Positions 1 through 64,000 of a stretch of DNA of 64,000 bases are shown one piece after another. Source of the DNA: an uncultured Lachnospiraceae bacterium (GTDB lineage Bacteria; Bacillota; Clostridia; Lachnospirales; Lachnospiraceae); NCBI GenBank assembly GCA_902781505.1, contig CACZJL010000002.1, positions 124,001 through 188,000 of the forward strand, given 5' to 3'. The translations under genes were made by a program, and so were the position numbers. The number at the start of each line of letters is the position of its first letter. The first letter of the stretch is position 1. The notes beneath the pieces are model-generated. The model was not told the DNA's origin. It saw nothing but the letters and a program-made list of their open reading frames with translations, and made no database searches.

Positions 1-272
1 GCTTCTCCATCGGCTTTGAGAGAATCTATTCTATCCTGATGGATCACGGAATTCAGATTCCTGAGGCTAAGAAGAAGGTTGCTGTGATGTATGATGAAGG
101 CGAGGTTCTCGCAGCGATTCAGGCAGCTGACAAGCTTCGTGCAGAAGGCTTCACAGCATCCATTTATGTTAAGCCTAAGAAGGTTGGTAAGTTCTTATCT
201 AGACTTCAGGATCACGGCTTTGACGGTTCTTTCTTTGTTGGAAGAGACGAAGAAGTATCTTATTTTGAATAA
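1..272 (+). CDS. hisS: Histidyl-tRNA synthetase family protein, C-terminal part (5' end outside window)
   Basis: Only the last 89 or so codons are present, read in the frame starting at base 3. The fragment opens with FSIGFERI, which matches class II motif 3 of the HisRS family, the arginine-bearing strand that contacts ATP. It continues into an alpha/beta domain like the HisRS anticodon-binding domain (KKVAVMYD, then VKPKKVGKFLSRL). The protein stops at GRDEEVSYFE, without the usual HisRS tail that follows the last strand, so a HisRS paralogue or HisZ-like regulatory subunit is possible. A strong terminator follows 10 bases after the stop. The family is fairly sure; the exact member is not. 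Confidence 0.7.
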   Translation, partial: FSIGFERIYSILMDHGIQIPEAKKKVAVMYDEGEVLAAIQAADKLRAEGFTASIYVKPKKVGKFLSRLQDHGFDGSFFVGRDEEVSYFE

Positions 273-282
273 GGAATTTATG

Positions 283-312
283 GCGGTCCGCAGTTTGCGG
301 GCCGCGTTTTTT
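283..312 (+). terminator. Rho-independent terminator after the HisRS-like gene
   Basis: A 10-bp G+C-rich stem (283-292 with 296-305, one G-T pair) closes a 3-base loop and is followed by six T residues at 307-312. It separates the first gene from the trpB transcript. Confidence 0.9.
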
Positions 313-370
313 GGAAAATGGATTATAGATTTTCGCGTGGTAACGTGAAAAAGGTTTTTCTTATTAGTTG

Positions 371-383
371 GTTATGCTACAAT
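371..383 (+). promoter_or_regulatory. Extended -10 promoter for the TrpB2 gene
   Basis: TGCTACAAT at 375-383 is an extended -10 element. No good -35 is visible at the right distance. The transcript would carry a leader of about 90 bases that includes an imperfect hairpin around 391-420. I saw no T-box, Trp leader peptide or known riboswitch in it. Confidence 0.5.
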
Positions 384-480
384 AAGAGCAGTCTTGTATA
401 TGAAATATATGTAACAGGACGGTGAATCGCAGGATACTGACGGGGTAAAATGCGAAATCTATATTTAGAGGAGAATGATT

Positions 481-1848
481 ATGAGCGAGATTCCTTATAA
501 GATTTATCTTGAAGAAAGTGAAATGCCGAAGGAATGGTATAATGTGCGTGCTGACATGAAGAAGAAGCCGGCACCACTGCTGAATCCGGCTACGTTAGAA
601 CCGGTTACCGTGGATGATTTATCCCATGTATTCTGCAGAGAGCTTGCAGAGCAGGAATTAAATGAGACGGATGCATATATCCCGATTCCTGAAGAGGTAA
701 GAAATTTCTACCGCATGTACAGACCGGCTCCGCTGGTTCGTGCTTACTGTCTTGAGAAGAAGCTTGGAACACCAGCTCACATTTACTATAAATTTGAAGG
801 TAACAACACATCAGGCAGCCACAAGCTGAATTCTGCGATTGCGCAGGCTTACTATGCCAAGAAGGAAGGCCTGAAGGGTGTTACCACAGAAACCGGCGCT
901 GGTCAGTGGGGAACAGCACTTTCCATGGCTTGTTCCTACTTTGATCTGGATTGCCAGGTATACATGGTTAAGGTTTCCTATGAGCAGAAGCCTTTCCGCC
1001 GCGAGGTTATGAGAACCTACGGAGCTTCTGTTACTCCATCTCCATCCATGTCAACAAACGTAGGTCGCAAGATCAACGAAGAGTTCCCTGGAACAAACGG
1101 TTCCTTAGGATGCGCTATTTCTGAGGCAGTTGAGGCTGCTACATCTCAGGAAGGCTACCGCTATGTACTTGGTTCTGTTTTAGGACAGGTTCTTCTTCAT
1201 CAGTCTGTCATCGGACTTGAGACAAAGGCTGCACTTGATAAATACGGCGTGAAGGCTGATGTGATCATCGGTTGCGCAGGTGGCGGTTCAAACCTGGGCG
1301 GTTTAATCTCTCCATTTGCCGGGGAAATGCTAAGAGGAGAAGCAGACTACAAGATTATTGCAGTTGAGCCAAAGTCCTGCCCATCCCTGACACGCGGAAC
1401 TTATGCATATGATTTCTGCGACACCGGTAAGGTATGCCCATTACAGAAGATGTACACCTTAGGAAGCGGCTTCATGCCTTCTCCAAACCATGCGGGCGGA
1501 CTTCGTTACCACGGTATGAGCGCTATCGTGTCCGAGCTTTATGATCAGGGCTTAATTGAGGCACGAAGCGTAGAGCAGACAGAAGTATTCAAGGCTGCGG
1601 AAGAATTTGCCAGAGTCGAAGGTATCTTACCAGCGCCTGAGAGCTCTCATGCAATTAAGGTTGCAATTGACGAAGCGCTCAAGTGCAAAGAAACAGGCGA
1701 AGCGAAGAATATCGTATTCGGCCTCACAGGCACAGGATACTTTGATATGTACGCTTACGAAGCTTACAACAACGGAACAATGGGCGATTACATCCCAACA
1801 GATGAAGAAATCGCAAAGTCTTTAGCCGACCTTCCAAAGGTAGACTGA
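481..1848 (+). CDS. trpB: Tryptophan synthase beta chain, TrpB2 type
   Basis: PLP enzyme that condenses indole with L-serine to make tryptophan, 455 residues. The long N-terminal extension (IPYKIYLEESEMPKEWYNV) and the FEGNNTSGSHKLN segment, whose lysine carries PLP, mark the TrpB2 subfamily rather than the TrpB that pairs with TrpA. The glycine-rich phosphate loop is GCAGGGSNLGG. I chose the ATG at 481: AGAGGAG at 466-472 is well spaced for it, whereas the in-frame ATG at 475 lies only two bases from the ribosome binding site. The gene stands alone with no trpA or other trp genes nearby, as is common for TrpB2, which may salvage indole from tryptophanase or the medium. Confidence 0.93.
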   Translation: MSEIPYKIYLEESEMPKEWYNVRADMKKKPAPLLNPATLEPVTVDDLSHVFCRELAEQELNETDAYIPIPEEVRNFYRMYRPAPLVRAYCLEKKLGTPAHIYYKFEGNNTSGSHKLNSAIAQAYYAKKEGLKGVTTETGAGQWGTALSMACSYFDLDCQVYMVKVSYEQKPFRREVMRTYGASVTPSPSMSTNVGRKINEEFPGTNGSLGCAISEAVEAATSQEGYRYVLGSVLGQVLLHQSVIGLETKAALDKYGVKADVIIGCAGGGSNLGGLISPFAGEMLRGEADYKIIAVEPKSCPSLTRGTYAYDFCDTGKVCPLQKMYTLGSGFMPSPNHAGGLRYHGMSAIVSELYDQGLIEARSVEQTEVFKAAEEFARVEGILPAPESSHAIKVAIDEALKCKETGEAKNIVFGLTGTGYFDMYAYEAYNNGTMGDYIPTDEEIAKSLADLPKVD

Positions 1849-1906
1849 TTAAAATAAGGGCGCCTGACCAGTTGGTGCAGAGCCTGAAAAGGTAACAGGG
1901 GAAATT

Positions 1907-2326
1907 ATGGTTAAGATGATTAATCACAACACGATGTTTTTAAAGCGCCGGGCTCTTCCGGTGCGGCAGTCCGATAACAGTACGGCAGAGCTAGTGAAGG
2001 ATCTGATGGACACGCTCTCTGCGAACAGAGAGAATTGTGTCGGTATGGCGGCAAATATGATTAGTGTTAACAAGGCAGCGATTATCGTTGCGGACGGGCC
2101 GTATCAGATTGTGATGCTGAATCCTCGGATTATCAGAAAAGAAGGCGAATATGATGCGGAGGAAGGATGCCTTTCTTTAAAAGGTGTTCGCCCATGTACC
2201 CGATACAAAAAGATTGAGGTCGAGTACGATACACCGGAGTGGGAGCACAAAACTGAGACATTTGAAGATTTCGTCGCACAGATCATTCAGCATGAATGTG
2301 ATCATCTGATGGGAATCTTAATTTAA
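1907..2326 (+). CDS. def: Peptide deformylase family protein
   Basis: 139-residue metallohydrolase of the peptide deformylase family, which removes the formyl group from nascent N-terminal methionine. Motif 2 is EGCLS, giving the metal-binding cysteine, and motif 3 is QHECDH, giving two histidine ligands and the catalytic glutamate. Motif 1 is GMAANMI, so the glutamine of the usual GxGLAAxQ is asparagine; a recognised short deformylase subgroup of Firmicutes has this form. The protein is shorter than typical Def (about 150-190 residues). AGGGG lies five bases before the ATG at 1907. The gene follows trpB by 58 bases and may be cotranscribed. Whether this is the housekeeping deformylase or an accessory one cannot be told here. 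Confidence 0.85.
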   Translation: MVKMINHNTMFLKRRALPVRQSDNSTAELVKDLMDTLSANRENCVGMAANMISVNKAAIIVADGPYQIVMLNPRIIRKEGEYDAEEGCLSLKGVRPCTRYKKIEVEYDTPEWEHKTETFEDFVAQIIQHECDHLMGILI

Positions 2327-2339
2327 CAGTAAGAAATAA

Positions 2340-2386
2340 GCGGTTTGCAGGATTCATTAAGGAGGGACCTGCAAACCGCCGCTTTT
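2340..2386 (+). terminator. Terminator after the deformylase gene
   Basis: A perfect 12-bp stem (2340-2351 with 2368-2379) with a 16-base loop is followed by a short T run at 2383-2386. It lies between two convergent genes and overlaps the stop of the minus-strand one. Confidence 0.8.
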
Positions 2387-2876
2387 AATGACGCTTGGAG
2401 GAGAACCAGCTCTCGTTGTTTACGCCAACGAATTCGTAGGAATTCTTCTCCTGTGAAGGCTTTGTGCCTTCGGTCGGTCCTGTGAAGGAAATCAGCTCAG
2501 TGCCCTTGTAATCTAAGGTTCCGCTACCGCCTTCCACTGCGACATTGTAGAGAACAGAATCTCCGCGAAGAGTCTTTTGCGTTCCGTCCTCAAACTCAAA
2601 AGTAAAGTAATAACCGATTCCGCGCTCAGCAGGAGCTGCGGCAACACCGCCTCTTCCAGAGCTGGTCACATAGACGCGGCTTGTCGAATAGGCCTCTTTG
2701 GATTTTGAAATCAGTGTAGCCGTTACGACCTGTTCCTTTTCTGTCAGCGCCAGAAACAGGTTCTTCAGCAGAAAAACAAGGAACAACGCAGCAATGGCGA
2801 TGCAAAGAATCGTTAAAAATGTAGTCATACCGGGTGAAAAGAAGGATCCGTTCCCCGAAGCAGATGCTTTCAACAT
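2385..2876 (-). CDS. DUF2500-like single-pass membrane protein
   Basis: 163-residue protein with one N-terminal membrane helix (TTFLTILCIAIAALFLVFLL, residues about 17-40) and an extracytoplasmic beta-rich domain. The segment YYFTFEFEDGTQKTL and the closing GTLDYKGTELISF match the DUF2500 pattern, a YYVTFE...LTYQGTRFL type domain of unknown role. The start is the ATG at 2876 because AAAGGGGAA sits just upstream. The ATG at 2894 would place that ribosome binding site inside the coding region. It stands alone, facing the deformylase gene. No function can be assigned. Confidence 0.75.
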   Translation of the reverse strand: MLKASASGNGSFFSPGMTTFLTILCIAIAALFLVFLLKNLFLALTEKEQVVTATLISKSKEAYSTSRVYVTSSGRGGVAAAPAERGIGYYFTFEFEDGTQKTLRGDSVLYNVAVEGGSGTLDYKGTELISFTGPTEGTKPSQEKNSYEFVGVNNESWFSSKRH

Positions 2877-2951
2877 AAAAATTTCCCCTTTCATATCGAA
2901 TGTGAGTCTGAGATTTACGTGAAAATCCCGAGTCTCGTTATCAAGTTGCTG

Positions 2952-3029
2952 TGCGCCTCAAGACGGCGCATTCATTTACAAGTTCTTATCAATCTAAATT
3001 TATTATATCCATTCAGTATAAAAATTCAA
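2952..3029 (-). promoter_or_regulatory. Promoter and leader hairpin of the DUF2500-like gene
   Basis: On the minus strand TTGAAT (3024-3029) is followed by 16 bases and TATAAT (3002-3007). The leader then contains a small hairpin, TGCGCC/GGCGCA with a 7-base loop, at about 2952-2970. Confidence 0.65.
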
Positions 3030-3164
3030 TATGGCAATTGATAATTTTTTAACCAAAAATTATGATTAAGTTTCGTGCAAATTGCGCGTTGGTCATCCGG
3101 CAGATTGGTCTGTGCGCGGCCGGGCGATTTATGAAACAGCAGACATGGCGAGGGCAGGCATGTA

Positions 3165-3193
3165 TTGCGAAGGGATGGGGCAGGCTTTATAAT
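3165..3193 (+). promoter_or_regulatory. Promoter of the addBA operon
   Basis: TTGCGA (3165-3170), a 17-base spacer, then TATAAT (3188-3193). The predicted start is about 20 bases before the addB ATG, so the leader is short. Confidence 0.75.
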
Positions 3194-3221
3194 AAAATCA
3201 AACACAGAAAGGACGTGAATT

Positions 3222-6200
3222 ATGGGGTTACAGCTGATTACAGGAGGAAGCGGAACTGGCAAGACCAGATTTGTCTTAGAAGAAGCCATCCGCCTCTCTG
3301 AAGATGAAAAGAAAAATATCATTATCCTCGTTCCGGAGCAGGAGACCATGCAGATGCAGCGTAAGGTCGTGGCACTTCATCCGAACCACGGAATTTTAAA
3401 TATCGATGTCGTAAGCTTCAACCGCCTGGCCTATAAAATCCTGGATGAGACCGGAGGCGGCAGAAAGCCTGTTCTTGATGATACCGGAAAGAACCTGATT
3501 GTAAGAAAGGTGCTCGCAGAGCATGAAAAAGAACTGACGTACTTTGGTGGAAATGTCAATCGTCAGGGCTTTGTTTCGGAATTAAAATCTTTGATTTCTG
3601 AGTTCCTGCAATATGATGTGTCACCGGAACTCTTAGAGGGAATCGAGAAAAACGAAGAAGATAGTCCGGTTGCAAGACAGCTGAAGAATAAAATGCACGA
3701 CATTTTGCTGATCTACAACGCATTCAAAGAATATTTAAGTGACCGTTTTATTACATCTGAAGAAATTCTTGACGTGTTCTGTGAGTATGTCGGAAAGTCT
3801 GAGATCTTAAAGCATTCCGTCATTTTCTTAGACGGATTCACGGGATTTACCCCGATTCAGTACAAGTTAATTACGTTACTGCTTGCTGCGACAGAGAAAA
3901 TCTATGCAACTGTTACCATCCCTGCAGGAGAGAATACGCGCGTCTTAAAAGAACAGAATGATCTGTTCTACATGAGCCGTGATATGGTTGCGCATCTGTG
4001 CCGTGCTGTGGATGATGTACATGGACAACTTGAGCGCGATATCGTGCTTGAAGAAAACTATCGCTTTAAAAATAACGAAGAACTGCACTTCTTAGAGCAA
4101 CATCTGCTCAGACCCGGCAGGGGCATTTGCCGGGGAAGAGGACAGGTGCAGATTGTGGAGGCGGCGTCGTACAGTGAGGAACTGAAGGCAGTCGTTGATG
4201 AGATTATGCGCCTGACCCGCGAGGAAGGGTATCAATATAAGGACATTGCGGTGATTACGGGCGACCTTGCGTCTTATGCGACGGCTGCGAATCAGATCTT
4301 CCGCCAGACTGGGATTCCGGCATTTATCGATTTCAACCGTTCGATTAAGGATAATCCTTTTGTTGAGTATATCCGCGCGGCACTCGATGTGTTCAATCAG
4401 CAGTATTCCTATGATTCCGTCTTCCGGTATCTGAAGTCCGGCATGATTACGCTTTCTGACGATGAGATTGCAAGACTTGAGAATTACTGCCTCGCGACCG
4501 GTGTTCGGGGAAGAAAAAAATGGAGCACGGAGTGGACAAGAACATGCAGACGCGCCATTTTCAAGCCGGAGCTTGCGGAAATTAACAGCCTGCGTGAGTA
4601 CGTCGCAACACCGCTCCTGAAACTCGAAGAAGTGCTTCGGGAAAGGGACGCGACTGTGCTTGAGCAGTGTAAGGCGATGTACCGGTTTGTGACGGAGAAC
4701 CACTCGGCGAAGAAGCTGCGCACGTTTGAGAAGGATGAGAAGGCGGGCGAGGAGTATAGCCAGTTATATAAGATGTTTATGAATCTCTTAAACGAGATGG
4801 CGGAACTCTTAGGTGGTGAGAAAGTAACACTTCGCGAATTCACGGAAATCTTAGAGGCTGGACTTGATGAAATCAGTGTCGGAGTGCTTCCTGCTACGAC
4901 CGATTACGTAACGGTCGGAGATATTACGCGTTCAAGACTGTCAGACGTAAAGGTGCTGTTCTTTATCGGCGTTAACGACGGTGTGATTCCAAAGCACAAC
5001 GAGAATACCTCCGTGTTATCTGAAACGGACCGCACGTATCTTACGGAAAATAAAATAGAGCTGGCTCCGTCCTCGAGAGAAAAATCGTTCCAGCAGAGAT
5101 TCTATCTTTATCAGATGTTGACAAAGCCGCAGGACAGATTGATTCTGTCTTATGCAAGAAAAGACCCGGCAGGTGGCGCGCTTTCGCCGTCCTACCTCAT
5201 TCGCAGCGTTTCGCGCATGTTCCCGGGGTTAGAGGTGAAAGGTATCTCTGAGCGCGATGCTAAGCGCATGTACTGGATGATTCCAAAATCAAAGCTAAAG
5301 TGGGACGAGGAACGGGCAAGAGACCTGATTTCCATGCAGATGGCAGCAGAGCTTTTTGGTAACAGCATTCAGGGATCGGTGTCCTCGTTTGAACAGTACG
5401 CTGAGTGTGAATTTGCTTACTTTTTAAGCCATGGACTGGGACTTGAAGAGAGAGAAGAGCTTACATTTAATGCACCGGAATTCGGTTCTGCTTTGCATAA
5501 TGTCTTACAGGTTGTCTCGGAAAATGCTAAGAAGGCCGGAATTTCTCTTGCCGATATGTCAGACGAGGTAAGAAAGCAGGCCGTGCACGAGGCAACGGTA
5601 CAGATTACTAATTTAGAGATGAACTCCGTGCTGCATGACACAGAGCGCGGACAATTTGCCATTCAAAGAATTGAAGAGATGGCAGAACGCACTGTCTGGG
5701 CGATTGGAAAGCAGCTTGCCGTCGGCGATTTTACTCCGGAATCGTTTGAGGAAGATTTCCAGATGGACTTCTCTTTAAAGAACGGCAATAATCTGCATTT
5801 TATCGGTCGAATCGATCGCATGGATGTAGCAGAGGATGACGAAAACGTGTACGTTAGAGTGGTCGATTACAAGACCGGAAAGAGTAAGTTTGACCTCGCG
5901 AAAACGTTTTATGGACTTCAGCTTCAGCTGATGTTTTATATGAAGGCGGCTCTTGAAAAGGCCGAGAAGAGACATCCGGGCAAGACGGCGGTTCCGGCTG
6001 GTGTCCTGTACTTTAATGTGAAGGATCCGATTCTTGATCTGACGGATGAATCCATCGGCGATGTAGATGTGGATAGTCAGGAAGCAATCGACGCCAAAAT
6101 GCTGAATAAACTCCGAATGGAAGGTGCGGTGAATACGGATGAGCGCGTTCTGAATCTGATGGATCACACCGAAGCGCAGAGCAAGGGGTCTGTCGTTATC

Positions 6201-6521
6201 AATATGGATCGCACGCAGAAGGGCGAATTTAGTGCCTACGCAAAAGTCATGTCACCGGAGCATTTCGTGAGTCTGAATGACTATGTGGAGAACCTGAGCA
6301 AGGATATGTGCGAAGGTCTGTACCGGGGTGAGATTAAGATTAATCCTTACAGCGAAGTGAAGAAGAAGGACAATACGGCATGTAAGTACTGTAAGTTTAA
6401 CGGTGTCTGTGCGTTCTCAAAAGACCTTGGTCAGCGGGATTTCCGCGAGATTAAGGGCATGTCAGACGAAGAAATCTGGGAGCATATTGATGCATTTAAC
6501 AAAGAGAAAGGAGAAGAGTGA
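3222..6521 (+). CDS. addB: ATP-dependent helicase/nuclease subunit B (AddB)
   Basis: Large subunit (1099 residues) of the AddAB helicase-nuclease, which resects double-strand breaks for RecA loading until it meets Chi. The N-terminus has the Walker A loop GGSGTGKT at residues 8-15. The C-terminal RecB-type nuclease domain has the VVDYKTGK motif near residues 880-887. Cys729 (in YAECEFAYF) and the CKYC...C group at 1054, 1057 and 1063 form the four-cysteine iron-sulfur staple typical of AddB. The length is normal for the family. The ribosome binding site is AAAGGACG before the ATG. The stop overlaps the addA start by one base, so the two are translationally coupled. Confidence 0.96.
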   Translation: MGLQLITGGSGTGKTRFVLEEAIRLSEDEKKNIIILVPEQETMQMQRKVVALHPNHGILNIDVVSFNRLAYKILDETGGGRKPVLDDTGKNLIVRKVLAEHEKELTYFGGNVNRQGFVSELKSLISEFLQYDVSPELLEGIEKNEEDSPVARQLKNKMHDILLIYNAFKEYLSDRFITSEEILDVFCEYVGKSEILKHSVIFLDGFTGFTPIQYKLITLLLAATEKIYATVTIPAGENTRVLKEQNDLFYMSRDMVAHLCRAVDDVHGQLERDIVLEENYRFKNNEELHFLEQHLLRPGRGICRGRGQVQIVEAASYSEELKAVVDEIMRLTREEGYQYKDIAVITGDLASYATAANQIFRQTGIPAFIDFNRSIKDNPFVEYIRAALDVFNQQYSYDSVFRYLKSGMITLSDDEIARLENYCLATGVRGRKKWSTEWTRTCRRAIFKPELAEINSLREYVATPLLKLEEVLRERDATVLEQCKAMYRFVTENHSAKKLRTFEKDEKAGEEYSQLYKMFMNLLNEMAELLGGEKVTLREFTEILEAGLDEISVGVLPATTDYVTVGDITRSRLSDVKVLFFIGVNDGVIPKHNENTSVLSETDRTYLTENKIELAPSSREKSFQQRFYLYQMLTKPQDRLILSYARKDPAGGALSPSYLIRSVSRMFPGLEVKGISERDAKRMYWMIPKSKLKWDEERARDLISMQMAAELFGNSIQGSVSSFEQYAECEFAYFLSHGLGLEEREELTFNAPEFGSALHNVLQVVSENAKKAGISLADMSDEVRKQAVHEATVQITNLEMNSVLHDTERGQFAIQRIEEMAERTVWAIGKQLAVGDFTPESFEEDFQMDFSLKNGNNLHFIGRIDRMDVAEDDENVYVRVVDYKTGKSKFDLAKTFYGLQLQLMFYMKAALEKAEKRHPGKTAVPAGVLYFNVKDPILDLTDESIGDVDVDSQEAIDAKMLNKLRMEGAVNTDERVLNLMDHTEAQSKGSVVINMDRTQKGEFSAYAKVMSPEHFVSLNDYVENLSKDMCEGLYRGEIKINPYSEVKKKDNTACKYCKFNGVCAFSKDLGQRDFREIKGMSDEEIWEHIDAFNKEKGEE

Positions 6522-9500
6522 TGCCACAGTGGACTTTAGATCAGAAAAAAGCAATTGAAACGACAGGCAGAAACCTTCTCGTTTCAGCGGCTGCGGGCTC
6601 CGGTAAGACCGCAGTTCTGGTAGAACGAATTATTGAACGCATCATGGATGAAGAGCATCCGCTTGACTTAGACCGCTGCGTCGTCGTGACATTTACCAAG
6701 GCGGCAGCAGGCGAGATGAAGCAGAGAATCCGCGAGGCGATTGAGAAGAAGGTACTTGAGAATCCGGAAAATATGCGCCTTCAGATGCAGTTAGCGCTTG
6801 TGGATGATGCGCCGATTACTACAATCGACAGCTTCTGTCTTAAGATTGTACGAAACTATTTTTCAGAAATCGATTTAAATCCGGGCTTCAGAACGGCGGA
6901 CACCGCAGAAATTGAGCTATTAAAGGCGGATGTGATGGAACGCCTGATGGAAGAGGAATACACAAAGGCAGAGCCTGCGTTTATGAACTTTGTCAGTGCC
7001 TATGCGACGGGAAGAGATGATGGGCTTGTAACGAAGGCCATCATGAAGCTTTACGATTTCTCTTTGAGTAACCCATGGCCGAAGGAATGGCTTTCTGAGT
7101 GCGGACGCATTTATGAGTGCGAGACGGAAGATGATTTCAAGGCAACTCTGGTTTACAAAGATTACATTAACCTGCTTAAGGGTAAGATAGAGTGCTTTGC
7201 TTCAGAGCTGCAGGATTGTCTGAACATTGCAAATGAGCCGGATGGCCCGTCTGCTTATGTTGAACCGTTTGAGTATGAACTTTCGGCAGTGAAAAATATG
7301 CTCCTTCAAAAGACAGATGAAGATTTCATCGAGGCTGTCTGCGAGTTCGTGCCGACGCCAAGAATGCCGTCTGTTAAAAAGATTGATCAGGTAAATCCTA
7401 AGAAGAAGGAAATTGCGAGCAAGTCAAGAAACAAGGTGAAAGAAAGTATAAGAAATATTAAGAAGGATTTGGCTGCCGGAGTATCAGGCCATTTAGATAT
7501 ACTTAAGGCCACCGCGCCATTTGCCAAAGAGCTGATTCATCTGGCTGATGAATTTTATGATGCGTGTCAGGCAGCGAAGCGTGACCGCAACATCATTGAA
7601 TTCAGTGATATGGAACACTTTGCCCTGGATATTCTGATTCGCCGTGAGAACGGAGAAACTCATTATACGCAGGCTGCGGACTCTCTTGCCAATTACTATC
7701 AGGAAATCTTAACCGACGAGTATCAGGATTCGAACAAGCTGCAGGATGTCATCTTAAATGCCATCTCCCGTGGTCGCTTCGATCCTGCACAGAATAACAT
7801 CTACATGGTAGGTGACCTGAAGCAGAGTATTTACCGATTCCGTAAGGCATGTCCGGAGCTGTTTATGGACAAGTATGACCGCTATACGATGGATGACAGC
7901 CCGGAGCAGAAAGTCCTTTTAAAGCAGAACTTCCGTTCCCGTGCATCTGTCCTGTTTTCGGCAAATGCGGTGTTTAACCACGCGATGAATAAGTTCTACG
8001 GCGGCGTCGGATACGGTGAGGCGGAGCGCCTCGTGCCGGGCCTTACCTTCCCGGACTTTGCCACAGCGAAGGTGGAAAATGAAGATGGTGAGCTCGTGGA
8101 TGTGGTTGACCTTGCGCAGACCGTACCGGCCGGTGAAGCAGGGACTTCCGGTCTTCCGGCGCGTGCCTTTGAGGGCGCAAACGGCAGGACCGAGGTAATC
8201 ACGGTTCTGACCGGTGCAGCGAAAAAGGCTGAAATCTATCGCCTGAAGGGAGAAGAGCCGCCGGAAAAGCTGAAAGGTGATCCAAACGAAGGCAGTGCGA
8301 TTGAGCTTGAGGCTGTAACGATTGCAAGCCGCATTCTCGAGATGATGCACGGCGAGAAGCCTTATTATGTCTACAATCCGAAGAAGGATTGTTATCGCAG
8401 ACTCAGGCTTTCTGATATCGTCGTTCTGACCCGTGCAAGTAAAGGCTGGGCAGAGACGATGACAGAAGTGCTGATGAATTTCGGCATTGATGCCTATTCA
8501 GAGTCGTCAAATGGCTACTTTGAAGCCAGAGAAATCAGAACAGTACTTGATTTCCTGCGAGTGATTGACAATCCGCTTCAGGATATTCCGATGGCAGGAG
8601 TGATGCTTGGCTATTTTGGTGGATTTACAACGGAAGAGTTAGCAGGCTTTAAGGCCCGTCATCCAAAGCAGCTTCTGTATCTGTCTCTTCAGGAGGAGGC
8701 GCTCGAGTCTGAAAAGGTGAGCAAATTCCTTGAGAAGATTAAGCGTTACCAGCGCGATGTAAAGCTGTTATCCATTCACGATCTGCTCTGGGAGCTGATT
8801 TATGATTGCAGTTTTTATGATTATGCAGGGCAAATGCCATCTGGCACCCGTCGTCAGGCGAATTTGGAGCTGTTGATCACTAAGGCTGAGGAGTTTGGTG
8901 CAACCAGCTATTCCGGATTGTTTCAGTTCCTTCGCTATATCGATCAGATGAAGGAATATGAGGTGGAATTTGGTGAGGTTTCTGTTTTAAGTGAGAATCA
9001 GGATCTGGTCCGCATTATGACGATTCATAAGAGTAAGGGCCTGGAATTCCCGGTTGTGTTTGTTGCAGGTATGGGAAAGCAGATGAACATGCAGGATGTT
9101 AATGCGTCCATTGTCTTAGATGAAAATCTCGGAATTGGCATGAAAAATGTAGACCTTGAGAAGCGCATCATGCAGAAAACATTCATTAAAACTGCCATTG
9201 GACAGCGAATTAAGATGGACTCTATTTCTGAAGAGCAGCGTCTGCTTTATGTTGCGATGACCCGTGCCAGAGAAAAGCTGATTTTAGTTGGTACAGTCTC
9301 AGGACAGGGGGCTGATGAAGCCTGGGAAAACACTGCGAAGAAGCTGAGTGGAGTTGCAAGCGGGGAGCCAGGCAGTTCATCAGATTATGCGCCGGGTGTC
9401 GGTTCGCGTCCGCAGAATTTCGCGGAGCTTGACAGTGCTAAGAATTACTTTGATTTCGCAATGCCGGAAGTGAAGATGCCGGAGTATGCGGACCTCTTTG

Positions 9501-10459
9501 AAACGTTCAAAGCTCTGTCACTCGATGAAAAAGAAGCAGCGGAAATTGATGCGGCGACACAGAAAAATTCAGGGACAGAAAGCGAAGCAGCAGACGACGT
9601 GATGCTATTGCCGAAGGCACCGGAGATTCAGACCGCGTCACAGGAGGAAGTGCTGACCGAGGTATCGGAGCATGTGGAAGGCGCGGCCTCTTATGTGGAT
9701 ATGAAGTATCCATATCCGGTAATTCGTGGAAAGCATCCGAAGATTACAGTTACGGAATTGAAGCGTCAGAGAATTGAGGAAGAGGAAGCGTTAAATCACG
9801 ATTCCGTGTATCAGGCAGACTTTACGAAGGTGCTTGAAGAGGTGGAAGGTGACCTGTCGGACGCTGTGAATGCAGAGGCAGCCGACCTTGAAGAAGAGGA
9901 TTTTGTTCCTGATTTTATCTCAGGTGAGGAGAAGGTGCTTGCAGGTAATGAGCGTGGTACTGCTTATCACAGAGTGATGGAGCTTCTTGATTTCACCGAT
10001 GCAGCAGACGAGGCTGCGATTCAGGCACAGATCGAGAAGATGGCAGCAGAGGAAAAGCTGACTTTAGTGCAGGCGGATTGCGTTTACAGCAAAGATATTC
10101 TGCAGTTTGTAACCTCTGAAATCGGTCAGAGAGTAGCAAAGGCGCAGGTGGACGGAACGCTGCACAGAGAACAGCAATTCATGTTTGGAGTGCCATTTGC
10201 CGAGGATCCGGGACAGATGCAGCTGATTCAGGGTGTCATCGACCTTTATTTTGAGGAGAATGGCAGGTATGTGATTCTTGATTACAAGACAGACCGTGTT
10301 CGACATTCGGCTGAAGGCGAGGACCTGTTAAAGAAACGCTATTCCGTTCAGCTCGATTACTATGCTGAAGCACTTGAACAGGTGACTGGAAAGAGCGTGG
10401 CCGGAACCTGTATCTATTCCTTCGCTCTTGGTAAGGAAATAAAACTTAAGGAAACTTGA
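6521..10459 (+). CDS. addA: ATP-dependent helicase/nuclease subunit A (AddA)
   Basis: UvrD-family helicase with a C-terminal nuclease domain, 1312 residues, the motor partner of AddB. Visible motifs are the Q-motif/Walker A stretch WTLDQKKAIE...AAAGSGKT (residues about 5-29), the DEYQD Walker B box, the GDLKQSIYRFR and SKGLEFPVVF helicase motifs, YVAMTRAREKL, and ILDYKTDR of the RecB-type nuclease near the C-terminus. The region around residues 1000-1150 is acidic and low in complexity, and looks like a linker. The start is the ATG at 6521, sharing one base with the addB TGA; GGAG at 6510-6513 is correctly placed for it. The in-frame GTG at 6518 is less likely. Confidence 0.96.
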   Translation: MPQWTLDQKKAIETTGRNLLVSAAAGSGKTAVLVERIIERIMDEEHPLDLDRCVVVTFTKAAAGEMKQRIREAIEKKVLENPENMRLQMQLALVDDAPITTIDSFCLKIVRNYFSEIDLNPGFRTADTAEIELLKADVMERLMEEEYTKAEPAFMNFVSAYATGRDDGLVTKAIMKLYDFSLSNPWPKEWLSECGRIYECETEDDFKATLVYKDYINLLKGKIECFASELQDCLNIANEPDGPSAYVEPFEYELSAVKNMLLQKTDEDFIEAVCEFVPTPRMPSVKKIDQVNPKKKEIASKSRNKVKESIRNIKKDLAAGVSGHLDILKATAPFAKELIHLADEFYDACQAAKRDRNIIEFSDMEHFALDILIRRENGETHYTQAADSLANYYQEILTDEYQDSNKLQDVILNAISRGRFDPAQNNIYMVGDLKQSIYRFRKACPELFMDKYDRYTMDDSPEQKVLLKQNFRSRASVLFSANAVFNHAMNKFYGGVGYGEAERLVPGLTFPDFATAKVENEDGELVDVVDLAQTVPAGEAGTSGLPARAFEGANGRTEVITVLTGAAKKAEIYRLKGEEPPEKLKGDPNEGSAIELEAVTIASRILEMMHGEKPYYVYNPKKDCYRRLRLSDIVVLTRASKGWAETMTEVLMNFGIDAYSESSNGYFEAREIRTVLDFLRVIDNPLQDIPMAGVMLGYFGGFTTEELAGFKARHPKQLLYLSLQEEALESEKVSKFLEKIKRYQRDVKLLSIHDLLWELIYDCSFYDYAGQMPSGTRRQANLELLITKAEEFGATSYSGLFQFLRYIDQMKEYEVEFGEVSVLSENQDLVRIMTIHKSKGLEFPVVFVAGMGKQMNMQDVNASIVLDENLGIGMKNVDLEKRIMQKTFIKTAIGQRIKMDSISEEQRLLYVAMTRAREKLILVGTVSGQGADEAWENTAKKLSGVASGEPGSSSDYAPGVGSRPQNFAELDSAKNYFDFAMPEVKMPEYADLFETFKALSLDEKEAAEIDAATQKNSGTESEAADDVMLLPKAPEIQTASQEEVLTEVSEHVEGAASYVDMKYPYPVIRGKHPKITVTELKRQRIEEEEALNHDSVYQADFTKVLEEVEGDLSDAVNAEAADLEEEDFVPDFISGEEKVLAGNERGTAYHRVMELLDFTDAADEAAIQAQIEKMAAEEKLTLVQADCVYSKDILQFVTSEIGQRVAKAQVDGTLHREQQFMFGVPFAEDPGQMQLIQGVIDLYFEENGRYVILDYKTDRVRHSAEGEDLLKKRYSVQLDYYAEALEQVTGKSVAGTCIYSFALGKEIKLKET

Positions 10460-10570
10460 TAAATTTTTCTGTATTTATTATCCTTTTATCAAAGAGGGTA
10501 ACGAAAACAGGTAAAATTATGTTTGAAACGTTTAAGGGGAGATTAATCCAACAAATGAAAGGAAGATAGA

Positions 10571-11440
10571 ATGAAAGACAGATGGATTTTGTTAGAAGTG
10601 TCAAGTGTTTTAGGTGTTGTTCTGTCTTTTTATGACAATGTTACACTTGTTCTGATTTTTCTTATAGCATATTTACTGTGTGGGTGCGGATTAATTCTCT
10701 CGAACGGCCTGAACCGGTCACTTTTGTCGGCTTTCATCAGGTGGATTTGTGTCAGCGTGTTGATGACAACAAAAATGATGAGTTTGATTTTAACGAATCA
10801 GTACTTGTTTTTTAGAATTGGATTAATTATTACAGTATACATACTGACGATGATAATGAACATGAAAGAGATTGAGTCGAGAAAAGAACAGTTCATAACA
10901 GCAGTGCTTGGGATTTTCAATTATCTCATTGTTATAATTTTGGCTGTACAATTTGGAGCGAGAGACAAACCTGCAGTTCCGACGTTGTTTTTTTCACAAG
11001 TAGCTCATGAGGAAATGACTTTCGATTGGAGATGGCGATGTCTGATTATGCTATTTATCCTATTATCGATGGCATATTATTGGTGCTTATTCCACGCGGC
11101 CAGAGAACGGAAGGTAAGCAGTATTCACCTGCAGGGGCTTGCTTGTAAAAGTCTCTTTTTGTTCTGTGATGTGATTATGATCTGCATTTGTTGGTTCAAG
11201 AGTGAAGTTCCGGTTTATCTGTTTGAATATGTTCCACATAATGGTTCCTCCATGTATTGGTTTTATTTAGCAACAGTCAGCATTTTTTGGCTGATTGTGT
11301 ATTTGAATCTAATTATCTTCGTCAACAGCATCATCGGCATCGTGAAGAAGAAGGAACTTAAGTTTAACTGGTTTCATGTGGGACAGCAGGTGGCAACCTT
11401 CGCCATTTGCGGCGCGCTGATTGTGACGAGGTTGATGTAA
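10571..11440 (+). CDS. Polytopic membrane protein of unknown function
   Basis: 289 residues with about eight hydrophobic segments and short loops. Examples are SSVLGVVLSFYDNVTLVLIF near the start and WFYLATVSIFWLIVYLNLII near the end. A loop at residues about 135-150 carries GARDKPAVPTLF. I do not recognise a family. The number and layout of helices resemble the membrane-sensor parts of some signalling proteins, but no kinase or other output domain follows. AAAGGAAG precedes the ATG. The gene is richer in A+T and uses more rare codons than its neighbours, and nothing ties it to addA or prfC, so it may be a recent arrival. It is probably a real gene because of its length and clean start. Confidence 0.6.
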   Translation: MKDRWILLEVSSVLGVVLSFYDNVTLVLIFLIAYLLCGCGLILSNGLNRSLLSAFIRWICVSVLMTTKMMSLILTNQYLFFRIGLIITVYILTMIMNMKEIESRKEQFITAVLGIFNYLIVIILAVQFGARDKPAVPTLFFSQVAHEEMTFDWRWRCLIMLFILLSMAYYWCLFHAARERKVSSIHLQGLACKSLFLFCDVIMICICWFKSEVPVYLFEYVPHNGSSMYWFYLATVSIFWLIVYLNLIIFVNSIIGIVKKKELKFNWFHVGQQVATFAICGALIVTRLM

Positions 11441-11538
11441 GGGACTTTATCACATGGGTGAAATTATTTTATCACCTTGCTGATTCCGGCTAAATGCGTT
11501 ATAATGCAACTGCTTATTTTGATTGGAGGAGTTATACG

Positions 11539-11799
11539 ATGACAAGAAAGTATTTAATTAAATATAGCAGCAAGAGTAAGGCACCTAAGGACGAGGCTTT
11601 AACAGCGCTTGTTGAAGAAATCAAGAACGTAAATCTTGTAGACGATGCCGCTCTTAGCGAAGATGGAACAATCTTAACAATCACAACTGAAGATGAAGCT
11701 AATCTGATTCCAATCATGGATGCCGTTGTTAACGTATTCCGTCGTCAGGATGGTAAGTCTGAGGTTACTTACGATTTCGCAATTAACTTTGCAGATTGA
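11539..11799 (+). CDS. Small conserved-looking acidic protein of unknown function
   Basis: 86 residues, beginning MTRKYLIKYSSKSKAPKDEAL. GGAGG at 11526-11530 fixes the ATG at 11539 as the start; the longer frame from 11494 has no ribosome binding site. The basic N-terminus is followed by an acidic domain with predicted alpha/beta character (ALVEEIKNVNLVDDA, then ILTITTEDEANLIPIMDAVVNVF). Codon use is strongly biased to the common codons also used by ribosomal protein genes in this window, which suggests high expression. The family is not recognised. It lies between the membrane protein and prfC and has its own spacing to both. Confidence 0.65.
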   Translation: MTRKYLIKYSSKSKAPKDEALTALVEEIKNVNLVDDAALSEDGTILTITTEDEANLIPIMDAVVNVFRRQDGKSEVTYDFAINFAD

Positions 11800-11819
11800 T
11801 CTGACTTAAATGATTTGTC

Positions 11820-11852
11820 GAAAGCCTGTGACCTTTAGCGTCATGGGCTTTC
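11820..11852 (+). terminator. Possible weak terminator after the small acidic protein gene
   Basis: A 13-bp stem with two wobble pairs (GAAAGCCTGTGAC with GTCATGGGCTTTC) and a 7-base loop. Only scattered T residues follow, so termination may be partial. Confidence 0.4.
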
Positions 11853-11967
11853 ATGTTGTATAGGGTTCCGACAAGGTCGATGGTCTTTGCGTGGCGAAGA
11901 GTCTTAAAATGTCGGTGAAGAAAAGTGGGTGGCACGGTGAATGCTGCCTGGATTTGGAGAATAACAA

Positions 11968-13566
11968 GTGGCTGATTTAGCAGATGAAATCAAGAAAAGA
12001 AGAACATTTGCCATTATCTCGCATCCGGATGCCGGTAAGACAACTCTGACAGAGAAGTTCCTTCTCTACGGAGGCGCAATTAACCTGGCAGGATCGGTTA
12101 AGGGCAGAAAGACTGCAAAGCATGCGGTTTCTGACTGGATGGAAATCGAGAAGGAGAGAGGTATTTCCGTAACTTCTTCCGTTCTGCAGTTTAATTATGA
12201 CGGTTATTGCGTCAATATCCTCGATACTCCTGGACATCAGGACTTCTCCGAGGATACGTATCGTACGCTGATGGCTGCCGACTGTGCGGTCATGGTAATC
12301 GACGGTAATAAGGGTGTTGAGAAGCAGACCATCAAGCTGTTCAAGGTTTGTGTCATGCGCCACATCCCTATTTTCACATTTATCAATAAATTCGACCGTG
12401 AGGCGAAGGATCCGTTTGATCTTCTAGATGATATCGAGAGTGTTCTTGGAATTTCCACCTGTCCTGTAAACTGGCCAATCGGTTCCGGTAAGGACTTTAA
12501 GGGCGTGTATGATCGTAATGAGAATACTGTTGAGCTCTTCACCGCAGCAATGAATGGTCAGAAGGAGCTTGAAACAGCGATCTATGACGCTGATGCAGAG
12601 GAGTGCAAGGAGCACATTTCTGAGTATTTCTTTGAACATCTCCACGATGATATCGAGCTTTTAGATGGCGCTTCTGACGAGTTTGACCTTGACCGCGTTC
12701 GTGCGGGCGAGTTAACTCCTGTATTCTTTGGTTCTGCGCTGACCAACTTTGGTGTTGAGACCTTCCTTAAGCATTTCCTTAAGATGTCCCTTCCACCAAC
12801 TCCAAGAAAGTCCGACCATGGCATGATTGATCCTTATGATAAGGATTTCTCTGCCTTTGTCTTTAAGATTCAGGCGAACATGAATAAGGCCCACCGCGAC
12901 CGTATTGCGTTCATGCGCATTACCTCTGGCAAATACAATGCCGGCATGGAGGCGTGGCACGTTCAGGGGGGCAGAAAGATTAAGCTTTCCAAGTCTACGG
13001 AAATGATGGCGGATGAGCGTCATATCGTTGAAGAGGCTTATTCTGGCGATATTATCGGTGTATTTGATCCGGGTATTTTCTCAATCGGTGATACACTCTG
13101 CACGTCGGATGTGAAATTCAAGTTTGAAGGCATCCCGACATTTGCCCCGGAACACTTTGCGAGAGTGCGCCAGCTTGATACGATGAAGAGAAAGCAGTTC
13201 GTCAAGGGTATCAACCAGATTGCGCAGGAAGGTGCGATTCAGATCTTCCGTGAGGTGAACTCCGGCATGGAAGAGATTATCGTCGGCGTAGTTGGTGTTC
13301 TGCAGTTTGAAGTTCTGCAGTACCGTCTGAAGAATGAGTACAATGTTGAGATTCGCTTAGATCAGCTGCCTTACGAGTACATCCGCTGGATCGAGAATCC
13401 GCTTGAGCACAAGCCGGAGGATATCGTTGGTACAACAGATATGAAGCTTGTTGAAGATCTGAAGGGCCGTCCGCTTCTTCTTTTTGGTAACGCATGGAGC
13501 GTCGGCATGGTTGAGGAGCGTAACGAAGGCCTGAAGCTCTCTGAGTTTGGAAATAATAACGACTAA
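11968..13566 (+). CDS. prfC: Peptide chain release factor 3 (RF3)
   Basis: Translational GTPase of 532 residues that removes RF1/RF2 from the ribosome after termination. G-motifs are complete: SHPDAGKTT (P-loop), GISVTSSV (switch I), DTPGHQDF (switch II) and NKFDRE. The HAVSDWMEIEKERGISVTSS block is typical of RF3 and separates it from EF-G. The start is GTG at 11968, with GGAG eight bases upstream. The length matches the family. A terminator begins 11 bases after the stop and ends right against the ribosome binding site of the next gene. Confidence 0.96.
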   Translation: MADLADEIKKRRTFAIISHPDAGKTTLTEKFLLYGGAINLAGSVKGRKTAKHAVSDWMEIEKERGISVTSSVLQFNYDGYCVNILDTPGHQDFSEDTYRTLMAADCAVMVIDGNKGVEKQTIKLFKVCVMRHIPIFTFINKFDREAKDPFDLLDDIESVLGISTCPVNWPIGSGKDFKGVYDRNENTVELFTAAMNGQKELETAIYDADAEECKEHISEYFFEHLHDDIELLDGASDEFDLDRVRAGELTPVFFGSALTNFGVETFLKHFLKMSLPPTPRKSDHGMIDPYDKDFSAFVFKIQANMNKAHRDRIAFMRITSGKYNAGMEAWHVQGGRKIKLSKSTEMMADERHIVEEAYSGDIIGVFDPGIFSIGDTLCTSDVKFKFEGIPTFAPEHFARVRQLDTMKRKQFVKGINQIAQEGAIQIFREVNSGMEEIIVGVVGVLQFEVLQYRLKNEYNVEIRLDQLPYEYIRWIENPLEHKPEDIVGTTDMKLVEDLKGRPLLLFGNAWSVGMVEERNEGLKLSEFGNNND

Positions 13567-13577
13567 CAGACTATGTT

Positions 13578-13617
13578 AACCCAGAAATTTTGCACGTTGA
13601 AATTTCTGGGTTTTTTT
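13578..13617 (+). terminator. prfC terminator abutting the next ribosome binding site
   Basis: A perfect 13-bp stem (13578-13590 with 13600-13612), a 9-base loop and a T run to 13617. The ribosome binding site of rsmH begins only about two bases later and no separate promoter fits in between, so rsmH must depend on read-through or on a promoter inside prfC. Confidence 0.85.
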
Positions 13618-13629
13618 AGAAGGATAATC

Positions 13630-14688
13630 ATGGAAGAAAAGAAGCATGTGCGTCGTCCGCACTACAGTGGCACGCATCCAAGAAGATTTGAAGAAAAATA
13701 CAAGGAGCTCAATCCGAATCAGTACCCAGAAACTGTAAAGAAGGTCATTTCAAAGGGCAGCACACCGGCCGGAATGCACATTTCGATTGCGGTTAAGGAA
13801 ATCTTAGAGGTCCTTGATATTAAGGAAGGTGAGAATGGACTGGACTGCACGCTTGGTTACGGCGGTCACACCAGACAGATGTTAAAGAAGTTAAATGGTA
13901 CCGGCCATCTGACCTCTCTGGATGTGGATTCTGAGAATATCAAGCGAACGGAAGCGATGTTGCGCGCGGAAGGCTATACAGAAGACCGGCTTTCCATCAT
14001 GCACATCAATTTCCAGAATCTTGACGAGGCGGCAAAGGCGCACGGAAAGTTCGATTTCGTTCTGGCAGACCTCGGGGTGTCTTCCATGCAGATTGATGAG
14101 CCGGAGAGAGGATTTTCCTGGAAACATGAGGGCCCGCTTGATTTAAGACTCGACCAGAATTCCGGAGAACCAGCATCTGAGCGCTTAAAGGAGCTCGATT
14201 GGGACGAACTTGCAGGTATGCTTATGGAAAATGCCGATGAGCCTTACGCCGAAGAGATTGCGAAAGCGGTCACGGGCGCAATCAGAAAGAAGCAGCCGGT
14301 TGAAACGACTACTCAGCTTGCTGAGATTATTCGCAAGGTTGTAGAGCACGAAGCGATGAATCAGGATATGAAGCGCGCTGAGATTGATGAGGCAGTGAAA
14401 AAATCCTGTACAAGAACCTTCCAGGCGTTAAGAATTGATATTAATCACGAGTACGAAGTGTTATATAATATGCTAAATAAGTTGCCGGAAGTTTTAAACG
14501 ACGGCGCACGTGTGGCGATTCTGACCTTCCATTCAGGTGAAGATAGAATCGTAAAGAAGGAATTTAAGTTCTTTAAGAAAGAGGGCTGGGTGTCTGAAAT
14601 TGCAGATGACGTCATCCGTCCGTCAAAAGAAGAGTGCTTTACGAATCCGCGTGCCCGCTCGGCAAAATTAAGATGGATGAAGAAGTAA
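13630..14688 (+). CDS. rsmH: RsmH-type 16S rRNA (cytosine-N4) methyltransferase
   Basis: SAM-dependent methyltransferase of 352 residues in the RsmH/MraW family, which methylates N4 of C1402 in 16S rRNA. The SAM-binding start GLDCTLGYGGHTRQML, the DLGVSSMQIDEPERGFS block, the RTFQALRIDIN motif and the end motif NPRARSAKLRW are all present. It is about 40 residues longer than the housekeeping RsmH, owing to a basic N-terminal extension (HVRRPHYSGTHPRRF). It also lies outside any mraZ-ftsL cell-division cluster. I therefore infer a second, Lachnospiraceae-type RsmH paralogue. The start at 13630 follows AAGG; the frame upstream of it is only the prfC terminator hairpin. Confidence 0.88.
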   Translation: MEEKKHVRRPHYSGTHPRRFEEKYKELNPNQYPETVKKVISKGSTPAGMHISIAVKEILEVLDIKEGENGLDCTLGYGGHTRQMLKKLNGTGHLTSLDVDSENIKRTEAMLRAEGYTEDRLSIMHINFQNLDEAAKAHGKFDFVLADLGVSSMQIDEPERGFSWKHEGPLDLRLDQNSGEPASERLKELDWDELAGMLMENADEPYAEEIAKAVTGAIRKKQPVETTTQLAEIIRKVVEHEAMNQDMKRAEIDEAVKKSCTRTFQALRIDINHEYEVLYNMLNKLPEVLNDGARVAILTFHSGEDRIVKKEFKFFKKEGWVSEIADDVIRPSKEECFTNPRARSAKLRWMKK

Positions 14689-14748
14689 GGCTACGCAACG
14701 ATTCGGTTGCACAGGGCGGCACGGCGACGATTTGAAGGAGGCTTTAAA

Positions 14749-14793
14749 ATGTCATTTACGGAAGTAATCAAATATGTTCAGCAAAAATCTTAA
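14749..14793 (+). CDS. Possible 14-residue leader peptide overlapping the MATE gene
   Basis: The best ribosome binding site of the region, AAGGAGG at 14735-14741, is spaced for the ATG at 14749. That frame encodes only MSFTEVIKYVQQKS and stops at 14791-14793, which is 20 bases into the next gene in a different frame. The MATE ATG at 14774 has only a weak site of its own (GGAAG). The arrangement suggests translational coupling or attenuation through a tiny peptide. It could also be chance, so confidence is modest. Confidence 0.45.
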   Translation: MSFTEVIKYVQQKS

Positions 14794-16141
14794 GAAAATC
14801 AGCAATGACGAGATGCGTGAGCAGATGTTAAATCGGTCGATTGGCGGGCTTCTCTTTCAGAAGGCATTTCCGACGGTTATCATTCAGCTGATTACTGTAA
14901 TCTATAACACAGCAGATACCTATTTTGTAGCGAAAATCAGCACGGAGGCGAGTGCAGCCGTAGGTGTCGTATTCTCGCTGATGGCGATTATCCAGGCATT
15001 TGGCTTTGGAATCGGCATGGGTAGCGGAAGCATTATTTCAAGAAAACTGGGAGCTAAGAAAGAAAAGGAAGCAAATACATTCGGAAGCTCGGCGCTGGCG
15101 GCGGCTTTTCTTTGCGGTCTTTTCCTTCTTATGTTTGGCCTGTTAAATGTACGGGCTATGTTCAGCCTGATTGGTGCAAGTGAGAACGTCCTTCCTTACG
15201 CAGTATCTTATGGCTCTTACATTTTGTGGGCGGCACCGGTGATGTGCATGTCCTTTGTGTTCAATAATATCCTGCGTTCAGAAGGTCAGACCTTCCTTGC
15301 CATGATGGGCATGACGGCTGGAGGAATCTTAAACTGCTTCTTAGATCCAATCTTTATCTTTGGCTTTGGAATGGGAATCGGCGGAGCGGCAGCAGCAACG
15401 GCTCTGTCACAGCTGCTTTCCTTCTGCATTTTAGGTTCGTTCTTTGCGCGTAAAAAATCCATCACCCGCTTAAGTCCGAAGTACATCAGTAAAGAATGGT
15501 ACGTGTATGGAGAAATCTTAAAAACCGGATTCCCTACCATTTGCCGACAGGGACTGGGCAGCCTGTCATCTGCTGTCTTAAATGTACAGGCTTCAATGTA
15601 TGGTGATGCAACGGTTGCAGCGGTGTCCATTGCAAATAAGCTTTATATGCTGGCACGCAATATTGTGCTTGGTATCGGGCAGGGATATCAGCCGATTGCG
15701 GGATTCTGCTTCGGTGCAGGAAAGAAGGAGCGAGTTAAGAAGCTGTTCTGGATGGCGACTGCAGCAGGAACTGTCGTGTGTCTGATATTTTCAGTCGGAA
15801 TGGGAATTGCTCATAGTTCGGTAATGGCGTGGTTCAGAGATGATCCGGAAGTTATCGTAACGGGAAGCCACATGCTGATTTTTATGTGTGTTTCCATGCC
15901 GGTGCTTGCGTATTCTACTTATGTAAATCAGACTTATCAGTGTCTTGGCTTTGCGAAGGGGGCAACCTTCCTTGCCTGCTGCCGCCAGGGAATCTGTTTT
16001 ATTCCACTGGCATTCATTCTGCCTCCGCTGTTAGGAGTGACCGGAATTGAAATGCTACAGCCGGCAGCGGATATACTGACATTTGCCATCTCAGTGCCGA
16101 TGCAGGTGAGATTCTTTAAGAAGCATTTAAAAACTGAATAA
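14774..16141 (+). CDS. MATE family efflux transporter
   Basis: 455-residue inner-membrane protein with about 12 predicted helices in two homologous halves, typical of MATE (NorM/DinF-like) exporters, which use sodium or proton gradients to expel cationic drugs or metabolites. Typical features are QLITVIYNTADTYFVAKIS in the first half, a GSGSIISRKLGAKKEKEAN loop after helix 2, and the counterpart GIGQGYQPIAGFCFGAGKKERV in the second half. The substrate cannot be read from sequence. It probably belongs to the same transcript as rsmH, since only 85 bases separate them and no terminator was seen. Translation may be coupled to the small upstream frame at 14749. Confidence 0.9.
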   Translation: MFSKNLKKISNDEMREQMLNRSIGGLLFQKAFPTVIIQLITVIYNTADTYFVAKISTEASAAVGVVFSLMAIIQAFGFGIGMGSGSIISRKLGAKKEKEANTFGSSALAAAFLCGLFLLMFGLLNVRAMFSLIGASENVLPYAVSYGSYILWAAPVMCMSFVFNNILRSEGQTFLAMMGMTAGGILNCFLDPIFIFGFGMGIGGAAAATALSQLLSFCILGSFFARKKSITRLSPKYISKEWYVYGEILKTGFPTICRQGLGSLSSAVLNVQASMYGDATVAAVSIANKLYMLARNIVLGIGQGYQPIAGFCFGAGKKERVKKLFWMATAAGTVVCLIFSVGMGIAHSSVMAWFRDDPEVIVTGSHMLIFMCVSMPVLAYSTYVNQTYQCLGFAKGATFLACCRQGICFIPLAFILPPLLGVTGIEMLQPAADILTFAISVPMQVRFFKKHLKTE

Positions 16142-16335
16142 AACAGCAAAAAGGGATGTACATAAGCCGGACTGGATGGGCACATTAAGAGATGATACAG
16201 ATGGAACAACGCTGTTAGAACAAGGGTGCGTTACTTTGTCATTTTCCAAAATGGAATCCGTGAAGGGTGAAACAGCAGTGTTTTCCTGCTATTATAGGAA
16301 TCAGTATTAGGGAAAATGGCTTTTAAGGAGCAATT
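16142..16335 (+). other. Intergenic region before the dockerin gene
   Basis: 194 bases without a gene. It contains a small hairpin AGCAG/CTGCT around 16274-16290 and a TATTAT at 16290-16295 that could serve as a -10, without a good -35. Nothing resembling a c-di-AMP or c-di-GMP riboswitch was recognised. Confidence 0.4.
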
Positions 16336-18444
16336 ATGCGACGCAGTAAATATATAAGAATGATTGTTACATCAGCGGTGATTGGCATTGCATGTGCCGG
16401 AATTGGCGCAGGTGCGTACTTTCATCAAAGTTCAGTAAGTGTCTCTGCTTCCACAAGCAAGGGCATGGTAAATGAAAAGGCGAAGTCACGTTCGGTTCGC
16501 GTGCGTACCGCAGCGGACACATCCGATGATTCCAATATCATCACAGGCCTTTATTACAACACAAATGTCGACATTTTAAGAGATGCCGGCTATCAGAATG
16601 GATATGACTGGTTTTATATCGGTTTCTACTACAATGGCGATTATCGCTATGGTTATATCGTAAAGGATTACGTGGATGTGTTATCAGACGGGGATTCCGG
16701 TGATTCGGATCCGGTTCCGACCTATGATTCTGATGAGGATTTTGAGAATGCGTTAAACGAACAGGGATTCCCTGAGAGTTACAAGTCTTACCTTCGTCAG
16801 ATTCATTCTGAGTACCCAAACTGGATTTTCCAGGCGGATCATACAGGCGTGGACTGGAATCAGGCAGTGTCAGAGGAGAATGTCCTCGGCCGAAGCCTGA
16901 TTTATAACTCCGCTATCAGTTCATGGAAATCCACAGACGATAATGCTTATAATTGGGAAACTTCAAGCTGGTACGGTCTTGATGGTTCCGGCTGGGTTCA
17001 GGCATCACCTGCACTTGTAAACTATGTAATGGATCCTAGAAACTATCTGGATTCTACACATGTTTTTGCATTTGAAGACTTAAGCTATCAGGATTCACAG
17101 AGTACGAGCGGGGTAAGAAATATTATCGCGGGAACATTCATGGCAAATTCCAATCATGATCTTTCCTACGATGGAACTCAGTATGATTATGCCTCTGCAT
17201 TAATGGCAGCAGGACGTATTTCCGGTGTTTCTCCATATCACCTCGCTTCCCGTATTCGTCAGGAAGTTGGCGTGAATGGATCCGGTTCCGTTTCAGGAAC
17301 AGAACCCGGTTATGAGGGATTATACAATTATTACAATCAGGGTGCCGTAACCGGAGGCGGCAGAAGTGCTATTCAGAACGGTCTGGTTTATGCATCAAAG
17401 GAAAATGAATTTGATCTCAGACCTTGGAATACGAGAATGCGTTCCATCATTGGCGGAGCTAAGAATATCGGTTCCAAGTACATCAACAAGGGACAGGATA
17501 CTCTTTACTATGAAAAGTTTGATTTAGAAGGCTTCTGGCATCAGTACATGACCAATATCATGGCGCCAAGAAGTGAATCTCAGACTTCATCAAGAGCTTA
17601 TTCAGATGAGATGAAGCAGGATACAGCATTTGTATTCACAATTCCTGTGTATGAAAATATGCCAGGTGAAGTACAGGCTCAGCCAACGGGTGATGGAAGT
17701 CCTAACTGTCTGCTTCGTAACATTACGGTAGATGACTTCAGTCTGACACCAACCTTTGATAAGTGGACAACAGAGTATGATGTTATCGTACCTTACGAGA
17801 CAACTTCTGTTTATGTTGATTACTTCCGTTATGATTACTCTTCAGAGTGCTCAGGTTACGGCGATATTGCATTAAATGTCGGTGAGAATGTTGTTCCTCT
17901 TACAGTAACAGCAGAAAATGGGGATTCTTTGGTTTACACGGTAACGATTGTTCGTAAGGATAATCCGGCATCTGCTCCTTCACCAGAATCAAATCAGAAT
18001 AATTCTAATTCAAATGAACAGAAGCCATATTCAGTACAGATTGGGCTGAATGTAAATAACTCATTCGTTTCAGGAATTGAAGTTGGAAGTTCTGCTTCTG
18101 ATGTGTTAGCTAAGATTCAGGTTACTAACGGACGTGCTGTCTATGAGGATAAAGACGGCAATGAAAAGTCCGGTGCTGCAGTTACAGGCGATAAGGTTGT
18201 ACTTTTTGATAACAACGGAAATCAGCAGGCAAGCTACGACGTTGTAATTTATGGAGATACGAATGGTGATGGCAAGCTGAGTATTCTTGATATTATTAAG
18301 ATTAAGAATGATATTCTGGATAAGGTGAAACTTGAAGGTGCATTTGCCGGGGCGGCTGATGTTAACCGTGACGGTAAAGCGAATATCTTAGATATTATTA
18401 AAATCAAGAACGATATTCAGGGAAAAGCATCAATAACCCAGTAA
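16336..18444 (+). CDS. Secreted putative glucosaminidase with SH3-like, cadherin-like and dockerin domains
   Basis: 702 residues. A signal peptide or membrane anchor (1-39) is followed by an SH3-like wall-binding domain (about 50-116). A region at about 135-425 resembles bacterial N-acetylglucosaminidases, with the HLASRIRQEVG motif placing a candidate catalytic glutamate at 310. A cadherin-like beta-sandwich follows (about 455-545), then an NS-rich linker. The C-terminus (about 640-698) is a two-repeat type I dockerin: DTNGDGKLSILD and DVNRDGKANILD calcium loops, each followed by IIKIKNDI. AAGGAG lies six bases before the ATG. The gene after it (12 bases on) encodes a cohesin-like membrane protein. 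I infer a wall hydrolase for cell separation or growth that is held at the surface by the dockerin. Confidence 0.82.
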   Translation: MRRSKYIRMIVTSAVIGIACAGIGAGAYFHQSSVSVSASTSKGMVNEKAKSRSVRVRTAADTSDDSNIITGLYYNTNVDILRDAGYQNGYDWFYIGFYYNGDYRYGYIVKDYVDVLSDGDSGDSDPVPTYDSDEDFENALNEQGFPESYKSYLRQIHSEYPNWIFQADHTGVDWNQAVSEENVLGRSLIYNSAISSWKSTDDNAYNWETSSWYGLDGSGWVQASPALVNYVMDPRNYLDSTHVFAFEDLSYQDSQSTSGVRNIIAGTFMANSNHDLSYDGTQYDYASALMAAGRISGVSPYHLASRIRQEVGVNGSGSVSGTEPGYEGLYNYYNQGAVTGGGRSAIQNGLVYASKENEFDLRPWNTRMRSIIGGAKNIGSKYINKGQDTLYYEKFDLEGFWHQYMTNIMAPRSESQTSSRAYSDEMKQDTAFVFTIPVYENMPGEVQAQPTGDGSPNCLLRNITVDDFSLTPTFDKWTTEYDVIVPYETTSVYVDYFRYDYSSECSGYGDIALNVGENVVPLTVTAENGDSLVYTVTIVRKDNPASAPSPESNQNNSNSNEQKPYSVQIGLNVNNSFVSGIEVGSSASDVLAKIQVTNGRAVYEDKDGNEKSGAAVTGDKVVLFDNNGNQQASYDVVIYGDTNGDGKLSILDIIKIKNDILDKVKLEGAFAGAADVNRDGKANILDIIKIKNDIQGKASITQ

Positions 18445-18456
18445 AGAGGATGAAAA

Positions 18457-20352
18457 ATGAGCTTTAAGAAGATTAGAGGATTTTTAGTTGCGTCAGTATT
18501 GGCAGTGTCCGTAATGGCATTTCCAATGGACGCACATGCAGCGGGAAGTGCTACGGTTTCGGTCGGTAGTGTCTCCGGTGAGGTAGGCGAATCGGTTACT
18601 GTTCCAATCAGCGTTTCCGGAAGTCAGGAAATTGCGGGTGTAGAACTTGTAATTAACGAGAGTTCAGGACTGACACTTGAAAGTGAAAAGACGATTGTCG
18701 ATTACGACGGTAACACGAGCTTTTCTGCGACATTTACAATTAATTCAACTGGTGCACATACTGTTTCTGTTTCAGCCGGTTCAACAATTTCAGATGAATC
18801 AGCTGATCCGATGGAGCTTTCTGTTTCAGCCGGCACGGTTACAGGCTTAGTTGCAGGTGGCGGCGATTCCGGAGACAGCGGTTCAGGCAGTGGCTCAGGC
18901 AGCGGCAGCGATTCGGGCATTGACTCAGGCAGTAAGGACACCGGTTCCGGAAGTGATTCCGGAAGCGACAGCAAGTCTGAGGACGGCAAGTTAAGCAGCA
19001 ATGCAAACCTTGGAAGTCTTGATGTTGGCAGTGGTTCTTTAAGCCCTGCATTCTCATCAGAAACTACAATTTACAGCGTATCTGTAGGTGCCGATGTAGA
19101 TCGTCTTGTTGTTTCAGCAACTCCGGCAGATGGCGATGCACAGGTTTCTGTTTCAAACACTAAGCTGGTGGATGGCGATAACAGTATTAACGTAACTGTA
19201 ACCGCTCCAAATGGTGCGCAGAAGGTTTATACCATCAATGTTACAAAGGGAGCACAGAAGACAACACAGGCTCCGACAGAACCGGCAGAAACTGTTTATG
19301 GTGAATACACAGCAACAGCCGCAACCGTCGAAGTTCTTGGCTTCCCGAACGGAGTTCAGATTCCTGATGGCTTTACACAAAGCAATGTAAAGATTGGTGA
19401 TGTAAGTGCACCTGGTCTTACAAACAGCAGCAACATTGTGCTTTTCTATGGCCGCGACAAGGCTCATAACAATGAAGGCTGGTATCGTTATGATTCAAGT
19501 GACGGCTCCGTTCAGTTGTTCGCAGGTGTCGGCCAGACAACAACAAAGGCAGCAGCTTCTACAGCTACTACCGAGGACAATGGCCTTTTCTCCGACATCT
19601 GGAAAGTAATCGCACTCATTCTTGGTATTGTAGCAGCTGTTTTACTGATTGGTTTAATCGTTCTTGCAGTCCTTTATGTAAAGGGTGGAAAGAATGACGA
19701 CGATGACAATGAGGATGACGATTTCGACGGATTCGGCACGAGTGGCGACAAGCTCGACGATGAGTTTGACGAAACAGACCCATTTGCCGGGGAAGACGAC
19801 GTACTTGCGGATCTCACACAGAAGCTTTCTGTAGAAGAAGCAAGAGCGGCAGTTGCTAAGCAGCTGACTAACAATGCAGTAAATAACCAGACAAAGGTGA
19901 CTCCTGCAGGACAGAAGCCATATGCAGCTGCAGGCGTTGAGAAGTATAATGCGGCAACCTATCAGTCCGGTGTGAATAATCGTCAGGCAGGCACTCAGAC
20001 TCGAACTGTTTCAGCTCCGCAGACACGTGCAAAGCAGCAGACTGTGAATCGCACGATTCAGCATGGACACCTCGTTTCGGATGAAACATTACTTGGAAAT
20101 AACATCTCCGAAATCATGCGTCAGGAAGAGGAAGAGAAGCGCGTGGCAAGAGAGGCTGAAAAGAGCATGAAGCGTGCTCAGATGCAGAAGCCTGCAGCAA
20201 GTCAGGCTCGCACATCCTCAGCGGCAACTGAGAGAAAGATTTACAGTCAGCCTAAGGCGCCAGTTAAACCACAGTTAGCAGACGACGATGACATCTTAGA
20301 TGTTGTGGATACAGAAACACGAAGCAATATCTTCAGAGGAAAGAGAAGATAA
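18457..20352 (+). CDS. Cohesin-like/cadherin-like surface protein with membrane anchor and cytoplasmic tail
   Basis: 631 residues. Signal peptide 1-28 (ends AHAAG). Residues 30-130 start VSVGSVSGEVGESVTVPISV and then IAGVELVIN, which resembles the opening strands of cohesin domains, though it is shorter than a full cohesin. A Gly/Ser/Asp-rich linker (about 133-178) leads to a cadherin-like domain (about 182-270). A membrane helix lies near 383-408 (VIALILGIVAAVLLIGLIVL). After it come a strongly acidic stretch (411-450) and a 180-residue charged cytoplasmic tail. With the dockerin gene just upstream, the simplest reading is a receptor for it. Cohesin assignment is by eye and uncertain; the domain order and topology are clear. 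Confidence 0.75.
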   Translation: MSFKKIRGFLVASVLAVSVMAFPMDAHAAGSATVSVGSVSGEVGESVTVPISVSGSQEIAGVELVINESSGLTLESEKTIVDYDGNTSFSATFTINSTGAHTVSVSAGSTISDESADPMELSVSAGTVTGLVAGGGDSGDSGSGSGSGSGSDSGIDSGSKDTGSGSDSGSDSKSEDGKLSSNANLGSLDVGSGSLSPAFSSETTIYSVSVGADVDRLVVSATPADGDAQVSVSNTKLVDGDNSINVTVTAPNGAQKVYTINVTKGAQKTTQAPTEPAETVYGEYTATAATVEVLGFPNGVQIPDGFTQSNVKIGDVSAPGLTNSSNIVLFYGRDKAHNNEGWYRYDSSDGSVQLFAGVGQTTTKAAASTATTEDNGLFSDIWKVIALILGIVAAVLLIGLIVLAVLYVKGGKNDDDDNEDDDFDGFGTSGDKLDDEFDETDPFAGEDDVLADLTQKLSVEEARAAVAKQLTNNAVNNQTKVTPAGQKPYAAAGVEKYNAATYQSGVNNRQAGTQTRTVSAPQTRAKQQTVNRTIQHGHLVSDETLLGNNISEIMRQEEEEKRVAREAEKSMKRAQMQKPAASQARTSSAATERKIYSQPKAPVKPQLADDDDILDVVDTETRSNIFRGKRR

Positions 20353-20360
20353 AACTGAAT

Positions 20361-21131
20361 ATGGCTAAGAGAAGAGAAGTTCCAGAGTACATTCATCAGG
20401 AAGATTTTCTCGTCGCTAAAGATAAGATTATCGGCAAAGCACACAATACCCAGGGTATCGGCACGCTGTCCGAAAAGACGGTTCACGCGGTTTTGAAAAA
20501 CTTCGTGGAGCCGGATTTGGACCAGCAGGAAGTCGCCCTGGATGGGTACTTTGCCGATATTTATCATAATGGAGAAGTGGTTGAGATTCAGACGCGGCAG
20601 TTTAACAAGCTTCGCGAGAAGCTCGCCGTGTTTTTAAATCACTATCCTGTGACAGTAATCTATCCGATTCCGTATTACAAATGGCTGTCCTGGATTGATG
20701 AAAAGAGTGGCGAAATGAGCGAGGCGAGACTGTCTCCGCGCCACATGAATGAATATGATGCGTTTTTTGAGCTTTACAAAATCAAGATGCATCTGAAGAA
20801 CCCGAACCTGCGAATCCACCTGTATCTGATGGATATGGAGGAATATAAGCTCCTCAACGGGTGGGATAAAACAAAGAAGCACGGCGCGTGGCGCTACGAC
20901 CGCATTCCACTTGGTATTCGGAAAATAGTAACGATCGATCAGCCGGAGGACTATCTGCAGTTCGTGCCGGTTGAGTTAGAAGGGCAGTGGACCAGTGCAG
21001 ATTTCGCCAAGGCGGCGAAGATTCCAAAGGCAAAGGCAACCAATGTCTTAGGACTACTTTACTACATGGGGGCCGTGCAGCGTGTCGGGAAGAGAGGAAA
21101 TTCCTATCTGTACGAGGTTGGAGACGAGTGA
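20361..21131 (+). CDS. Predicted PD-(D/E)XK-like protein with C-terminal winged helix
   Basis: 256 residues, not a family I can name. Near residues 38-80 the pattern is SEKTVHAVLK, then DGYFADIYHNGEVVEIQTR. This is a helix with a glutamate, a strand ending in aspartate, and a strand with ExQ, the order expected of a PD-(D/E)XK nuclease fold in which glutamine replaces the lysine. The last 50 residues (FAKAAKIPKAKATNVLGLL, then a YLYEV hairpin) look like a winged helix-turn-helix. The start is 8 bases after the previous stop, so it shares that operon, although the functional link is unclear. It could bind or cut nucleic acid. It has no signal peptide. Confidence 0.6.
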   Translation: MAKRREVPEYIHQEDFLVAKDKIIGKAHNTQGIGTLSEKTVHAVLKNFVEPDLDQQEVALDGYFADIYHNGEVVEIQTRQFNKLREKLAVFLNHYPVTVIYPIPYYKWLSWIDEKSGEMSEARLSPRHMNEYDAFFELYKIKMHLKNPNLRIHLYLMDMEEYKLLNGWDKTKKHGAWRYDRIPLGIRKIVTIDQPEDYLQFVPVELEGQWTSADFAKAAKIPKAKATNVLGLLYYMGAVQRVGKRGNSYLYEVGDE

Positions 21132-21140
21132 ATCTGAATG

Positions 21141-21149
21141 TGCTATAAT
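21141..21149 (+). promoter_or_regulatory. Extended -10 promoter before the DUF308 gene
   Basis: TGCTATAAT immediately after the preceding stop codon. The -35 position is poor. It would start a short leader for the membrane protein at 21216 and the helicase after it. Confidence 0.6.
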
Positions 21150-21215
21150 ATTCGCAAGGCTGGGCCATGAAGGCAGTAGCCAATGCAATGAGTGACTGAA
21201 AACAGGAGGCGTTTT

Positions 21216-21785
21216 ATGAAAGACGACGATATCGAAATTTTAGATAAAGATAAAAACCCAATTGACAGAAAACCGGTAGCAAGCCCGTTCTTTGGCGCAG
21301 GTGCATTCCTGCTCTTAGGAATTCTTCTGGTTCTCTTCCCCGGACAGTTCATGCAGAGTATCTGCTATGTCATCGGTGGCATTATGATTGCGTACTGCAC
21401 GATGGTGCTGATTAAGCACTTTTCCGAGAGACGCGATGGATTTGCCCCGGAACTGATTATCCCGGTTGCTGCAGGTATTATGGGCCTGTTTGTAATTGTG
21501 AATTCTAAGTTCATTATCTCCATCCTTCCATTTATCTTGGGATTGATTTTTGTGGTTTCTGCAATCAGTGCACTGCAGGATGGAATGCTGTTAAAAGCAG
21601 CCGGAGCCGGTCAGTTTAAGATGGAATTCATCATCGCTGTGATTACACTCCTCTTGGGACTGTTTCTGATGCTTGATCCGTTCCATGGAGCAGAACTGGG
21701 AGTCCGTATTGCGGGAGCGTTCTTTATCGTCAATTCCGGCTTTAATATCTACCGCGGAATTGCGAATCGTAACTTAAGAAAGTAA
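21216..21785 (+). CDS. DUF308/HdeD-like membrane protein
   Basis: 189 residues with a short charged N-terminus (MKDDDIEILDKDKNP) and about six hydrophobic helices in three pairs, as in the HdeD/DUF308 family (GAGAFLLLGILLVLFPGQF, then GIMGLFVIVNSKFI). The family role is poorly known; HdeD is linked to acid resistance in Escherichia coli. The ATG at 21216 follows AGGAGGCGTTTT, so it is preferred over the in-frame ATG at 21192. It has its own -10 element. The helicase gene begins 12 bases after its stop. Confidence 0.8.
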   Translation: MKDDDIEILDKDKNPIDRKPVASPFFGAGAFLLLGILLVLFPGQFMQSICYVIGGIMIAYCTMVLIKHFSERRDGFAPELIIPVAAGIMGLFVIVNSKFIISILPFILGLIFVVSAISALQDGMLLKAAGAGQFKMEFIIAVITLLLGLFLMLDPFHGAELGVRIAGAFFIVNSGFNIYRGIANRNLRK

Positions 21786-21797
21786 TAAGGATAGAGT

Positions 21798-24170
21798 ATG
21801 TACAAGATTTCAGGAAACACCGTGAGAATTTCGGTACGCGGACTGGTAGAGTTTATCTGCCGGTCAGGAGACATCGACAATCGCTCCGGTGGCGGAGTCA
21901 GGACAACAAGGCAAATGTTAATAGGTGCTAAGATGCATCGTCAGCTGCAGAAGGCAGCGGGCAGTGCATATCAGCCCGAAGTTGCCTTGAAGATGACCGT
22001 ACCGCTGTTTCTTGACGACTGTAAGCTTCTGCTTTTGGAAGGCCGTGCTGACGGCATTATTACGACTGATCTTGGCGTTACGGTGGATGAAATCAAAACC
22101 ATGACGCGAGATGTCGATAAAATCAAGGATGCGGATTATGTTCATAAGGCGCAGGCATTAGTCTACGCCTATATTTATTCCGTGCAGAACAATCTGTCTT
22201 CTGTGACGGTGCGTTTAACATATGCGAATCCGGACACGCAGAAGGTGCACTATTTTACTTATCCTTACAGCTTTGAAGAGCTTGATTACTGGTTTCGAAA
22301 TCTGATGAAGGAATGGAAGAAGTGGATGCGCTTTCTCTTTACGGAACGCGCCCTTCGGCAGGAATCGATAAAGAACCTGGCATTTCCTTATCCATACCGC
22401 GAGGGCCAGAAAAATCTCGTGGTGTCTGTGTATCGTTCCATGGAAAAGGAGAAGAATCTCTATATTCAGGCTCCGACGGGTACGGGCAAGACGATTTCTA
22501 CCATCTTCCCTGCCGTGCAGATTATGGGGCAGGAGAAGGCAGATAAGATTTTTTATCTGACATCGAAGACGATTACAAGAACTGTGGCAGAGGATACGTA
22601 TGCGCTGCTTCGTGACGCGGGCCTGCATTTCAGGGCAATTACGCTGACGGCAAAGGAAAAGATTTGTCCGACGGAGGATAAGCAGTGCAATCCTGTTGCG
22701 TGCCGCTATGCGAGAGGTCATTATGACCGGATTAATGAGGCGGTCTATGACTGTATCACGCATGAACAGGTGATTACACGTGAGGTGGTGGAAAGTTATT
22801 CCATGAAACATCAGGTCTGTCCGTTTGAACTGGCACTTGATATTTCGACCTGGTGTGATGGTCTGATTTGTGATTATAACTATGCATTTGACCCGGATGT
22901 GAAGCTTGCCAGATACTTTGGTGAGGGGGTTCCTACAGATGAGTACCTGTTTCTTGTGGATGAGGCCCACAATCTTGTGGACAGAGCACGTACCATGTAC
23001 TCAGGAATGTTAGTAAAAGAGCAGTTCTTACGAATGAAGAAGCTTTTAAAAAGTCACCAGGGGGCTAAGAAGCTGGTTGGTTTGTTAGAGCGGGCAAATC
23101 GTGTGCTTTTAGAATATAAGCGCATGACAGAAGGGGGCTTTCATCGATTTGGCGACTGTGAGAAGCTCTTGCCGGCTCTTGATAAACTGCCCCCCGCACT
23201 GACAGAATTCCTTGATAAACATCGTGGTTTTGCAGGGCACGATGAGTTGTTGAATTTTTATTTTGATGTCAGACATTTCATTAACATGTATGAATATGCC
23301 GGTTCCGGATATGTGATTTATTCGGATTTTGATATTAATCAGAACTTTCAGCTTCATTTAGCCTGCGTGGATCCTTCCATGCAGCTTTCGGAATGCCTGG
23401 AATTTGCGCGCTCGACAATCTTTTTCTCAGCGACCTTGCTTCCTGTGAATTACTTTAAGGAGATGCTAAGCGGCAACACAAAGGAGACGGCGGTTTATGC
23501 GACTTCTGTATTCTCATCAGATGCGAAAGAGGTTTATATTGCTTCTGATGTATCAAGCCGCATGTCGAGGCGTGGACCGGCAGAGTACGAGCGAATTGCA
23601 GATTATATTCATACGATGTCGCAGGTGAAGGAAGGCAATTATATGGCTTACTTCCCGTCGTATTCGTTTATGATGCATGTGCAGGAGGTCTATGAGAAAA
23701 AGTATCCTCACGACAAGGTTCTTGCGCAGAATACGCATATGACGGAAGAAGAGAAGGAAGCTTTTCTTAACGCGTTTGAGGCCGGCGATGTGAATGTAAT
23801 CGGTTTTTGCGTGAATGGTGGAATTTTCTCGGAAGGTATTGATTTGACAGAAGATAAGCTGATTGGCGTGGCTGTTGTTGGTACGGGACTTCCGATGATC
23901 TGCCGGGAGAATAATATTCTGAAGGATTATTACAATGAGCATGGGAAGGATGGATTTACCTATGCCTATGTTTATCCTGGAATGAACAAGGTCATGCAGG
24001 CAGCAGGGCGTGTAATCCGAACGACGAAGGACCGCGGCGTGATTCTGCTTCTTGACGATCGGTTTTTAAATATGGAATATCGTCAGCTATATCCGCGTGA
24101 GTGGGACAGAATTAAGGCGGTCAGAATCGATGGAGTTGAGGAAGAGATGAGGAAGTTCTGGGAGAGTTAA
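21798..24170 (+). CDS. DinG/XPD-type helicase with N-terminal nuclease-like domain
   Basis: 790 residues. The N-terminal 200 residues contain GRADGIITTDLGVTVDEIKTM, an aspartate plus ExK arrangement like the Cas4/RecB nuclease family. The helicase core has APTGTGKT (Walker A), DEAHN (Walker B), FFSATLLP and the closing QAAGRVIRT motif. Four cysteines between motifs Ia and II (about residues 290-345: CPTEDKQC, VAC, then CPFE) match the 4Fe-4S cluster of the XPD/Rad3/DinG group. Such enzymes unwind 5' to 3' and act on unusual DNA structures. The role of the nuclease part is inferred only. A terminator follows. Confidence 0.88.
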   Translation: MYKISGNTVRISVRGLVEFICRSGDIDNRSGGGVRTTRQMLIGAKMHRQLQKAAGSAYQPEVALKMTVPLFLDDCKLLLLEGRADGIITTDLGVTVDEIKTMTRDVDKIKDADYVHKAQALVYAYIYSVQNNLSSVTVRLTYANPDTQKVHYFTYPYSFEELDYWFRNLMKEWKKWMRFLFTERALRQESIKNLAFPYPYREGQKNLVVSVYRSMEKEKNLYIQAPTGTGKTISTIFPAVQIMGQEKADKIFYLTSKTITRTVAEDTYALLRDAGLHFRAITLTAKEKICPTEDKQCNPVACRYARGHYDRINEAVYDCITHEQVITREVVESYSMKHQVCPFELALDISTWCDGLICDYNYAFDPDVKLARYFGEGVPTDEYLFLVDEAHNLVDRARTMYSGMLVKEQFLRMKKLLKSHQGAKKLVGLLERANRVLLEYKRMTEGGFHRFGDCEKLLPALDKLPPALTEFLDKHRGFAGHDELLNFYFDVRHFINMYEYAGSGYVIYSDFDINQNFQLHLACVDPSMQLSECLEFARSTIFFSATLLPVNYFKEMLSGNTKETAVYATSVFSSDAKEVYIASDVSSRMSRRGPAEYERIADYIHTMSQVKEGNYMAYFPSYSFMMHVQEVYEKKYPHDKVLAQNTHMTEEEKEAFLNAFEAGDVNVIGFCVNGGIFSEGIDLTEDKLIGVAVVGTGLPMICRENNILKDYYNEHGKDGFTYAYVYPGMNKVMQAAGRVIRTTKDRGVILLLDDRFLNMEYRQLYPREWDRIKAVRIDGVEEEMRKFWES

Positions 24171-24181
24171 TTTAACGTTTT

Positions 24182-24220
24182 AGCGCTGTGAATCGGTTTA
24201 TCCTTTTCATGGCGCTTTTT
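24182..24220 (+). terminator. Terminator after the helicase gene
   Basis: A 10-bp stem with two wobble pairs (24182-24191 with 24207-24216), a 15-base loop and a T run. Confidence 0.75.
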
Positions 24221-24335
24221 ATGTGCTATTATTTTAAGACAGTATGCTTCAAAGTGTTTCTTTATTTGATTTAAAAGAGGAATGAGAGGCAGACTGTGAA
24301 TGTAGAAAAGTTTTTGAAAGGGTATGGTAATTTCG

Positions 24336-27300
24336 ATGAGCGGTGTAAAGCGTATTTTTGTCGAGAAAAAGAAGCCCTTTGCAGTAAGTGCAAAGGAACT
24401 CCATGAGGAAATTTCAGGATACCTTGGAATCCAGACTGTAACAGAAGTCAGAGAACTGATTCGTTACGATGTTGAGGATTTATCAGAAGAGACTTATAAG
24501 AAGGCTCTTACATGTGTATTCTCTGAACCTCCGGTTGATGATGTGTATGAGGGAACTTTCCCGTCTAAGGAAAGTGATTTCATCTTCTCTGTTGAATATC
24601 TTCCGGGACAGTTCGATCAGAGAGCAGATTCTGCCGTACAGTGTGTCAAGTTCTTAGAGGCAACGGAAAATCCGGAAATTAAGTGCGCTGTTACTTATTG
24701 TATCAGTGGTACATTAAGCGATGAAGAGAAGAACAAGATTCGTGAACTCTGCATCAATCCGGTTGATTCAAGAGAAGCTTCTGCTGAAATTCCAGAAACC
24801 CTTGAAACAAAATATAAGGCTCCTGAAGATGTAAAGATTTTTACAGGCTTTAAGGATATGGCCGAAACTGATCTTAAGGAACTTTATGATTCTTTAGCTC
24901 TTGCTATGACATTTAAGGATTTCCTTTTCATTCAGAATTATTTTAAGAATGATGAGAAGCGTGATCCTTCCATGACAGAAATCAGAGTGCTCGACACATA
25001 TTGGTCTGACCATTGCCGTCACACTACATTTGCCACGGAACTTACTGACGTTCAGTTCGACGACGGTTTCTTTAAGAAGCCTATGGAAGATACGTTCAAG
25101 GCTTATCTTTCTGACCGTGACGTTTTATACAAGGGCCGCTCCGATAAATTTGTCTGCTTAATGGACCTTGCTCTTCTTGGTGCTAAGAAGTTAAAGGCTG
25201 AAGGCAAGCTGACAGATCAGGAAGAATCTGATGAAATCAATGCTTGTTCTATCGTTGTTCCGGTTGACGTTAACGGCGTAGAAGAAGAGTGGCTCATCAA
25301 CTTCAAGAATGAAACACATAACCACCCAACTGAAATTGAGCCTTTCGGTGGCGCTGCTACCTGTCTTGGTGGCGCAATCCGTGATCCACTGTCCGGACGT
25401 ACTTATGTATATCAGGCTATGCGTATCACAGGTGCTGCTGATCCTACTATTCCGGTTGAGGATACTCTTAAGGGCAAGCTTCCTCAGAGAAAGATTGTTA
25501 CAGAAGCTGCTCACGGATATTCTTCCTACGGTAACCAGATTGGTCTTGCAACTGGCTACGTAAAGGAACTCTACCATCCAAATTACGTTGCAAAGCGTAT
25601 GGAGATTGGTGCGGTTATCGCTGCTGCTCCTAGAAGAGCGGTTAAGAGAGAGAATTCTGATCCGGGCGATATCATCATCCTTCTTGGCGGCCGTACCGGT
25701 CGTGATGGCTGTGGCGGTGCTACAGGTTCTTCTAAGGTTCACACAATCGAGTCCATCGACGAGTGTGGTGCTGAGGTTCAGAAGGGTAATGCTCCTACAG
25801 AGCGTAAGATGCAGCGTATGTTCCGTCGTCCGGAAGTTACAAAGCTTGTTAAGAAGTGTAACGACTTTGGCGCCGGCGGTGTATCTGTAGCTATCGGTGA
25901 GCTTGCTGACGGACTTAAAGTAGACCTTGATAAGGTTCCTAAGAAGTACGAAGGTCTTGATGGTACAGAACTTGCTATTTCTGAATCCCAGGAGAGAATG
26001 GCTGTTGTCGTTGATCCTAAGGATGCAGATGAATTCTTAAAGTATGCTAAGGAAGAGAACTTAGAGGCTGTTAAGGTTGCTGTTGTAACGGAAGAGCCTA
26101 GACTTGTTCTTAACTGGAGAGGCAAGGATATTGTTAATATCTCCCGTGCTTTCCTTGATACAAACGGTGCTCATCAGGAGACAACTGTTCAGGTTGAAGC
26201 TCCATCTGAAGCAGCAGAAGCTCTTGCTCCTGTGGAAGCTACAGATGTTAAGAAGCAGTGGCTTGATACTCTTGCTGACTTAAATGAGTGCTCTCAGAAG
26301 GGCCTTGTAGAGCGTTTCGACAGCTCTATCGGTGCTAATACAGTACTTATGCCATTTGGTGGTAAGTACCAGTTAACAGAAACTCAGGCTATGGTTGCCA
26401 AGGTTCCTGTAACAGACGGAGAAACAAAGACTGTAACAATGATGTCTTATGGTCTTGATCCATATCTTATGAGCTGGAGCCCATACCATGGTGCTCAGTA
26501 TGCAATCGTTGACTCTGTAGCTAAGATTGTTGCTGCAGGTGGTGATCTTCATAAGATTCACTTCACATACCAGGAGTACTTCCGCAGAATGACTGAGGAT
26601 CCAAAGCGCTGGAGCCAGCCATTTGCCGCACTTCTTGGTGCATACCGTGCTCAGCTTGGTTTCGGCCTTGCTTCCATCGGTGGTAAGGATTCCATGTCCG
26701 GCACGTTCGAGCATATCGATGTACCACCAACACTCTGTTCATTTGCCGTTGACGTAGCAAAGCTTGACGATATCGTAAGCCCTGAATTCAAGCAGGCTGG
26801 TGACGTTTTAGTTCGTTTCGACATCAAGGCTGATGAGTATAAGCAGCCAGATTTCGAGCAGATTATTGCTCTGTATGACGGTGTTCACAAGTTAACTAAG
26901 TCTCATGTAATCAACGCAGCTTACGTTCTTGATGCTCATGGTCTTGTTCCTGCTGTTTCTAAGATGGCGTTCGGTAACAGACTTGGCTGTGAAATTAATG
27001 CGGATGTTGATTCCAAGCAGCTCTTCAGCCCAGCTTACGGTTGCATTATCGCAACAGTTCCGGCTGACAAGGTATCTGAGCTTGAGGCTTCCGGCGTAGC
27101 TTATGAGACAATCGGTAAGGTTACCGAGTCTGACTTTGTTTACGGTGATGTTACAGTTGCTCATGAGGATGCTCTGAATGCATGGAAGGGTACTTTAGAT
27201 AAGGTATTCCCAAGCACAGCAGCTTCCGATAAGTCTCCTGTTGAGAGTAAGTTATTTGATACAAAGGACATCTACGTATGCAAGAATAAGGTTGCTGTTC

Positions 27301-28094
27301 CTAAGGTATTTATTCCTGTATTCCCAGGTACAAACTGTGAGTACGATTCCGCAAAGGCATGGAAGAGAGCAGGAGCTGAACCAATTGTTAAGGTCTTCAG
27401 AAACCTTGATGCAGAGGATATCCGCGATTCTGTTAATGAGTTCGCAGCAGCAATTGACCAGTCTCAGATTGTTATGTTCCCAGGTGGTTTCTCTGCCGGT
27501 GACGAACCGGATGGTTCTGCTAAGTTCTTCGCAACTGCATTCCGTAATGCAAAGATGAAGGAAGCTATTGAGAATCTTCTTGATAACAGAGATGGTCTTG
27601 TACTTGGTATCTGTAATGGTTTTCAGGCTCTGATCAAGTTAGGTCTTGTTCCAAACGGCAAGGTAACAGGTCAGGATGCTATGGCACCTACACTTACATT
27701 TAACACAATTAACCGTCACATCTCCAAGATGGTTTACACTAAGGTTGTTACAAACAAGAGTCCATGGCTTGCAGAAGCTGAGCTTGGCAAAGCTTATGTA
27801 ACTCCAGCCTCTCATGGTGAGGGACGTTTCGTTGCTCCTCAGGAAGTAATCGATCAGCTCTTCGCAAACGGTCAGGTTGCTACTCAGTACTGTGACCCAG
27901 AAGGCAATGTATCTATGGATGGCGAGTGGAATGTAAATGGTTCTTACGCAGCTATCGAAGGTATTACATCTGCTGATGGTCGTGTTCTTGGTAAGATGGC
28001 TCACGTTGAGCGTCGCGGCAATGGTGTTGCAATCAACATCTTCGGTGAGGGCGATATGAGAATCTTCGAGAGTGGTGTAAAGTACTTCAAGTAA
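24336..28094 (+). CDS. purL: Phosphoribosylformylglycinamidine synthase (FGAM synthase), single-chain
   Basis: Large one-chain PurL that makes FGAM from FGAR, glutamine and ATP, step four of purine synthesis. The start is either ATG 24336 (MSGVKRIFVEKK, 1252 residues) or ATG 24324; the AAAGGG site at 24317-24322 is too close for the latter and rather far for the former, so I take 24336 with some doubt. Two AIR-synthase-like repeats make up the core (DTYWSDHCRHTTF, FKNETHNHPTEIEPFGGAATCLGG). The C-terminal glutaminase has FPGTNCE and the nucleophile cysteine in GICNGFQ, with SHGEGRF carrying the histidine. Codon bias is high. No PurR box or guanine riboswitch was identified upstream. A terminator follows. 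Confidence 0.95.
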   Translation: MSGVKRIFVEKKKPFAVSAKELHEEISGYLGIQTVTEVRELIRYDVEDLSEETYKKALTCVFSEPPVDDVYEGTFPSKESDFIFSVEYLPGQFDQRADSAVQCVKFLEATENPEIKCAVTYCISGTLSDEEKNKIRELCINPVDSREASAEIPETLETKYKAPEDVKIFTGFKDMAETDLKELYDSLALAMTFKDFLFIQNYFKNDEKRDPSMTEIRVLDTYWSDHCRHTTFATELTDVQFDDGFFKKPMEDTFKAYLSDRDVLYKGRSDKFVCLMDLALLGAKKLKAEGKLTDQEESDEINACSIVVPVDVNGVEEEWLINFKNETHNHPTEIEPFGGAATCLGGAIRDPLSGRTYVYQAMRITGAADPTIPVEDTLKGKLPQRKIVTEAAHGYSSYGNQIGLATGYVKELYHPNYVAKRMEIGAVIAAAPRRAVKRENSDPGDIIILLGGRTGRDGCGGATGSSKVHTIESIDECGAEVQKGNAPTERKMQRMFRRPEVTKLVKKCNDFGAGGVSVAIGELADGLKVDLDKVPKKYEGLDGTELAISESQERMAVVVDPKDADEFLKYAKEENLEAVKVAVVTEEPRLVLNWRGKDIVNISRAFLDTNGAHQETTVQVEAPSEAAEALAPVEATDVKKQWLDTLADLNECSQKGLVERFDSSIGANTVLMPFGGKYQLTETQAMVAKVPVTDGETKTVTMMSYGLDPYLMSWSPYHGAQYAIVDSVAKIVAAGGDLHKIHFTYQEYFRRMTEDPKRWSQPFAALLGAYRAQLGFGLASIGGKDSMSGTFEHIDVPPTLCSFAVDVAKLDDIVSPEFKQAGDVLVRFDIKADEYKQPDFEQIIALYDGVHKLTKSHVINAAYVLDAHGLVPAVSKMAFGNRLGCEINADVDSKQLFSPAYGCIIATVPADKVSELEASGVAYETIGKVTESDFVYGDVTVAHEDALNAWKGTLDKVFPSTAASDKSPVESKLFDTKDIYVCKNKVAVPKVFIPVFPGTNCEYDSAKAWKRAGAEPIVKVFRNLDAEDIRDSVNEFAAAIDQSQIVMFPGGFSAGDEPDGSAKFFATAFRNAKMKEAIENLLDNRDGLVLGICNGFQALIKLGLVPNGKVTGQDAMAPTLTFNTINRHISKMVYTKVVTNKSPWLAEAELGKAYVTPASHGEGRFVAPQEVIDQLFANGQVATQYCDPEGNVSMDGEWNVNGSYAAIEGITSADGRVLGKMAHVERRGNGVAINIFGEGDMRIFESGVKYFK

Positions 28095-28168
28095 TTGAGT
28101 GCCGGCGCAGTGGTTGCTGCAGATTGATGCGGCGCTGCCGCAGGCTGACGGCAAAAAGAATTATAATG

Positions 28169-28206
28169 AGTGGATCTTCAGGACTTTCTGGGGATCCACT
28201 TTTTTT
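28169..28206 (+). terminator. purL terminator
   Basis: A perfect 8-bp stem AGTGGATC/GATCCACT with a 16-base loop, followed by seven T residues. Confidence 0.85.
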
Positions 28207-28318
28207 GTGCTGCAGGGCAGGCACCGGTTGCCTCGCTTGTGCTATATGCCGCCCCGCGCAAGGATAAGCTGAAGGCCAGGCGCGGGGGTTGCGTCGGTGG
28301 CGGGTTTTAAGATAAAAT
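28207..28318 (+). promoter_or_regulatory. azlCD promoter with a G+C-rich hairpin upstream
   Basis: TTGCGT (28289-28294), 18 bases, then TAAAAT (28313-28318). Just upstream is a perfect 7-bp inverted repeat, CCCGCGC (28253-28259) with GCGCGGG (28280-28286), ending three bases before the -35. The block is much richer in G+C than its surroundings. It may hold an operator, but no regulator gene is adjacent. Confidence 0.55.
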
Positions 28319-28345
28319 GGCGGAGTATGGGAAAAGGAGGCTTGT

Positions 28346-29071
28346 GTGAGGCGTAAAGCGCTTGAATTTGCATTCCCGAAGACGATTCCCGTGATGGCGG
28401 GATATGTGTTTTTGGGAATTACATATGGAATATTAATGTCGACCAAAGGACTGCCATGGTGGCTGCCGATTGTTACGGCACTTGTGATTTACACCGGTTC
28501 GATGGAGTTTTTGATGACGGATATTTTGTTATCTTCCTTTAATCCGGTCTCTGCGTTTGTTACGGCATTGATGGTCGGTGCAAGACACTTGTTTTATGGA
28601 ATCAGTATGCTTCATAAATACAGTGGGACCGGCACGAAGAAGTTCTATCTCATCTTTGCGACATCGGATGAGACATTTGCCGTGAACTATTCAGAAGAGA
28701 TTCCGGAGGGAATGGACAAGGGGCTTGTTTACCTGATTGTGTCTGCGCTTGACCAGTTTTACTGGGTGTTTGGCGCGGGACTTGGCGGTGTTTTGGGGGC
28801 TCAGATTTCGTTTAACACGAAGGGACTGGATTTCGTTATGACCGCGATGTTTATGACGATTTTCCTGAATCAGTGGGTGAAGGACGGAACGGATCTTAAG
28901 AGAATTGTGAAAGATCATGTCAGCGAGCTGATTGGCGTAATCTGCTCGGTTATGGCACTCATGATTTTCGGACCGGAGAAGTTTATTGTGCCGGCGATGG
29001 TGCTGATTCTTTTGAGTCTTGCTGTGATGAGAGGATGGCTTGAGAAAGAGGAAGGCGGTGAGCAGGAATGA
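28346..29071 (+). CDS. azlC: AzlC-family branched-chain amino acid exporter, large subunit
   Basis: 241-residue membrane protein of the AzlC/YgaZ family, which with AzlD exports branched-chain amino acids and some analogues. Typical features are the N-terminal FPKTIPVMAGYVFLGITYGIL helix, the GSMEFLMTDILLS segment and the GARHLFYGISML motif. It starts at GTG 28346, five bases after AAAAGGAGG. The stop overlaps the azlD ATG as ATGA, so the pair is translationally coupled. A promoter precedes it. Substrate range is inferred from the family. Confidence 0.92.
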   Translation: MRRKALEFAFPKTIPVMAGYVFLGITYGILMSTKGLPWWLPIVTALVIYTGSMEFLMTDILLSSFNPVSAFVTALMVGARHLFYGISMLHKYSGTGTKKFYLIFATSDETFAVNYSEEIPEGMDKGLVYLIVSALDQFYWVFGAGLGGVLGAQISFNTKGLDFVMTAMFMTIFLNQWVKDGTDLKRIVKDHVSELIGVICSVMALMIFGPEKFIVPAMVLILLSLAVMRGWLEKEEGGEQE

Positions 29072-29397
29072 CGGTTCTTCAGAAGGTGATTACGATTGCG
29101 GTTGTGGTGCTTGCGACGATGACAACGAGATTCCTGCCGTACATTCTGTTTCCGGAAGGAAAGGAAGTTCCGGGATTTGTGAAGTTTTTAGGGCGGTACC
29201 TCGCACCGGCGGTGTTTGGACTGCTCGTGGTGTATTGTCTTAAAAATGTTCAGATTACTGCTGGAAGCCACGGAATTCCGGAGGCGATTGCACTTTTAGT
29301 GACGAGTGCGCTGTATTTCTGGAAGAAAGGATTTATTCTGCCGATGGCAGGCGGAACGATTACATATATGATTCTGGTGCAGATGGTGTTTGCGTGA
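29068..29397 (+). CDS. azlD: AzlD-family branched-chain amino acid exporter, small subunit
   Basis: 109-residue membrane protein with about four helices, the usual size of AzlD/YgaH. TMTTRFLPYILFP near the start and the closing GGTITYMILVQM helix are typical. The ATG overlaps the azlC stop by four bases. A terminator begins six bases after the stop and closes the operon. Confidence 0.9.
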   Translation: MTVLQKVITIAVVVLATMTTRFLPYILFPEGKEVPGFVKFLGRYLAPAVFGLLVVYCLKNVQITAGSHGIPEAIALLVTSALYFWKKGFILPMAGGTITYMILVQMVFA

Positions 29398-29402
29398 AAT
29401 GT

Positions 29403-29442
29403 GGCTGGGACCACATCGAAAGGTGTGTTCCCGGCCTTTTTT
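29403..29442 (+). terminator. azlCD terminator
   Basis: An imperfect stem (GGCTGGGA with TTCCCGGCC plus an inner CACA/GTGT) followed by six T residues. Confidence 0.75.
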
Positions 29443-29455
29443 GTGAATTTTACAG

Positions 29456-29483
29456 GTGACAAATATTATTTCGGTGGTATACT
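29456..29483 (+). promoter_or_regulatory. Promoter of the Hpt / EAL signalling operon
   Basis: GTGACA (29456-29461), a 16-base spacer and TATACT (29478-29483). The leader is about 100 bases long. Confidence 0.6.
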
Positions 29484-29591
29484 AGAAGTAATAGGGTGTT
29501 AGTTTTTTGGACAATTGTGACAAAATACAGAGACAGACCTGCTAAAATTGGTAATTTAAGAGATTTGAGACAGGAATTAAGGATATTAGCG

Positions 29592-29936
29592 ATGATTGAT
29601 TTTGGTGAAATGAGACAATGGGGAGCAGATCCGGATACAGGACTGACAAGATGTGCCGGAAATGCGGGGCTTTATGAAAAGCTCATTGGAATGATTTTGG
29701 ATGATAGCAATTTTACTGCTTTAGAGGAAGCGTTAAGGGCAAATGACCTTGAACAGGCCTTCCAGAAGGCGCATGGATTGAAGGGCACGACTGGAAACCT
29801 GGCATTGACACCGTTGTTTGATGCTATTTGCCAGATTGTGGAACCATTGCGTGTGAAGGATGCAGACTTTGACTATAACGCACAGATGGAAGTGATTAAG
29901 TCAGAGTATGCAAAGTTGAAAGAACTGGTAAAGTGA
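29592..29936 (+). CDS. Stand-alone Hpt (histidine phosphotransfer) protein
   Basis: 114 residues that make a single Hpt four-helix bundle. The signature HGLKGTTGNL places the phosphorylated histidine at residue 61. The start at 29592 follows AAGGA by eight bases; the longer frame from 29496 lacks a ribosome binding site. Hpt proteins pass phosphate between receiver domains or from a hybrid kinase. The receiver-containing EAL protein begins 24 bases downstream, so the two very likely work together. No kinase gene lies nearby, so the phosphate source is encoded elsewhere. Confidence 0.88.
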   Translation: MIDFGEMRQWGADPDTGLTRCAGNAGLYEKLIGMILDDSNFTALEEALRANDLEQAFQKAHGLKGTTGNLALTPLFDAICQIVEPLRVKDADFDYNAQMEVIKSEYAKLKELVK

Positions 29937-29960
29937 TATCGGATTTAGGATTGGATTGTA

Positions 29961-32900
29961 ATGGGAGAAATTTTTCAGTTTGATCAGAGTATCAGGCGAG
30001 TATTTGAAGAAAACGTGATTCCGTTTGCGGTCTACCAGTATGTGGATGAAAAGATTCATGTGATACTGGTGACGAATGGACTTTGCGATTTGATGAAGAC
30101 CTCAAGGGAGGTCTTATTGGCGCGCTTTCAGGATAATATGTATGAAAATGTTGAGCCACAGGATGCATATTCTGTAGCTCAGGCAGCTTTGCGCTTTGCA
30201 ACAGACGATGAACCGTATGATGTGATGTACCGCGAGCGGTTTGGGCCAGATCAGGACTATCAGACCGTACATGCGGTCGGTAAGCATGTTACAATGCGTG
30301 ACGGAAGCCGAATTGCGATTGTTCGTTATGAAAATGTAACAGTGGCGCTTGTCTCGAATAAGCTGTCAAAGCTTGCATTTGAGTCTGCCGTTGGTCAGTT
30401 TTACATGGAAGACAGAGTGGCTACATGTATCCTTGCTAAGGACAGGGAGCGTGTTTTGTATGCAAACCATGCATTTACAAAGCTGATGCCGCCGGTTAAG
30501 GCTTATGACAGTGCAATTACGTATTGGGAGTATTTTCATAGTTCCCATCCAAAGGAAGTGGAAGGGTATTTTGAATCGATTGCAGGTAAGGGTCAGGTGA
30601 TTCTCGATGTAATTGATTCGAATCACTCTCTGGTAGTTGAAGTACGTGAGACGACCTGGTCTGGAGAAGAGGCACTGATTGTCCAGGCGGAAGCGGTTGA
30701 TGATGTATATATGGACAAACTTACCGGACTGATAAATCAGACCTATTTTGAGCTTCGTGCATCGGACTGGATTAAGAAGTTCCAAAAGAAAAGTAAGGAT
30801 GCTGTCTGCATCTTTTATGATATTGCAGGAATGAAGCTGATTAATGCTCAGAACGGGTATGAGGTCGGCGACAGGGTTTTAAAACAGGTTTCAACTTGTC
30901 TGAAGATGATTTATGACAATGCCCTGATTGCCCGCTTTGATGCGGATCATTTCTGTGTTCTGACAATTGCGGATGATGTGATTTCAAAGATCGAGAGAGC
31001 GAATGAAGCTATCGAAGCTTTGCGTGACATTGCAAAGATTGAAATCAATGCCGGTGTCAGAGTGATTGAAACCGGGAAACATCTGAATATTTCTGAAGTG
31101 GTAGATCAGGCGAAGATGGCCTGTGATACCATTCATTCTGATGCAGAAAAATTCTATCGTTTCTACGATTCAGATATTGAAAAGCAACTTCAGGATTTAA
31201 AATTTGTAAATGATCATATCGATGATGCGATTAAGAATCGAGAGATTCAGGTCTACTACCAGCCGGTTGTCAGAACGCTGAACAACAAGCTTGCAGGCTT
31301 TGAAGCGCTTGCAAGATGGGATAGCCCGGAACTTGGATTTTTAGCGCCATATCGATTTATTACTGCGCTTGAAATGTCACATCAGATTCATAAGATTGAC
31401 TGTTATGTCATTGAGGAAATCTGTCGCCAGTATGTTTCGGACGTGGAAAATGATATTATTCCGCTTCCTGTTTCCTTTAATTTAAGTGTTCTCGATTTTC
31501 AGATGTGTGATATGTTTAACTTCGTGCAGGAAACGGCTGAAAAGTATGGAGTGCCTCATTCCATGCTGAATATTGAGATTACCGAGAGTATTCTATCAGA
31601 AGATGATGGTCTGATTGCTAAGGAAATCGAACGTTTCCATGAGGCCGGATATCAGGTCTGGATGGACGATTTCGGAAGCGGCTATTCTTCTTTAAATTCA
31701 TTAAAGGACTATTCGTTTGATCAGTTAAAGATTGATATGGTATTCCTTTCGTCCTTTACCGAGAGATCAAAGCAGATTATTACGTCTATCGTGCAGATGG
31801 CGAAAAATATCGGAATTCACACCCTTGCGGAAGGTGTTGAAACCGAAGAGCAGTTTGAGTTTTTACGAGGAATCGGCTGTGAAAAGGTACAGGGTTACTA
31901 TTATGGCAGGCCGCTTCCGATGAAGGAGAGCAGGGAGCAGGTATATTCTAAGCACGTAACACCGGAAACCCAGGAAGAGGCGTGCTATGTCGGTAAGGCA
32001 GGCATGACCAAAATCGTGGACGGCGAAGCATTTTCCATCATAGAATATAAAGACGGTTCCTTCAGATTTATGTACATCAGTAAGGAATATCAGCAGATTC
32101 TTACTAAGGTTGGAGTAAAGTCTGAGGAGCATTCGCTTGAGATTATTCGCTCCGATGAGTATCTGCATGACGGTTTCCTGTACCGAATCAGCCAGGCAAG
32201 GGAGCAGGGCGGATTTATTCACTTTGCTTTCCCGTATAAGAGCAATTATCTGACTGCTTCGATTGAGATTCTCGCAGAAGAAGGCGAAAATTATATTTTG
32301 AAGATGTCCATGTCGAATACGATTATTGGCCTGGATACGCCAAAGGATGATGGAAGGAAAGAGGAGCGTTCTGCTAATAAGGGTGAGAAGAAAACGATTC
32401 TGATTGCAGATGATGAGGAGATTGATTTCATGATTTTAAGTCAGATTCTGAAACCGTATTACAATATTCTTTACGCGGAAAATGGAGCAAAGGCAGTGGA
32501 ACTGGCCAAGGAGAATCAGGGCCGGATTTCTGCGATTCTTCTGGATATGGTTATGCCTGAGAAGAGCGGAATAGAGGTTTTGCGCGAACTTCATGCGGAT
32601 GAGAAATTAAAGTTTATCCCGATTCTTGCGATGACTTCTGCGTTAGAGCTAGAAAAAGAAATCTTAACAGAAGGTGCGGCAAGATTCCTTCAGAAGCCAT
32701 TTGAGAAGCCTGAAATTATCCTTGCCAAGATTCGTGGTGAGATTGAAAAGGCTGAAATCTTCCGTGAATACTCGTTTATGAGTATGGAGAATCTTCCGGT
32801 TGGAGTTTTGGTCTACCGGGCGGATGAGTCGGAAGAGATCATTTATGCTAACAGCAAGCTTTTAAAGCTGTTTGGGTGTAAATCGATGCCTGAATTTAAG

Positions 32901-33128
32901 CAGCATACCGGTGGAACATTCAAAGGAATGGTTCTTCCGGATGATTATAAGCGAGTGAAAGCTGAGATTGAAGAGCAACTGAAAAGTGGTTCAGATGAGG
33001 AACATGATCATATTTATTACAGAATTAAGACGAAACAAGGTGAAATCAGAGAGATTGATGACTTTGGTCAGCTTGTAGATGACCCGACTCACGGGCCGGT
33101 TTTTCATGTTTTTGTCGGCGTAAAATGA
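29961..33128 (+). CDS. PAS-PAS-GGDEF(degenerate)-EAL-REC-PAS signalling protein
   Basis: 1055 residues, cytoplasmic, with no membrane helix. Two PAS-like domains (about 10-130 and 135-250) precede a GGDEF domain (about 255-400) whose active loop reads ARFDADHF in place of GGDEF, so cyclase activity is probably lost. The EAL domain (about 425-665) looks active: EALARW, NLS, EITES, DDFGSGYSSL, KIDM, EGVET and QGYYYGRP are all kept. After a linker, a receiver domain (about 810-930) has the acidic pocket IADDEE, phospho-acceptor Asp862 in LLDMVMP, threonine in MTS and lysine in QKPF. A last PAS domain closes the protein. I predict a c-di-GMP phosphodiesterase tuned by ligand and by phosphate from the neighbouring Hpt protein. 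Confidence 0.9.
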   Translation: MGEIFQFDQSIRRVFEENVIPFAVYQYVDEKIHVILVTNGLCDLMKTSREVLLARFQDNMYENVEPQDAYSVAQAALRFATDDEPYDVMYRERFGPDQDYQTVHAVGKHVTMRDGSRIAIVRYENVTVALVSNKLSKLAFESAVGQFYMEDRVATCILAKDRERVLYANHAFTKLMPPVKAYDSAITYWEYFHSSHPKEVEGYFESIAGKGQVILDVIDSNHSLVVEVRETTWSGEEALIVQAEAVDDVYMDKLTGLINQTYFELRASDWIKKFQKKSKDAVCIFYDIAGMKLINAQNGYEVGDRVLKQVSTCLKMIYDNALIARFDADHFCVLTIADDVISKIERANEAIEALRDIAKIEINAGVRVIETGKHLNISEVVDQAKMACDTIHSDAEKFYRFYDSDIEKQLQDLKFVNDHIDDAIKNREIQVYYQPVVRTLNNKLAGFEALARWDSPELGFLAPYRFITALEMSHQIHKIDCYVIEEICRQYVSDVENDIIPLPVSFNLSVLDFQMCDMFNFVQETAEKYGVPHSMLNIEITESILSEDDGLIAKEIERFHEAGYQVWMDDFGSGYSSLNSLKDYSFDQLKIDMVFLSSFTERSKQIITSIVQMAKNIGIHTLAEGVETEEQFEFLRGIGCEKVQGYYYGRPLPMKESREQVYSKHVTPETQEEACYVGKAGMTKIVDGEAFSIIEYKDGSFRFMYISKEYQQILTKVGVKSEEHSLEIIRSDEYLHDGFLYRISQAREQGGFIHFAFPYKSNYLTASIEILAEEGENYILKMSMSNTIIGLDTPKDDGRKEERSANKGEKKTILIADDEEIDFMILSQILKPYYNILYAENGAKAVELAKENQGRISAILLDMVMPEKSGIEVLRELHADEKLKFIPILAMTSALELEKEILTEGAARFLQKPFEKPEIILAKIRGEIEKAEIFREYSFMSMENLPVGVLVYRADESEEIIYANSKLLKLFGCKSMPEFKQHTGGTFKGMVLPDDYKRVKAEIEEQLKSGSDEEHDHIYYRIKTKQGEIREIDDFGQLVDDPTHGPVFHVFVGVK

Positions 33129-33150
33129 GTTTATCCACAGGAGTAGTATA

Positions 33151-33181
33151 AAAATAGCGAGGCAGCCGTAGCTGTCTCGCT
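33151..33181 (-). terminator. Terminator for the KDG kinase gene (minus strand)
   Basis: An 11-bp stem with one G-T pair (33156-33166 with 33171-33181) and a 4-base loop. On the minus strand it is followed by ATTTTT. It lies between the convergent EAL and kinase genes. Confidence 0.7.
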
Positions 33182-33268
33182 GATAAATTCTAACTTTTCG
33201 GAGCCACCTCAAAAAAGTAGCTGCGGGGCTTTGCATATTGATTTGAAATCTTAGGTTAACCTGCGTGC

Positions 33269-34267
33269 TTATCTTGAAACTTCGTTTCCGGCAGCGGCAA
33301 ATGCAAGCTTGTTTACTTCGTCAACTGTTACAAGGTTGAAGTCGCCGCTTACTGTGTGCTTTAAGCAGGATGCTGCGTTTGCAAATTCAACAGCCTTCTG
33401 TGTGTCGTAGTTGTTGATATATGCATAGATGAGGCCTGCGCAGTATGCGTCGCCGGCACCGATGTAGTCAAGAATAGACATGTAGAATTCCTTGGAGTAG
33501 TAAGCCTTGTCTGTGTAAATCATGGACTGAAGCTTGAATGTTGTGATAGATGTTTCAGTTCTCCAAACGGAAGCTACGCACTTGAATGGGAACATCTTCA
33601 TAAGTTCCTGAGCTACGTATTCCTGTGGGTGCTCCTGGCCTGTTGTGTCAAGCTGGAAGATGCCGATTGCGTCATCTTCGTTAGCTACGCAGATGTCTAC
33701 GTAAGGACAGATTTCAGACATGACCTTGTTAGCTGTTGCGCCGTCCCAGAGCTTGCTTCTGTAGTTAAGGTCGCAGGATACTGTGATTCCGCGCTTCTTA
33801 GCTTCCTTACAAGCTGCGATGCAGGCGTCAGCGAGTTCAGGGCTGACTGCCGGAGTGATTCCGGAGAAGTGGAACCAGGTCACACCTTCAAAAATCTTAT
33901 TCCAGTCATATTCTGCGCACTTGGAAAGGGCAAATGCACTTCCGGCACGGTTATAAATAACAGAAGTAGGGCGCTGGCTTGTCTTCTTCTCGAGGAAGTA
34001 GATGCCAATCTGCTGACCACCGCGAACGATGTTTGATGTGTCAACGCCAAACTTGCGAAGTGAGTTGACGCCAGCCTGTCCGATTGGGTGAGCTGGTAAC
34101 TTAGTTACGTAAGAAACGTCTACGCCAAAATTTGAAAGGGAAACAGCTGTGTTGGCTTCACCGCCGCCGTATACTGCTTCGTATTCCTCAGTCTGTGTGA
34201 AACGCAGATTGTTCTGTGGTGAGAGACGGAGAAGAAGCTCTCCGAATGTGATGACTTTCTGACCCAT
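33269..34267 (-). CDS. kdgK: 2-dehydro-3-deoxygluconokinase (KDG kinase)
   Basis: PfkB-family sugar kinase, 332 residues, that phosphorylates 2-keto-3-deoxygluconate to KDPG. The substrate-side motif GGGEANTAVSLSNFG and the ATP/anion-hole motif DYIGAGDAYCAG, with the catalytic aspartate, are intact. TFGELLLRLSP at the start is typical of KDG kinases. I set the start at 34267 because AGGAGGATCAC precedes that ATG; the longer frame to 34333 runs through the promoter leader. KDG is the endpoint of pectin and uronate breakdown, which fits the pectinases elsewhere in the window. It is divergent from icd. Confidence 0.88.
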   Translation of the reverse strand: MGQKVITFGELLLRLSPQNNLRFTQTEEYEAVYGGGEANTAVSLSNFGVDVSYVTKLPAHPIGQAGVNSLRKFGVDTSNIVRGGQQIGIYFLEKKTSQRPTSVIYNRAGSAFALSKCAEYDWNKIFEGVTWFHFSGITPAVSPELADACIAACKEAKKRGITVSCDLNYRSKLWDGATANKVMSEICPYVDICVANEDDAIGIFQLDTTGQEHPQEYVAQELMKMFPFKCVASVWRTETSITTFKLQSMIYTDKAYYSKEFYMSILDYIGAGDAYCAGLIYAYINNYDTQKAVEFANAASCLKHTVSGDFNLVTVDEVNKLAFAAAGNEVSR

Positions 34268-34349
34268 GTGATCCTCCTGATAATCCATTCCATCTAATAT
34301 ACTAATATGCAGTAACCGTCTGATTGAAAGCACTTACATACACCAAAAT

Positions 34350-34378
34350 ATTATAGCGCAAATGATTCGAATTGTCAT
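34350..34378 (-). promoter_or_regulatory. Promoter of kdgK (minus strand)
   Basis: ATGACA (34373-34378), a 17-base spacer and a perfect TATAAT (34350-34355), read on the minus strand. The leader is about 75 bases. Confidence 0.8.
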
Positions 34379-34443
34379 AAATAATATTTCGGAAAATGAT
34401 CTCAAAATCTGAAGGCTGGAAAGAAGGGGCTCGTGCACACCCG

Positions 34444-34472
34444 TTGCAATTTAGTGTGCAAAAGTGTATGAT
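34444..34472 (+). promoter_or_regulatory. Promoter of icd-hflX
   Basis: TTGCAA (34444-34449), 17 bases, then TATGAT (34467-34472). Confidence 0.75.
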
Positions 34473-34564
34473 GTTGATGTTTATGAGACCATGCCGGTGA
34501 GCTGTGAGCAGCGTGAAGGGAATGTCACGTCCGGCAGATTTGTATGAAAAAGGAGAGGAACAGC

Positions 34565-35776
34565 ATGAGCAAGATTCAGATGAAGACACCACTTGTTGAG
34601 ATGGATGGCGACGAGATGACAAGAATTCTCTGGAAGCTGATTAAAGAGGAGCTTCTTGAGCCATATATCGATCTGAAGACAGAATACTATGATTTAGGAC
34701 TGAAGTACCGTGATGAAACGGACGATCAGGTAACAACCGATGCAGCTCTTGCAATCAAGAAGTATGGCGTAGGCGTTAAGTGTGCTACAATTACACCAAA
34801 CGCAGCTCGCGTAACAGAATATGGTTTAAAGAAGATGTATAAGAGCCCTAATGGTACACTCCGTGCTATTCTTGACGGAACTGTATTCCGTGCACCAATC
34901 ATTGTAAAGGGAATTGAACCATATGTTCAGAACTGGACTCAGCCTATTACAATTGCACGTCACGCATATGGCGACGTATATAAGGCTTCTGAGTTAAAGA
35001 TTCCAGGCGCCGGTAAGGCTGAACTGGTATTTACCGCAGAAGACGGAACAGAGACAAGAGAACTGATTCATGAGTTCAAGGGAGCAGGCGTTCTTCAGGG
35101 AATGCACAACCTTGACAAGTCTATCGATTCTTTCGCACACAGCTGCTTTAACTATGCACTCGACACGAAGCAGGATCTGTGGTTTGCAACGAAGGACACA
35201 ATTTCAAAGAAATATGACCACACATTCAAGGACATTTTCCAGGAAGTATTTGACAACGAATATAAGGAGAAGTTTGAAAAGGCTGGTATTACATACTTCT
35301 ACACACTGATTGATGACGCTGTAGCAAGAGTTATCCGTTCTAACGGCGGATTTATCTGGGCATGCAAGAACTACGACGGAGACGTTATGTCTGACATGGT
35401 AGCTACTGCATTCGGTTCCCTTTCCATGATGACTTCTGTGCTGGTTTCCCCAGAGGGAAATTATGAGTACGAAGCAGCTCACGGAACGGTTCAGAGACAC
35501 TACTACAAGTATCTTAAGGGCGAAGAGACATCCACGAACCCACTTGCAACAATCTTTGCATGGAGCGGCGCACTTCGTAAGAGAGGTGAGTTAGATGAAC
35601 TTCCTGAACTTAGAGAATTTGCCGATAAGTTAGAAAAGGCCTGCATCGACACAATCGAAGGCGGACACATGACAAAGGATCTCGCACTGATTACAAAGAT
35701 GGAGAACCCTGTAGCTGAGAATACAGAGAATTTCATTCAGTGCATCAAAACTACACTTGAAGGTCTGTTAAAGTAA
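34565..35776 (+). CDS. icd: NADP-dependent isocitrate dehydrogenase
   Basis: 403-residue homodimeric enzyme that oxidises isocitrate to 2-oxoglutarate. The sequence ([16 protein letters not shown] at the start, [25 protein letters not shown]) belongs to the type II IDH group shared with eukaryotic cytosolic enzymes, not the Escherichia coli Icd type. The metal-binding aspartates lie in [12 protein letters not shown] and NYDGDVMSD. The start is ATG 34565, preceded by AGGAGAGGAA; the in-frame ATG at 34544 would lie upstream of it. In an anaerobe with a partial TCA cycle its main job is glutamate precursor supply. hflX begins three bases after the stop. Confidence 0.94.
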
Positions 35777-35779
35777 TTT

Positions 35780-37048
35780 ATGGAATATACTACAAGCGAA
35801 GCAAAGGAGCGTGTCATACTGATCGGAGTCGCAACAGACTCCGAAGAGAGTACGGCACGCTCTCTTTCTGAATTAAAAGAACTTGCAAAAACAGCAGGAG
35901 CGGAGACTCTTGGTACCTGCATTCAGGTACGCGACAGACAGGATCCGGGAACCTATATCGGTTCCGGTAAGATTCTGGAAGTTGCGGCGATGATTGCAGA
36001 ACTTGGAGCGACCGGCATTATCTGTGATGATGAATTGTCACCGGCACAGCTTAGAAACCTCGAAGACGCACTGAATACTAAGGTTATGGATCGCACCATG
36101 GTTATCCTCGACATTTTCGCCGGCAGAGCGAATTCCAAAGAGGGCAAGGTGCAGGTTGAGATGGCGCAGTTGAAGTACCGCATGACGCGTCTTTCCGGCT
36201 TCGGTAAGGATATGAGCCGTTTGGGCGGTGGTATCGGAACGCGTGGTCCGGGTGAAAAGAAACTCGAGACGGACAGAAGAATTATCAGAAATCAAATCAG
36301 CAGGCTCTCAAAAGAACTTAAGGAAATGCAGGGCCACCGCGATGTGACAAGAAAACAAAGAAGTCGAAACTCTGAAATTGTTGCGGCGATTGTAGGCTAC
36401 ACAAATGCGGGCAAATCGACGCTTCTTAATTATCTTACGGATGCGCAGGTGCTCTCAGAAGATGAGCTCTTTGCAACGCTTGATCCGACGACCCGCGCGC
36501 TGACTTTGCCAAATGGCGAGAAGATTCTTCTGACTGATACGGTTGGATTTATTGATAAGCTTCCTCATAACCTGATTGAGGCGTTTAAGAGCACCCTTGA
36601 AGAGGCGAAATATGCGGACATTCTGGTTCATGTGGTCGATGCTTCAAATCCGGATTATCTGCACCAGATGGAGGTCGTTTATTCGACATTAAAAGAGCTT
36701 GGCGTCGAAGGAAAGAAAATTGTGACACTGTTTAACAAGTGTGATCAAGTTCGCCTGCTTTCTGAACCTCCGGTTCTTCGTGATTTCCATGCGGATGAGT
36801 GCTGCGAAATTTCTGCACTTTCCGGGGAAAATGTCGAAGAGTTTCTGCATGTGTTAGAGCAGTTTATTAAAGAGCAGAGAATTGATATTGAACTGGTGAT
36901 CCCGTATCCGAAGACGGGACTGCTGCAGCTGCTTCGTGCAGGTGGACAGCTCATTTCCGAGGATTACAGGGAAGACGGTATTGCGTTGAAGGCTTCTGTA
37001 GCGAATGAAGTGTATCAGAAGGTGCTCGCTGAGCTGAAGAAGAACTGA
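35780..37048 (+). CDS. hflX: Ribosome-associated GTPase HflX
   Basis: 422-residue GTPase that splits or rescues stalled 70S ribosomes under stress. The N-terminal HflX domain includes QDPGTYIGSGK and the RMTRLSGFGKDMSRLGGGIG block with the coiled coil that follows. The G domain has GYTNAGKST, TLDPTTR, DTVGFI and NKCD. The start ATG is three bases after the icd stop and has no clear ribosome binding site of its own, so translation is probably coupled to icd. Confidence 0.95.
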   Translation: MEYTTSEAKERVILIGVATDSEESTARSLSELKELAKTAGAETLGTCIQVRDRQDPGTYIGSGKILEVAAMIAELGATGIICDDELSPAQLRNLEDALNTKVMDRTMVILDIFAGRANSKEGKVQVEMAQLKYRMTRLSGFGKDMSRLGGGIGTRGPGEKKLETDRRIIRNQISRLSKELKEMQGHRDVTRKQRSRNSEIVAAIVGYTNAGKSTLLNYLTDAQVLSEDELFATLDPTTRALTLPNGEKILLTDTVGFIDKLPHNLIEAFKSTLEEAKYADILVHVVDASNPDYLHQMEVVYSTLKELGVEGKKIVTLFNKCDQVRLLSEPPVLRDFHADECCEISALSGENVEEFLHVLEQFIKEQRIDIELVIPYPKTGLLQLLRAGGQLISEDYREDGIALKASVANEVYQKVLAELKKN

Positions 37049-37123
37049 AGGCGCCGGCGCGCGCCAAAGTACTTGTAGTATGCAAGGCGTTCGGACGACG
37101 TCGCGACAAGGAAGGAGAATGGT

Positions 37124-37627
37124 ATGATTATTATTGCAGCGGTTGACAGAAACTGGGCAATTGGAAAGAATAACGGCCTGTTGGTCGCAATTCCTGAGGA
37201 TCAGAAGCTGTTTCGAATGGAGACAGAAGGCAAGACTCTGATTATGGGAAGAAAGACCTTCGAGTCTCTTCCGGGTGGAATGGCGCTTCCATTAAGACGC
37301 ACCATTGTTCTGACTTCAAAGGAAGATTATGAGGCGCGTGGTGCAGAAGTGGCCCACAGCGTGGAAGAAGTGCTCGATTTAATCAGCATGACACCGACGG
37401 ACCAGGTCGTAGTAGCAGGCGGTGCGAGCATCTACAGAACATTTGCCGAGTACTGCGATGAGGCGCATATTACAAAGATTGATTTTGAGTATGATGCAGA
37501 TACATATATGCAGAATCTCGATGAAGATCCGGAATGGTCGGTGACTCAGGTGAGTGATGAGAAGACGTATTTTAACCTGATTTACGAATTCGTACATTAT
37601 GAAAGAAAAAATGCAAAGAAGTATTGA
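37124..37627 (+). CDS. folA: Dihydrofolate reductase
   Basis: 167-residue NADPH-dependent enzyme that keeps folate in the tetrahydro form for thymidylate and purine synthesis. IIIAAVDRNWAIG at the N-terminus, IPEDQKLFR with the active-site acid, TLIMGRKTFESLP for cofactor binding and VVVAGGASIYRTF are typical. The start follows AAGGAGAA. No thyA is next to it. The infC promoter overlaps its stop codon, so the two transcripts are separate. Confidence 0.93.
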   Translation: MIIIAAVDRNWAIGKNNGLLVAIPEDQKLFRMETEGKTLIMGRKTFESLPGGMALPLRRTIVLTSKEDYEARGAEVAHSVEEVLDLISMTPTDQVVVAGGASIYRTFAEYCDEAHITKIDFEYDADTYMQNLDEDPEWSVTQVSDEKTYFNLIYEFVHYERKNAKKY

Positions 37628-37652
37628 CAGAGTATGGTGGGTCTGATAGAAT
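37624..37652 (+). promoter_or_regulatory. Strong promoter of infC-rpmI-rplT
   Basis: TTGACA (37624-37629), 17 bases, then TAGAAT (37647-37652). The -35 overlaps the end of folA. Confidence 0.85.
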
Positions 37653-37658
37653 TGCACT

Positions 37659-37833
37659 GTTGTAAAAACGAAGCAGAGATTCCACTCTCACCTCAGCACT
37701 TAATTACAGTGACTCGGGTTCAATATGACAGTGATAAGCATTTGCTTACCGCATCTTTATTGACTTTACTAAGTGGATGATCTGATTCATCCACTTATTT
37801 TTTTTTTTAAGGTAACTTTGGGAGGACAAGACA
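37659..37833 (+). ncRNA. infC-rpmI-rplT leader RNA (L20-leader type) with attenuator
   Basis: About 175 bases between the promoter and infC form a structured leader that ends in a perfect 10-bp terminator stem (37771-37780 with 37787-37796) and a long T run to about 37808. In Firmicutes this operon is controlled by ribosomal protein L20 binding such a leader and causing early termination. Position, gene order and terminator support that here. I matched it by context and not by a covariance model. Confidence 0.7.
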
Positions 37834-38343
37834 ATTAGTAACGAAATGCAGATCAACGAAATGATTCGTGACCGTGAGGTAAGAGTCATTGGGGAACAGG
37901 GACAGCAGCTTGGAGTTATGTCTTCAAGAGAGGCACTTGATATGGCAAGAGAAGCAGGAGTAGACCTTGTAAAGGTTTCACCATCCGCTAAGCCACCAGT
38001 ATGTAAGCTGATCGATTATGGTAAGTACCGTTACGAGATGGACCGTAAGGCCAAGGAACAGAAGAAGAAGCAGAAATCACTTGATGTGAAGGAAGTTCGT
38101 CTGTCACCAAACATCGATGTCAACGATCTTAACACCAAAAGTAATGCCGCAAGGAAATTCCTTGAAAAGGGAAATAAGGTCAAGGTCACTCTTCGTTTCC
38201 GTGGCCGTGAGATGACACGTATCGATGCAAGCCGTCATATTCTTACAGATTTTGCGGAGAAGCTTGCAGACATCGCTGTTATTGATAAGGCACCTAAGAT
38301 GGAAGGACGTTCTATGTCCATATTCTTAGCTGTTAAGCGGTAA
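37834..38343 (+). CDS. infC: Translation initiation factor IF-3, rare ATT start
   Basis: 169 residues that bind the 30S subunit and check start-codon choice. GGGAGG at 37820-37825 is spaced eight bases from an ATT codon at 37834, giving ISNEMQINEMIRDREVRVIG, the normal IF-3 N-terminus. Starting at the first ATG (37846) would lose four residues and place the site too far away. Rare AUU starts are known for infC, where IF-3 represses its own mRNA. The linker and C-domain (SPSAKPPVCKLIDYGKYRYE, VKVTLRFRGREM) are standard. It is first in the operon with rpmI and rplT. Confidence 0.93.
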   Translation: MSNEMQINEMIRDREVRVIGEQGQQLGVMSSREALDMAREAGVDLVKVSPSAKPPVCKLIDYGKYRYEMDRKAKEQKKKQKSLDVKEVRLSPNIDVNDLNTKSNAARKFLEKGNKVKVTLRFRGREMTRIDASRHILTDFAEKLADIAVIDKAPKMEGRSMSIFLAVKR

Positions 38344-38387
38344 TCGGAATTCAACAAACAATCGAAAGAGTTTAAGGAGGATTTATT

Positions 38388-38585
38388 ATGCCAAAGGTTA
38401 AGACAAAAAGAGCAGCAGCAAAGCGCTTTAAGATCACAGGAACAGGAAAGCTTAAGAGAATGAAGGCTTACAAGAGCCATATCCTCACAAAGAAGACAAC
38501 TAAGAGAAAGAGAAACTTACGTCATGCAGCTATGACAGATGCTACAAACGTAAAGACAATGAAGAAGATCATGCCATATCTCTAA
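38388..38585 (+). CDS. rpmI: 50S ribosomal protein L35
   Basis: 65 residues, very basic, with [20 protein letters not shown] at the N-terminus and [16 protein letters not shown] in the middle, the normal L35 layout. AAGGAGG precedes the start. It lies between infC and rplT in the usual order. Confidence 0.97.
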
Positions 38586-38633
38586 TTTGAGATTTGACAC
38601 GTGAACAGTTGATTTTTAGGAGGATTTTTTAAA

Positions 38634-38990
38634 ATGGCAAGAATTAAAGGCGGATTAAACGCAAAGAAGAAGCACAATAGAGTATTAAAGTTGGCTAAGG
38701 GTTACAGAGGCGCTCGTTCTAAGCAGTACAGAGTTGCTAAGCAGTCCGTAATGAGAGCTCTTACAGAGTCTTTCGCTGGCCGTAAGCAGAAGAAGAGACA
38801 GTTCAGAAGCCTCTGGATCGCTCGTATCAATGCCGCAGCTAGAATCAACGGACTTTCTTACAGCAAGTTCATGTTCGGCTTAAAGAAGGCTAACATCGAC
38901 CTCAACAGAAAGGTACTTGCTGATATGGCAGTTAACGATGCTGAAGGTTTTGCTAAGCTTGCAGAAGCAGCTAAGGCCCAGCTCGCATAA
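38634..38990 (+). CDS. rplT: 50S ribosomal protein L20
   Basis: 118 residues, basic, with [20 protein letters not shown] at the start and [20 protein letters not shown] in the globular part. It assembles early on 23S rRNA and is the likely repressor of this operon through the leader RNA. AGGAGG precedes the ATG. A terminator-like structure follows. Confidence 0.97.
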
Positions 38991-39009
38991 TTAAACACTG
39001 AAACGTTTA

Positions 39010-39066
39010 GGGGCGTGTGCACAGGAATCTCAGGGTCACCTGAGCCCTGCGCCAGGCCCTTTTTTC
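39010..39066 (+). terminator. rplT terminator
   Basis: A compound G+C-rich structure with an inner CTCAGG/CCTGAG hairpin, an outer pairing toward GGCCC, and a T run at 39060-39065. The exact fold is uncertain. Confidence 0.65.
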
Positions 39067-39144
39067 TTTATTCTTCGATGTCGGAACCGCTCTTTTGCAT
39101 GGAAGACGGCACGGGGACAATTTTTAGGAAATAGAGGATTTGTT

Positions 39145-40191
39145 ATGAAGGCAATGTTAAAGAAGTGCAGTGCCATTGCGTTTGCCGTGCTTTTTGGGGC
39201 GACACTTGTGGCATGTAATACAGACATTAAGGTCGATTATGGCTATGATCCGGCCTCTTACGTAACACTTGGACAGTATAAGGAAATTCCGGCTGATATT
39301 GATCAGACAGGAATTGTGAATGCTGTAATTGAAGAGCGTGTAAAGGCTGATTTAAAGGATTATATAACGTATTCTGAGGTAGACAGAGCAGCACAGAATG
39401 AGGATAGCGTAAAGGTTACATTCCGCGGATCTGTCGGTGGATCTGTCAACGAAGGTTTTTCGGCAGATGATTACGAATTCATCATCGGAACCGATCAGTT
39501 TCCAATTGATGGATTTGCAGATGCCTTAATCGGAATGAAAAAGGGTGATTTCAAGTCCGTAATATTAAAGGTTCCTGACAATTATCAGGCGGCGCCTGAG
39601 TATTCTGGCGAGAGAATTGTATTTGATATCACAATGGATGCGGTTGGACAGCCGATCGTGCCGATGGTAACCGATGCATTTGTCAAGGAGAATTTAGGCT
39701 ACGATTCAGTAGATGCTTACCATACAGCAATTAAGGAAAAGTATGATTCTCAGATTCAGGAGCGTATCACAAAGGCGAAGAAAGAAGCTGTACTTAAGCA
39801 GCTTTCTGAGAATAACAAGGTAAATGGCTATCCTCAGAGTCTGTATGATCAGAGAAGCAGCGATTTATCTACGTCTATTCTGTTCTACTCAACACTCTAT
39901 GATGAGGATAACGAAACTTACTGTCAGAGAGTATTTGGCATGTCTTTTGACGACTATGTTTTAAACAGCGTTAATCAGGAGCTGATTTTGGAAGCAATTG
40001 CCGTGAAGGAAGGCCTGAAGGTTACTGAGTACGAGTACAAGGGTGACCTTGATGACTTCGCAAGCCAGGTTGGATTCGGAAGCAAGGATGATATGCTGAA
40101 GAAATACGATAAGGACTATATCGTAAAGCAGATGATCAATAATAAGGCTCAGCAGCTTGTATTAGACTCTGCAGTATACAATATAAAATAA
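39145..40191 (+). CDS. Lipoprotein with trigger-factor-like chaperone/FKBP domain
   Basis: 348 residues. A lipoprotein signal peptide ends in the lipobox LVAC (cysteine at 27), so the protein is anchored outside the membrane. The remaining part resembles trigger factor without its ribosome-binding domain. Residues about 85-175 look like the FKBP-type isomerase domain (DSVKVTFRGSVGG, YEFIIGTDQFPIDGFADALIGMKKGD). About 180-345 match the helical C-terminal arms (VTDAFVKENLGYDSVDAYHTAI). I infer an extracytoplasmic foldase for secreted proteins, a role otherwise filled by PrsA. AGAGGA precedes the start. It is monocistronic and ends at a bidirectional terminator. Confidence 0.88.
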   Translation: MKAMLKKCSAIAFAVLFGATLVACNTDIKVDYGYDPASYVTLGQYKEIPADIDQTGIVNAVIEERVKADLKDYITYSEVDRAAQNEDSVKVTFRGSVGGSVNEGFSADDYEFIIGTDQFPIDGFADALIGMKKGDFKSVILKVPDNYQAAPEYSGERIVFDITMDAVGQPIVPMVTDAFVKENLGYDSVDAYHTAIKEKYDSQIQERITKAKKEAVLKQLSENNKVNGYPQSLYDQRSSDLSTSILFYSTLYDEDNETYCQRVFGMSFDDYVLNSVNQELILEAIAVKEGLKVTEYEYKGDLDDFASQVGFGSKDDMLKKYDKDYIVKQMINNKAQQLVLDSAVYNIK

Positions 40192-40262
40192 AATGTCTTT
40201 CTGGCAAATGTCACGGTATCCCGGCTGTTTAGCATGGATACGGACATCTGTCCTAAGGCACT

Positions 40263-40306
40263 AAAAAAGGATTCCCTTATGTCTACACATAAGCGAATCC
40301 TTTTTT
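40263..40306. terminator. Bidirectional terminator between the lipoprotein gene and uppP
   Basis: A near-perfect inverted repeat: a 12-base outer arm with A and T runs on both ends, plus an inner CTTATGT/ACATAAG. It serves both convergent genes. Confidence 0.9.
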
Positions 40307-40327
40307 ATTACTTTTTGTATGTGCAGG

Positions 40328-41161
40328 TTACATCTGAATGATGAAGCTTGCAAGAATTACAACGATTCCGAGTGCGATACGGTAGTAGCCGAAAATCTTA
40401 AAGTCATGACTCTTGATGTAGGCCATCAGGAATTTGATGATGAAGACGCTGACTACAAAGGAAACAATGCATCCAACAAGAAGGATGGCAAGTTCTGCAC
40501 CGGTGAAGGCAAGTCCGAACTTCGCAATCTTAAGAAGAGAAGCACCGAACATGACCGGAATTGCAAGGAAGAACGTGAATTCAGCAGCTGCCTTTCTTGA
40601 AACTCCAATAAGTAACGCACCGATGATAGTGGCACCGGAACGTGAAGTTCCCGGGAATACTGCAGCGCATACCTGAAACAGACCGATGTAGAATGCAGTC
40701 TTAAAGGTAATCTGTGATACCTTGGTCATCTTAGGTGTCATTCCTTTTTCATGGTTCTCAACAAGGATGAAGAGAATACCAACAATGATGAGTGCCAGTG
40801 CAACCGGCAGCGGATGATAGAAGAGTTCGTCAATCTTGTCATCGAACAGGACGCCGATAATTGCAGCCGGGACGCAGGCGATGATAATCTTCAGCCAGAG
40901 ACGACAGGTACTTTTCTTAAGCTTTACCTTTCCCTCGTCTTTTGTTAGTGGCCAGAGACGACCGAAATAAAGAACTACAACAGCAAGAATCGCACCGAGC
41001 TGAATGACAACTTCGAACATGGAGAAAAATCCGGACGAAACGTTATCAAAATTCAGCAGACTGTTCAGCAAAATCATATGACCTGTTGAGCTGACCGGGA
41101 GCCATTCCGTGATACCTTCAACAATTCCGTAAAGTACGGAAATCAGAATATCAAAAAGCAT
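40328..41161 (-). CDS. uppP: Undecaprenyl-diphosphatase (UppP/BacA)
   Basis: 277-residue membrane enzyme that dephosphorylates undecaprenyl pyrophosphate to recycle the lipid carrier of wall synthesis; extra copies give bacitracin resistance. The two active-site motifs are present: GIVEGITEWLPVSSTGH near the start and PGTSRSGATI in the middle. About eight helices are visible. AAGGAGG precedes the ATG at 41161. Confidence 0.96.
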   Translation of the reverse strand: MLFDILISVLYGIVEGITEWLPVSSTGHMILLNSLLNFDNVSSGFFSMFEVVIQLGAILAVVVLYFGRLWPLTKDEGKVKLKKSTCRLWLKIIIACVPAAIIGVLFDDKIDELFYHPLPVALALIIVGILFILVENHEKGMTPKMTKVSQITFKTAFYIGLFQVCAAVFPGTSRSGATIIGALLIGVSRKAAAEFTFFLAIPVMFGASLLKIAKFGLAFTGAELAILLVGCIVSFVVSVFIIKFLMAYIKSHDFKIFGYYRIALGIVVILASFIIQM

Positions 41162-41266
41162 AAAAGCCTCCTTTTTTAAATTTTTGTGTGCTTAGTGTAA
41201 CATACCAGTGCATGTTTTAAAACAAGTTTAAAAATGGCCTTCGAGCGGGGGATAAGCGTTTCAAAA

Positions 41267-41713
41267 TCAGTTGCGGCCGGTGCTTCCGAAGCCGCCTTCG
41301 CCACGTTCTGATTCTGCGAGAGTATCAGCTTCTTCAAATTCAGCGGTAAAGTAAGGCGCAAAACAAATCTGAGCAATGCGGTCGCCCTTGGCAACGGTGA
41401 AGCTCTCAGAAGAATGGTTGTGAAGTGCAACCATGATTTCTCCCCGATAGTCGGAATCGATGACGCCAACCTTGTTAGCAGGAGCAATGCCATGCTTGCA
41501 GGCATAACCGCTTCGTGCATAGACCAGTCCGACAACGCCGTTTGGAATCTCAAATGCGAGGCCGGTATGGAAGAATGCAGTTTCGCCCGGGGCGAGAACG
41601 GTATCTTCCGTGATGGAATAGAGGTCGCTTCCTGCGGCAAATGGAGTGCCATAGCTTGGTACATGCGCCTCTTCGTTCAATTTCTTAAATTTTACCTGAA
41701 TATTTGTAATCAT
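41267..41713 (-). CDS. dut: Deoxyuridine 5'-triphosphate nucleotidohydrolase (dUTPase)
   Basis: 148-residue trimeric dUTPase that hydrolyses dUTP to dUMP, keeping uracil out of DNA and supplying dTMP synthesis. The five motifs can be followed: AGSDLYS, ARSGYACKHG, NKVGVIDSDYRGEI with the catalytic aspartate, KGDRIAQI and the C-terminal RGEGGFGSTGRN arm. The start is ATG 41713 after AAAGGATTT; the longer frame is not preferred. It is 40 bases downstream of nrdG on the same strand, so both may form one nucleotide-metabolism operon. Confidence 0.94.
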   Translation of the reverse strand: MITNIQVKFKKLNEEAHVPSYGTPFAAGSDLYSITEDTVLAPGETAFFHTGLAFEIPNGVVGLVYARSGYACKHGIAPANKVGVIDSDYRGEIMVALHNHSSESFTVAKGDRIAQICFAPYFTAEFEEADTLAESERGEGGFGSTGRN

Positions 41714-41753
41714 CACAAATCCTTTCTTTATCTTTGCTGCGCAAATGCAGCGA

Positions 41754-42287
41754 TTACATCTTGAACCGGGAAACATCAACAAGCACGATTTCGCCGCGCT
41801 TTAATGTTTCCTGTACGTCAATTGTTCTCTGGTTAGAAGAACCCTTGAACTCCAGCGTAATATCCTTTAATTCTTCTTTAAACTCGCCATCTACAAGGAC
41901 ATCAATCATGGAAAGAATCTCTTTGGTTTCCGGCCATTCCTTCATTTTGCCTTCCAGCATATCTTCTATTACGTATCCGGAAAATGCCCAGATGCTCTTA
42001 TTTGGAACTTCTTTTTTCACTCTCTTTAAGAACGGAAGCAGGCATTTCTGATTTTCATGCTCAAACGGTTCACCGCCAAGCAGGGTGAGCCCCTGAATAT
42101 AAGGAGCTTTTAAGTGTTCAATCAGTTCGTCTTCTGTTTCTTGAGTGAAGGGGGAACCATAATTAAAATCCCAGGTCACCTGATTAAAGCAGCCAGGGCA
42201 GTGATGTGTACATCCTGAGACGAACAATGAGACCCTGCAGCCAGGTCCGTTCGCGATATCCGGCATCTTGATTTCTGCATAATTCAT
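41754..42287 (-). CDS. nrdG: Anaerobic ribonucleotide reductase activating protein
   Basis: 177-residue radical SAM activase that installs the glycyl radical on NrdD. The iron-sulfur motif is CTHHCPGC (CxxxCxxC), placed after GPGCRVSLFVSG, and LTLLGGEPF is the SAM-binding GGE motif. AAAGGAGG precedes the ATG at 42287. Its usual partner nrdD is not in the window; dut follows instead. Confidence 0.92.
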   Translation of the reverse strand: MNYAEIKMPDIANGPGCRVSLFVSGCTHHCPGCFNQVTWDFNYGSPFTQETEDELIEHLKAPYIQGLTLLGGEPFEHENQKCLLPFLKRVKKEVPNKSIWAFSGYVIEDMLEGKMKEWPETKEILSMIDVLVDGEFKEELKDITLEFKGSSNQRTIDVQETLKRGEIVLVDVSRFKM

Positions 42288-42479
42288 GAGAAGATACCTC
42301 CTTTACGTAATTCTTCTCTATTATACTCGAATCCACAGATTTACGCACGGTGAAGATTTCCATACTAGAATCATGAGAATAAATCTGTAAAATCAAGATA
42401 ATTAACCCCTTTAACGACAGTACATACAGAAAAATCGTGATATTCTTAGCTCATCAAAAAAGTGTTTAGGAGGTCGAGT

Positions 42480-44798
42480 ATGAAACTGTACGTAGACAGG
42501 TTATACCGCTATGAGAGAAAGGATGAGCCTTTATTTACGCCACTCTCAATGAGACCAGGTGAATTAACTGACCCGGATAAAATCGCTGTATTCCAGAATG
42601 GAACTGCACTTCCGGTGCAGGCTAAGGTAACTGCCCGACATGCAGACGGATCCATACGTTTCGCATTTGCCCGTTTCCAGGCAACCATTCCAGCCAATGC
42701 AGGATGTGAGCTGGAACTTGATTACTCCGGAAAGAAAGCTGAGAGCTTTGCCGGAAATAAGGTGGATGAGGCAGGCGATTTCATTACTGTAGATACAGGC
42801 GCATTAAAGCTTACTGTAAAGAAAAATTCTGAGTCTGCATTCAACAGAATTGAAGTGAATGGCAGAACATATGGAAAAGAAAATTTCGCAGGTCCTGTTT
42901 TAAGAACGCGAGATGGAATTCTTTATACCTCTGTTATTCAGGACTGGCGTATTGTTGAAGAAGGCCCGGTTCAGACAATCCTCGAAGGAAAGGGAATCCA
43001 TACAGGAGGAGACAGAACCCTTGAATTCACCCTCAGGGTTACCCTGGATGCAGGAAAGTCCTGGATGGATGTAGAATACCGACTGGTAAATACTTCCCTT
43101 GACGAGCTCGAACTTGATACCATCGGCTTTGCTTATGTGGCATCAGGAATGGAAAATGTTCACCTTGATTTTGCCCCAGCTTCCGCACCGGAAGGAGATG
43201 TGCAGGTGGAAGGCGTTCTGAAACTGCCCGAAATTGAAAAGCAGCTCGCAGGTGAGAGCATCCGTACATTTGCCGGAATTTCCAATTATAAGACAAAATT
43301 CCGTCTTGCAGGCGGTGGTCGCGAGACCGGATGGCTGGTTGATGAGGACTATCTGATGAAGGATGCCAATGAGCACATGTCAGAAGTGTTCTACGGAACC
43401 TTCATGGCAGACTATACGGATTCTGTAAGCGGTATCTGCGCAACAGTTTACCAGGCACAGCAGAATTATCCGAAGGCAATCAGAGCAAGTGCATCCGGTA
43501 TTGTGATTTCTCTGATTCCGACAGGCGTCGGTCAGGTTAAGATGCAGTCCGGTATGGCAAGAGCTCAGCGTTTCCAGTTGAACTTCCACGAATCTGATGA
43601 AACGATTACAGAACTTGACAATCGTTCTACCATCTATCAGATGCCGGATGCGGTTCGCATTGATCCTTCTTACTTTAAGGAATCAGGTAACTTCCCTGAT
43701 ATCTTCCCTGAGAAGCTGTCCCGTCGTTTTGAAGGATATATGATGCAGAATATCGACGGAAGAGCAAGATGCTATGGAATGATGAACTGGGGTGATACCT
43801 GGGATGAAGGTTATACAAAGCAGGGCCGTGGTAATGGTCGTCTTGTATGGCTGAATAATGAGTACGATTTCCCTCATATGGCAGCCCTTCAGTATGTGAG
43901 AACCGGCGTTCGTCGTTACCGGGACGCTGCTTTTATCGCAAGCCAGCACTGGATGGACGTTGATATTTGCCACTATTCCGAAGATCCGAAGTACTTAAAT
44001 GGTATGTGGGAGCACACAGCAGGCCACTGCCAGCCTAGGATTATGGCCTGTTCACATGAGTGGGTGGAAGGTCTGCTTGACTATTATCACCTGTCCGGAG
44101 ACGAGCGCGCATTTGAGGCGGCTCACGGAATCGCGGTAAATGTTCGCAATCTCTTAAAGCTTCCTGAGTACAACACTCCCGGTGAAGCAACAGCAAGAGA
44201 AACGGGATGGGCACTTCGTTCACTGACAGCGATGTACATTGAGACAGGCGAAGAGGAGTTCATCGAGCCATGCGAGCGTATTGTCGACGAATTTGAAGAT
44301 TGGCAGAATAAGTACGGTCACTGGATGAGCACTTATCTTGATAATGTTCTGGTTCGCGTACCATTCATGACCAGTGTGGCAATCGGAAGTCTGATGCGCT
44401 ATTACAGACAGTTCCCATCTGAGAGAATCAGAAAGATGATTCTTACAGAAGTAGATGATTTACTTGAGACTGCTTATATGGATTGCGGTGTGTTCATGTA
44501 TAAGGAATTACCTTCCTTAAGCCGTTATGGTACAAATACCCTCCTCTTAGAAGCTCTTGCCATTGCATATGAACTCTCCGGCGATACAAAATATCTGATT
44601 CCGGGCATTGAAACGTTCAATGTAACACTCCACTCTAAGTTATCCGGACCTGTCGGAACGAAAATGATTAAGGAAGATGCGGTGGTGACAACAGGCTCCG
44701 CAAAGAGATTTGCCCAGAGCTTTATACCACTGACCACGTTCTACAAAGCTGTATCAGATGCAGGCCTGTGGGATGATGTCACGGAAGGAGTTCGCTAA
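42480..44798 (+). CDS. PcRGLX/YetA-like protein, putative exo-acting pectic polysaccharide lyase
   Basis: 772 residues with no signal peptide, so probably cytoplasmic. The N-terminal part (about 1-260, starting KLYVDRLYRYERKDEPLFTP) is a beta domain like the RIFT barrel of the PcRGLX/YetA group. The middle (about 400-720) is an alpha/alpha barrel with NWGDTWDEGYTKQGRGNGR and MWEHTAGHCQPR, and a small beta domain ends it. PcRGLX is an exo-rhamnogalacturonan lyase and YetA sits in rhamnogalacturonan clusters. A pectic substrate is therefore likely given the lyases nearby, but which sugar linkage is cut is inference. The start is ATG 42480 after AGGAGG. It is divergent from nrdG. Confidence 0.75.
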   Translation: MKLYVDRLYRYERKDEPLFTPLSMRPGELTDPDKIAVFQNGTALPVQAKVTARHADGSIRFAFARFQATIPANAGCELELDYSGKKAESFAGNKVDEAGDFITVDTGALKLTVKKNSESAFNRIEVNGRTYGKENFAGPVLRTRDGILYTSVIQDWRIVEEGPVQTILEGKGIHTGGDRTLEFTLRVTLDAGKSWMDVEYRLVNTSLDELELDTIGFAYVASGMENVHLDFAPASAPEGDVQVEGVLKLPEIEKQLAGESIRTFAGISNYKTKFRLAGGGRETGWLVDEDYLMKDANEHMSEVFYGTFMADYTDSVSGICATVYQAQQNYPKAIRASASGIVISLIPTGVGQVKMQSGMARAQRFQLNFHESDETITELDNRSTIYQMPDAVRIDPSYFKESGNFPDIFPEKLSRRFEGYMMQNIDGRARCYGMMNWGDTWDEGYTKQGRGNGRLVWLNNEYDFPHMAALQYVRTGVRRYRDAAFIASQHWMDVDICHYSEDPKYLNGMWEHTAGHCQPRIMACSHEWVEGLLDYYHLSGDERAFEAAHGIAVNVRNLLKLPEYNTPGEATARETGWALRSLTAMYIETGEEEFIEPCERIVDEFEDWQNKYGHWMSTYLDNVLVRVPFMTSVAIGSLMRYYRQFPSERIRKMILTEVDDLLETAYMDCGVFMYKELPSLSRYGTNTLLLEALAIAYELSGDTKYLIPGIETFNVTLHSKLSGPVGTKMIKEDAVVTTGSAKRFAQSFIPLTTFYKAVSDAGLWDDVTEGVR

Positions 44799-44860
44799 AA
44801 CGTGATGTGGCACGGCAGATACTGTGCCGACACAGATTCAATTAAGTGATTAAAATTTTG

Positions 44861-44919
44861 TTTCCCCTTTTATATTGGATGCAGTACAATAAGTACAAAG
44901 TTCGATATAAAAGGGGAAA
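44861..44919 (+). promoter_or_regulatory. 15-bp inverted repeat spanning promoter and ribosome binding site of the TM2 gene
   Basis: TTTCCCCTTTTATAT (44861-44875) and its perfect reverse complement (44905-44919) flank 29 bases that contain a TACAAT (-10-like, 44885-44890). The right arm includes the AGGGG ribosome binding site of the gene starting at 44925. Depending on where transcription starts, it is either an operator or an RNA hairpin that hides the start. Confidence 0.7.
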
Positions 44920-44924
44920 TTTAT

Positions 44925-45380
44925 ATGAGCAGCAAAAATCAAAAATGTCCGAACTGTGGAGCGCCATTAATGGATTTTCATTGCATCTACTGTGGTTATG
45001 AGGTGCCATCTGATTATGAACGGGTTAAGCGGTTTGCACAGGAATTCACTGAAGATGTGAAGAGTAATCTGGGACCGGCAACACAGGAATGGGTTGATAA
45101 GGCTAAACAGCAAGCTCAGAACTCGCAGAATGCCTGGTATAATCAGAAAAGGACTGGCTACGGACAGGAAGTCAGCGATAAGAGTAGAACACTGACGTTA
45201 ATTCTTTTGCTCTTTCTTGGCGTGTGGGGCATTCACCATTTCTACAATGGAAGAATCGTTCTTGGAATTTTTTATATTTTTACATGGGGATTCTTTGGAG
45301 TTGGCTGGTTGATTGATCTGGTTCTGATTCTTACAGGAAGTTACAAGGATGCAAAGGGACGACCGGTTGTTGTCTGGTAG
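44925..45380 (+). CDS. Zinc-ribbon and TM2-domain membrane protein
   Basis: 151 residues. The N-terminus is a four-cysteine zinc ribbon (CPNCG at 8-12, CIYCG at 20-24). A helical, glutamine-rich linker follows. The C-terminal TM2 domain has two membrane helices with the conserved GVWGIHHFYNGRIVLGIFYI turn and GVGWLIDLVLIL. TM2 proteins occur widely and their role in bacteria is not settled. AGGGGAAA, buried in an inverted repeat, precedes the ATG. A strong terminator follows. Confidence 0.88.
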   Translation: MSSKNQKCPNCGAPLMDFHCIYCGYEVPSDYERVKRFAQEFTEDVKSNLGPATQEWVDKAKQQAQNSQNAWYNQKRTGYGQEVSDKSRTLTLILLLFLGVWGIHHFYNGRIVLGIFYIFTWGFFGVGWLIDLVLILTGSYKDAKGRPVVVW

Positions 45381-45387
45381 AAGATTT

Positions 45388-45430
45388 AAGGGGCTGTCGC
45401 ACTAATCATCTAAAGCGACAGCCCCTTTTT
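45388..45430 (+). terminator. Terminator after the TM2 gene
   Basis: A perfect 13-bp stem (45388-45400 with 45415-45427) with a 14-base loop and a T run. Confidence 0.92.
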
Positions 45431-45860
45431 ATTGAAAAGTTGTTATGGTGCACAAGCAGGTGGTGGCAAGGACTGTTTAATATATATTTTTGCTATGATG
45501 CCGGTGTGGTTGTGCAGTTTTACCCCACCATTAAAAATTAACAAAAACTGGGAAGTCAGATAAAATCTGATAGTGAAAGTGTACAAGTGTAAGGACTTAC
45601 ATTTTCGTATTGACGTAAACACTTTCGTGAATTATTATTAAAATAACATGATATATGCCTTTCTAACTGTAAGATATTAACAACTCCTATGCTTTCTGCT
45701 GGAAACAAAAAATACGGGGCTTCAATAAGCTGAACGTGAAATGCAGGTTGTAAGTACGTTTGAGAGGAAACTATCAAAAACTATTGATCGAAATGATCAG
45801 ATACGTATGTGGGAATCATACGTTGTCGTGCAAGGGGCACGACAGAAAGGGAATGGGAAA
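45431..45860 (+). promoter_or_regulatory. Long control region and leader of the PL1-PL9 pectate lyase gene
   Basis: 430 bases without a gene. A good promoter is TTGACG (45610-45615), 17 bases, TATTAT (45633-45638). The spacer contains CTTTCGTGAA. Upstream lie the inverted repeats TCAGAT/ATCTGA (45556-45570) and TGTAAG/CTTACA (about 45588-45602). The leader of about 215 bases ends in two adjacent perfect hairpins, ACGTATG/CATACGT (45803-45823) and GTCGTGC/GCACGAC (45825-45843), just before the ribosome binding site. No known riboswitch was recognised. Confidence 0.65.
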
Positions 45861-48800
45861 ATGAGAAAAATGCGTCTTAAAAAGACTACTGCCGCAGTAT
45901 TTACGTCAGTACTGACAGCCGGCAGTCTCCTTTCAGGAGCAGGTATTCAGCCGGTTCTGGCATCTGTTGACAAGCCTGTACTTAAGGTGAGTTCAGGATG
46001 GCTTGAATCTGCATATGCAGAGTGGAAGCCGGTAGCAGGTGCAGATGGCTACAACGTTTATGTAGGAAAGGATGGAAAGAACTATACACAGCTTGACGAT
46101 TCACTGGTTCGTCTCTACAAGGCTGCAGATGGTTCTCAGTACTTCAGAGCAGATGCTTTAGGCTTAAGTGCAGGCTCTTACAACATTAAGGTTGTGCCCG
46201 TAGAAAAAGGTGCTGAGCAGACAATGTCAGGTGCTACGACAGCTGCATTAGATGTTAAGGCACATGACCGTTCAGGCTTCGCTTTTGAAGACGGGGATTC
46301 TTCCGGTGCTTATAACCATGATGGTACATTAAAGAGCAATGCCGTTGTTCTGTACATTACAGAAGAAACAAAGAATACAGTAACAATGGATGTTGTAACA
46401 AGCTCAAAGGGCGCTACAACTACATGTACCGGACTTCAGAACATTTTGAATTCTTACAAGAAGGGCTATGATAACCGCCCACTCGACATCCGTCTGGTTG
46501 GTCAGATTACTGACTTTGCAGTTATGGATGGTGGAGATATCGTAATCTCCGGCTCCGGCGCAAATAAGAGAATTAGCTGTGGAATTACATTCGAAGGCGT
46601 TGGCACTGATGCGACAGCTGATGGCTGGGGACTCAGAGTAAAGAATGCTTCTGATGTAGAAGTCAGAAATTTAGGATTTATGAACTGCGATTCTTCTGAA
46701 GGTGATGATATCGGCCTTCAGCAGGATAATGACCATGTATGGGTTCATAATAATGATCTCTTTTATGGTGATGCAGGATCTGATGCTGACCAGGTTAAGG
46801 GCGATGGTGCGTTAGATACAAAGGTATCTACAAACATCACACATTCCTACAACCACTTCTGGGATAATGGAAAATGTAACCTTCAGGGTATGAAGAGTGA
46901 AAGCACAGATGAGATGATCACATATCATCACAACTGGTACGATCATTCTGATTCCCGTCATCCAAGAATTCGTACATGCTCCGTGCACAGCTACAATAAC
47001 TACTTTGACGGAAATGCAAAGTATGGTGTTGGTGTAACAATGGGTGCATCAGCATTTGTCGAGAACAACTACTTCCGTAACTGTAAGTACCCTATGCTTA
47101 TTTCCATGCAGGGTTCTGATATTATTTCCAACTGGGATACATTAACAAGAGACGAAAAGAATCTTGGTACATTCTCAGGTGAAGCAGGTGGTGTGATTAA
47201 GTCTTATAACAATTACATTGAAGGTGCTAAGACTTATGTAACTTACCAGGAAAACAGCACAGAGTATGATGCTTATGAAGTTAAGAGTGCTACTGAGACA
47301 GTTCCTTCTTCTGTAACATCTTATAAGGGTGGAACTTCTTACAATAACTTTGATACTTCTTCAAAGATGTACACATACACAGCCGATTCACCAGAAGTAG
47401 CTAAGGAGAAGGTTGAAGCTTACGCAGGTCGTGTAGACGGCGGTGATTTCAAGTGGACATTTGATAATTCTGTTGATGATGCTTCCTATACTGTAAACGA
47501 GGGATTAAAGTCAGCACTTACAAATTATAAGACGAGCCTTGTTTCGGTAGGTGGCGGCTCTGTTGCTTCTACAGATACTAAGACAGATCCTGAACCTCAG
47601 CCTGCTACACAGCCAGCAACACAGGCTACAACAAAGGCAACAACAAAGGCTACACAGGGAACAACAGGAACCGCAACAAAGCCAACAGATTCTTCAAAGC
47701 CAGCTGATTCAACAGCAGCAGGCTATGTATTAAACATCACAAAGGATGACTTAAACAGTGATTTCTTTAAGGTGACAGGTAATCTTGCAAAAGATAAGGG
47801 TACAGCTACTTATAATGGAGAGACCCTTACAAAATGTCTGAAGATGGAGTCAGCAACCAGTGTTACATTCACAGCTCCTTCTAAGGGCAAGCTGATTCTG
47901 GTTCTGGCCAACACAACGAAGAACAACATTAAGGTGGATGGTGCTAAGCTTTCAGCATCTGACACATTACTTACGGTTGATTTAGCAGCAGGTGCGCACA
48001 CCCTTACAAAGGGAGACACTTCTTACCTCTATTACTTAGAGTTTGTACCAGAAGGCGCCACACAGCCAACACAGGCAACAACAGCTGCTACACAGCCGGC
48101 AACTCAGGCAACGACAGCTGCAACAACAAAGGCAACTCAGAGCACGACAACTGCAACAACAAAGGCTACACAGGCTCCAACACAGGCGACCACAAAAGCT
48201 ACACAGCCTGCAGTACAGCCAACTAAGGCTGCAGATCCTGTATCTACAGCAGCTTATGATAAGAACAGTGTAGCTTACAGTGGCGCATACACAAACCTTT
48301 ACAATGCAGAAGATTCTTCTTTCGCTTCCAAGGTTTATGTAAGCAATGCAGAAGAGCTTGAAGCAGCAATCAACAATGCCAAGGCAGGTCAGGCCATTTT
48401 ACTTAAGTCCGGCACATACAGCTTTGATCATCAGCTGACAATTGCATTTGGCAATGATGGAGCAGAAAACAACTACAAGGTATTAAAGGCTGCTAAGGGC
48501 GCTGATGTCGTACTTGACTTCTCTGCAGAAGAATATGGTGAAACATCAACAAATGCCCGCGGTCTTCAGATGGAAGGTAACTACTGGTATGTAGGCGGCA
48601 TCACAGTTAAGGGTGCAGCAGATAACGGCTTCTTCGTAGCTGGTAAGCATAACGTAATCGAAGGTTGTATCGCAGATGCAAACCGCGATTCCGGTTTCCA
48701 GATCAGCCGCAGAAACAGCAGCCTCTCTGACATGGCAGACTGGCCTGCATATAACTATATTGTAAACTGCACAGCAGTAGATAACAGAGACCCTGCAACA

Positions 48801-50687
48801 GGCGAGAATGCCGATGGTTTCGCTTCCAAGTTAACATGCGGCGAAGGCAACGTATTTGATGGATGCCTTTCCTACTGCAACTGCGATGACGGTTGGGATC
48901 TCTATGCTAAGCCGGCTACAGGTTCTATCGGTGTTGTTACAATCAGAAACTGTGTAGCATTCAACAATGGTAAGTTAACGGATGGTTCTGCTGAGGCAAA
49001 TGGCGATATGAATGGCTTTAAGCTCGGCGGAAGCAATGGTAAGGTGCCAACAGCACATGTAGTAATCAACTGCCTTGCATTTGGCAATGGCCATGATGGT
49101 TTCACAGACAATGGTAACGGTGGTGCATTATCCTTAACAAACTGCACATCTTACAACAATGCAAAGTCTAACTTTAACTTCTACCGCACAACTGCAGGTG
49201 GAAACTTCACAGGTCTTCTCTCTGCTGCTACAACACAGACAGATAAGTTTATCGGTGAATTAGGTAACTCTATTTACGCAAACAGCAAGAAGTTCTATCA
49301 GCTCTCTGTTGCTCAGAAGGTTTCTTCTGGTCAGAAGGTTGGTACAGTGGTAAATGACCCTGCTAAGGAAGGCGCATTCGTTTCAATGAACGTGCCAGCT
49401 ACATCAAAGTCCATGGCTCAGTCACTTAGAAATGCTGATGGCTCAATCAACATGGGTGGTTTATTTGAGTCAACAGGTTCGTATGAGGGATATGGCGCTC
49501 ACTTCACAGATAAGTGCCAGGTGATTCAGGTTAATTTAAGCGGTGCTGCTCAGAGTGAGCAGCCTGCTGTAACTCCGGTAAAGACTTCTTCTGTTGTCTG
49601 GGCTGACAGCACATCTACTGCAACAGAAGGAAAGCTTTCCAACGGATCTGCCAAGGTTGTTAAGGTATTAAACAACGTAACAGAGCAGAAGGATATCACA
49701 GCGACTGTTGATACAAATAAGAATGGTTGCGTAGAAAACGGTGTAGGTACTGTTTTGGCACCTGCAGGCAGTGTTGTTGAAATTGAACTGGTTCCTGAAT
49801 ATGGATATCAGCTCACAAGCGCAACTGTAAATGGGAAAGCATTAGTTGCCCAGGCTGATACAAATCATTATCAGTTTGTTATGACAGATGCCAATTCCAA
49901 AATTGAAGCAAAGTTCGCAGCAAAGGAAGATGTTGTTGAATCTTCTTCTTCCCTTGTTAAGAGTGGTCACATTAAGCTTGCTGATGGCGAACTTACAGGT
50001 GGAACAGCTATCCTGTCTGTAAAGGACGTAGAAGTAAGCGCTGATGCAAAAGATGCATTTGCCGCTGAAGCAAAGAAGGATTTCAAGAAAGCTAAGGTTT
50101 TAAGCGTTCTTGATTTAAGCCTTTCTCAGGTTTATTACAAGGGACAGGCTGATGGCAGCAATGCATGGACAGCTGATCTTGAAAACCTCAAGGGTGAAGC
50201 AGAAGTTACATTAAACCTTACAAAGGCTGCTTCTTCCAAGAACATGGTAATTGTTCATGAACTTCATGCAGGTTCTTATGAGCTGATTCCTGTAAAGTTC
50301 AGCTCTGACAGAAAGACTGCAACATTCAAGGTTACAAGCTTTTCAAATTATGCAATCGCTGAAGAAGACTTAGGCGAAGAAGCTCCAGCAACAGAGGAAA
50401 AGCCAGCAACTGAAACACCGGCAGAAGAAAAGCCAGCTGTAGAAACTCCAGCAGAGGAGAAGCCTGCAGTTGAAACACCTGCAACAGATGTTAAGGCTGT
50501 TGATACAAAGACAGATGTTCCTGAAACACCGGTAACAGGTGGAAACACCGAAAACAAGTCAGAGGGAGCTGCTCAGACTCCTGCAACAGGCGTTCAGACA
50601 AACGTTGCGGCTTACGGCACACTTTCCTTAGTAGCACTGCTTGTAGCAGTACTTGCAGCAATGAGAAAGAGAGCCGCTAAAGACTGA
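45861..50687 (+). CDS. Multidomain cell-wall-anchored pectate lyase (PL1 + PL9)
   Basis: 1608 residues. Signal peptide 1-34; fibronectin-III-like domain about 37-130; PL1 pectate lyase about 137-564, with RHPRIR giving the catalytic arginine; Thr/Gln/Ala-rich linker 567-619; beta domain 622-732, perhaps carbohydrate-binding; a second Thr-rich linker 733-792; PL9 lyase about 800-1223, with NADGFASKL placing the catalytic lysine at 990 and CDDGWDLY for calcium. Two beta domains (about 1244-1505) and a Pro/Glu/Thr-rich wall-spanning stretch follow. The end has TPATG (1573-1577), a hydrophobic helix and a KR-rich tail, a sortase-type signal that varies from LPxTG. The start at 45861 is set by the signal peptide and AAAGGG. 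It should cleave homogalacturonan outside the cell. Confidence 0.92.
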   Translation: MRKMRLKKTTAAVFTSVLTAGSLLSGAGIQPVLASVDKPVLKVSSGWLESAYAEWKPVAGADGYNVYVGKDGKNYTQLDDSLVRLYKAADGSQYFRADALGLSAGSYNIKVVPVEKGAEQTMSGATTAALDVKAHDRSGFAFEDGDSSGAYNHDGTLKSNAVVLYITEETKNTVTMDVVTSSKGATTTCTGLQNILNSYKKGYDNRPLDIRLVGQITDFAVMDGGDIVISGSGANKRISCGITFEGVGTDATADGWGLRVKNASDVEVRNLGFMNCDSSEGDDIGLQQDNDHVWVHNNDLFYGDAGSDADQVKGDGALDTKVSTNITHSYNHFWDNGKCNLQGMKSESTDEMITYHHNWYDHSDSRHPRIRTCSVHSYNNYFDGNAKYGVGVTMGASAFVENNYFRNCKYPMLISMQGSDIISNWDTLTRDEKNLGTFSGEAGGVIKSYNNYIEGAKTYVTYQENSTEYDAYEVKSATETVPSSVTSYKGGTSYNNFDTSSKMYTYTADSPEVAKEKVEAYAGRVDGGDFKWTFDNSVDDASYTVNEGLKSALTNYKTSLVSVGGGSVASTDTKTDPEPQPATQPATQATTKATTKATQGTTGTATKPTDSSKPADSTAAGYVLNITKDDLNSDFFKVTGNLAKDKGTATYNGETLTKCLKMESATSVTFTAPSKGKLILVLANTTKNNIKVDGAKLSASDTLLTVDLAAGAHTLTKGDTSYLYYLEFVPEGATQPTQATTAATQPATQATTAATTKATQSTTTATTKATQAPTQATTKATQPAVQPTKAADPVSTAAYDKNSVAYSGAYTNLYNAEDSSFASKVYVSNAEELEAAINNAKAGQAILLKSGTYSFDHQLTIAFGNDGAENNYKVLKAAKGADVVLDFSAEEYGETSTNARGLQMEGNYWYVGGITVKGAADNGFFVAGKHNVIEGCIADANRDSGFQISRRNSSLSDMADWPAYNYIVNCTAVDNRDPATGENADGFASKLTCGEGNVFDGCLSYCNCDDGWDLYAKPATGSIGVVTIRNCVAFNNGKLTDGSAEANGDMNGFKLGGSNGKVPTAHVVINCLAFGNGHDGFTDNGNGGALSLTNCTSYNNAKSNFNFYRTTAGGNFTGLLSAATTQTDKFIGELGNSIYANSKKFYQLSVAQKVSSGQKVGTVVNDPAKEGAFVSMNVPATSKSMAQSLRNADGSINMGGLFESTGSYEGYGAHFTDKCQVIQVNLSGAAQSEQPAVTPVKTSSVVWADSTSTATEGKLSNGSAKVVKVLNNVTEQKDITATVDTNKNGCVENGVGTVLAPAGSVVEIELVPEYGYQLTSATVNGKALVAQADTNHYQFVMTDANSKIEAKFAAKEDVVESSSSLVKSGHIKLADGELTGGTAILSVKDVEVSADAKDAFAAEAKKDFKKAKVLSVLDLSLSQVYYKGQADGSNAWTADLENLKGEAEVTLNLTKAASSKNMVIVHELHAGSYELIPVKFSSDRKTATFKVTSFSNYAIAEEDLGEEAPATEEKPATETPAEEKPAVETPAEEKPAVETPATDVKAVDTKTDVPETPVTGGNTENKSEGAAQTPATGVQTNVAAYGTLSLVALLVAVLAAMRKRAAKD
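47587..48235 (+). repeat. Two ACA/GCA-rich Thr-Gln-Ala linker repeat tracts in the pectate lyase gene
   Basis: Tracts at about 47587-47690 and 48058-48235 encode runs of ATQ and TTKAT units. They are low-complexity DNA made of short degenerate units and flank the 110-residue beta domain. They behave as flexible linkers and are prone to length variation. Confidence 0.8.
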
Positions 50688-50756
50688 TAAGATTGGATTT
50701 GAGGAATCAAATCGTCAAATCTTATAATTTTCATAGAACCTATATTCTATATAGAG

Positions 50757-50799
50757 CACCCTTCGGTCAAATCCATGACTGAAGGGTGTTTCTTTTTTA
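50757..50799 (+). terminator. Terminator after the PL1-PL9 gene
   Basis: A 12-bp stem with one wobble (50757-50768 with 50777-50788), an 8-base loop and a T-rich tail. A second, longer A+T-rich hairpin lies just upstream at about 50688-50726. Confidence 0.88.
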
Positions 50800-50872
50800 A
50801 CAAAGTCATCGTATAATAGAGAAGCAATCAGTCGTGAATAAAATAACAAAATAAAAATAAGGGGAGAAATGC

Positions 50873-53284
50873 ATGAAATACGGCTATTTCATCGATGAGA
50901 GCCTGGAGTATGTAATTACACATCCGGACACACCGGCTCCATGGGCTAATTATCTTGGCAATCCGGAGTTTGGTTCTATTATTTCAAACAATGCAGGAGG
51001 GTATTGCTTTGAAAAATCCGGAGCGGATGGCAGATTGATCCGCTATCTTTTTAATGGTTCTGATACACCGGGAAGATACATCTATCTGAAGGATGAGGAA
51101 AGTAAGGACTACTGGTCCGCATCCTGGCAGCCTGTATTAAAGGACTTAAAGGATTACCATACAGAAACAAGGGTAACTCCGGGAATTACGACCATTGCGT
51201 CGACCTATGCTCAAATTGAGTCAGAGGTCAGCTTTTATGTACCGAAAGATTATGAGCCGGTAGAGGTCTGGTTTCTTCGTGTTAAGAATACATCCGAACG
51301 TATCAGAAAACTGACTGTTACAGGCTTTTGTGAATTCACCAACCATGGGAATTATGAACAGGATCAGGTGAATCTGCAATATTCCAGGTTTATCAACAGC
51401 ACCAGATTTGAAGGAAATCGCGTTGTTCAGGTTTTGCACGGAAACCTCGAAGGAACAGAGAGGGGAAGTTCTGCAAATAATGTATTAGATAAGCGCTTCT
51501 TTGGCCTTGCTGGAAGTAAGGTGAGCCATTATACAGGTGACAGAACGGACTTCCTTGGCAGATACAGAAGTTACGGGAATCCTGTGGGCGTTGCAGACGG
51601 ACTTCATGATACGGACTCTTATAATGAGTACAGCTGTGGAGCACTTGCGACAGAAATTGTTTTAAATCCGGATGAAGAAAGGACTATGGCCTTCGTTCTT
51701 GGCGGTTCTGCGACCGAGAGAGCCTCGAGTATTCTGAAGCACTATGAGAATACATTGGAAGCCTGTAATTCCGAAATGGGGCAGATAAGGGCGCTCTGGA
51801 GAGATCGTTTTGAAAGCCTTCAGGTGAAGACACCGGATGCAGACTTTAACTCCATGATTAATGTGTGGAATGCATATAACTGCTTTATGACATTTACCTG
51901 GTCAAGAGCAGCATCTTTTGTATATTGCGGTCTTCGTAACGGCTATGGCTACCGTGATACCGTACAGGACATCCAGGGTGTGATTCATCTTAAGCCGGAG
52001 GAAGCAGCTGAGAAGATTCGTTTTATGTTAACCGCACAAGTGCATCATGGTGCAGGACTTCCACTGGTTAAGTTTACGCACAATCCGGGACACGAGGATA
52101 CGCCGGAGGATGAGTCCTACAGAAAATCTACAGGACATCCGGCTTACCGCGCAGATGATGCACTCTGGCTCTTCCCGACCGTGTATAAATACGTCGCAGA
52201 GACCGGAAATATCGAATTTTTGAATGAAATGTTACCATTTGCCGACAGAGACATTGCAAGCGTTTATGAACATCTGAAGCGCGCTCTGAACTTCTCAGAG
52301 GATCATCTTGGACCTCATGGACTTCCAGCCGGGCTTTATGCAGACTGGAATGACTGTCTGCGTCTTGGAGCTTCCGGAGAATCCACTTTTGTAGCGTTCC
52401 AGTTCCTGTATGCATATGCATTAATGGAACAGATGGCGGAAGCACTTTCTGATGAAGCATATGCAAAAGAAGTTAAGGCGAAAAGAGAAGCTCTGGCGGA
52501 AAAAATTCAGGATGTTACCTGGAATGTAGATCGCTATATCAGAGGCTTTAAGGAAGAGGGCGGCAGTATCGGTAACAGAGACGCTTCCGAGGCAAATATG
52601 TGGCTTAACCCGCAGAGCTGGGCTGTTATCAGCGGTGCAGCAGATGAGACACGCGGCAAAGCTTGTTTTGACCTTGTGTTTGAGCGACTGAATACAGAAT
52701 ATGGCGTGGTTTTGATGGACCCTCCATTTAAGAATCAGGCATTTGATGGAGCGCTGGCTGTTATTTACAATCAGGGGACCAAGGAGAATTCAGGTATCTT
52801 TTCTCAGACACAGGGGTGGGCAATTTTAGCTGAGAGTCTGCTTGGAGAAGGAAACAGGGCGTTTAAAATCTGGAAGGAGAATTCTCCGGCTTCTCAAAAT
52901 GAGCTTGCTGATATTAGACAGCTTGAACCGTACGCCTATGGACAGTTCACAGAAGGCAGCAGAAGTCCGCATTTTGGACGTTCTCATGTGCACTGGCTGA
53001 CAGGAACGGCATCGACTATGATGGTTGGCTGTGTGGAAGGAATCCTAGGATTACGACCGGACTTTACCGGACTTCGCATCAGCCCGTCTATTCCGTCTGA
53101 TTGGGCAGAGTTTGAGATGAATAAGGTATTCAGAGATAAGAAACTTCATATCACGGTTAAGAATCCGGGACATAAAGAGTCAGGATTTGTCAGTATGACG
53201 GTGAATGAACAGATGATGAAGGATAATTATATTAAAGCAGAGATGCTGAAAGAAGAGAATGAAATCGTACTCGTGATTTCTTGA
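50873..53284 (+). CDS. GH94 family disaccharide phosphorylase (cellobiose phosphorylase-like)
   Basis: 803 residues, cytoplasmic. The protein has the GH94 layout: an N-terminal beta-sandwich (KYGYFIDESLEYVITHPDTPAPWANYLG is close to the cellobiose phosphorylase start), a helical linker, the alpha/alpha barrel with GYRDTVQDIQG, and YADWNDCLRLGASGES with the general acid at Asp491. That position agrees closely with the catalytic aspartate of known cellobiose phosphorylases. It would split cellobiose with phosphate into glucose 1-phosphate and glucose, saving ATP. Some substitutions around the substrate site leave other beta-glucosides possible. AAGGGGAG precedes the ATG and TATAAT (50812-50817) lies upstream. 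It is convergent with the PL9 gene. Confidence 0.85.
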   Translation: MKYGYFIDESLEYVITHPDTPAPWANYLGNPEFGSIISNNAGGYCFEKSGADGRLIRYLFNGSDTPGRYIYLKDEESKDYWSASWQPVLKDLKDYHTETRVTPGITTIASTYAQIESEVSFYVPKDYEPVEVWFLRVKNTSERIRKLTVTGFCEFTNHGNYEQDQVNLQYSRFINSTRFEGNRVVQVLHGNLEGTERGSSANNVLDKRFFGLAGSKVSHYTGDRTDFLGRYRSYGNPVGVADGLHDTDSYNEYSCGALATEIVLNPDEERTMAFVLGGSATERASSILKHYENTLEACNSEMGQIRALWRDRFESLQVKTPDADFNSMINVWNAYNCFMTFTWSRAASFVYCGLRNGYGYRDTVQDIQGVIHLKPEEAAEKIRFMLTAQVHHGAGLPLVKFTHNPGHEDTPEDESYRKSTGHPAYRADDALWLFPTVYKYVAETGNIEFLNEMLPFADRDIASVYEHLKRALNFSEDHLGPHGLPAGLYADWNDCLRLGASGESTFVAFQFLYAYALMEQMAEALSDEAYAKEVKAKREALAEKIQDVTWNVDRYIRGFKEEGGSIGNRDASEANMWLNPQSWAVISGAADETRGKACFDLVFERLNTEYGVVLMDPPFKNQAFDGALAVIYNQGTKENSGIFSQTQGWAILAESLLGEGNRAFKIWKENSPASQNELADIRQLEPYAYGQFTEGSRSPHFGRSHVHWLTGTASTMMVGCVEGILGLRPDFTGLRISPSIPSDWAEFEMNKVFRDKKLHITVKNPGHKESGFVSMTVNEQMMKDNYIKAEMLKEENEIVLVIS

Positions 53285-53308
53285 TTCGATTCGGAAGATG
53301 CATAAAGA

Positions 53309-53343
53309 AAAGGACCGGCTCCATACTTTGGAGACCGGTCCTT
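53309..53343. terminator. Terminator between the GH94 and PL9 genes
   Basis: An inverted repeat AAGGACCGG/CCGGTCCTT with extra inner pairs (CTCC/GGAG). The T-rich side is on the minus strand (TTTTCTTT), so it suits the PL9 gene better but may act in both directions. Confidence 0.75.
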
Positions 53344-53442
53344 CCTGGTTTATTAGAAACTTTACATCCATATTCGTTTTAAAATTAATTGTTAATTACT
53401 TCGATTGGACTCTAGTTTAGTCTATCCGTATCTGGGGTGTTA

Positions 53443-55014
53443 TTAGAAACCTACGCAGTTGCCGCTTAACTGAGCACCTGTGATGTTGTTCTTACCATTC
53501 TTTGATGTGCAGTCGATAATCTGAGCTGTACCGAATGTTACTTTCTTACCAAGAGCAGATGGAGTGCCATCCTTTGGCCATCCATAGTTGTACTTCTTGT
53601 TGCTGTCAGCAACACAATTCTTCATAGTAACAACACCGTTCTGGTTGTTTCTGTCGAAACCTGTAGCATAGTTTCCCTTAGCTTCGCAGCCGATAAGCTG
53701 ATGCTTTAACGGATCCATATGAGCTGCAACACCAGGAGTCTTGTTATCAACGCCACCCATCTTGAAGCCGTTACCGTCTCCGTAGATGCCGTTGCAGTAA
53801 CCGTTGTAGTTAGCGTGGCAGTTAACGAGTGTTACAGCGCCGTGAGCAGCGTAGCAATCCCAACCGTCATCTGAGTTGTACTCAGCTCTGCAGTTTTCGT
53901 AGTAGTTGCCTTCACCGGAATGAAGCTTGTTAGCGAAACCATCTGCATTTTCACCCTTAGCATCTGCATTGTGGTGAGAGTTGCAGGAGTAGAACTTGTT
54001 GTAAGCACCGCCGTTAGATACCTGGAAACCAGCATCTTCGTTAGCTGTGCAAGTTACGTTTGTGAATGTGTTGTTGGAACCGGAAACAAAGATACCGTTA
54101 TCAGATGCCTTTGTGACAGTGATATCAGATACCTTAGAACCGTTGCCGGCGAATGTAAGACCTCTGCCTGAGCTTCCGCTTGTCTGAGAGAAGTCAATTG
54201 TTGCGTTGTTCTTACCGGCGATGTTTACGCCTGCAGGAACGTTGATAGCACCAGACTTAACTGTACCGTTGATTACGATTGTGTTACCGCTTTTAGCCTT
54301 CTTGATTGCATCTGCTAAAGAAGTGCCGCCAGCCTTAACTTCAATTGTTGTTCCGGAAATTGTTGTTGAAGAACCGGAAGCAGAACCGGAAGCAGAACCG
54401 GAAGTAGAGCCGGAAGCAGAGCCGGAAGCAGAACCGGAAGTAGAGCCGGAAGCAGAGCCGGAAGCAGAACCGGAAGTGCTGGCTGTATCTACCTGAATCT
54501 TGTAAAGGTTGATATTGCTGTTCTTAGAGTAAAGAAGAATATAACCTGAATTACCTGTATAGTTGTAGCTCTTTGTAGCTGCTGTAGATGTAGCATCCAT
54601 TGTTGTAAGAGTGTTACCGCCGGAAGTAGCAACTGTAAGCTTACGTGTATCAGAACCGCCACTCTTTAAAGTAACCTTGATTGTGGAAGCTCCTGTTACC
54701 GGAACGCGAACAGCTCTGCCATACTTATCACCGGTACCGCCAAGGGACAGTGCATACTTGAAAGAATAGCCATCAACAGTAGCTTTGTTTGAAGCAACCT
54801 TCATGGTCTTGCTGCTTGTAGCAACGAATGTAAGACCACCAACTGTCTTTGTGGAGTTGATTGTTCCTAAACTTTTAAACTCTGTGTTTGAGAAGTTGTA
54901 GGATGTGGATGTGCCTGCAGCCTTAACTTCGGTTGCAGAACCAGCGAGTACGAGGCCGAATGCCATACATACTGCTGCGATAGCAGATGCTACCTTTGCT
55001 GTTTTTTTGAACAT
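53443..55014 (-). CDS. Secreted PL9 family pectate lyase
   Basis: 523 residues. Signal peptide about 1-32; an N-terminal beta domain (about 33-178) ending in NINLYKIQVD, of the kind seen in other clostridial pectinases; a Ser/Gly linker of SGSASGS repeats (178-216); then a compact PL9 parallel beta-helix (220-523). The PL9 core shows GENADGFANKL, putting the catalytic lysine at 363, and NSDDGWDCYA and GNGFKMGG as calcium-site and core motifs. There is no sortase signal, so the enzyme is probably released. AGGAGGAATG precedes the start. It is related to the PL9 half of the large lyase at 45861. Confidence 0.93.
   Translation of the reverse strand: MFKKTAKVASAIAAVCMAFGLVLAGSATEVKAAGTSTSYNFSNTEFKSLGTINSTKTVGGLTFVATSSKTMKVASNKATVDGYSFKYALSLGGTGDKYGRAVRVPVTGASTIKVTLKSGGSDTRKLTVATSGGNTLTTMDATSTAATKSYNYTGNSGYILLYSKNSNINLYKIQVDTASTSGSASGSASGSTSGSASGSASGSTSGSASGSASGSSTTISGTTIEVKAGGTSLADAIKKAKSGNTIVINGTVKSGAINVPAGVNIAGKNNATIDFSQTSGSSGRGLTFAGNGSKVSDITVTKASDNGIFVSGSNNTFTNVTCTANEDAGFQVSNGGAYNKFYSCNSHHNADAKGENADGFANKLHSGEGNYYENCRAEYNSDDGWDCYAAHGAVTLVNCHANYNGYCNGIYGDGNGFKMGGVDNKTPGVAAHMDPLKHQLIGCEAKGNYATGFDRNNQNGVVTMKNCVADSNKKYNYGWPKDGTPSALGKKVTFGTAQIIDCTSKNGKNNITGAQLSGNCVGF
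54362..54478 (-). repeat. 12-bp tandem repeat encoding the SGSA linker of the PL9 lyase
   Basis: Nine to ten copies of a 12-bp unit around GCCGGAAGCAGA, with a higher-order 36-bp period made of two GSAS units and one GSTS unit. The copies are almost identical at DNA level, which suggests recent expansion. Confidence 0.85.
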
Positions 55015-55134
55015 TTTTCATTCCTCCTGAAATATGAGATTGCAAAAGCCCCCCTGGTGCAGACTGTCATATCGCACAAAATCAATTTTGATTTCGAGAA
55101 TGAGTCATGCACATTTCCCAATAAACCTGAAATT

Positions 55135-55200
55135 ATAATATAGTTTCTATTGTTGAATGTCAACAAGAAATTATAGCTTTCGTTAATCGTTTTCGTAAAA
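55135..55200 (-). promoter_or_regulatory. Promoter and upstream half-sites of the PL9 gene (minus strand)
   Basis: On the minus strand TTGACA (55158-55163), 17 bases, TATTAT (55135-55140). Just upstream, the plus strand reads TTTCGT at 55178-55183 and again at 55191-55196, spaced 13 bases apart, a likely regulator site. Confidence 0.7.
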
Positions 55201-55255
55201 ATGCACAACTGAAAACGTATTCAGAAGAAATGAAAATACAAAATATTCATCAAAT

Positions 55256-56530
55256 TTAAAGGAACAGGTAATCATTCATAACAGGTTGTATCCCTTCATC
55301 GGTCAAATCAGTATACATTTCGCTCACATTGCGTACATCATTGATTTCAAACTGGGCATCACCTTTGTCAGTTTTATCCAAATGCTTATAAGTCTCTTCA
55401 TGATCGCCAATTCCTGTGGAAACACCTGCAGATACCTTTGTTGCGCAGATTTTTGTGATTCCATTTCTGAATCTTGCAGATTCGCGTGAGGAAACGGTAA
55501 TGCCAATCCATGGAAGAAAGATACGGTATGCACAAAGTATTTGTGTAAGAACTTTCTCAGATACATCGCGAGGGTTGATTTTGTCATTATTCACAATTGG
55601 TCTGAGGCGAGGGCAGGAGAGTGAGAGCTCGGCTGCCGGGTATTTACGGTTCAGGTAGTAAACGTGAAGAGCGGAGGCTAAAGCGTCCTTATGGTAGTCA
55701 GAAAGTCCGAGAAGTGCTGAAAATCCTGCACCACGCATTCCGCCCATCAGTGCTCGTTCCTGCGCCTCAAAACGGTAAGGCCAAACACGCTTGTGTCCTA
55801 AGAGATGAAGAGTTTCGTATTTGTCGCTGTCGTAGGTCTCTTGGAAGACGGTAACGAAGTCCACACCACAACTGTGAAGATATTTGTACTCGTCAACGTT
55901 AACAGGGTAGATTTCAACTGCAACATTACGGAAGTAACGGCTGGCGATTTTACAGGCTTCTCCGATATAGTGGATATCTGAGTATTTTCTGGATTCGCCG
56001 GTTAAAATCAGAACCTCTTCCATTCCGGTATCTGCGATGACCTTCATTTCGTGTTCCACTTCTTCTAAGGTAAGCATCTTTCTTTTGATGTTGTTATAAC
56101 AGTTGAAGCCGCAGTAAACACAGTAGTTCTGGCAGTAATTTGCAATATAGATCGGAGTGAAGATGTTACAGGAATTACCAAAGTGCTTAATTGTCTCTTT
56201 CCTTGCACGCTGTGCCATTGGCTCAAGGAAGTCGGCTGCGGCAGGAGAGAGAAGTGCCTTAAAATCTTCGATACTGCAGTGCTCATGTTCTAAAGCACGC
56301 ATTACATCAAGCTTTGTGTATTTACCATAGTCATAGGAATTCATTTCAGTCATGACTTTATTCATGACGTCGGATTCAATTCGATCCATTCCCGGCAAAT
56401 ATTCCATATGATTGGTACGGGCTTTTGGGTCATGTTCAAGCCTGTGTTTTCTTTCAAGGACAGCGGCCGGAAGTTCATTACTGTCGATGAAGTAGACCTG
56501 GTTTTCTTCAAACATTTTTTCGTTATCCAT
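55256..56530 (-). CDS. thiH: 2-iminoacetate synthase (ThiH)
   Basis: 424-residue radical SAM enzyme that splits tyrosine to give dehydroglycine for the thiazole ring of thiamine. The cluster motif CQNYCVYCGF (CxxxCxxC) follows IFTPIYIANY. LILTGESRKYSD corresponds to the GE motif and the C-terminal QFEINDVRNVSEM is usual for ThiH. It lacks the extra C-terminal cysteine cluster of HydG, so ThiH is the better call, and it sits in an operon with thiG and thiS. It has a somewhat longer N-terminus than Escherichia coli ThiH. AGGAGGACATC precedes the start. Confidence 0.93.
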   Translation of the reverse strand: MDNEKMFEENQVYFIDSNELPAAVLERKHRLEHDPKARTNHMEYLPGMDRIESDVMNKVMTEMNSYDYGKYTKLDVMRALEHEHCSIEDFKALLSPAAADFLEPMAQRARKETIKHFGNSCNIFTPIYIANYCQNYCVYCGFNCYNNIKRKMLTLEEVEHEMKVIADTGMEEVLILTGESRKYSDIHYIGEACKIASRYFRNVAVEIYPVNVDEYKYLHSCGVDFVTVFQETYDSDKYETLHLLGHKRVWPYRFEAQERALMGGMRGAGFSALLGLSDYHKDALASALHVYYLNRKYPAAELSLSCPRLRPIVNNDKINPRDVSEKVLTQILCAYRIFLPWIGITVSSRESARFRNGITKICATKVSAGVSTGIGDHEETYKHLDKTDKGDAQFEINDVRNVSEMYTDLTDEGIQPVMNDYLFL

Positions 56531-56542
56531 GATGTCCTCCTA

Positions 56543-57310
56543 TCAGCGAATGAATCCGGTTAATGGATCTGATGCAGAGGCACCGCGTGCGAGTACACGG
56601 CCCATACCGTTAAGATATGCTTTTCTTCCGGCTTCGATAGCGAGACGGAAAGCTTCTGCCATTCCTGGAACATCTCCGGATGTTGCGATAGCAGTATTGG
56701 CCATGATGGCAGCAGCGCCCATTTCCATGGCTTCGCATGCCTGGCTTGGCTTGCCGATACCGGCATCTACGATGATTGGAAGATCGATTTCATCAATCAG
56801 AATCTGAATGAATTCTTTTGTGGAGAGACCGCGGTTGCTTCCGATTGGAGCTGCAAGTGGCATAACGGCAGCAGCACCGGCGTTAACGAGATCTCTTGCA
56901 GTGTTTAAGTCTGGGAACATATATGGAAGAACGACGAATCCTTCTTTAGTAAGTGCTTCCGTTGCCTTTACTGTTTCCTGATTGTCAGGAAGAAGGTATT
57001 TGGTGTCGCGCATGATTTCTACCTTTACGAAATTACCGCAACCTAATTCTCTTGCAAGATGTGCAATACGAATAGCTTCATCTGCGTTTCTGGCACCGGA
57101 AGTATTTGGAAGTAAGGTTACGTTGTCCGGAATATAGTCAAGAATATTTTCTTTTTTCTCTGTGTTGGCACGACGAACAGCGACAGTGATAATCTGTGCA
57201 CCTCCCTGTTCGATTGCAGCCTTGATTAAGTCTAATGAGTATTTGCCAGAGCCTAAGATAAAACGGCTGTCAAATGTTTTACCCCCAAGTGTGAATACAT
57301 CTGTGTTCAT
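56543..57310 (-). CDS. thiG: Thiazole synthase (ThiG)
   Basis: 255-residue TIM barrel that joins DXP, dehydroglycine and sulfur from ThiS thiocarboxylate into the thiazole phosphate. [16 protein letters not shown] at the start, the [17 protein letters not shown] block, the Schiff-base lysine in [10 protein letters not shown] (about residue 96), and the phosphate loops [11 protein letters not shown] and [10 protein letters not shown] are present. The start is ATG 57310 after AGAAGGAATAAAA; the in-frame ATG at 57346 lies before it. It is 12 bases from thiH. Confidence 0.95.
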
Positions 57311-57371
57311 TTTTATTCCTTCTTTCTTTTTTGTTTTAGCCCGCATCTGTCTGCGAGGATGGTGAGGTCTG

Positions 57372-57572
57372 TTACTGGCCGCCGCTCATGAATGTTACGA
57401 TTTCCAGTTCATCTTCTTCTTTTAGAATAGTGGTTTCGTAGTCAGTCTTTGGAACGATGTCGAGATTGAGCTCGGCGACGATTGTTTTGGCGTTGATTCC
57501 TTCGCGGGTCAGGTATTCGCTGATGGAAAGTCCTGCGGCCGTGGAATCGTGCTTACCGCAGATTGTTGGCAT
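57372..57572 (-). CDS. thiS: Sulfur carrier protein ThiS, ending in GGQ
   Basis: 66-residue ubiquitin-like protein that carries sulfur as a C-terminal thiocarboxylate to Thi[17 protein letters not shown] and [17 protein letters not shown] fit the ThiS fold. The C-terminus is FMSGGQ: a glutamine follows the glycine pair that is normally terminal. Unless it is trimmed, adenylation on glycine could not occur. The start is ATG 57572 after AAGGAGGAAAA. No thiF is found in this operon. Confidence 0.85.
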
Positions 57573-57685
57573 ATATGTTTTCCTCCTTGTTTGATTGAGT
57601 GTTGCGATGCACTCCCCATGCAAGTCGCAGCGATGCAAGCGCCCACGTTTGCCCTGCGGCAGAACGCATCGCTTTAATGAACGCG
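57573..57685 (-). other. Leader segment between the attenuator-like hairpin and thiS
   Basis: About 110 bases of G+C-rich sequence with a long inverted repeat AGCGATGC/GCATCGCT (about 57632-57674) and further copies of GCATCGC. No TPP riboswitch core (CUGAGA) is present. It is likely structured RNA of unknown meaning. Confidence 0.45.
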
Positions 57686-57743
57686 AAAAAAGGGCAACAC
57701 AAAGGAACCCACACCCGAGGTGGTGTGCCCCTTTGCGCTGCCC
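57686..57743 (-). terminator. Strong terminator hairpin inside the thiSGH leader (minus strand)
   Basis: A 14-bp stem with two wobble pairs and an inner CACACC/GGTGTG stem, followed on the minus strand by six T residues (57686-57691). It lies between the thi promoter and thiS, so it could act as an attenuator. Confidence 0.8.
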
Positions 57744-57767
57744 TTGATAGTCAACACTCTGCTAAAT

Positions 57768-57796
57768 ACGTTACACCTTGGAAACGCCGTTGTCAA
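57768..57796 (-). promoter_or_regulatory. Promoter upstream of thiSGH (minus strand)
   Basis: TTGACA (57791-57796), 17 bases, then TAACGT (57768-57773). Transcription would begin about 190 bases before thiS and meet the terminator hairpin first. Confidence 0.6.
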
Positions 57797-57870
57797 TAAT
57801 AAAAGACTGAACGGTTGGTCATTCTTTCTATGACAGTTGATATAGAAAAGATATTTACACAATTTTTGAA

Positions 57871-57908
57871 TTCCGTTAATTGTTTGACGGAAACTAAAGG
57901 TGTAAAAT
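57871..57908 (+). promoter_or_regulatory. Promoter with inverted repeat before the radical SAM gene
   Basis: TTGTTT (57880-57885), 17 bases, TAAAAT (57903-57908). The inverted repeat TTCCGT (57871-57876) / ACGGAA (57887-57892) straddles the -35 and resembles the sequence upstream of the PL9 gene. Confidence 0.6.
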
Positions 57909-57952
57909 GCTTTTAGAGTGAAATATATATGACGTAATTTGGAGGTAGTTTA

Positions 57953-59401
57953 ATGGCAAACTTAACTCATGCGGCAGAACGACAGGCTGTTGGGCTGATG
58001 CTTGACGGGATGCTGAAGAAATTGAACAGACAGGCTGATAAGACGAAGGATTATCTGAAGATTGTTGACCTGGCGCAAAAGTTTATTGGAAATAAAGAGA
58101 ATGAAGATACGTTTACGAAGGTCAGAGCGGCATTCAAGGACCCGAACAATCGCTGGGTCAAAATGATGAGCAGAATGATTGACGAGACAGATCCTCATTA
58201 TGCAAAAATGTTGATGCTGAATCTTGGATATGAGGCATTCTTACGTGGTACAAAGCAGATTCGTGAAAACAGAGAAAAATATGATTGTAATATTCCATGG
58301 CTGATTCTGTTTGATCCAACAATGGCATGCAATATGCATTGTGAAGGATGCTGGTCCGGAACATACGGACATAAGGCTAATTTATCCTATGAAGACATGG
58401 ATAAAATCGTAACGCAGGGAAAAGCGCTTGGTGTTCATCTTTATATGATGACCGGTGGCGAGCCAACAGTCAGAAAGAATGACATCCTCAAGCTCTGTGA
58501 GAAACACCAGGATTGCATGTTTGCCGCGTATTCCAATTCCACACTGATTGATGAAGAGCTGTGTGAAAAGGTTGCAAAGCTTGGAAACCTTACATTCATG
58601 CTTTCTATAGAAGGAACACCTGAAACAAATGATGCAAGAAGAGGAGATGGCCATTATGAAGCTGTTATGAAGGCAATGGATCTTCTTCATAAGCATGGAA
58701 TTGTTTTTGGTACATCAATCTGCTATACAAGAGCAAATATCGAAGCTGTATCGGATGAGAAGTTCCTGCGCTTTATTTCAGAAAAAGGTGCACGCTTCGG
58801 ATTCTACTTCCACTATATGCCTGTTGGAAATAACGCAGTTGTCGATCTGATGCCGACAGTAGAGCAGAGAAAGAAAATGATTGAGCAGATTCGATATATC
58901 CGTTCAAAGGACTGTGATATCGAATTCTTCCCGATGGATTTCCAGAATGATGGTGAATTCGTTGGTGGATGTATTGCAGGCGGACGTAACTATTTCCATA
59001 TCAATGCAAATGGTGATGCAGAGCCTTGTGTATTCATACATTTCTCTGATTCAAACATCCATGAGAATTCTATTTTAGAGATGCTTCAGAGTCCTCTGTT
59101 TAAGGCTTATCATGAAGGTCAGCCGTTTAACAGAAATCACCTGCGCCCATGTCCAATGCTTGAGAATCCTAAGTATTTAAGAGAGATGGTTGCAAAGACA
59201 GGGGCACATCAGACGAATCAGGAGTCTGCTGAATCGGTAGAACACCTGTGTGCAAAGTGCGATTCCTATGCGGCTGAATGGGGACCTGTTGCAGATGAAG
59301 TCTGGGGAAAACAGAAGCATAAGAAGCCTTCTTACGAGAACTATACAATCGAAAAGCGCGAACATCCTGAACTCGCAGGATTTGATCACGTTAAAGTGTA
59401 A
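57953..59401 (+). CDS. Radical SAM protein with SPASM-like C-terminus, function unknown
   Basis: 482 residues. A helical N-terminal domain of about 110 residues precedes the radical SAM core, with the cluster cysteines in CNMHCEGCW (126, 130, 133) and TGGEPTVR as the SAM motif. Later cysteines (GGCIAGG, EPCVFIH, RPCPML, and CAKC near 425) look like auxiliary-cluster ligands of SPASM type, with HINANGDAEPCVF typical of that group. Such enzymes modify peptides, lipids or cofactors. No peptide substrate gene or partner is adjacent, so the substrate is unknown. AGGTAG lies close before the ATG. Confidence 0.8.
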   Translation: MANLTHAAERQAVGLMLDGMLKKLNRQADKTKDYLKIVDLAQKFIGNKENEDTFTKVRAAFKDPNNRWVKMMSRMIDETDPHYAKMLMLNLGYEAFLRGTKQIRENREKYDCNIPWLILFDPTMACNMHCEGCWSGTYGHKANLSYEDMDKIVTQGKALGVHLYMMTGGEPTVRKNDILKLCEKHQDCMFAAYSNSTLIDEELCEKVAKLGNLTFMLSIEGTPETNDARRGDGHYEAVMKAMDLLHKHGIVFGTSICYTRANIEAVSDEKFLRFISEKGARFGFYFHYMPVGNNAVVDLMPTVEQRKKMIEQIRYIRSKDCDIEFFPMDFQNDGEFVGGCIAGGRNYFHINANGDAEPCVFIHFSDSNIHENSILEMLQSPLFKAYHEGQPFNRNHLRPCPMLENPKYLREMVAKTGAHQTNQESAESVEHLCAKCDSYAAEWGPVADEVWGKQKHKKPSYENYTIEKREHPELAGFDHVKV

Positions 59402-59413
59402 GTCCATACACAA

Positions 59414-59458
59414 AACACCGCTGTATTCAGGCTGAGGCCCGATGCAACGGTGTTTTTT
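59414..59458. terminator. Terminator between the radical SAM and AAA+ genes
   Basis: AACACCG (59414-59420) pairs with CGGTGTT (59448-59454) with a long partly paired loop, followed by T residues on the plus strand and several on the minus strand. Confidence 0.75.
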
Positions 59459-59460
59459 AC

Positions 59461-60819
59461 TTAAAGTTTAATCGGGATAACATCCTCGGCTTCAATCAGC
59501 GTCAGAAGCTCCTTTTCTGCCTGCACGTCCGGATTTTTCATGATACGCTCAGCCTGATTCGTAATTGCTTTTTCCAAGAAATTACGGACATCTCTTGCAT
59601 TGGCAAATGAAGCCGGCTTGTTTTCGCATCGCTCTTCAAAGAAGTAGCGTGCAGTCGTCAGAGCATCGAAAGTAAAATTGTAATCCTGAGATTTGGCCAT
59701 GTTTTTAAGAATCTGGAGTTCTTCTTCGGCCGTGTAATCTTCAAATACAATCATTTTGTTAAAACGTGATTTCAGACCCGGATTGGAGTTTAAAAATTGC
59801 TCCATCTGCTCGGTGTAGCCGGCAACAATTACAATCAGGTCATCGCGGTGATCCTCCATCGCCTTCAAAAGAGTATCGACGGCTTCCTGACCGAAATCGT
59901 TTTCCCCACCTTCATTAGTGAGCGTGTAAGCTTCATCAATAAAGAGGACACCTCCAATGGCAGAATCAATTACATCCTGAGTTTTCAGTGCAGTCTGTCC
60001 GACATAACCGCTGACGAGACCGCTTCGGTCAACTTCCACCAGCTGACCTTTCTGTAAAACACCGATTCCGCGGTAGATTTTAGCAAGAATTCTTGCGACG
60101 GTTGTCTTTCCTGAGCCCGGATTTCCAGAGAACACCATATGCTTGTTGACAGATGCGCTCTTTAAGCCAAGATCCTGACGCATTTTCTGAACTTTAAGCA
60201 GGTTGACCAGGCGGTTTACGTCTTCCTTAACGGAGCGCAGTCCAACCATGGAGTTCAGTTCCGCTAAAAGCTCTTCAGGAGTTGCCTCAGGCTCTGATGG
60301 CTGACCGGCATCTACAGGCGCTGTTTTGGCATCCGGGCGAAGAAGTCCGTAATCCTTTAAGAAGCGATCCATCATAATGAGATATTCGGTCAGCAGACCA
60401 ACAGCTTTATCTCCGGGGTGATCAGTCTGCGCCAGATAATTCTCCCCAAGTTTTCGATACTGAAGTGTCAGATTTCTGGCCTTTCCATGGTGATATGGGT
60501 CAGATGGAATCTTTCTTCCGGCGTCAGCGAGTACGAAATACTTTAACGTTTGAGGAATTGTATTAAAATGAGCTTCATCAAGATTCCTGGCCTTTTGAAA
60601 CTGCAATGCATCCGCTTTTGTGACGGTCATTCCGAGATTGTTCTGAATGAAGTCCTGGTCACATGGATCATATGCACCGTCAGCAAGTGCAAGATAAAGT
60701 ACGAAGTTTAAAAATGCCTGTTTCTGCAGCTCAAACAAAGAGACGGACAGTGGCTGCTTTATGACTTTGTTCTTCTCAATCAGGTCACACATGTCCTTTG
60801 TCTGGTTTAATAAATCCAT
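59461..60819 (-). CDS. AAA+ ATPase with N-terminal TerB-like domain (SpoVK/CbbX-type)
   Basis: 452 residues. Residues about 25-130 are helical with FVLYLALADGAYDPCDQDFI, a TerB-like calcium- or metal-binding pattern. A linker leads to a CbbX/SpoVK-type AAA+ domain: MVGLRSVKEDV, Walker A GNPGSGKT near 232, the pore-region GYVGQT, Walker B GGVLFIDEAY near 290, and GYTEQM. Hexameric members remodel proteins, for example CbbX on Rubisco; the client here is unknown. GGGGGACAAG precedes the ATG at 60819, and a TATAAT (minus strand, 60854-60859) lies upstream. It is divergent from the SDR gene. Confidence 0.87.
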   Translation of the reverse strand: MDLLNQTKDMCDLIEKNKVIKQPLSVSLFELQKQAFLNFVLYLALADGAYDPCDQDFIQNNLGMTVTKADALQFQKARNLDEAHFNTIPQTLKYFVLADAGRKIPSDPYHHGKARNLTLQYRKLGENYLAQTDHPGDKAVGLLTEYLIMMDRFLKDYGLLRPDAKTAPVDAGQPSEPEATPEELLAELNSMVGLRSVKEDVNRLVNLLKVQKMRQDLGLKSASVNKHMVFSGNPGSGKTTVARILAKIYRGIGVLQKGQLVEVDRSGLVSGYVGQTALKTQDVIDSAIGGVLFIDEAYTLTNEGGENDFGQEAVDTLLKAMEDHRDDLIVIVAGYTEQMEQFLNSNPGLKSRFNKMIVFEDYTAEEELQILKNMAKSQDYNFTFDALTTARYFFEERCENKPASFANARDVRNFLEKAITNQAERIMKNPDVQAEKELLTLIEAEDVIPIKL

Positions 60820-61089
60820 TACTTGTCCCCCTTATGGTTCTTGTTCTGAAATCATTATAGCTTCTTTTTTATGAGAATTCAGCAGGTTGATCTAATAAAA
60901 AATTGTGCGTTTACGAAAATCAGCTTAGCAAAATGTGATGGAATTATCTGAAAACTCTTACGTTAGCTATTATCTGTTTGACAACGACTACAATCGAGTG
61001 TAGAATGTACATAAAGTTAAAGGCTTTCGTTACGAAATCCTTTACGCGTATCGGGAACAATTACATAAAAAGTAAGGAGGAATTTACTG
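60820..61089 (+). promoter_or_regulatory. Divergent control region with SDR promoter and palindrome
   Basis: The SDR promoter is TTGACA (60978-60983), 17 bases, TAGAAT (61001-61006). A perfect 13-bp palindrome TTTCGTTACGAAA lies at 61025-61037, about 12-25 bases after the predicted start, where a bound repressor would block transcription. Another ACGAAA is at 60913-60918. The AAA+ gene promoter is on the other strand near 60854. Confidence 0.75.
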
Positions 61090-61863
61090 ATGGCTAAGTA
61101 TTTTGATCTTACAGGAAGAGTAGCAATCGTAACAGGATGCTCAACAGGACTTGGTGTTCAGATGGCGAAGGCACTCGCAGCACAGGGGGCGACAATTGTA
61201 GCAATGGCCCGTAGACAGAATTTAATTGAAGAAGTTGCGAAGGATATTCACGATGAATTTGGTGTGGATACACTTGCTGTACGTTGCGACATTACAGATA
61301 CAGAGAATGTAGATAGCGCAGTTAAGACTGTTCTTGAAAAGTTCGGCAGAATTGATATTCTCATTAACAACGCAGGTACAGGTGCTGTGGCACCAGCCGA
61401 AGATATCACAGATGAGCAGTTTGCAAATGAAATGAACATCGACCTGTTCGGTACATTTAAGGTTGCACGTGCTGTTGCGAAGTATGCAATGATTCCTGCA
61501 AAATATGGCAGAATTATCAATATTGCTTCCATGTATGGACTTGTTGGTAACAAGCAGCTTGGATCTTCTCCTTATCATGCAGCAAAGGGTGGTGTTGTTA
61601 ACTTAACAAGAGCACTTGCAGGTGAGTGGGGCAAGTATAACATCACTGTTAATGCAATCTGCCCGGGATACTTCTACACACCACTGACACAGGCAACACT
61701 TGATACGCCTGAGTTCCAGGCATATGCCAAGGCATCTATTCCATCTGAAAGATATGGTCATGAAGGTGAGCTGGATACTGCAGCAATATTCCTTGCAGCA
61801 GAAGAGTCATCTTATGTAAACGGCATCATGGTTCCTGTTGATGGTGGATACACATGCATCTGA
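61090..61863 (+). CDS. SDR family oxidoreductase (gluconate 5-dehydrogenase/KduD-like)
   Basis: 257-residue classical short-chain dehydrogenase. TGCSTGLG binds NAD(P), NNAG is present, and the catalytic triad is serine in NIASMYG with YHAAK. The opening FDLTGRVAIVTGCSTGLGVQ and the closing VNGIMVPVDGGYTCI are close to gluconate 5-dehydrogenases and to KduD, which reduces the pectin breakdown intermediate DKII to KDG. With KDG kinase and pectate lyases in the window, a sugar-acid role is likely; which one is inference. AAGGAGG precedes the ATG. A palindrome in the leader suggests repressor control. Confidence 0.85.
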   Translation: MAKYFDLTGRVAIVTGCSTGLGVQMAKALAAQGATIVAMARRQNLIEEVAKDIHDEFGVDTLAVRCDITDTENVDSAVKTVLEKFGRIDILINNAGTGAVAPAEDITDEQFANEMNIDLFGTFKVARAVAKYAMIPAKYGRIINIASMYGLVGNKQLGSSPYHAAKGGVVNLTRALAGEWGKYNITVNAICPGYFYTPLTQATLDTPEFQAYAKASIPSERYGHEGELDTAAIFLAAEESSYVNGIMVPVDGGYTCI

Positions 61864-61915
61864 TGATGAAATGATTAATATGCAAACATTTTAAATTTTC
61901 ATATATTTTACTCTT

Positions 61916-61959
61916 AAAAAGAGAAGGTTGCAGGGTGATATCTGCAGCCTTCTCTTTTT
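61916..61959. terminator. Bidirectional terminator between the SDR and LysR genes
   Basis: A 12-base perfect outer repeat with A and T runs on both sides (61916-61927 with 61948-61959) and an inner TGCAG/CTGCA. Confidence 0.92.
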
Positions 61960-61962
61960 GTG

Positions 61963-62856
61963 TTACGAACGTTCTTCAGTTGCGAAAAGTTCTTCTGCTG
62001 TTTCAAGAAATTTTTGTGCAGCAGGAGAGAACACCTGATATTTCTTCCAGACTAGAGACAGATTGTAGGTCAGTGCCGGCTCAAGCGGAATGAAGGACAG
62101 GTTTCGATTTCCTGCCGTATGCATTCTCTGATTAAGTGTAATGGCGTAGCCACCATATTCTTCAATCAGGGTTGCCGTGTTTGAAATCAGGTTGTGGTAG
62201 GAATAAATCTTTAAATCCTTGATGTCTTTTTTTAACCAGGATTCCAGATAGCCGGATGCGGTAGCCTGACGGGAGAGACACAGTGGCTTATCCCACAAAT
62301 CTTCCGGATGAATGGTTTCTTTGTCGGCCAGTTCTGCATCAGAGCGCATTAACACACCCCAGGTATCAAAAAAAGGAAGAGGCAGTTGATTGTATTTGTT
62401 TAAATCAACAGGACCAAGACAGAGTCCAAAGTCCAGATTTCCACGGTCCAGCTTTTCAAAGACATCTGATCCGTCGCCGCTTACCAGGTCGTAGTAGATA
62501 TCCGGATACTCTTTTTTTATAACTTTTGTAATTTGACCGATTAAAAGAATTCCATCGGTTTCACCGGTACCAATACTGACTTCACCAGAGATAGTTTCAG
62601 TGCTTTCAAGCAGATCGGATTCTGTCTTTTCAGCCAAATCTATAATTTCTGTTGCACGTTTGCGAAGCAGGACGCCAGCCTGCGTCAGAGTGACTTTTCT
62701 TTTGCCACGAATGAATAATTTCTTGCCAAATTCCGTCTCAAGATCCATTAACTGACGGGAAAGTGCAGGTTGTGAAATGTGTAGGAATTCTGCGGCACGT
62801 GAGATGTTTTCCTCGTGCGCGACAGCAAGAAATGAGCGTAAGGTTCTAAGCTCCAT
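61963..62856 (-). CDS. LysR family transcriptional regulator
   Basis: 297 residues. The N-terminal winged helix-turn-helix (LRTFLAVAHEENISRAAEFL, SQPALSRQLMDLE, LFIRGKRKVTLTQAG) is standard, followed by a periplasmic-binding-like effector domain (about 90-290). GGGGG precedes the ATG at 62856. It is convergent to the SDR gene, so it does not share a divergent promoter with it. A 27-bp near-palindrome lies 68 to 94 bases upstream of its start and may be its own operator. Target and effector unknown. Confidence 0.92.
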   Translation of the reverse strand: MELRTLRSFLAVAHEENISRAAEFLHISQPALSRQLMDLETEFGKKLFIRGKRKVTLTQAGVLLRKRATEIIDLAEKTESDLLESTETISGEVSIGTGETDGILLIGQITKVIKKEYPDIYYDLVSGDGSDVFEKLDRGNLDFGLCLGPVDLNKYNQLPLPFFDTWGVLMRSDAELADKETIHPEDLWDKPLCLSRQATASGYLESWLKKDIKDLKIYSYHNLISNTATLIEEYGGYAITLNQRMHTAGNRNLSFIPLEPALTYNLSLVWKKYQVFSPAAQKFLETAEELFATEERS

Positions 62857-62923
62857 ATTGAAATACCCCCATCATGTAATCATTTGTTTATGCTAGTATA
62901 TCAGATTATGCAGAGAAAGTATA

Positions 62924-62950
62924 GTAAAATATTTACTGTAAGTATTTTAC
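62924..62950. repeat. 27-bp near-perfect palindrome between two LysR genes
   Basis: Two 13-base arms (62924-62936 and 62938-62950) around one T, with one mismatch. The arms start GTAAAATA and end TATTTTAC. It overlaps TATACT-type -10 elements for the LysR gene at 62856. Very A+T-rich; operator most likely, RNA hairpin possible. Confidence 0.8.
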
Positions 62951-63035
62951 ATAATAGAGCGCCTTACTTATAATTCACTTAGAAATTGAATCGAGGATTT
63001 TTCTGATGACTGATAAAACAAGTGTTCTTCAGAAC

Positions 63036-63986
63036 TTAAAGGATTTCGGCTTCCTGAGGGAAGCGGATTTCTGATTTTACCTTTGCGTGAGCACGCTCTA
63101 ATTCGCCGCTGTCAACGAGGTTCTGCGTAAATTTTACGAAAGCATTTGCGACGCCGAGCGGGTCGTTTTTCTTGTTCCATACAAGGCAGTATTCTGCAAT
63201 CTTAGCAGGCTCGGTGATGAGCTTGAATACGATGTTTGGATTTGGCGTGTAGGAAGTCTGTGGGAAAATGCAGATTCCCATTTCGTGCTCGACCATGGCA
63301 CTGGCATTGGTATAATTGCTCAAGGTGCAGATGATATTTGCCGTGGCATGGACGCTTTCGAACCATTTATGAATGGCGGAAAGACGGGACGGACGAACCG
63401 GCACCATGATTGGTTCACCGGAAAGTTCCTTTAATTTAATGCTCTTACCTGGCTTTTTGGCGAGCGGATGGTCCTTTGGAATCATGGCAATCCAGGGTTC
63501 ACGGCCTAAGGTGACAGAAGAATATTTTTCGTTATTAAACGGAACTGCAACAACGGCTAAATCAACAAGGCCATTGGAGAGCTTGTTTAAGACTTCGTCG
63601 GAACTTCCATTCCAGAGGTTGTAGGTAACGTTTGGGTATTCTTCGTGGAAGTTTTTGATTAAGTGAGCCGTGATGTAAGGAGCACGGCCTTCGACCTGTC
63701 CGATTGTGATATGACCGGTCAGGTTATTATCAAGAGTAGCGAGGTCGGCACGGGTCTTTACAGCAAGTCCCTGGATTTCACGGAAACGCTGATACAGCAT
63801 TTCTCCGGCCTGAGTCAGTTTCAGATGACGTTTGCCGCGGATAAAAAGCTGAGTACCAAGGTCGTCTTCGAGTGCTTTGATCTGGGATGAGAGCGGCGGC
63901 TGACTCATTCTGAGCTTGGCAGCAGCTTTCGTAAAGTTCAATTCTTCGGCGACGGTTAAAAAATAAGTGACGCTCTTGAAATCCAT
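63036..63986 (-). CDS. LysR family transcriptional regulator
   Basis: 316 residues, a second LysR protein on the same strand and 179 bases upstream of the first. The DNA-binding part (VTYFLTVAEELNFTKAAAKL, SQPPLSSQIKALEDDLG, LFIRGKRHLKLTQAG) is close to that of its neighbour, and the effector domain is standard. The pair may come from duplication, though the effector domains differ a good deal. GAGGAG precedes the ATG at 63986. The gene it regulates, probably divergent, would lie beyond the window end. Confidence 0.92.
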   Translation of the reverse strand: MDFKSVTYFLTVAEELNFTKAAAKLRMSQPPLSSQIKALEDDLGTQLFIRGKRHLKLTQAGEMLYQRFREIQGLAVKTRADLATLDNNLTGHITIGQVEGRAPYITAHLIKNFHEEYPNVTYNLWNGSSDEVLNKLSNGLVDLAVVAVPFNNEKYSSVTLGREPWIAMIPKDHPLAKKPGKSIKLKELSGEPIMVPVRPSRLSAIHKWFESVHATANIICTLSNYTNASAMVEHEMGICIFPQTSYTPNPNIVFKLITEPAKIAEYCLVWNKKNDPLGVANAFVKFTQNLVDSGELERAHAKVKSEIRFPQEAEIL

Positions 63987-64000
63987 GTCATACTCCTCTC

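What the first reader, a model, noticed from the sequence alone, without database searches (positions are those of the whole stretch)
16336..20352. Dockerin-tagged wall hydrolase paired with a cohesin-like membrane protein: candidate minimal surface docking system
Two adjacent genes, 12 bases apart, encode a putative glucosaminidase with a clear two-repeat dockerin at its C-terminus and a signal-peptide protein whose first domain resembles a cohesin and which is held by a membrane helix with a 220-residue cytoplasmic part. Both also share a cadherin-like domain. Cohesin-dockerin pairs are known from cellulosomes, where they hold plant-wall enzymes on scaffoldins. Here a single receptor and a single peptidoglycan-type hydrolase would make a one-to-one surface module, with a cytosolic tail that might sense or position the complex. 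The dockerin repeats are nearly identical in IIKIKNDI, allowing two binding modes.
Basis: partly seen in the sequence, partly recalled or inferred. Interest (0 to 1): 0.75.

Follow-up and report, generated by a model that had tools for sequence, protein, structure and literature searches.

The report
Dockerin-docked cell-wall glucosaminidase at membrane
A gut-type Lachnospiraceae genome uses its only dockerin and its only cohesin, the snap-fit parts known from cellulose-degrading complexes, in two adjacent genes that look built to hold a cell-wall-cutting enzyme at the membrane, and the same gene pair recurs in well over a hundred related genomes.

Summary
Window 16336-18444 encodes a secreted GH73-type N-acetylglucosaminidase ending in a two-repeat type I dockerin. 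Twelve bases on, 18457-20352 encodes a signal-peptide protein whose first domain is a cohesin by profile and by predicted fold (top PDB matches are type I cohesins), followed by a cadherin-like domain, one membrane helix and a ~220-residue cytosolic tail. These are the only dockerin and only cohesin found in the genome. The gene pair is conserved: 154 sampled loci, median spacing about 20 nt, across Lachnospiraceae and neighbours. The dockerins carry the symmetric recognition residues expected of dual-mode cohesin binding, and these co-diverge with the neighbouring cohesin. Best reading: a one-to-one docking module holding a wall glucosaminidase at the membrane, by analogy with staphylococcal SagB-SpdC. 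Against a purely dockerin-driven logic, 63 of the 154 pairs keep the cohesin partner although the enzyme lacks a dockerin; those enzymes have longer N-terminal regions. AlphaFold2 on tethered single chains folds both domains well but does not resolve docking. Binding is inferred, not shown. New variant of a known kind (non-cellulosomal cohesin-dockerin pairing). I found no prior description in the literature I could search.

The parts
16336..18444 (+). Gene 1: secreted GH73-type glucosaminidase with C-terminal dockerin (702 aa)
   Evidence: ORF; PDB autolysin matches; NCBIfam SagB sub-threshold
16336..16455 (+). Signal peptide / N-terminal hydrophobic segment (residues 1 to about 40)
   Evidence: Sequence; inferred
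16471..16686 (+). SH3-like domain (residues about 46-117)
   Evidence: Aligned in A1; SH3_3 recognised by Pfam in homologue L191, not in the window copy
16756..17670 (+). GH73-type catalytic region (residues 141-445), putative catalytic Glu310
   Evidence: E310 invariant in 19 of 19 aligned sequences
17719..17958 (+). Cadherin-like beta-sandwich domain (residues 462-541)
   Evidence: Pfam PF12733 E 1.9e-6
18022..18246 (+). Beta domain fused directly to the dockerin (residues 563-637), X-module-like in position
   Evidence: Alignment A1; AlphaFold2 strands, pLDDT above 90 for most of it
18250..18417 (+). Type I dockerin, two repeats (residues 639-694)
   Evidence: Pfam PF00404; only dockerin in the genome; symmetric recognition residues
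18445..18456 (+). 12-base intergenic spacer
   Evidence: median spacing 19.5 nt over 154 loci
18457..20352 (+). Gene 2: membrane-anchored cohesin protein (631 aa)
   Evidence: ORF
18541..18855 (+). Cohesin domain (residues 29-133)
   Evidence: Pfam 26.8 bits alone; Foldseek top hits type I cohesins; only cohesin in the genome
19039..19248 (+). Cadherin-like beta-sandwich domain (residues 195-264)
   Evidence: Pfam PF12733 E 9.9e-8
19609..19674 (+). Single transmembrane helix (about residues 385-406)
   Evidence: Hydropathy
19675..20349 (+). Cytosolic tail, about 220 residues, with acidic patches
   Evidence: Topology inferred from signal peptide plus one helix

Best explanation
The two genes make a one-to-one surface docking module. 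The glucosaminidase is exported, and its dockerin (with the beta domain fused to it) is gripped, calcium-dependently and probably in either of two orientations, by the cohesin of the neighbouring membrane protein. This tethers the enzyme just outside the membrane. There it would most plausibly cut glycan strands of new peptidoglycan, fixing strand length or freeing strands from the membrane, as SagB held by SpdC does in Staphylococcus aureus. The cytosolic tail would position the complex or couple it to an internal partner. Shown: the domains, the fold class of the cohesin, the exclusivity of the pair in its genome, conserved adjacency, and the dual-mode signature of the dockerins. Inferred: binding itself, its calcium dependence, the substrate, and the cellular role.
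For: Only dockerin and only cohesin in the genome by Pfam and by family profiles. Adjacency and strand kept in 154 loci, median gap 19.5 nt, 137 of 154 within 100 nt. Dockerin and cohesin co-occur over 299 family genomes (80 with both; odds ratio 10, Fisher P 8e-19, not corrected for kinship); 47 genomes have exactly one of each, and in 31 of these it is this adjacent pair. Foldseek: type I cohesins are the best matches, E 1.6e-7 for the window model and 2.7e-10 for homologue L191. In 82 dockerins with an adjacent cohesin, positions 10, 11, 17 and 18 agree between the two repeats of a protein 68-90% of the time against 17-34% in shuffles (z 11-15), while positions 4 and 8 do not; published specificity positions are 10, 11, 17, 18 and 22 (PMC5748583). 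These residues co-diverge with the neighbouring cohesin beyond the catalytic domain (partial r 0.185, p 0.0005); control positions do not once these are accounted for (r 0.032, p 0.20). SagB-SpdC precedent: PMC12272431.
Against: 63 of 154 pairs keep the cohesin partner although the enzyme has no dockerin, and several of those genomes have no Pfam dockerin at all, so the cohesin must do something else there. AlphaFold2 of tethered dockerin-cohesin chains folds both domains (pLDDT 93-94), but pTM of 0.59 and 0.60 does not indicate confident docking; no PAE or coordinates were returned. Among 40 disjoint sister pairs, control dockerin positions co-diverge with the cohesin as much as recognition positions (0.47 against 0.35), so the position specificity of the coevolution is not secure. 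Positions 13, 14, 15, 20, 21 and 23 are also symmetric between repeats.
Confidence: 0.7

Rival explanations
1. The cohesin-protein works with the glucosaminidase through other surfaces (for example cadherin-like to cadherin-like or cohesin to catalytic domain) or binds the wall itself; the dockerin is an accessory that many lineages dispensed with.
For: Cohesin partner and adjacency are kept in most members of the large dockerin-less clades of the GH73 tree (37-row and 13-row clades); 63 of 154 pairs lack a dockerin; the cadherin-like domain of the enzyme also co-diverges with the cohesin (partial r 0.146, p 0.0015); AlphaFold2 shows no confident docking.
Against: In dockerin-bearing lineages the recognition residues are kept symmetric within a protein while changing between species, which a vestigial dockerin would not do; dockerin-less enzymes differ consistently in having longer N-terminal regions (median 353 against 129 residues before the catalytic domain, P 5e-16), as if a different targeting mode had replaced it.
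Confidence: 0.18
2. The two genes are simply co-transcribed envelope genes with no physical contact.
For: No direct binding evidence; in about half of the loci the pair sits in a conserved housekeeping neighbourhood next to clpC, which could preserve the order for other reasons.
Against: The pair also stays together away from the clpC neighbourhood, as in the window; a genome's single dockerin and single cohesin lie side by side; cohesin-dockerin is a known binding pair.
Confidence: 0.07
3. The pair is a remnant or part of a cellulosome-like nutrient-degrading complex.
For: Some relatives carry many dockerins (15 of 115 dockerin-bearing genomes have five or more hits), and cohesin-dockerin systems for cellulose, starch and mucin are known (PMC12997984).
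Against: The window genome has no other dockerin or cohesin; the enzyme is a peptidoglycan-type glucosaminidase; the receptor has one cohesin and a membrane helix.
Confidence: 0.03

Closest known systems
Cellulosomes (type I cohesin-dockerin, e.g. Clostridium cellulolyticum)
   Same: Type I dockerin with symmetric repeats; cohesin fold closest to type I cohesins; a cohesin receptor at the surface
   Different: One cohesin, one dockerin, one enzyme; no scaffoldin, no plant-wall enzyme; wall hydrolase cargo; receptor is a single-pass membrane protein with a cytosolic tail
Clostridium perfringens single-cohesin / single-dockerin glycoside hydrolases (pairwise complexes)
   Same: Pairwise, non-scaffold use of single cohesin and dockerin modules (PMC12997984); cohesin-like structures 2jh2, 2w1n and 2vo8 are among the structural matches of the homologue model
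   Different: There both modules sit on secreted hydrolases, some of them toxins, acting on host glycans; here the cohesin is on a membrane anchor and the cargo is a peptidoglycan-type hydrolase
SagB-SpdC of Staphylococcus aureus
   Same: Glucosaminidase held and tuned by a membrane protein; acts on new glycan strands (PMC12272431); enzyme domain related to SagB and autolysins
   Different: SpdC is an integral membrane protein of the CAAX protease family with no cohesin; SagB has no dockerin (own knowledge); the window enzyme is far below the SagB model cut-off (34 against 425 bits)
Ruminococcus albus single surface cohesin
   Same: A single cohesin proposed to anchor separate dockerin enzymes at the cell surface (PMC6118326)
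   Different: There one cohesin serves many dockerin enzymes; here one cohesin sits next to one wall hydrolase. Ruminococcus relatives of this enzyme carry a dockerin but no adjacent cohesin

Membership tests
Type I dockerin (PF00404) | Profile match above curated cut-off with two calcium-loop/helix repeats | tested here: met
   36.5 bits against 22.9; D at loop positions 1 and 12 in both repeats
Type I dockerin (PF00404) | Two-fold symmetric recognition residues (dual binding mode) | tested here: met
   Window repeats share I10 L11 K17 N18; family-wide test z 11-15 at positions 10, 11, 17, 18
Cohesin (PF00963) | Profile match above cut-off | tested here: met
   26.8 bits for the domain alone against 24.1; 18.6 in the whole protein; 20 of 22 family domains match
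Cohesin (PF00963) | Cohesin jelly-roll fold | tested here: met
   AlphaFold2 models; type I cohesins top-ranked in PDB
Cohesin (PF00963) | Binds a dockerin | tested here: inconclusive
   Tethered AlphaFold2 pTM 0.59 and 0.60; coevolution supportive but mixed
Cellulosome | Scaffoldin with several cohesins and several dockerin enzymes | tested here: not met
   One cohesin and one dockerin in the genome
GH73 glucosaminidase | Homology to known GH73 enzymes with the catalytic Glu kept | tested here: met
   6fxo and 4pi7 matches spanning E310; E310 invariant in 19 aligned sequences
GH73 glucosaminidase | Activity on peptidoglycan | not testable with these tools
   Needs an enzyme assay
SagB (NF052642) | Score above NCBIfam cut-off | tested here: not met
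   34.2 bits against 425
SagB-SpdC peptidoglycan release complex | CAAX-protease-family integral membrane partner | tested here: not met
   Partner is a single-pass cohesin protein

The most novel reading that the evidence does not exclude
Cohesin-dockerin docking serves a housekeeping function, membrane-proximal trimming of new peptidoglycan, across much of the Lachnospiraceae, as a widespread counterpart of SagB-SpdC. The pair predates many dockerin losses, so cell-wall docking may be an older or more common use of the cohesin-dockerin pair in these bacteria than fibre degradation.
Probability: 0.33. Interest if true: 0.82.

Novelty: new variant of a known kind. Interest (0 to 1): 0.62.

Why it matters
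Cohesins and dockerins are read as marks of fibre-degrading complexes. [quoted passage not shown] This pair would explain many single dockerins in non-cellulolytic gut Firmicutes as parts of wall-growth machinery, give a directly testable tether for a peptidoglycan hydrolase, and add a diverse natural set of cohesin-dockerin pairs (about 90 loci with matched recognition residues) for study of binding specificity.

Tried and rejected
Considered and rejected: cohesin domain as an unrelated Ig fold (cohesins rank first; the first non-cohesin match is at E 6e-5); a second dockerin or cohesin elsewhere in the genome (the only further cohesin-profile match is at E 0.13); chance adjacency. The Dock-minus call for Roseburia inulinivorans L206 is not a clean absence: the reading frame breaks inside the dockerin in that draft record. 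Regular expressions for the catalytic Glu were faulty or too narrow; the alignment is used instead. Paper searches for dockerin plus peptidoglycan hydrolase or glucosaminidase gave no description of this pair.
Full report
OBSERVATION. The two ORFs stand as described: 16336-18444 (702 aa) and 18457-20352 (631 aa), same strand, 12 bases apart. Protein 1 carries a Dockerin_1 match at 639-694 (E 5.5e-9) and a Cadherin-like domain at 462-541; protein 2 a Cadherin-like domain at 195-264 and a weak Cohesin match at 33-103 (E 0.0023). Scanned alone, the cohesin region scores 26.8 bits, above the 24.1 cut-off, and 20 of 22 homologous domains match Cohesin. The catalytic part has no Pfam hit, but it matches S. 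aureus bifunctional autolysin and Autolysin E structures, aligned through the region of their 'ETG' motif, and matches the SagB model at E 1.5e-8, far below that model's cut-off. E310 is invariant in 19 aligned sequences. I call it GH73-type; activity is untested.

EXCLUSIVITY. The window's genome (1.89 Mb, about 99% complete) holds one dockerin and one cohesin by Pfam, and still only these with profiles built from this family (the next cohesin-profile match is at E 0.13). If this dockerin has a cohesin partner in its own cell, it is the adjacent gene's product, unless a partner lies in missing sequence.

CONSERVATION. In 299 genomes of the same family, relatives of protein 1 occur in 181, cohesins in 114 and dockerins in 115. 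Cohesin and dockerin co-occur (80 genomes with both, odds ratio 10, Fisher P 8e-19, not corrected for kinship). Forty-seven genomes have exactly one of each, and in 31 of these it is the adjacent glucosaminidase-cohesin pair. I fetched 100 loci around glucosaminidase hits and 80 more with organism names (Lachnospira, Roseburia, Agathobacter, Ruminococcus and many uncultured Lachnospiraceae). A glucosaminidase is followed on the same strand by a cohesin protein in 154 loci, 91 with and 63 without a dockerin, median gap 19.5 nt. Caveats: roughly ten loci were found by both routes, and up to about twenty of the first hundred were picked partly because a cohesin or dockerin hit lay on the contig. 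Dockerin-bearing relatives without an adjacent cohesin are mostly Ruminococcus/Oscillospiraceae in the named set.

FOLD. Because the two genes are in one frame, I modelled an artificial read-through (stops as Gly) of beta domain + dockerin + spacer + signal peptide + cohesin with homologues. Mean pLDDT was 93.4, pTM 0.59. Foldseek against the PDB puts type I cohesins first (6kgf E 1.6e-7, 2vn6, 4dh2). The same construct without the beta domain from homologue L191 gave pLDDT 93.9, pTM 0.60 and stronger cohesin matches (6kgf 2.7e-10, 2vn5, 1g1k, C. perfringens 2jh2). By my rough estimate from domain lengths, a docked pair should give a pTM near 0.75-0.8 and an undocked one 0.5-0.56. The values do not show confident docking and cannot exclude it. 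No PAE or coordinates were available.

DUAL-MODE SIGNATURE. Published specificity positions of dockerin repeats are 10, 11, 17, 18 and 22 (PMC5748583). In 82 distinct dockerins of this family with an adjacent cohesin, the two repeats of a protein agree at 10, 11, 17 and 18 in 76, 68, 90 and 88% against 17, 18, 30 and 34% when repeats are shuffled among proteins (z 11-15); position 22 is weaker (66 against 48%). Positions 4 and 8 show no excess. Positions 13-15, 20, 21 and 23 are also symmetric, so recent duplication or packing may contribute. Across proteins these residues change strongly. Residues kept alike within a protein but different between species are what selection by a co-evolving cohesin would give. 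Distances at these residues correlate with cohesin distances after removing catalytic-domain distance (partial r 0.185, p 0.0005) and also after removing the enzyme's cadherin-like domain; control positions do not (r 0.032, p 0.20). However, in 40 disjoint sister pairs the control positions do as well as the recognition positions (0.47 against 0.35), so I treat the coevolution evidence as supportive, not decisive.

DOCKERIN-LESS PAIRS. On a tree of 178 catalytic domains, dockerin presence needs 10 changes (5 forced by well-supported branches), and the cohesin partner persists in most members of the large dockerin-less clades. The unresolved root leaves 'ancient dockerin, several losses' likely but unproven. 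Dockerin-less enzymes have a median of 353 residues before the catalytic domain against 129 (P 5e-16); the long member scanned, L112, has four SH3_3 stretches. Their partner proteins have shorter tails (median 20 against 130 residues). One apparent loss (R. inulinivorans L206) is a broken reading frame in a draft record. The cohesin domain therefore either has a second binding mode or a second ligand in those lineages.

NEIGHBOURHOOD. In 82 of 154 loci a clpC gene lies downstream, often with genes I read as mcsA, mcsB and radA, and purine genes lie upstream in some (identities of these neighbours are from sequence reading). The window's own pair sits elsewhere, after prfC, rsmH and a MATE transporter (same basis). 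A conserved housekeeping setting argues for a core envelope role rather than nutrition.

MECHANISM. Most likely the exported enzyme is caught by its dockerin on the membrane-bound cohesin and so works close to the membrane on new glycan strands, like SagB under SpdC control (PMC12272431). The tethering step I put at about 0.7-0.8; the specific role in strand release or length at about 0.4. The cytosolic tail as positioning element is a guess; a recurrent acidic C-terminal motif (DDDFEFIDLD-like) in many tails (33 of 154 by a strict pattern, 1 other ORF) is the best hint of a cytosolic partner. The window's own tail ends differently.

NOVELTY. Known relatives are cellulosomes, amylosomes, proposed mucinolysomes and the pairwise C. 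perfringens hydrolases (PMC12997984), plus the single R. albus cohesin (PMC6118326). None of the papers I found pairs a peptidoglycan hydrolase with a membrane cohesin one-to-one (only open-licence papers were searchable). I file it as a new variant of a known kind.

Noticed in passing
Tails of partner proteins, e.g. L158, L163, L169, L100 (C-termini): Cytosolic tails of very different length and composition often end in an acidic-aromatic motif resembling DDDFEFIDLD; 33 of 154 match a strict pattern and only one other ORF in the fetched loci does.
   Followed up: partly
L103:4183-5076 (-): Directly downstream of a partner gene, a 297-aa protein with an N-terminal hydrophobic segment, a cadherin-like-looking stretch, a membrane helix and the same C-terminal motif (EQDDDFDFMDL) but no cohesin hit: a possible further member of the system.
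   Followed up: no
L161, L164, L166, L168-L170, L172 (C-termini of glucosaminidases): In one clade, dockerin-less enzymes end in a Gly/Ser/Pro linker followed by a short strand-like motif (GGSNVTIV-type); it could be a peptide ligand replacing the dockerin.
   Followed up: no
L080-L259 neighbourhoods: The pair lies upstream of clpC in 82 of 154 loci, but not in the window's genome, where it follows prfC, rsmH and a MATE transporter.
   Followed up: partly
L206 (Roseburia inulinivorans DSM 16841): The glucosaminidase reading frame breaks inside the dockerin, so the dockerin is missed in this draft record; sequencing error or real mutation not resolved.
   Followed up: partly
L195, L197, L204, L209, L210, L239: Ruminococcus/Oscillospiraceae-type relatives carry a dockerin on the same glucosaminidase but have no cohesin gene beside it; they may dock on a distant scaffoldin.
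   Followed up: no
window 20361-21131 (+): Gene starting 8 bases after the cohesin gene, 256 aa, only a sub-threshold TrmB-type match; may share the transcript, function unknown.
   Followed up: no
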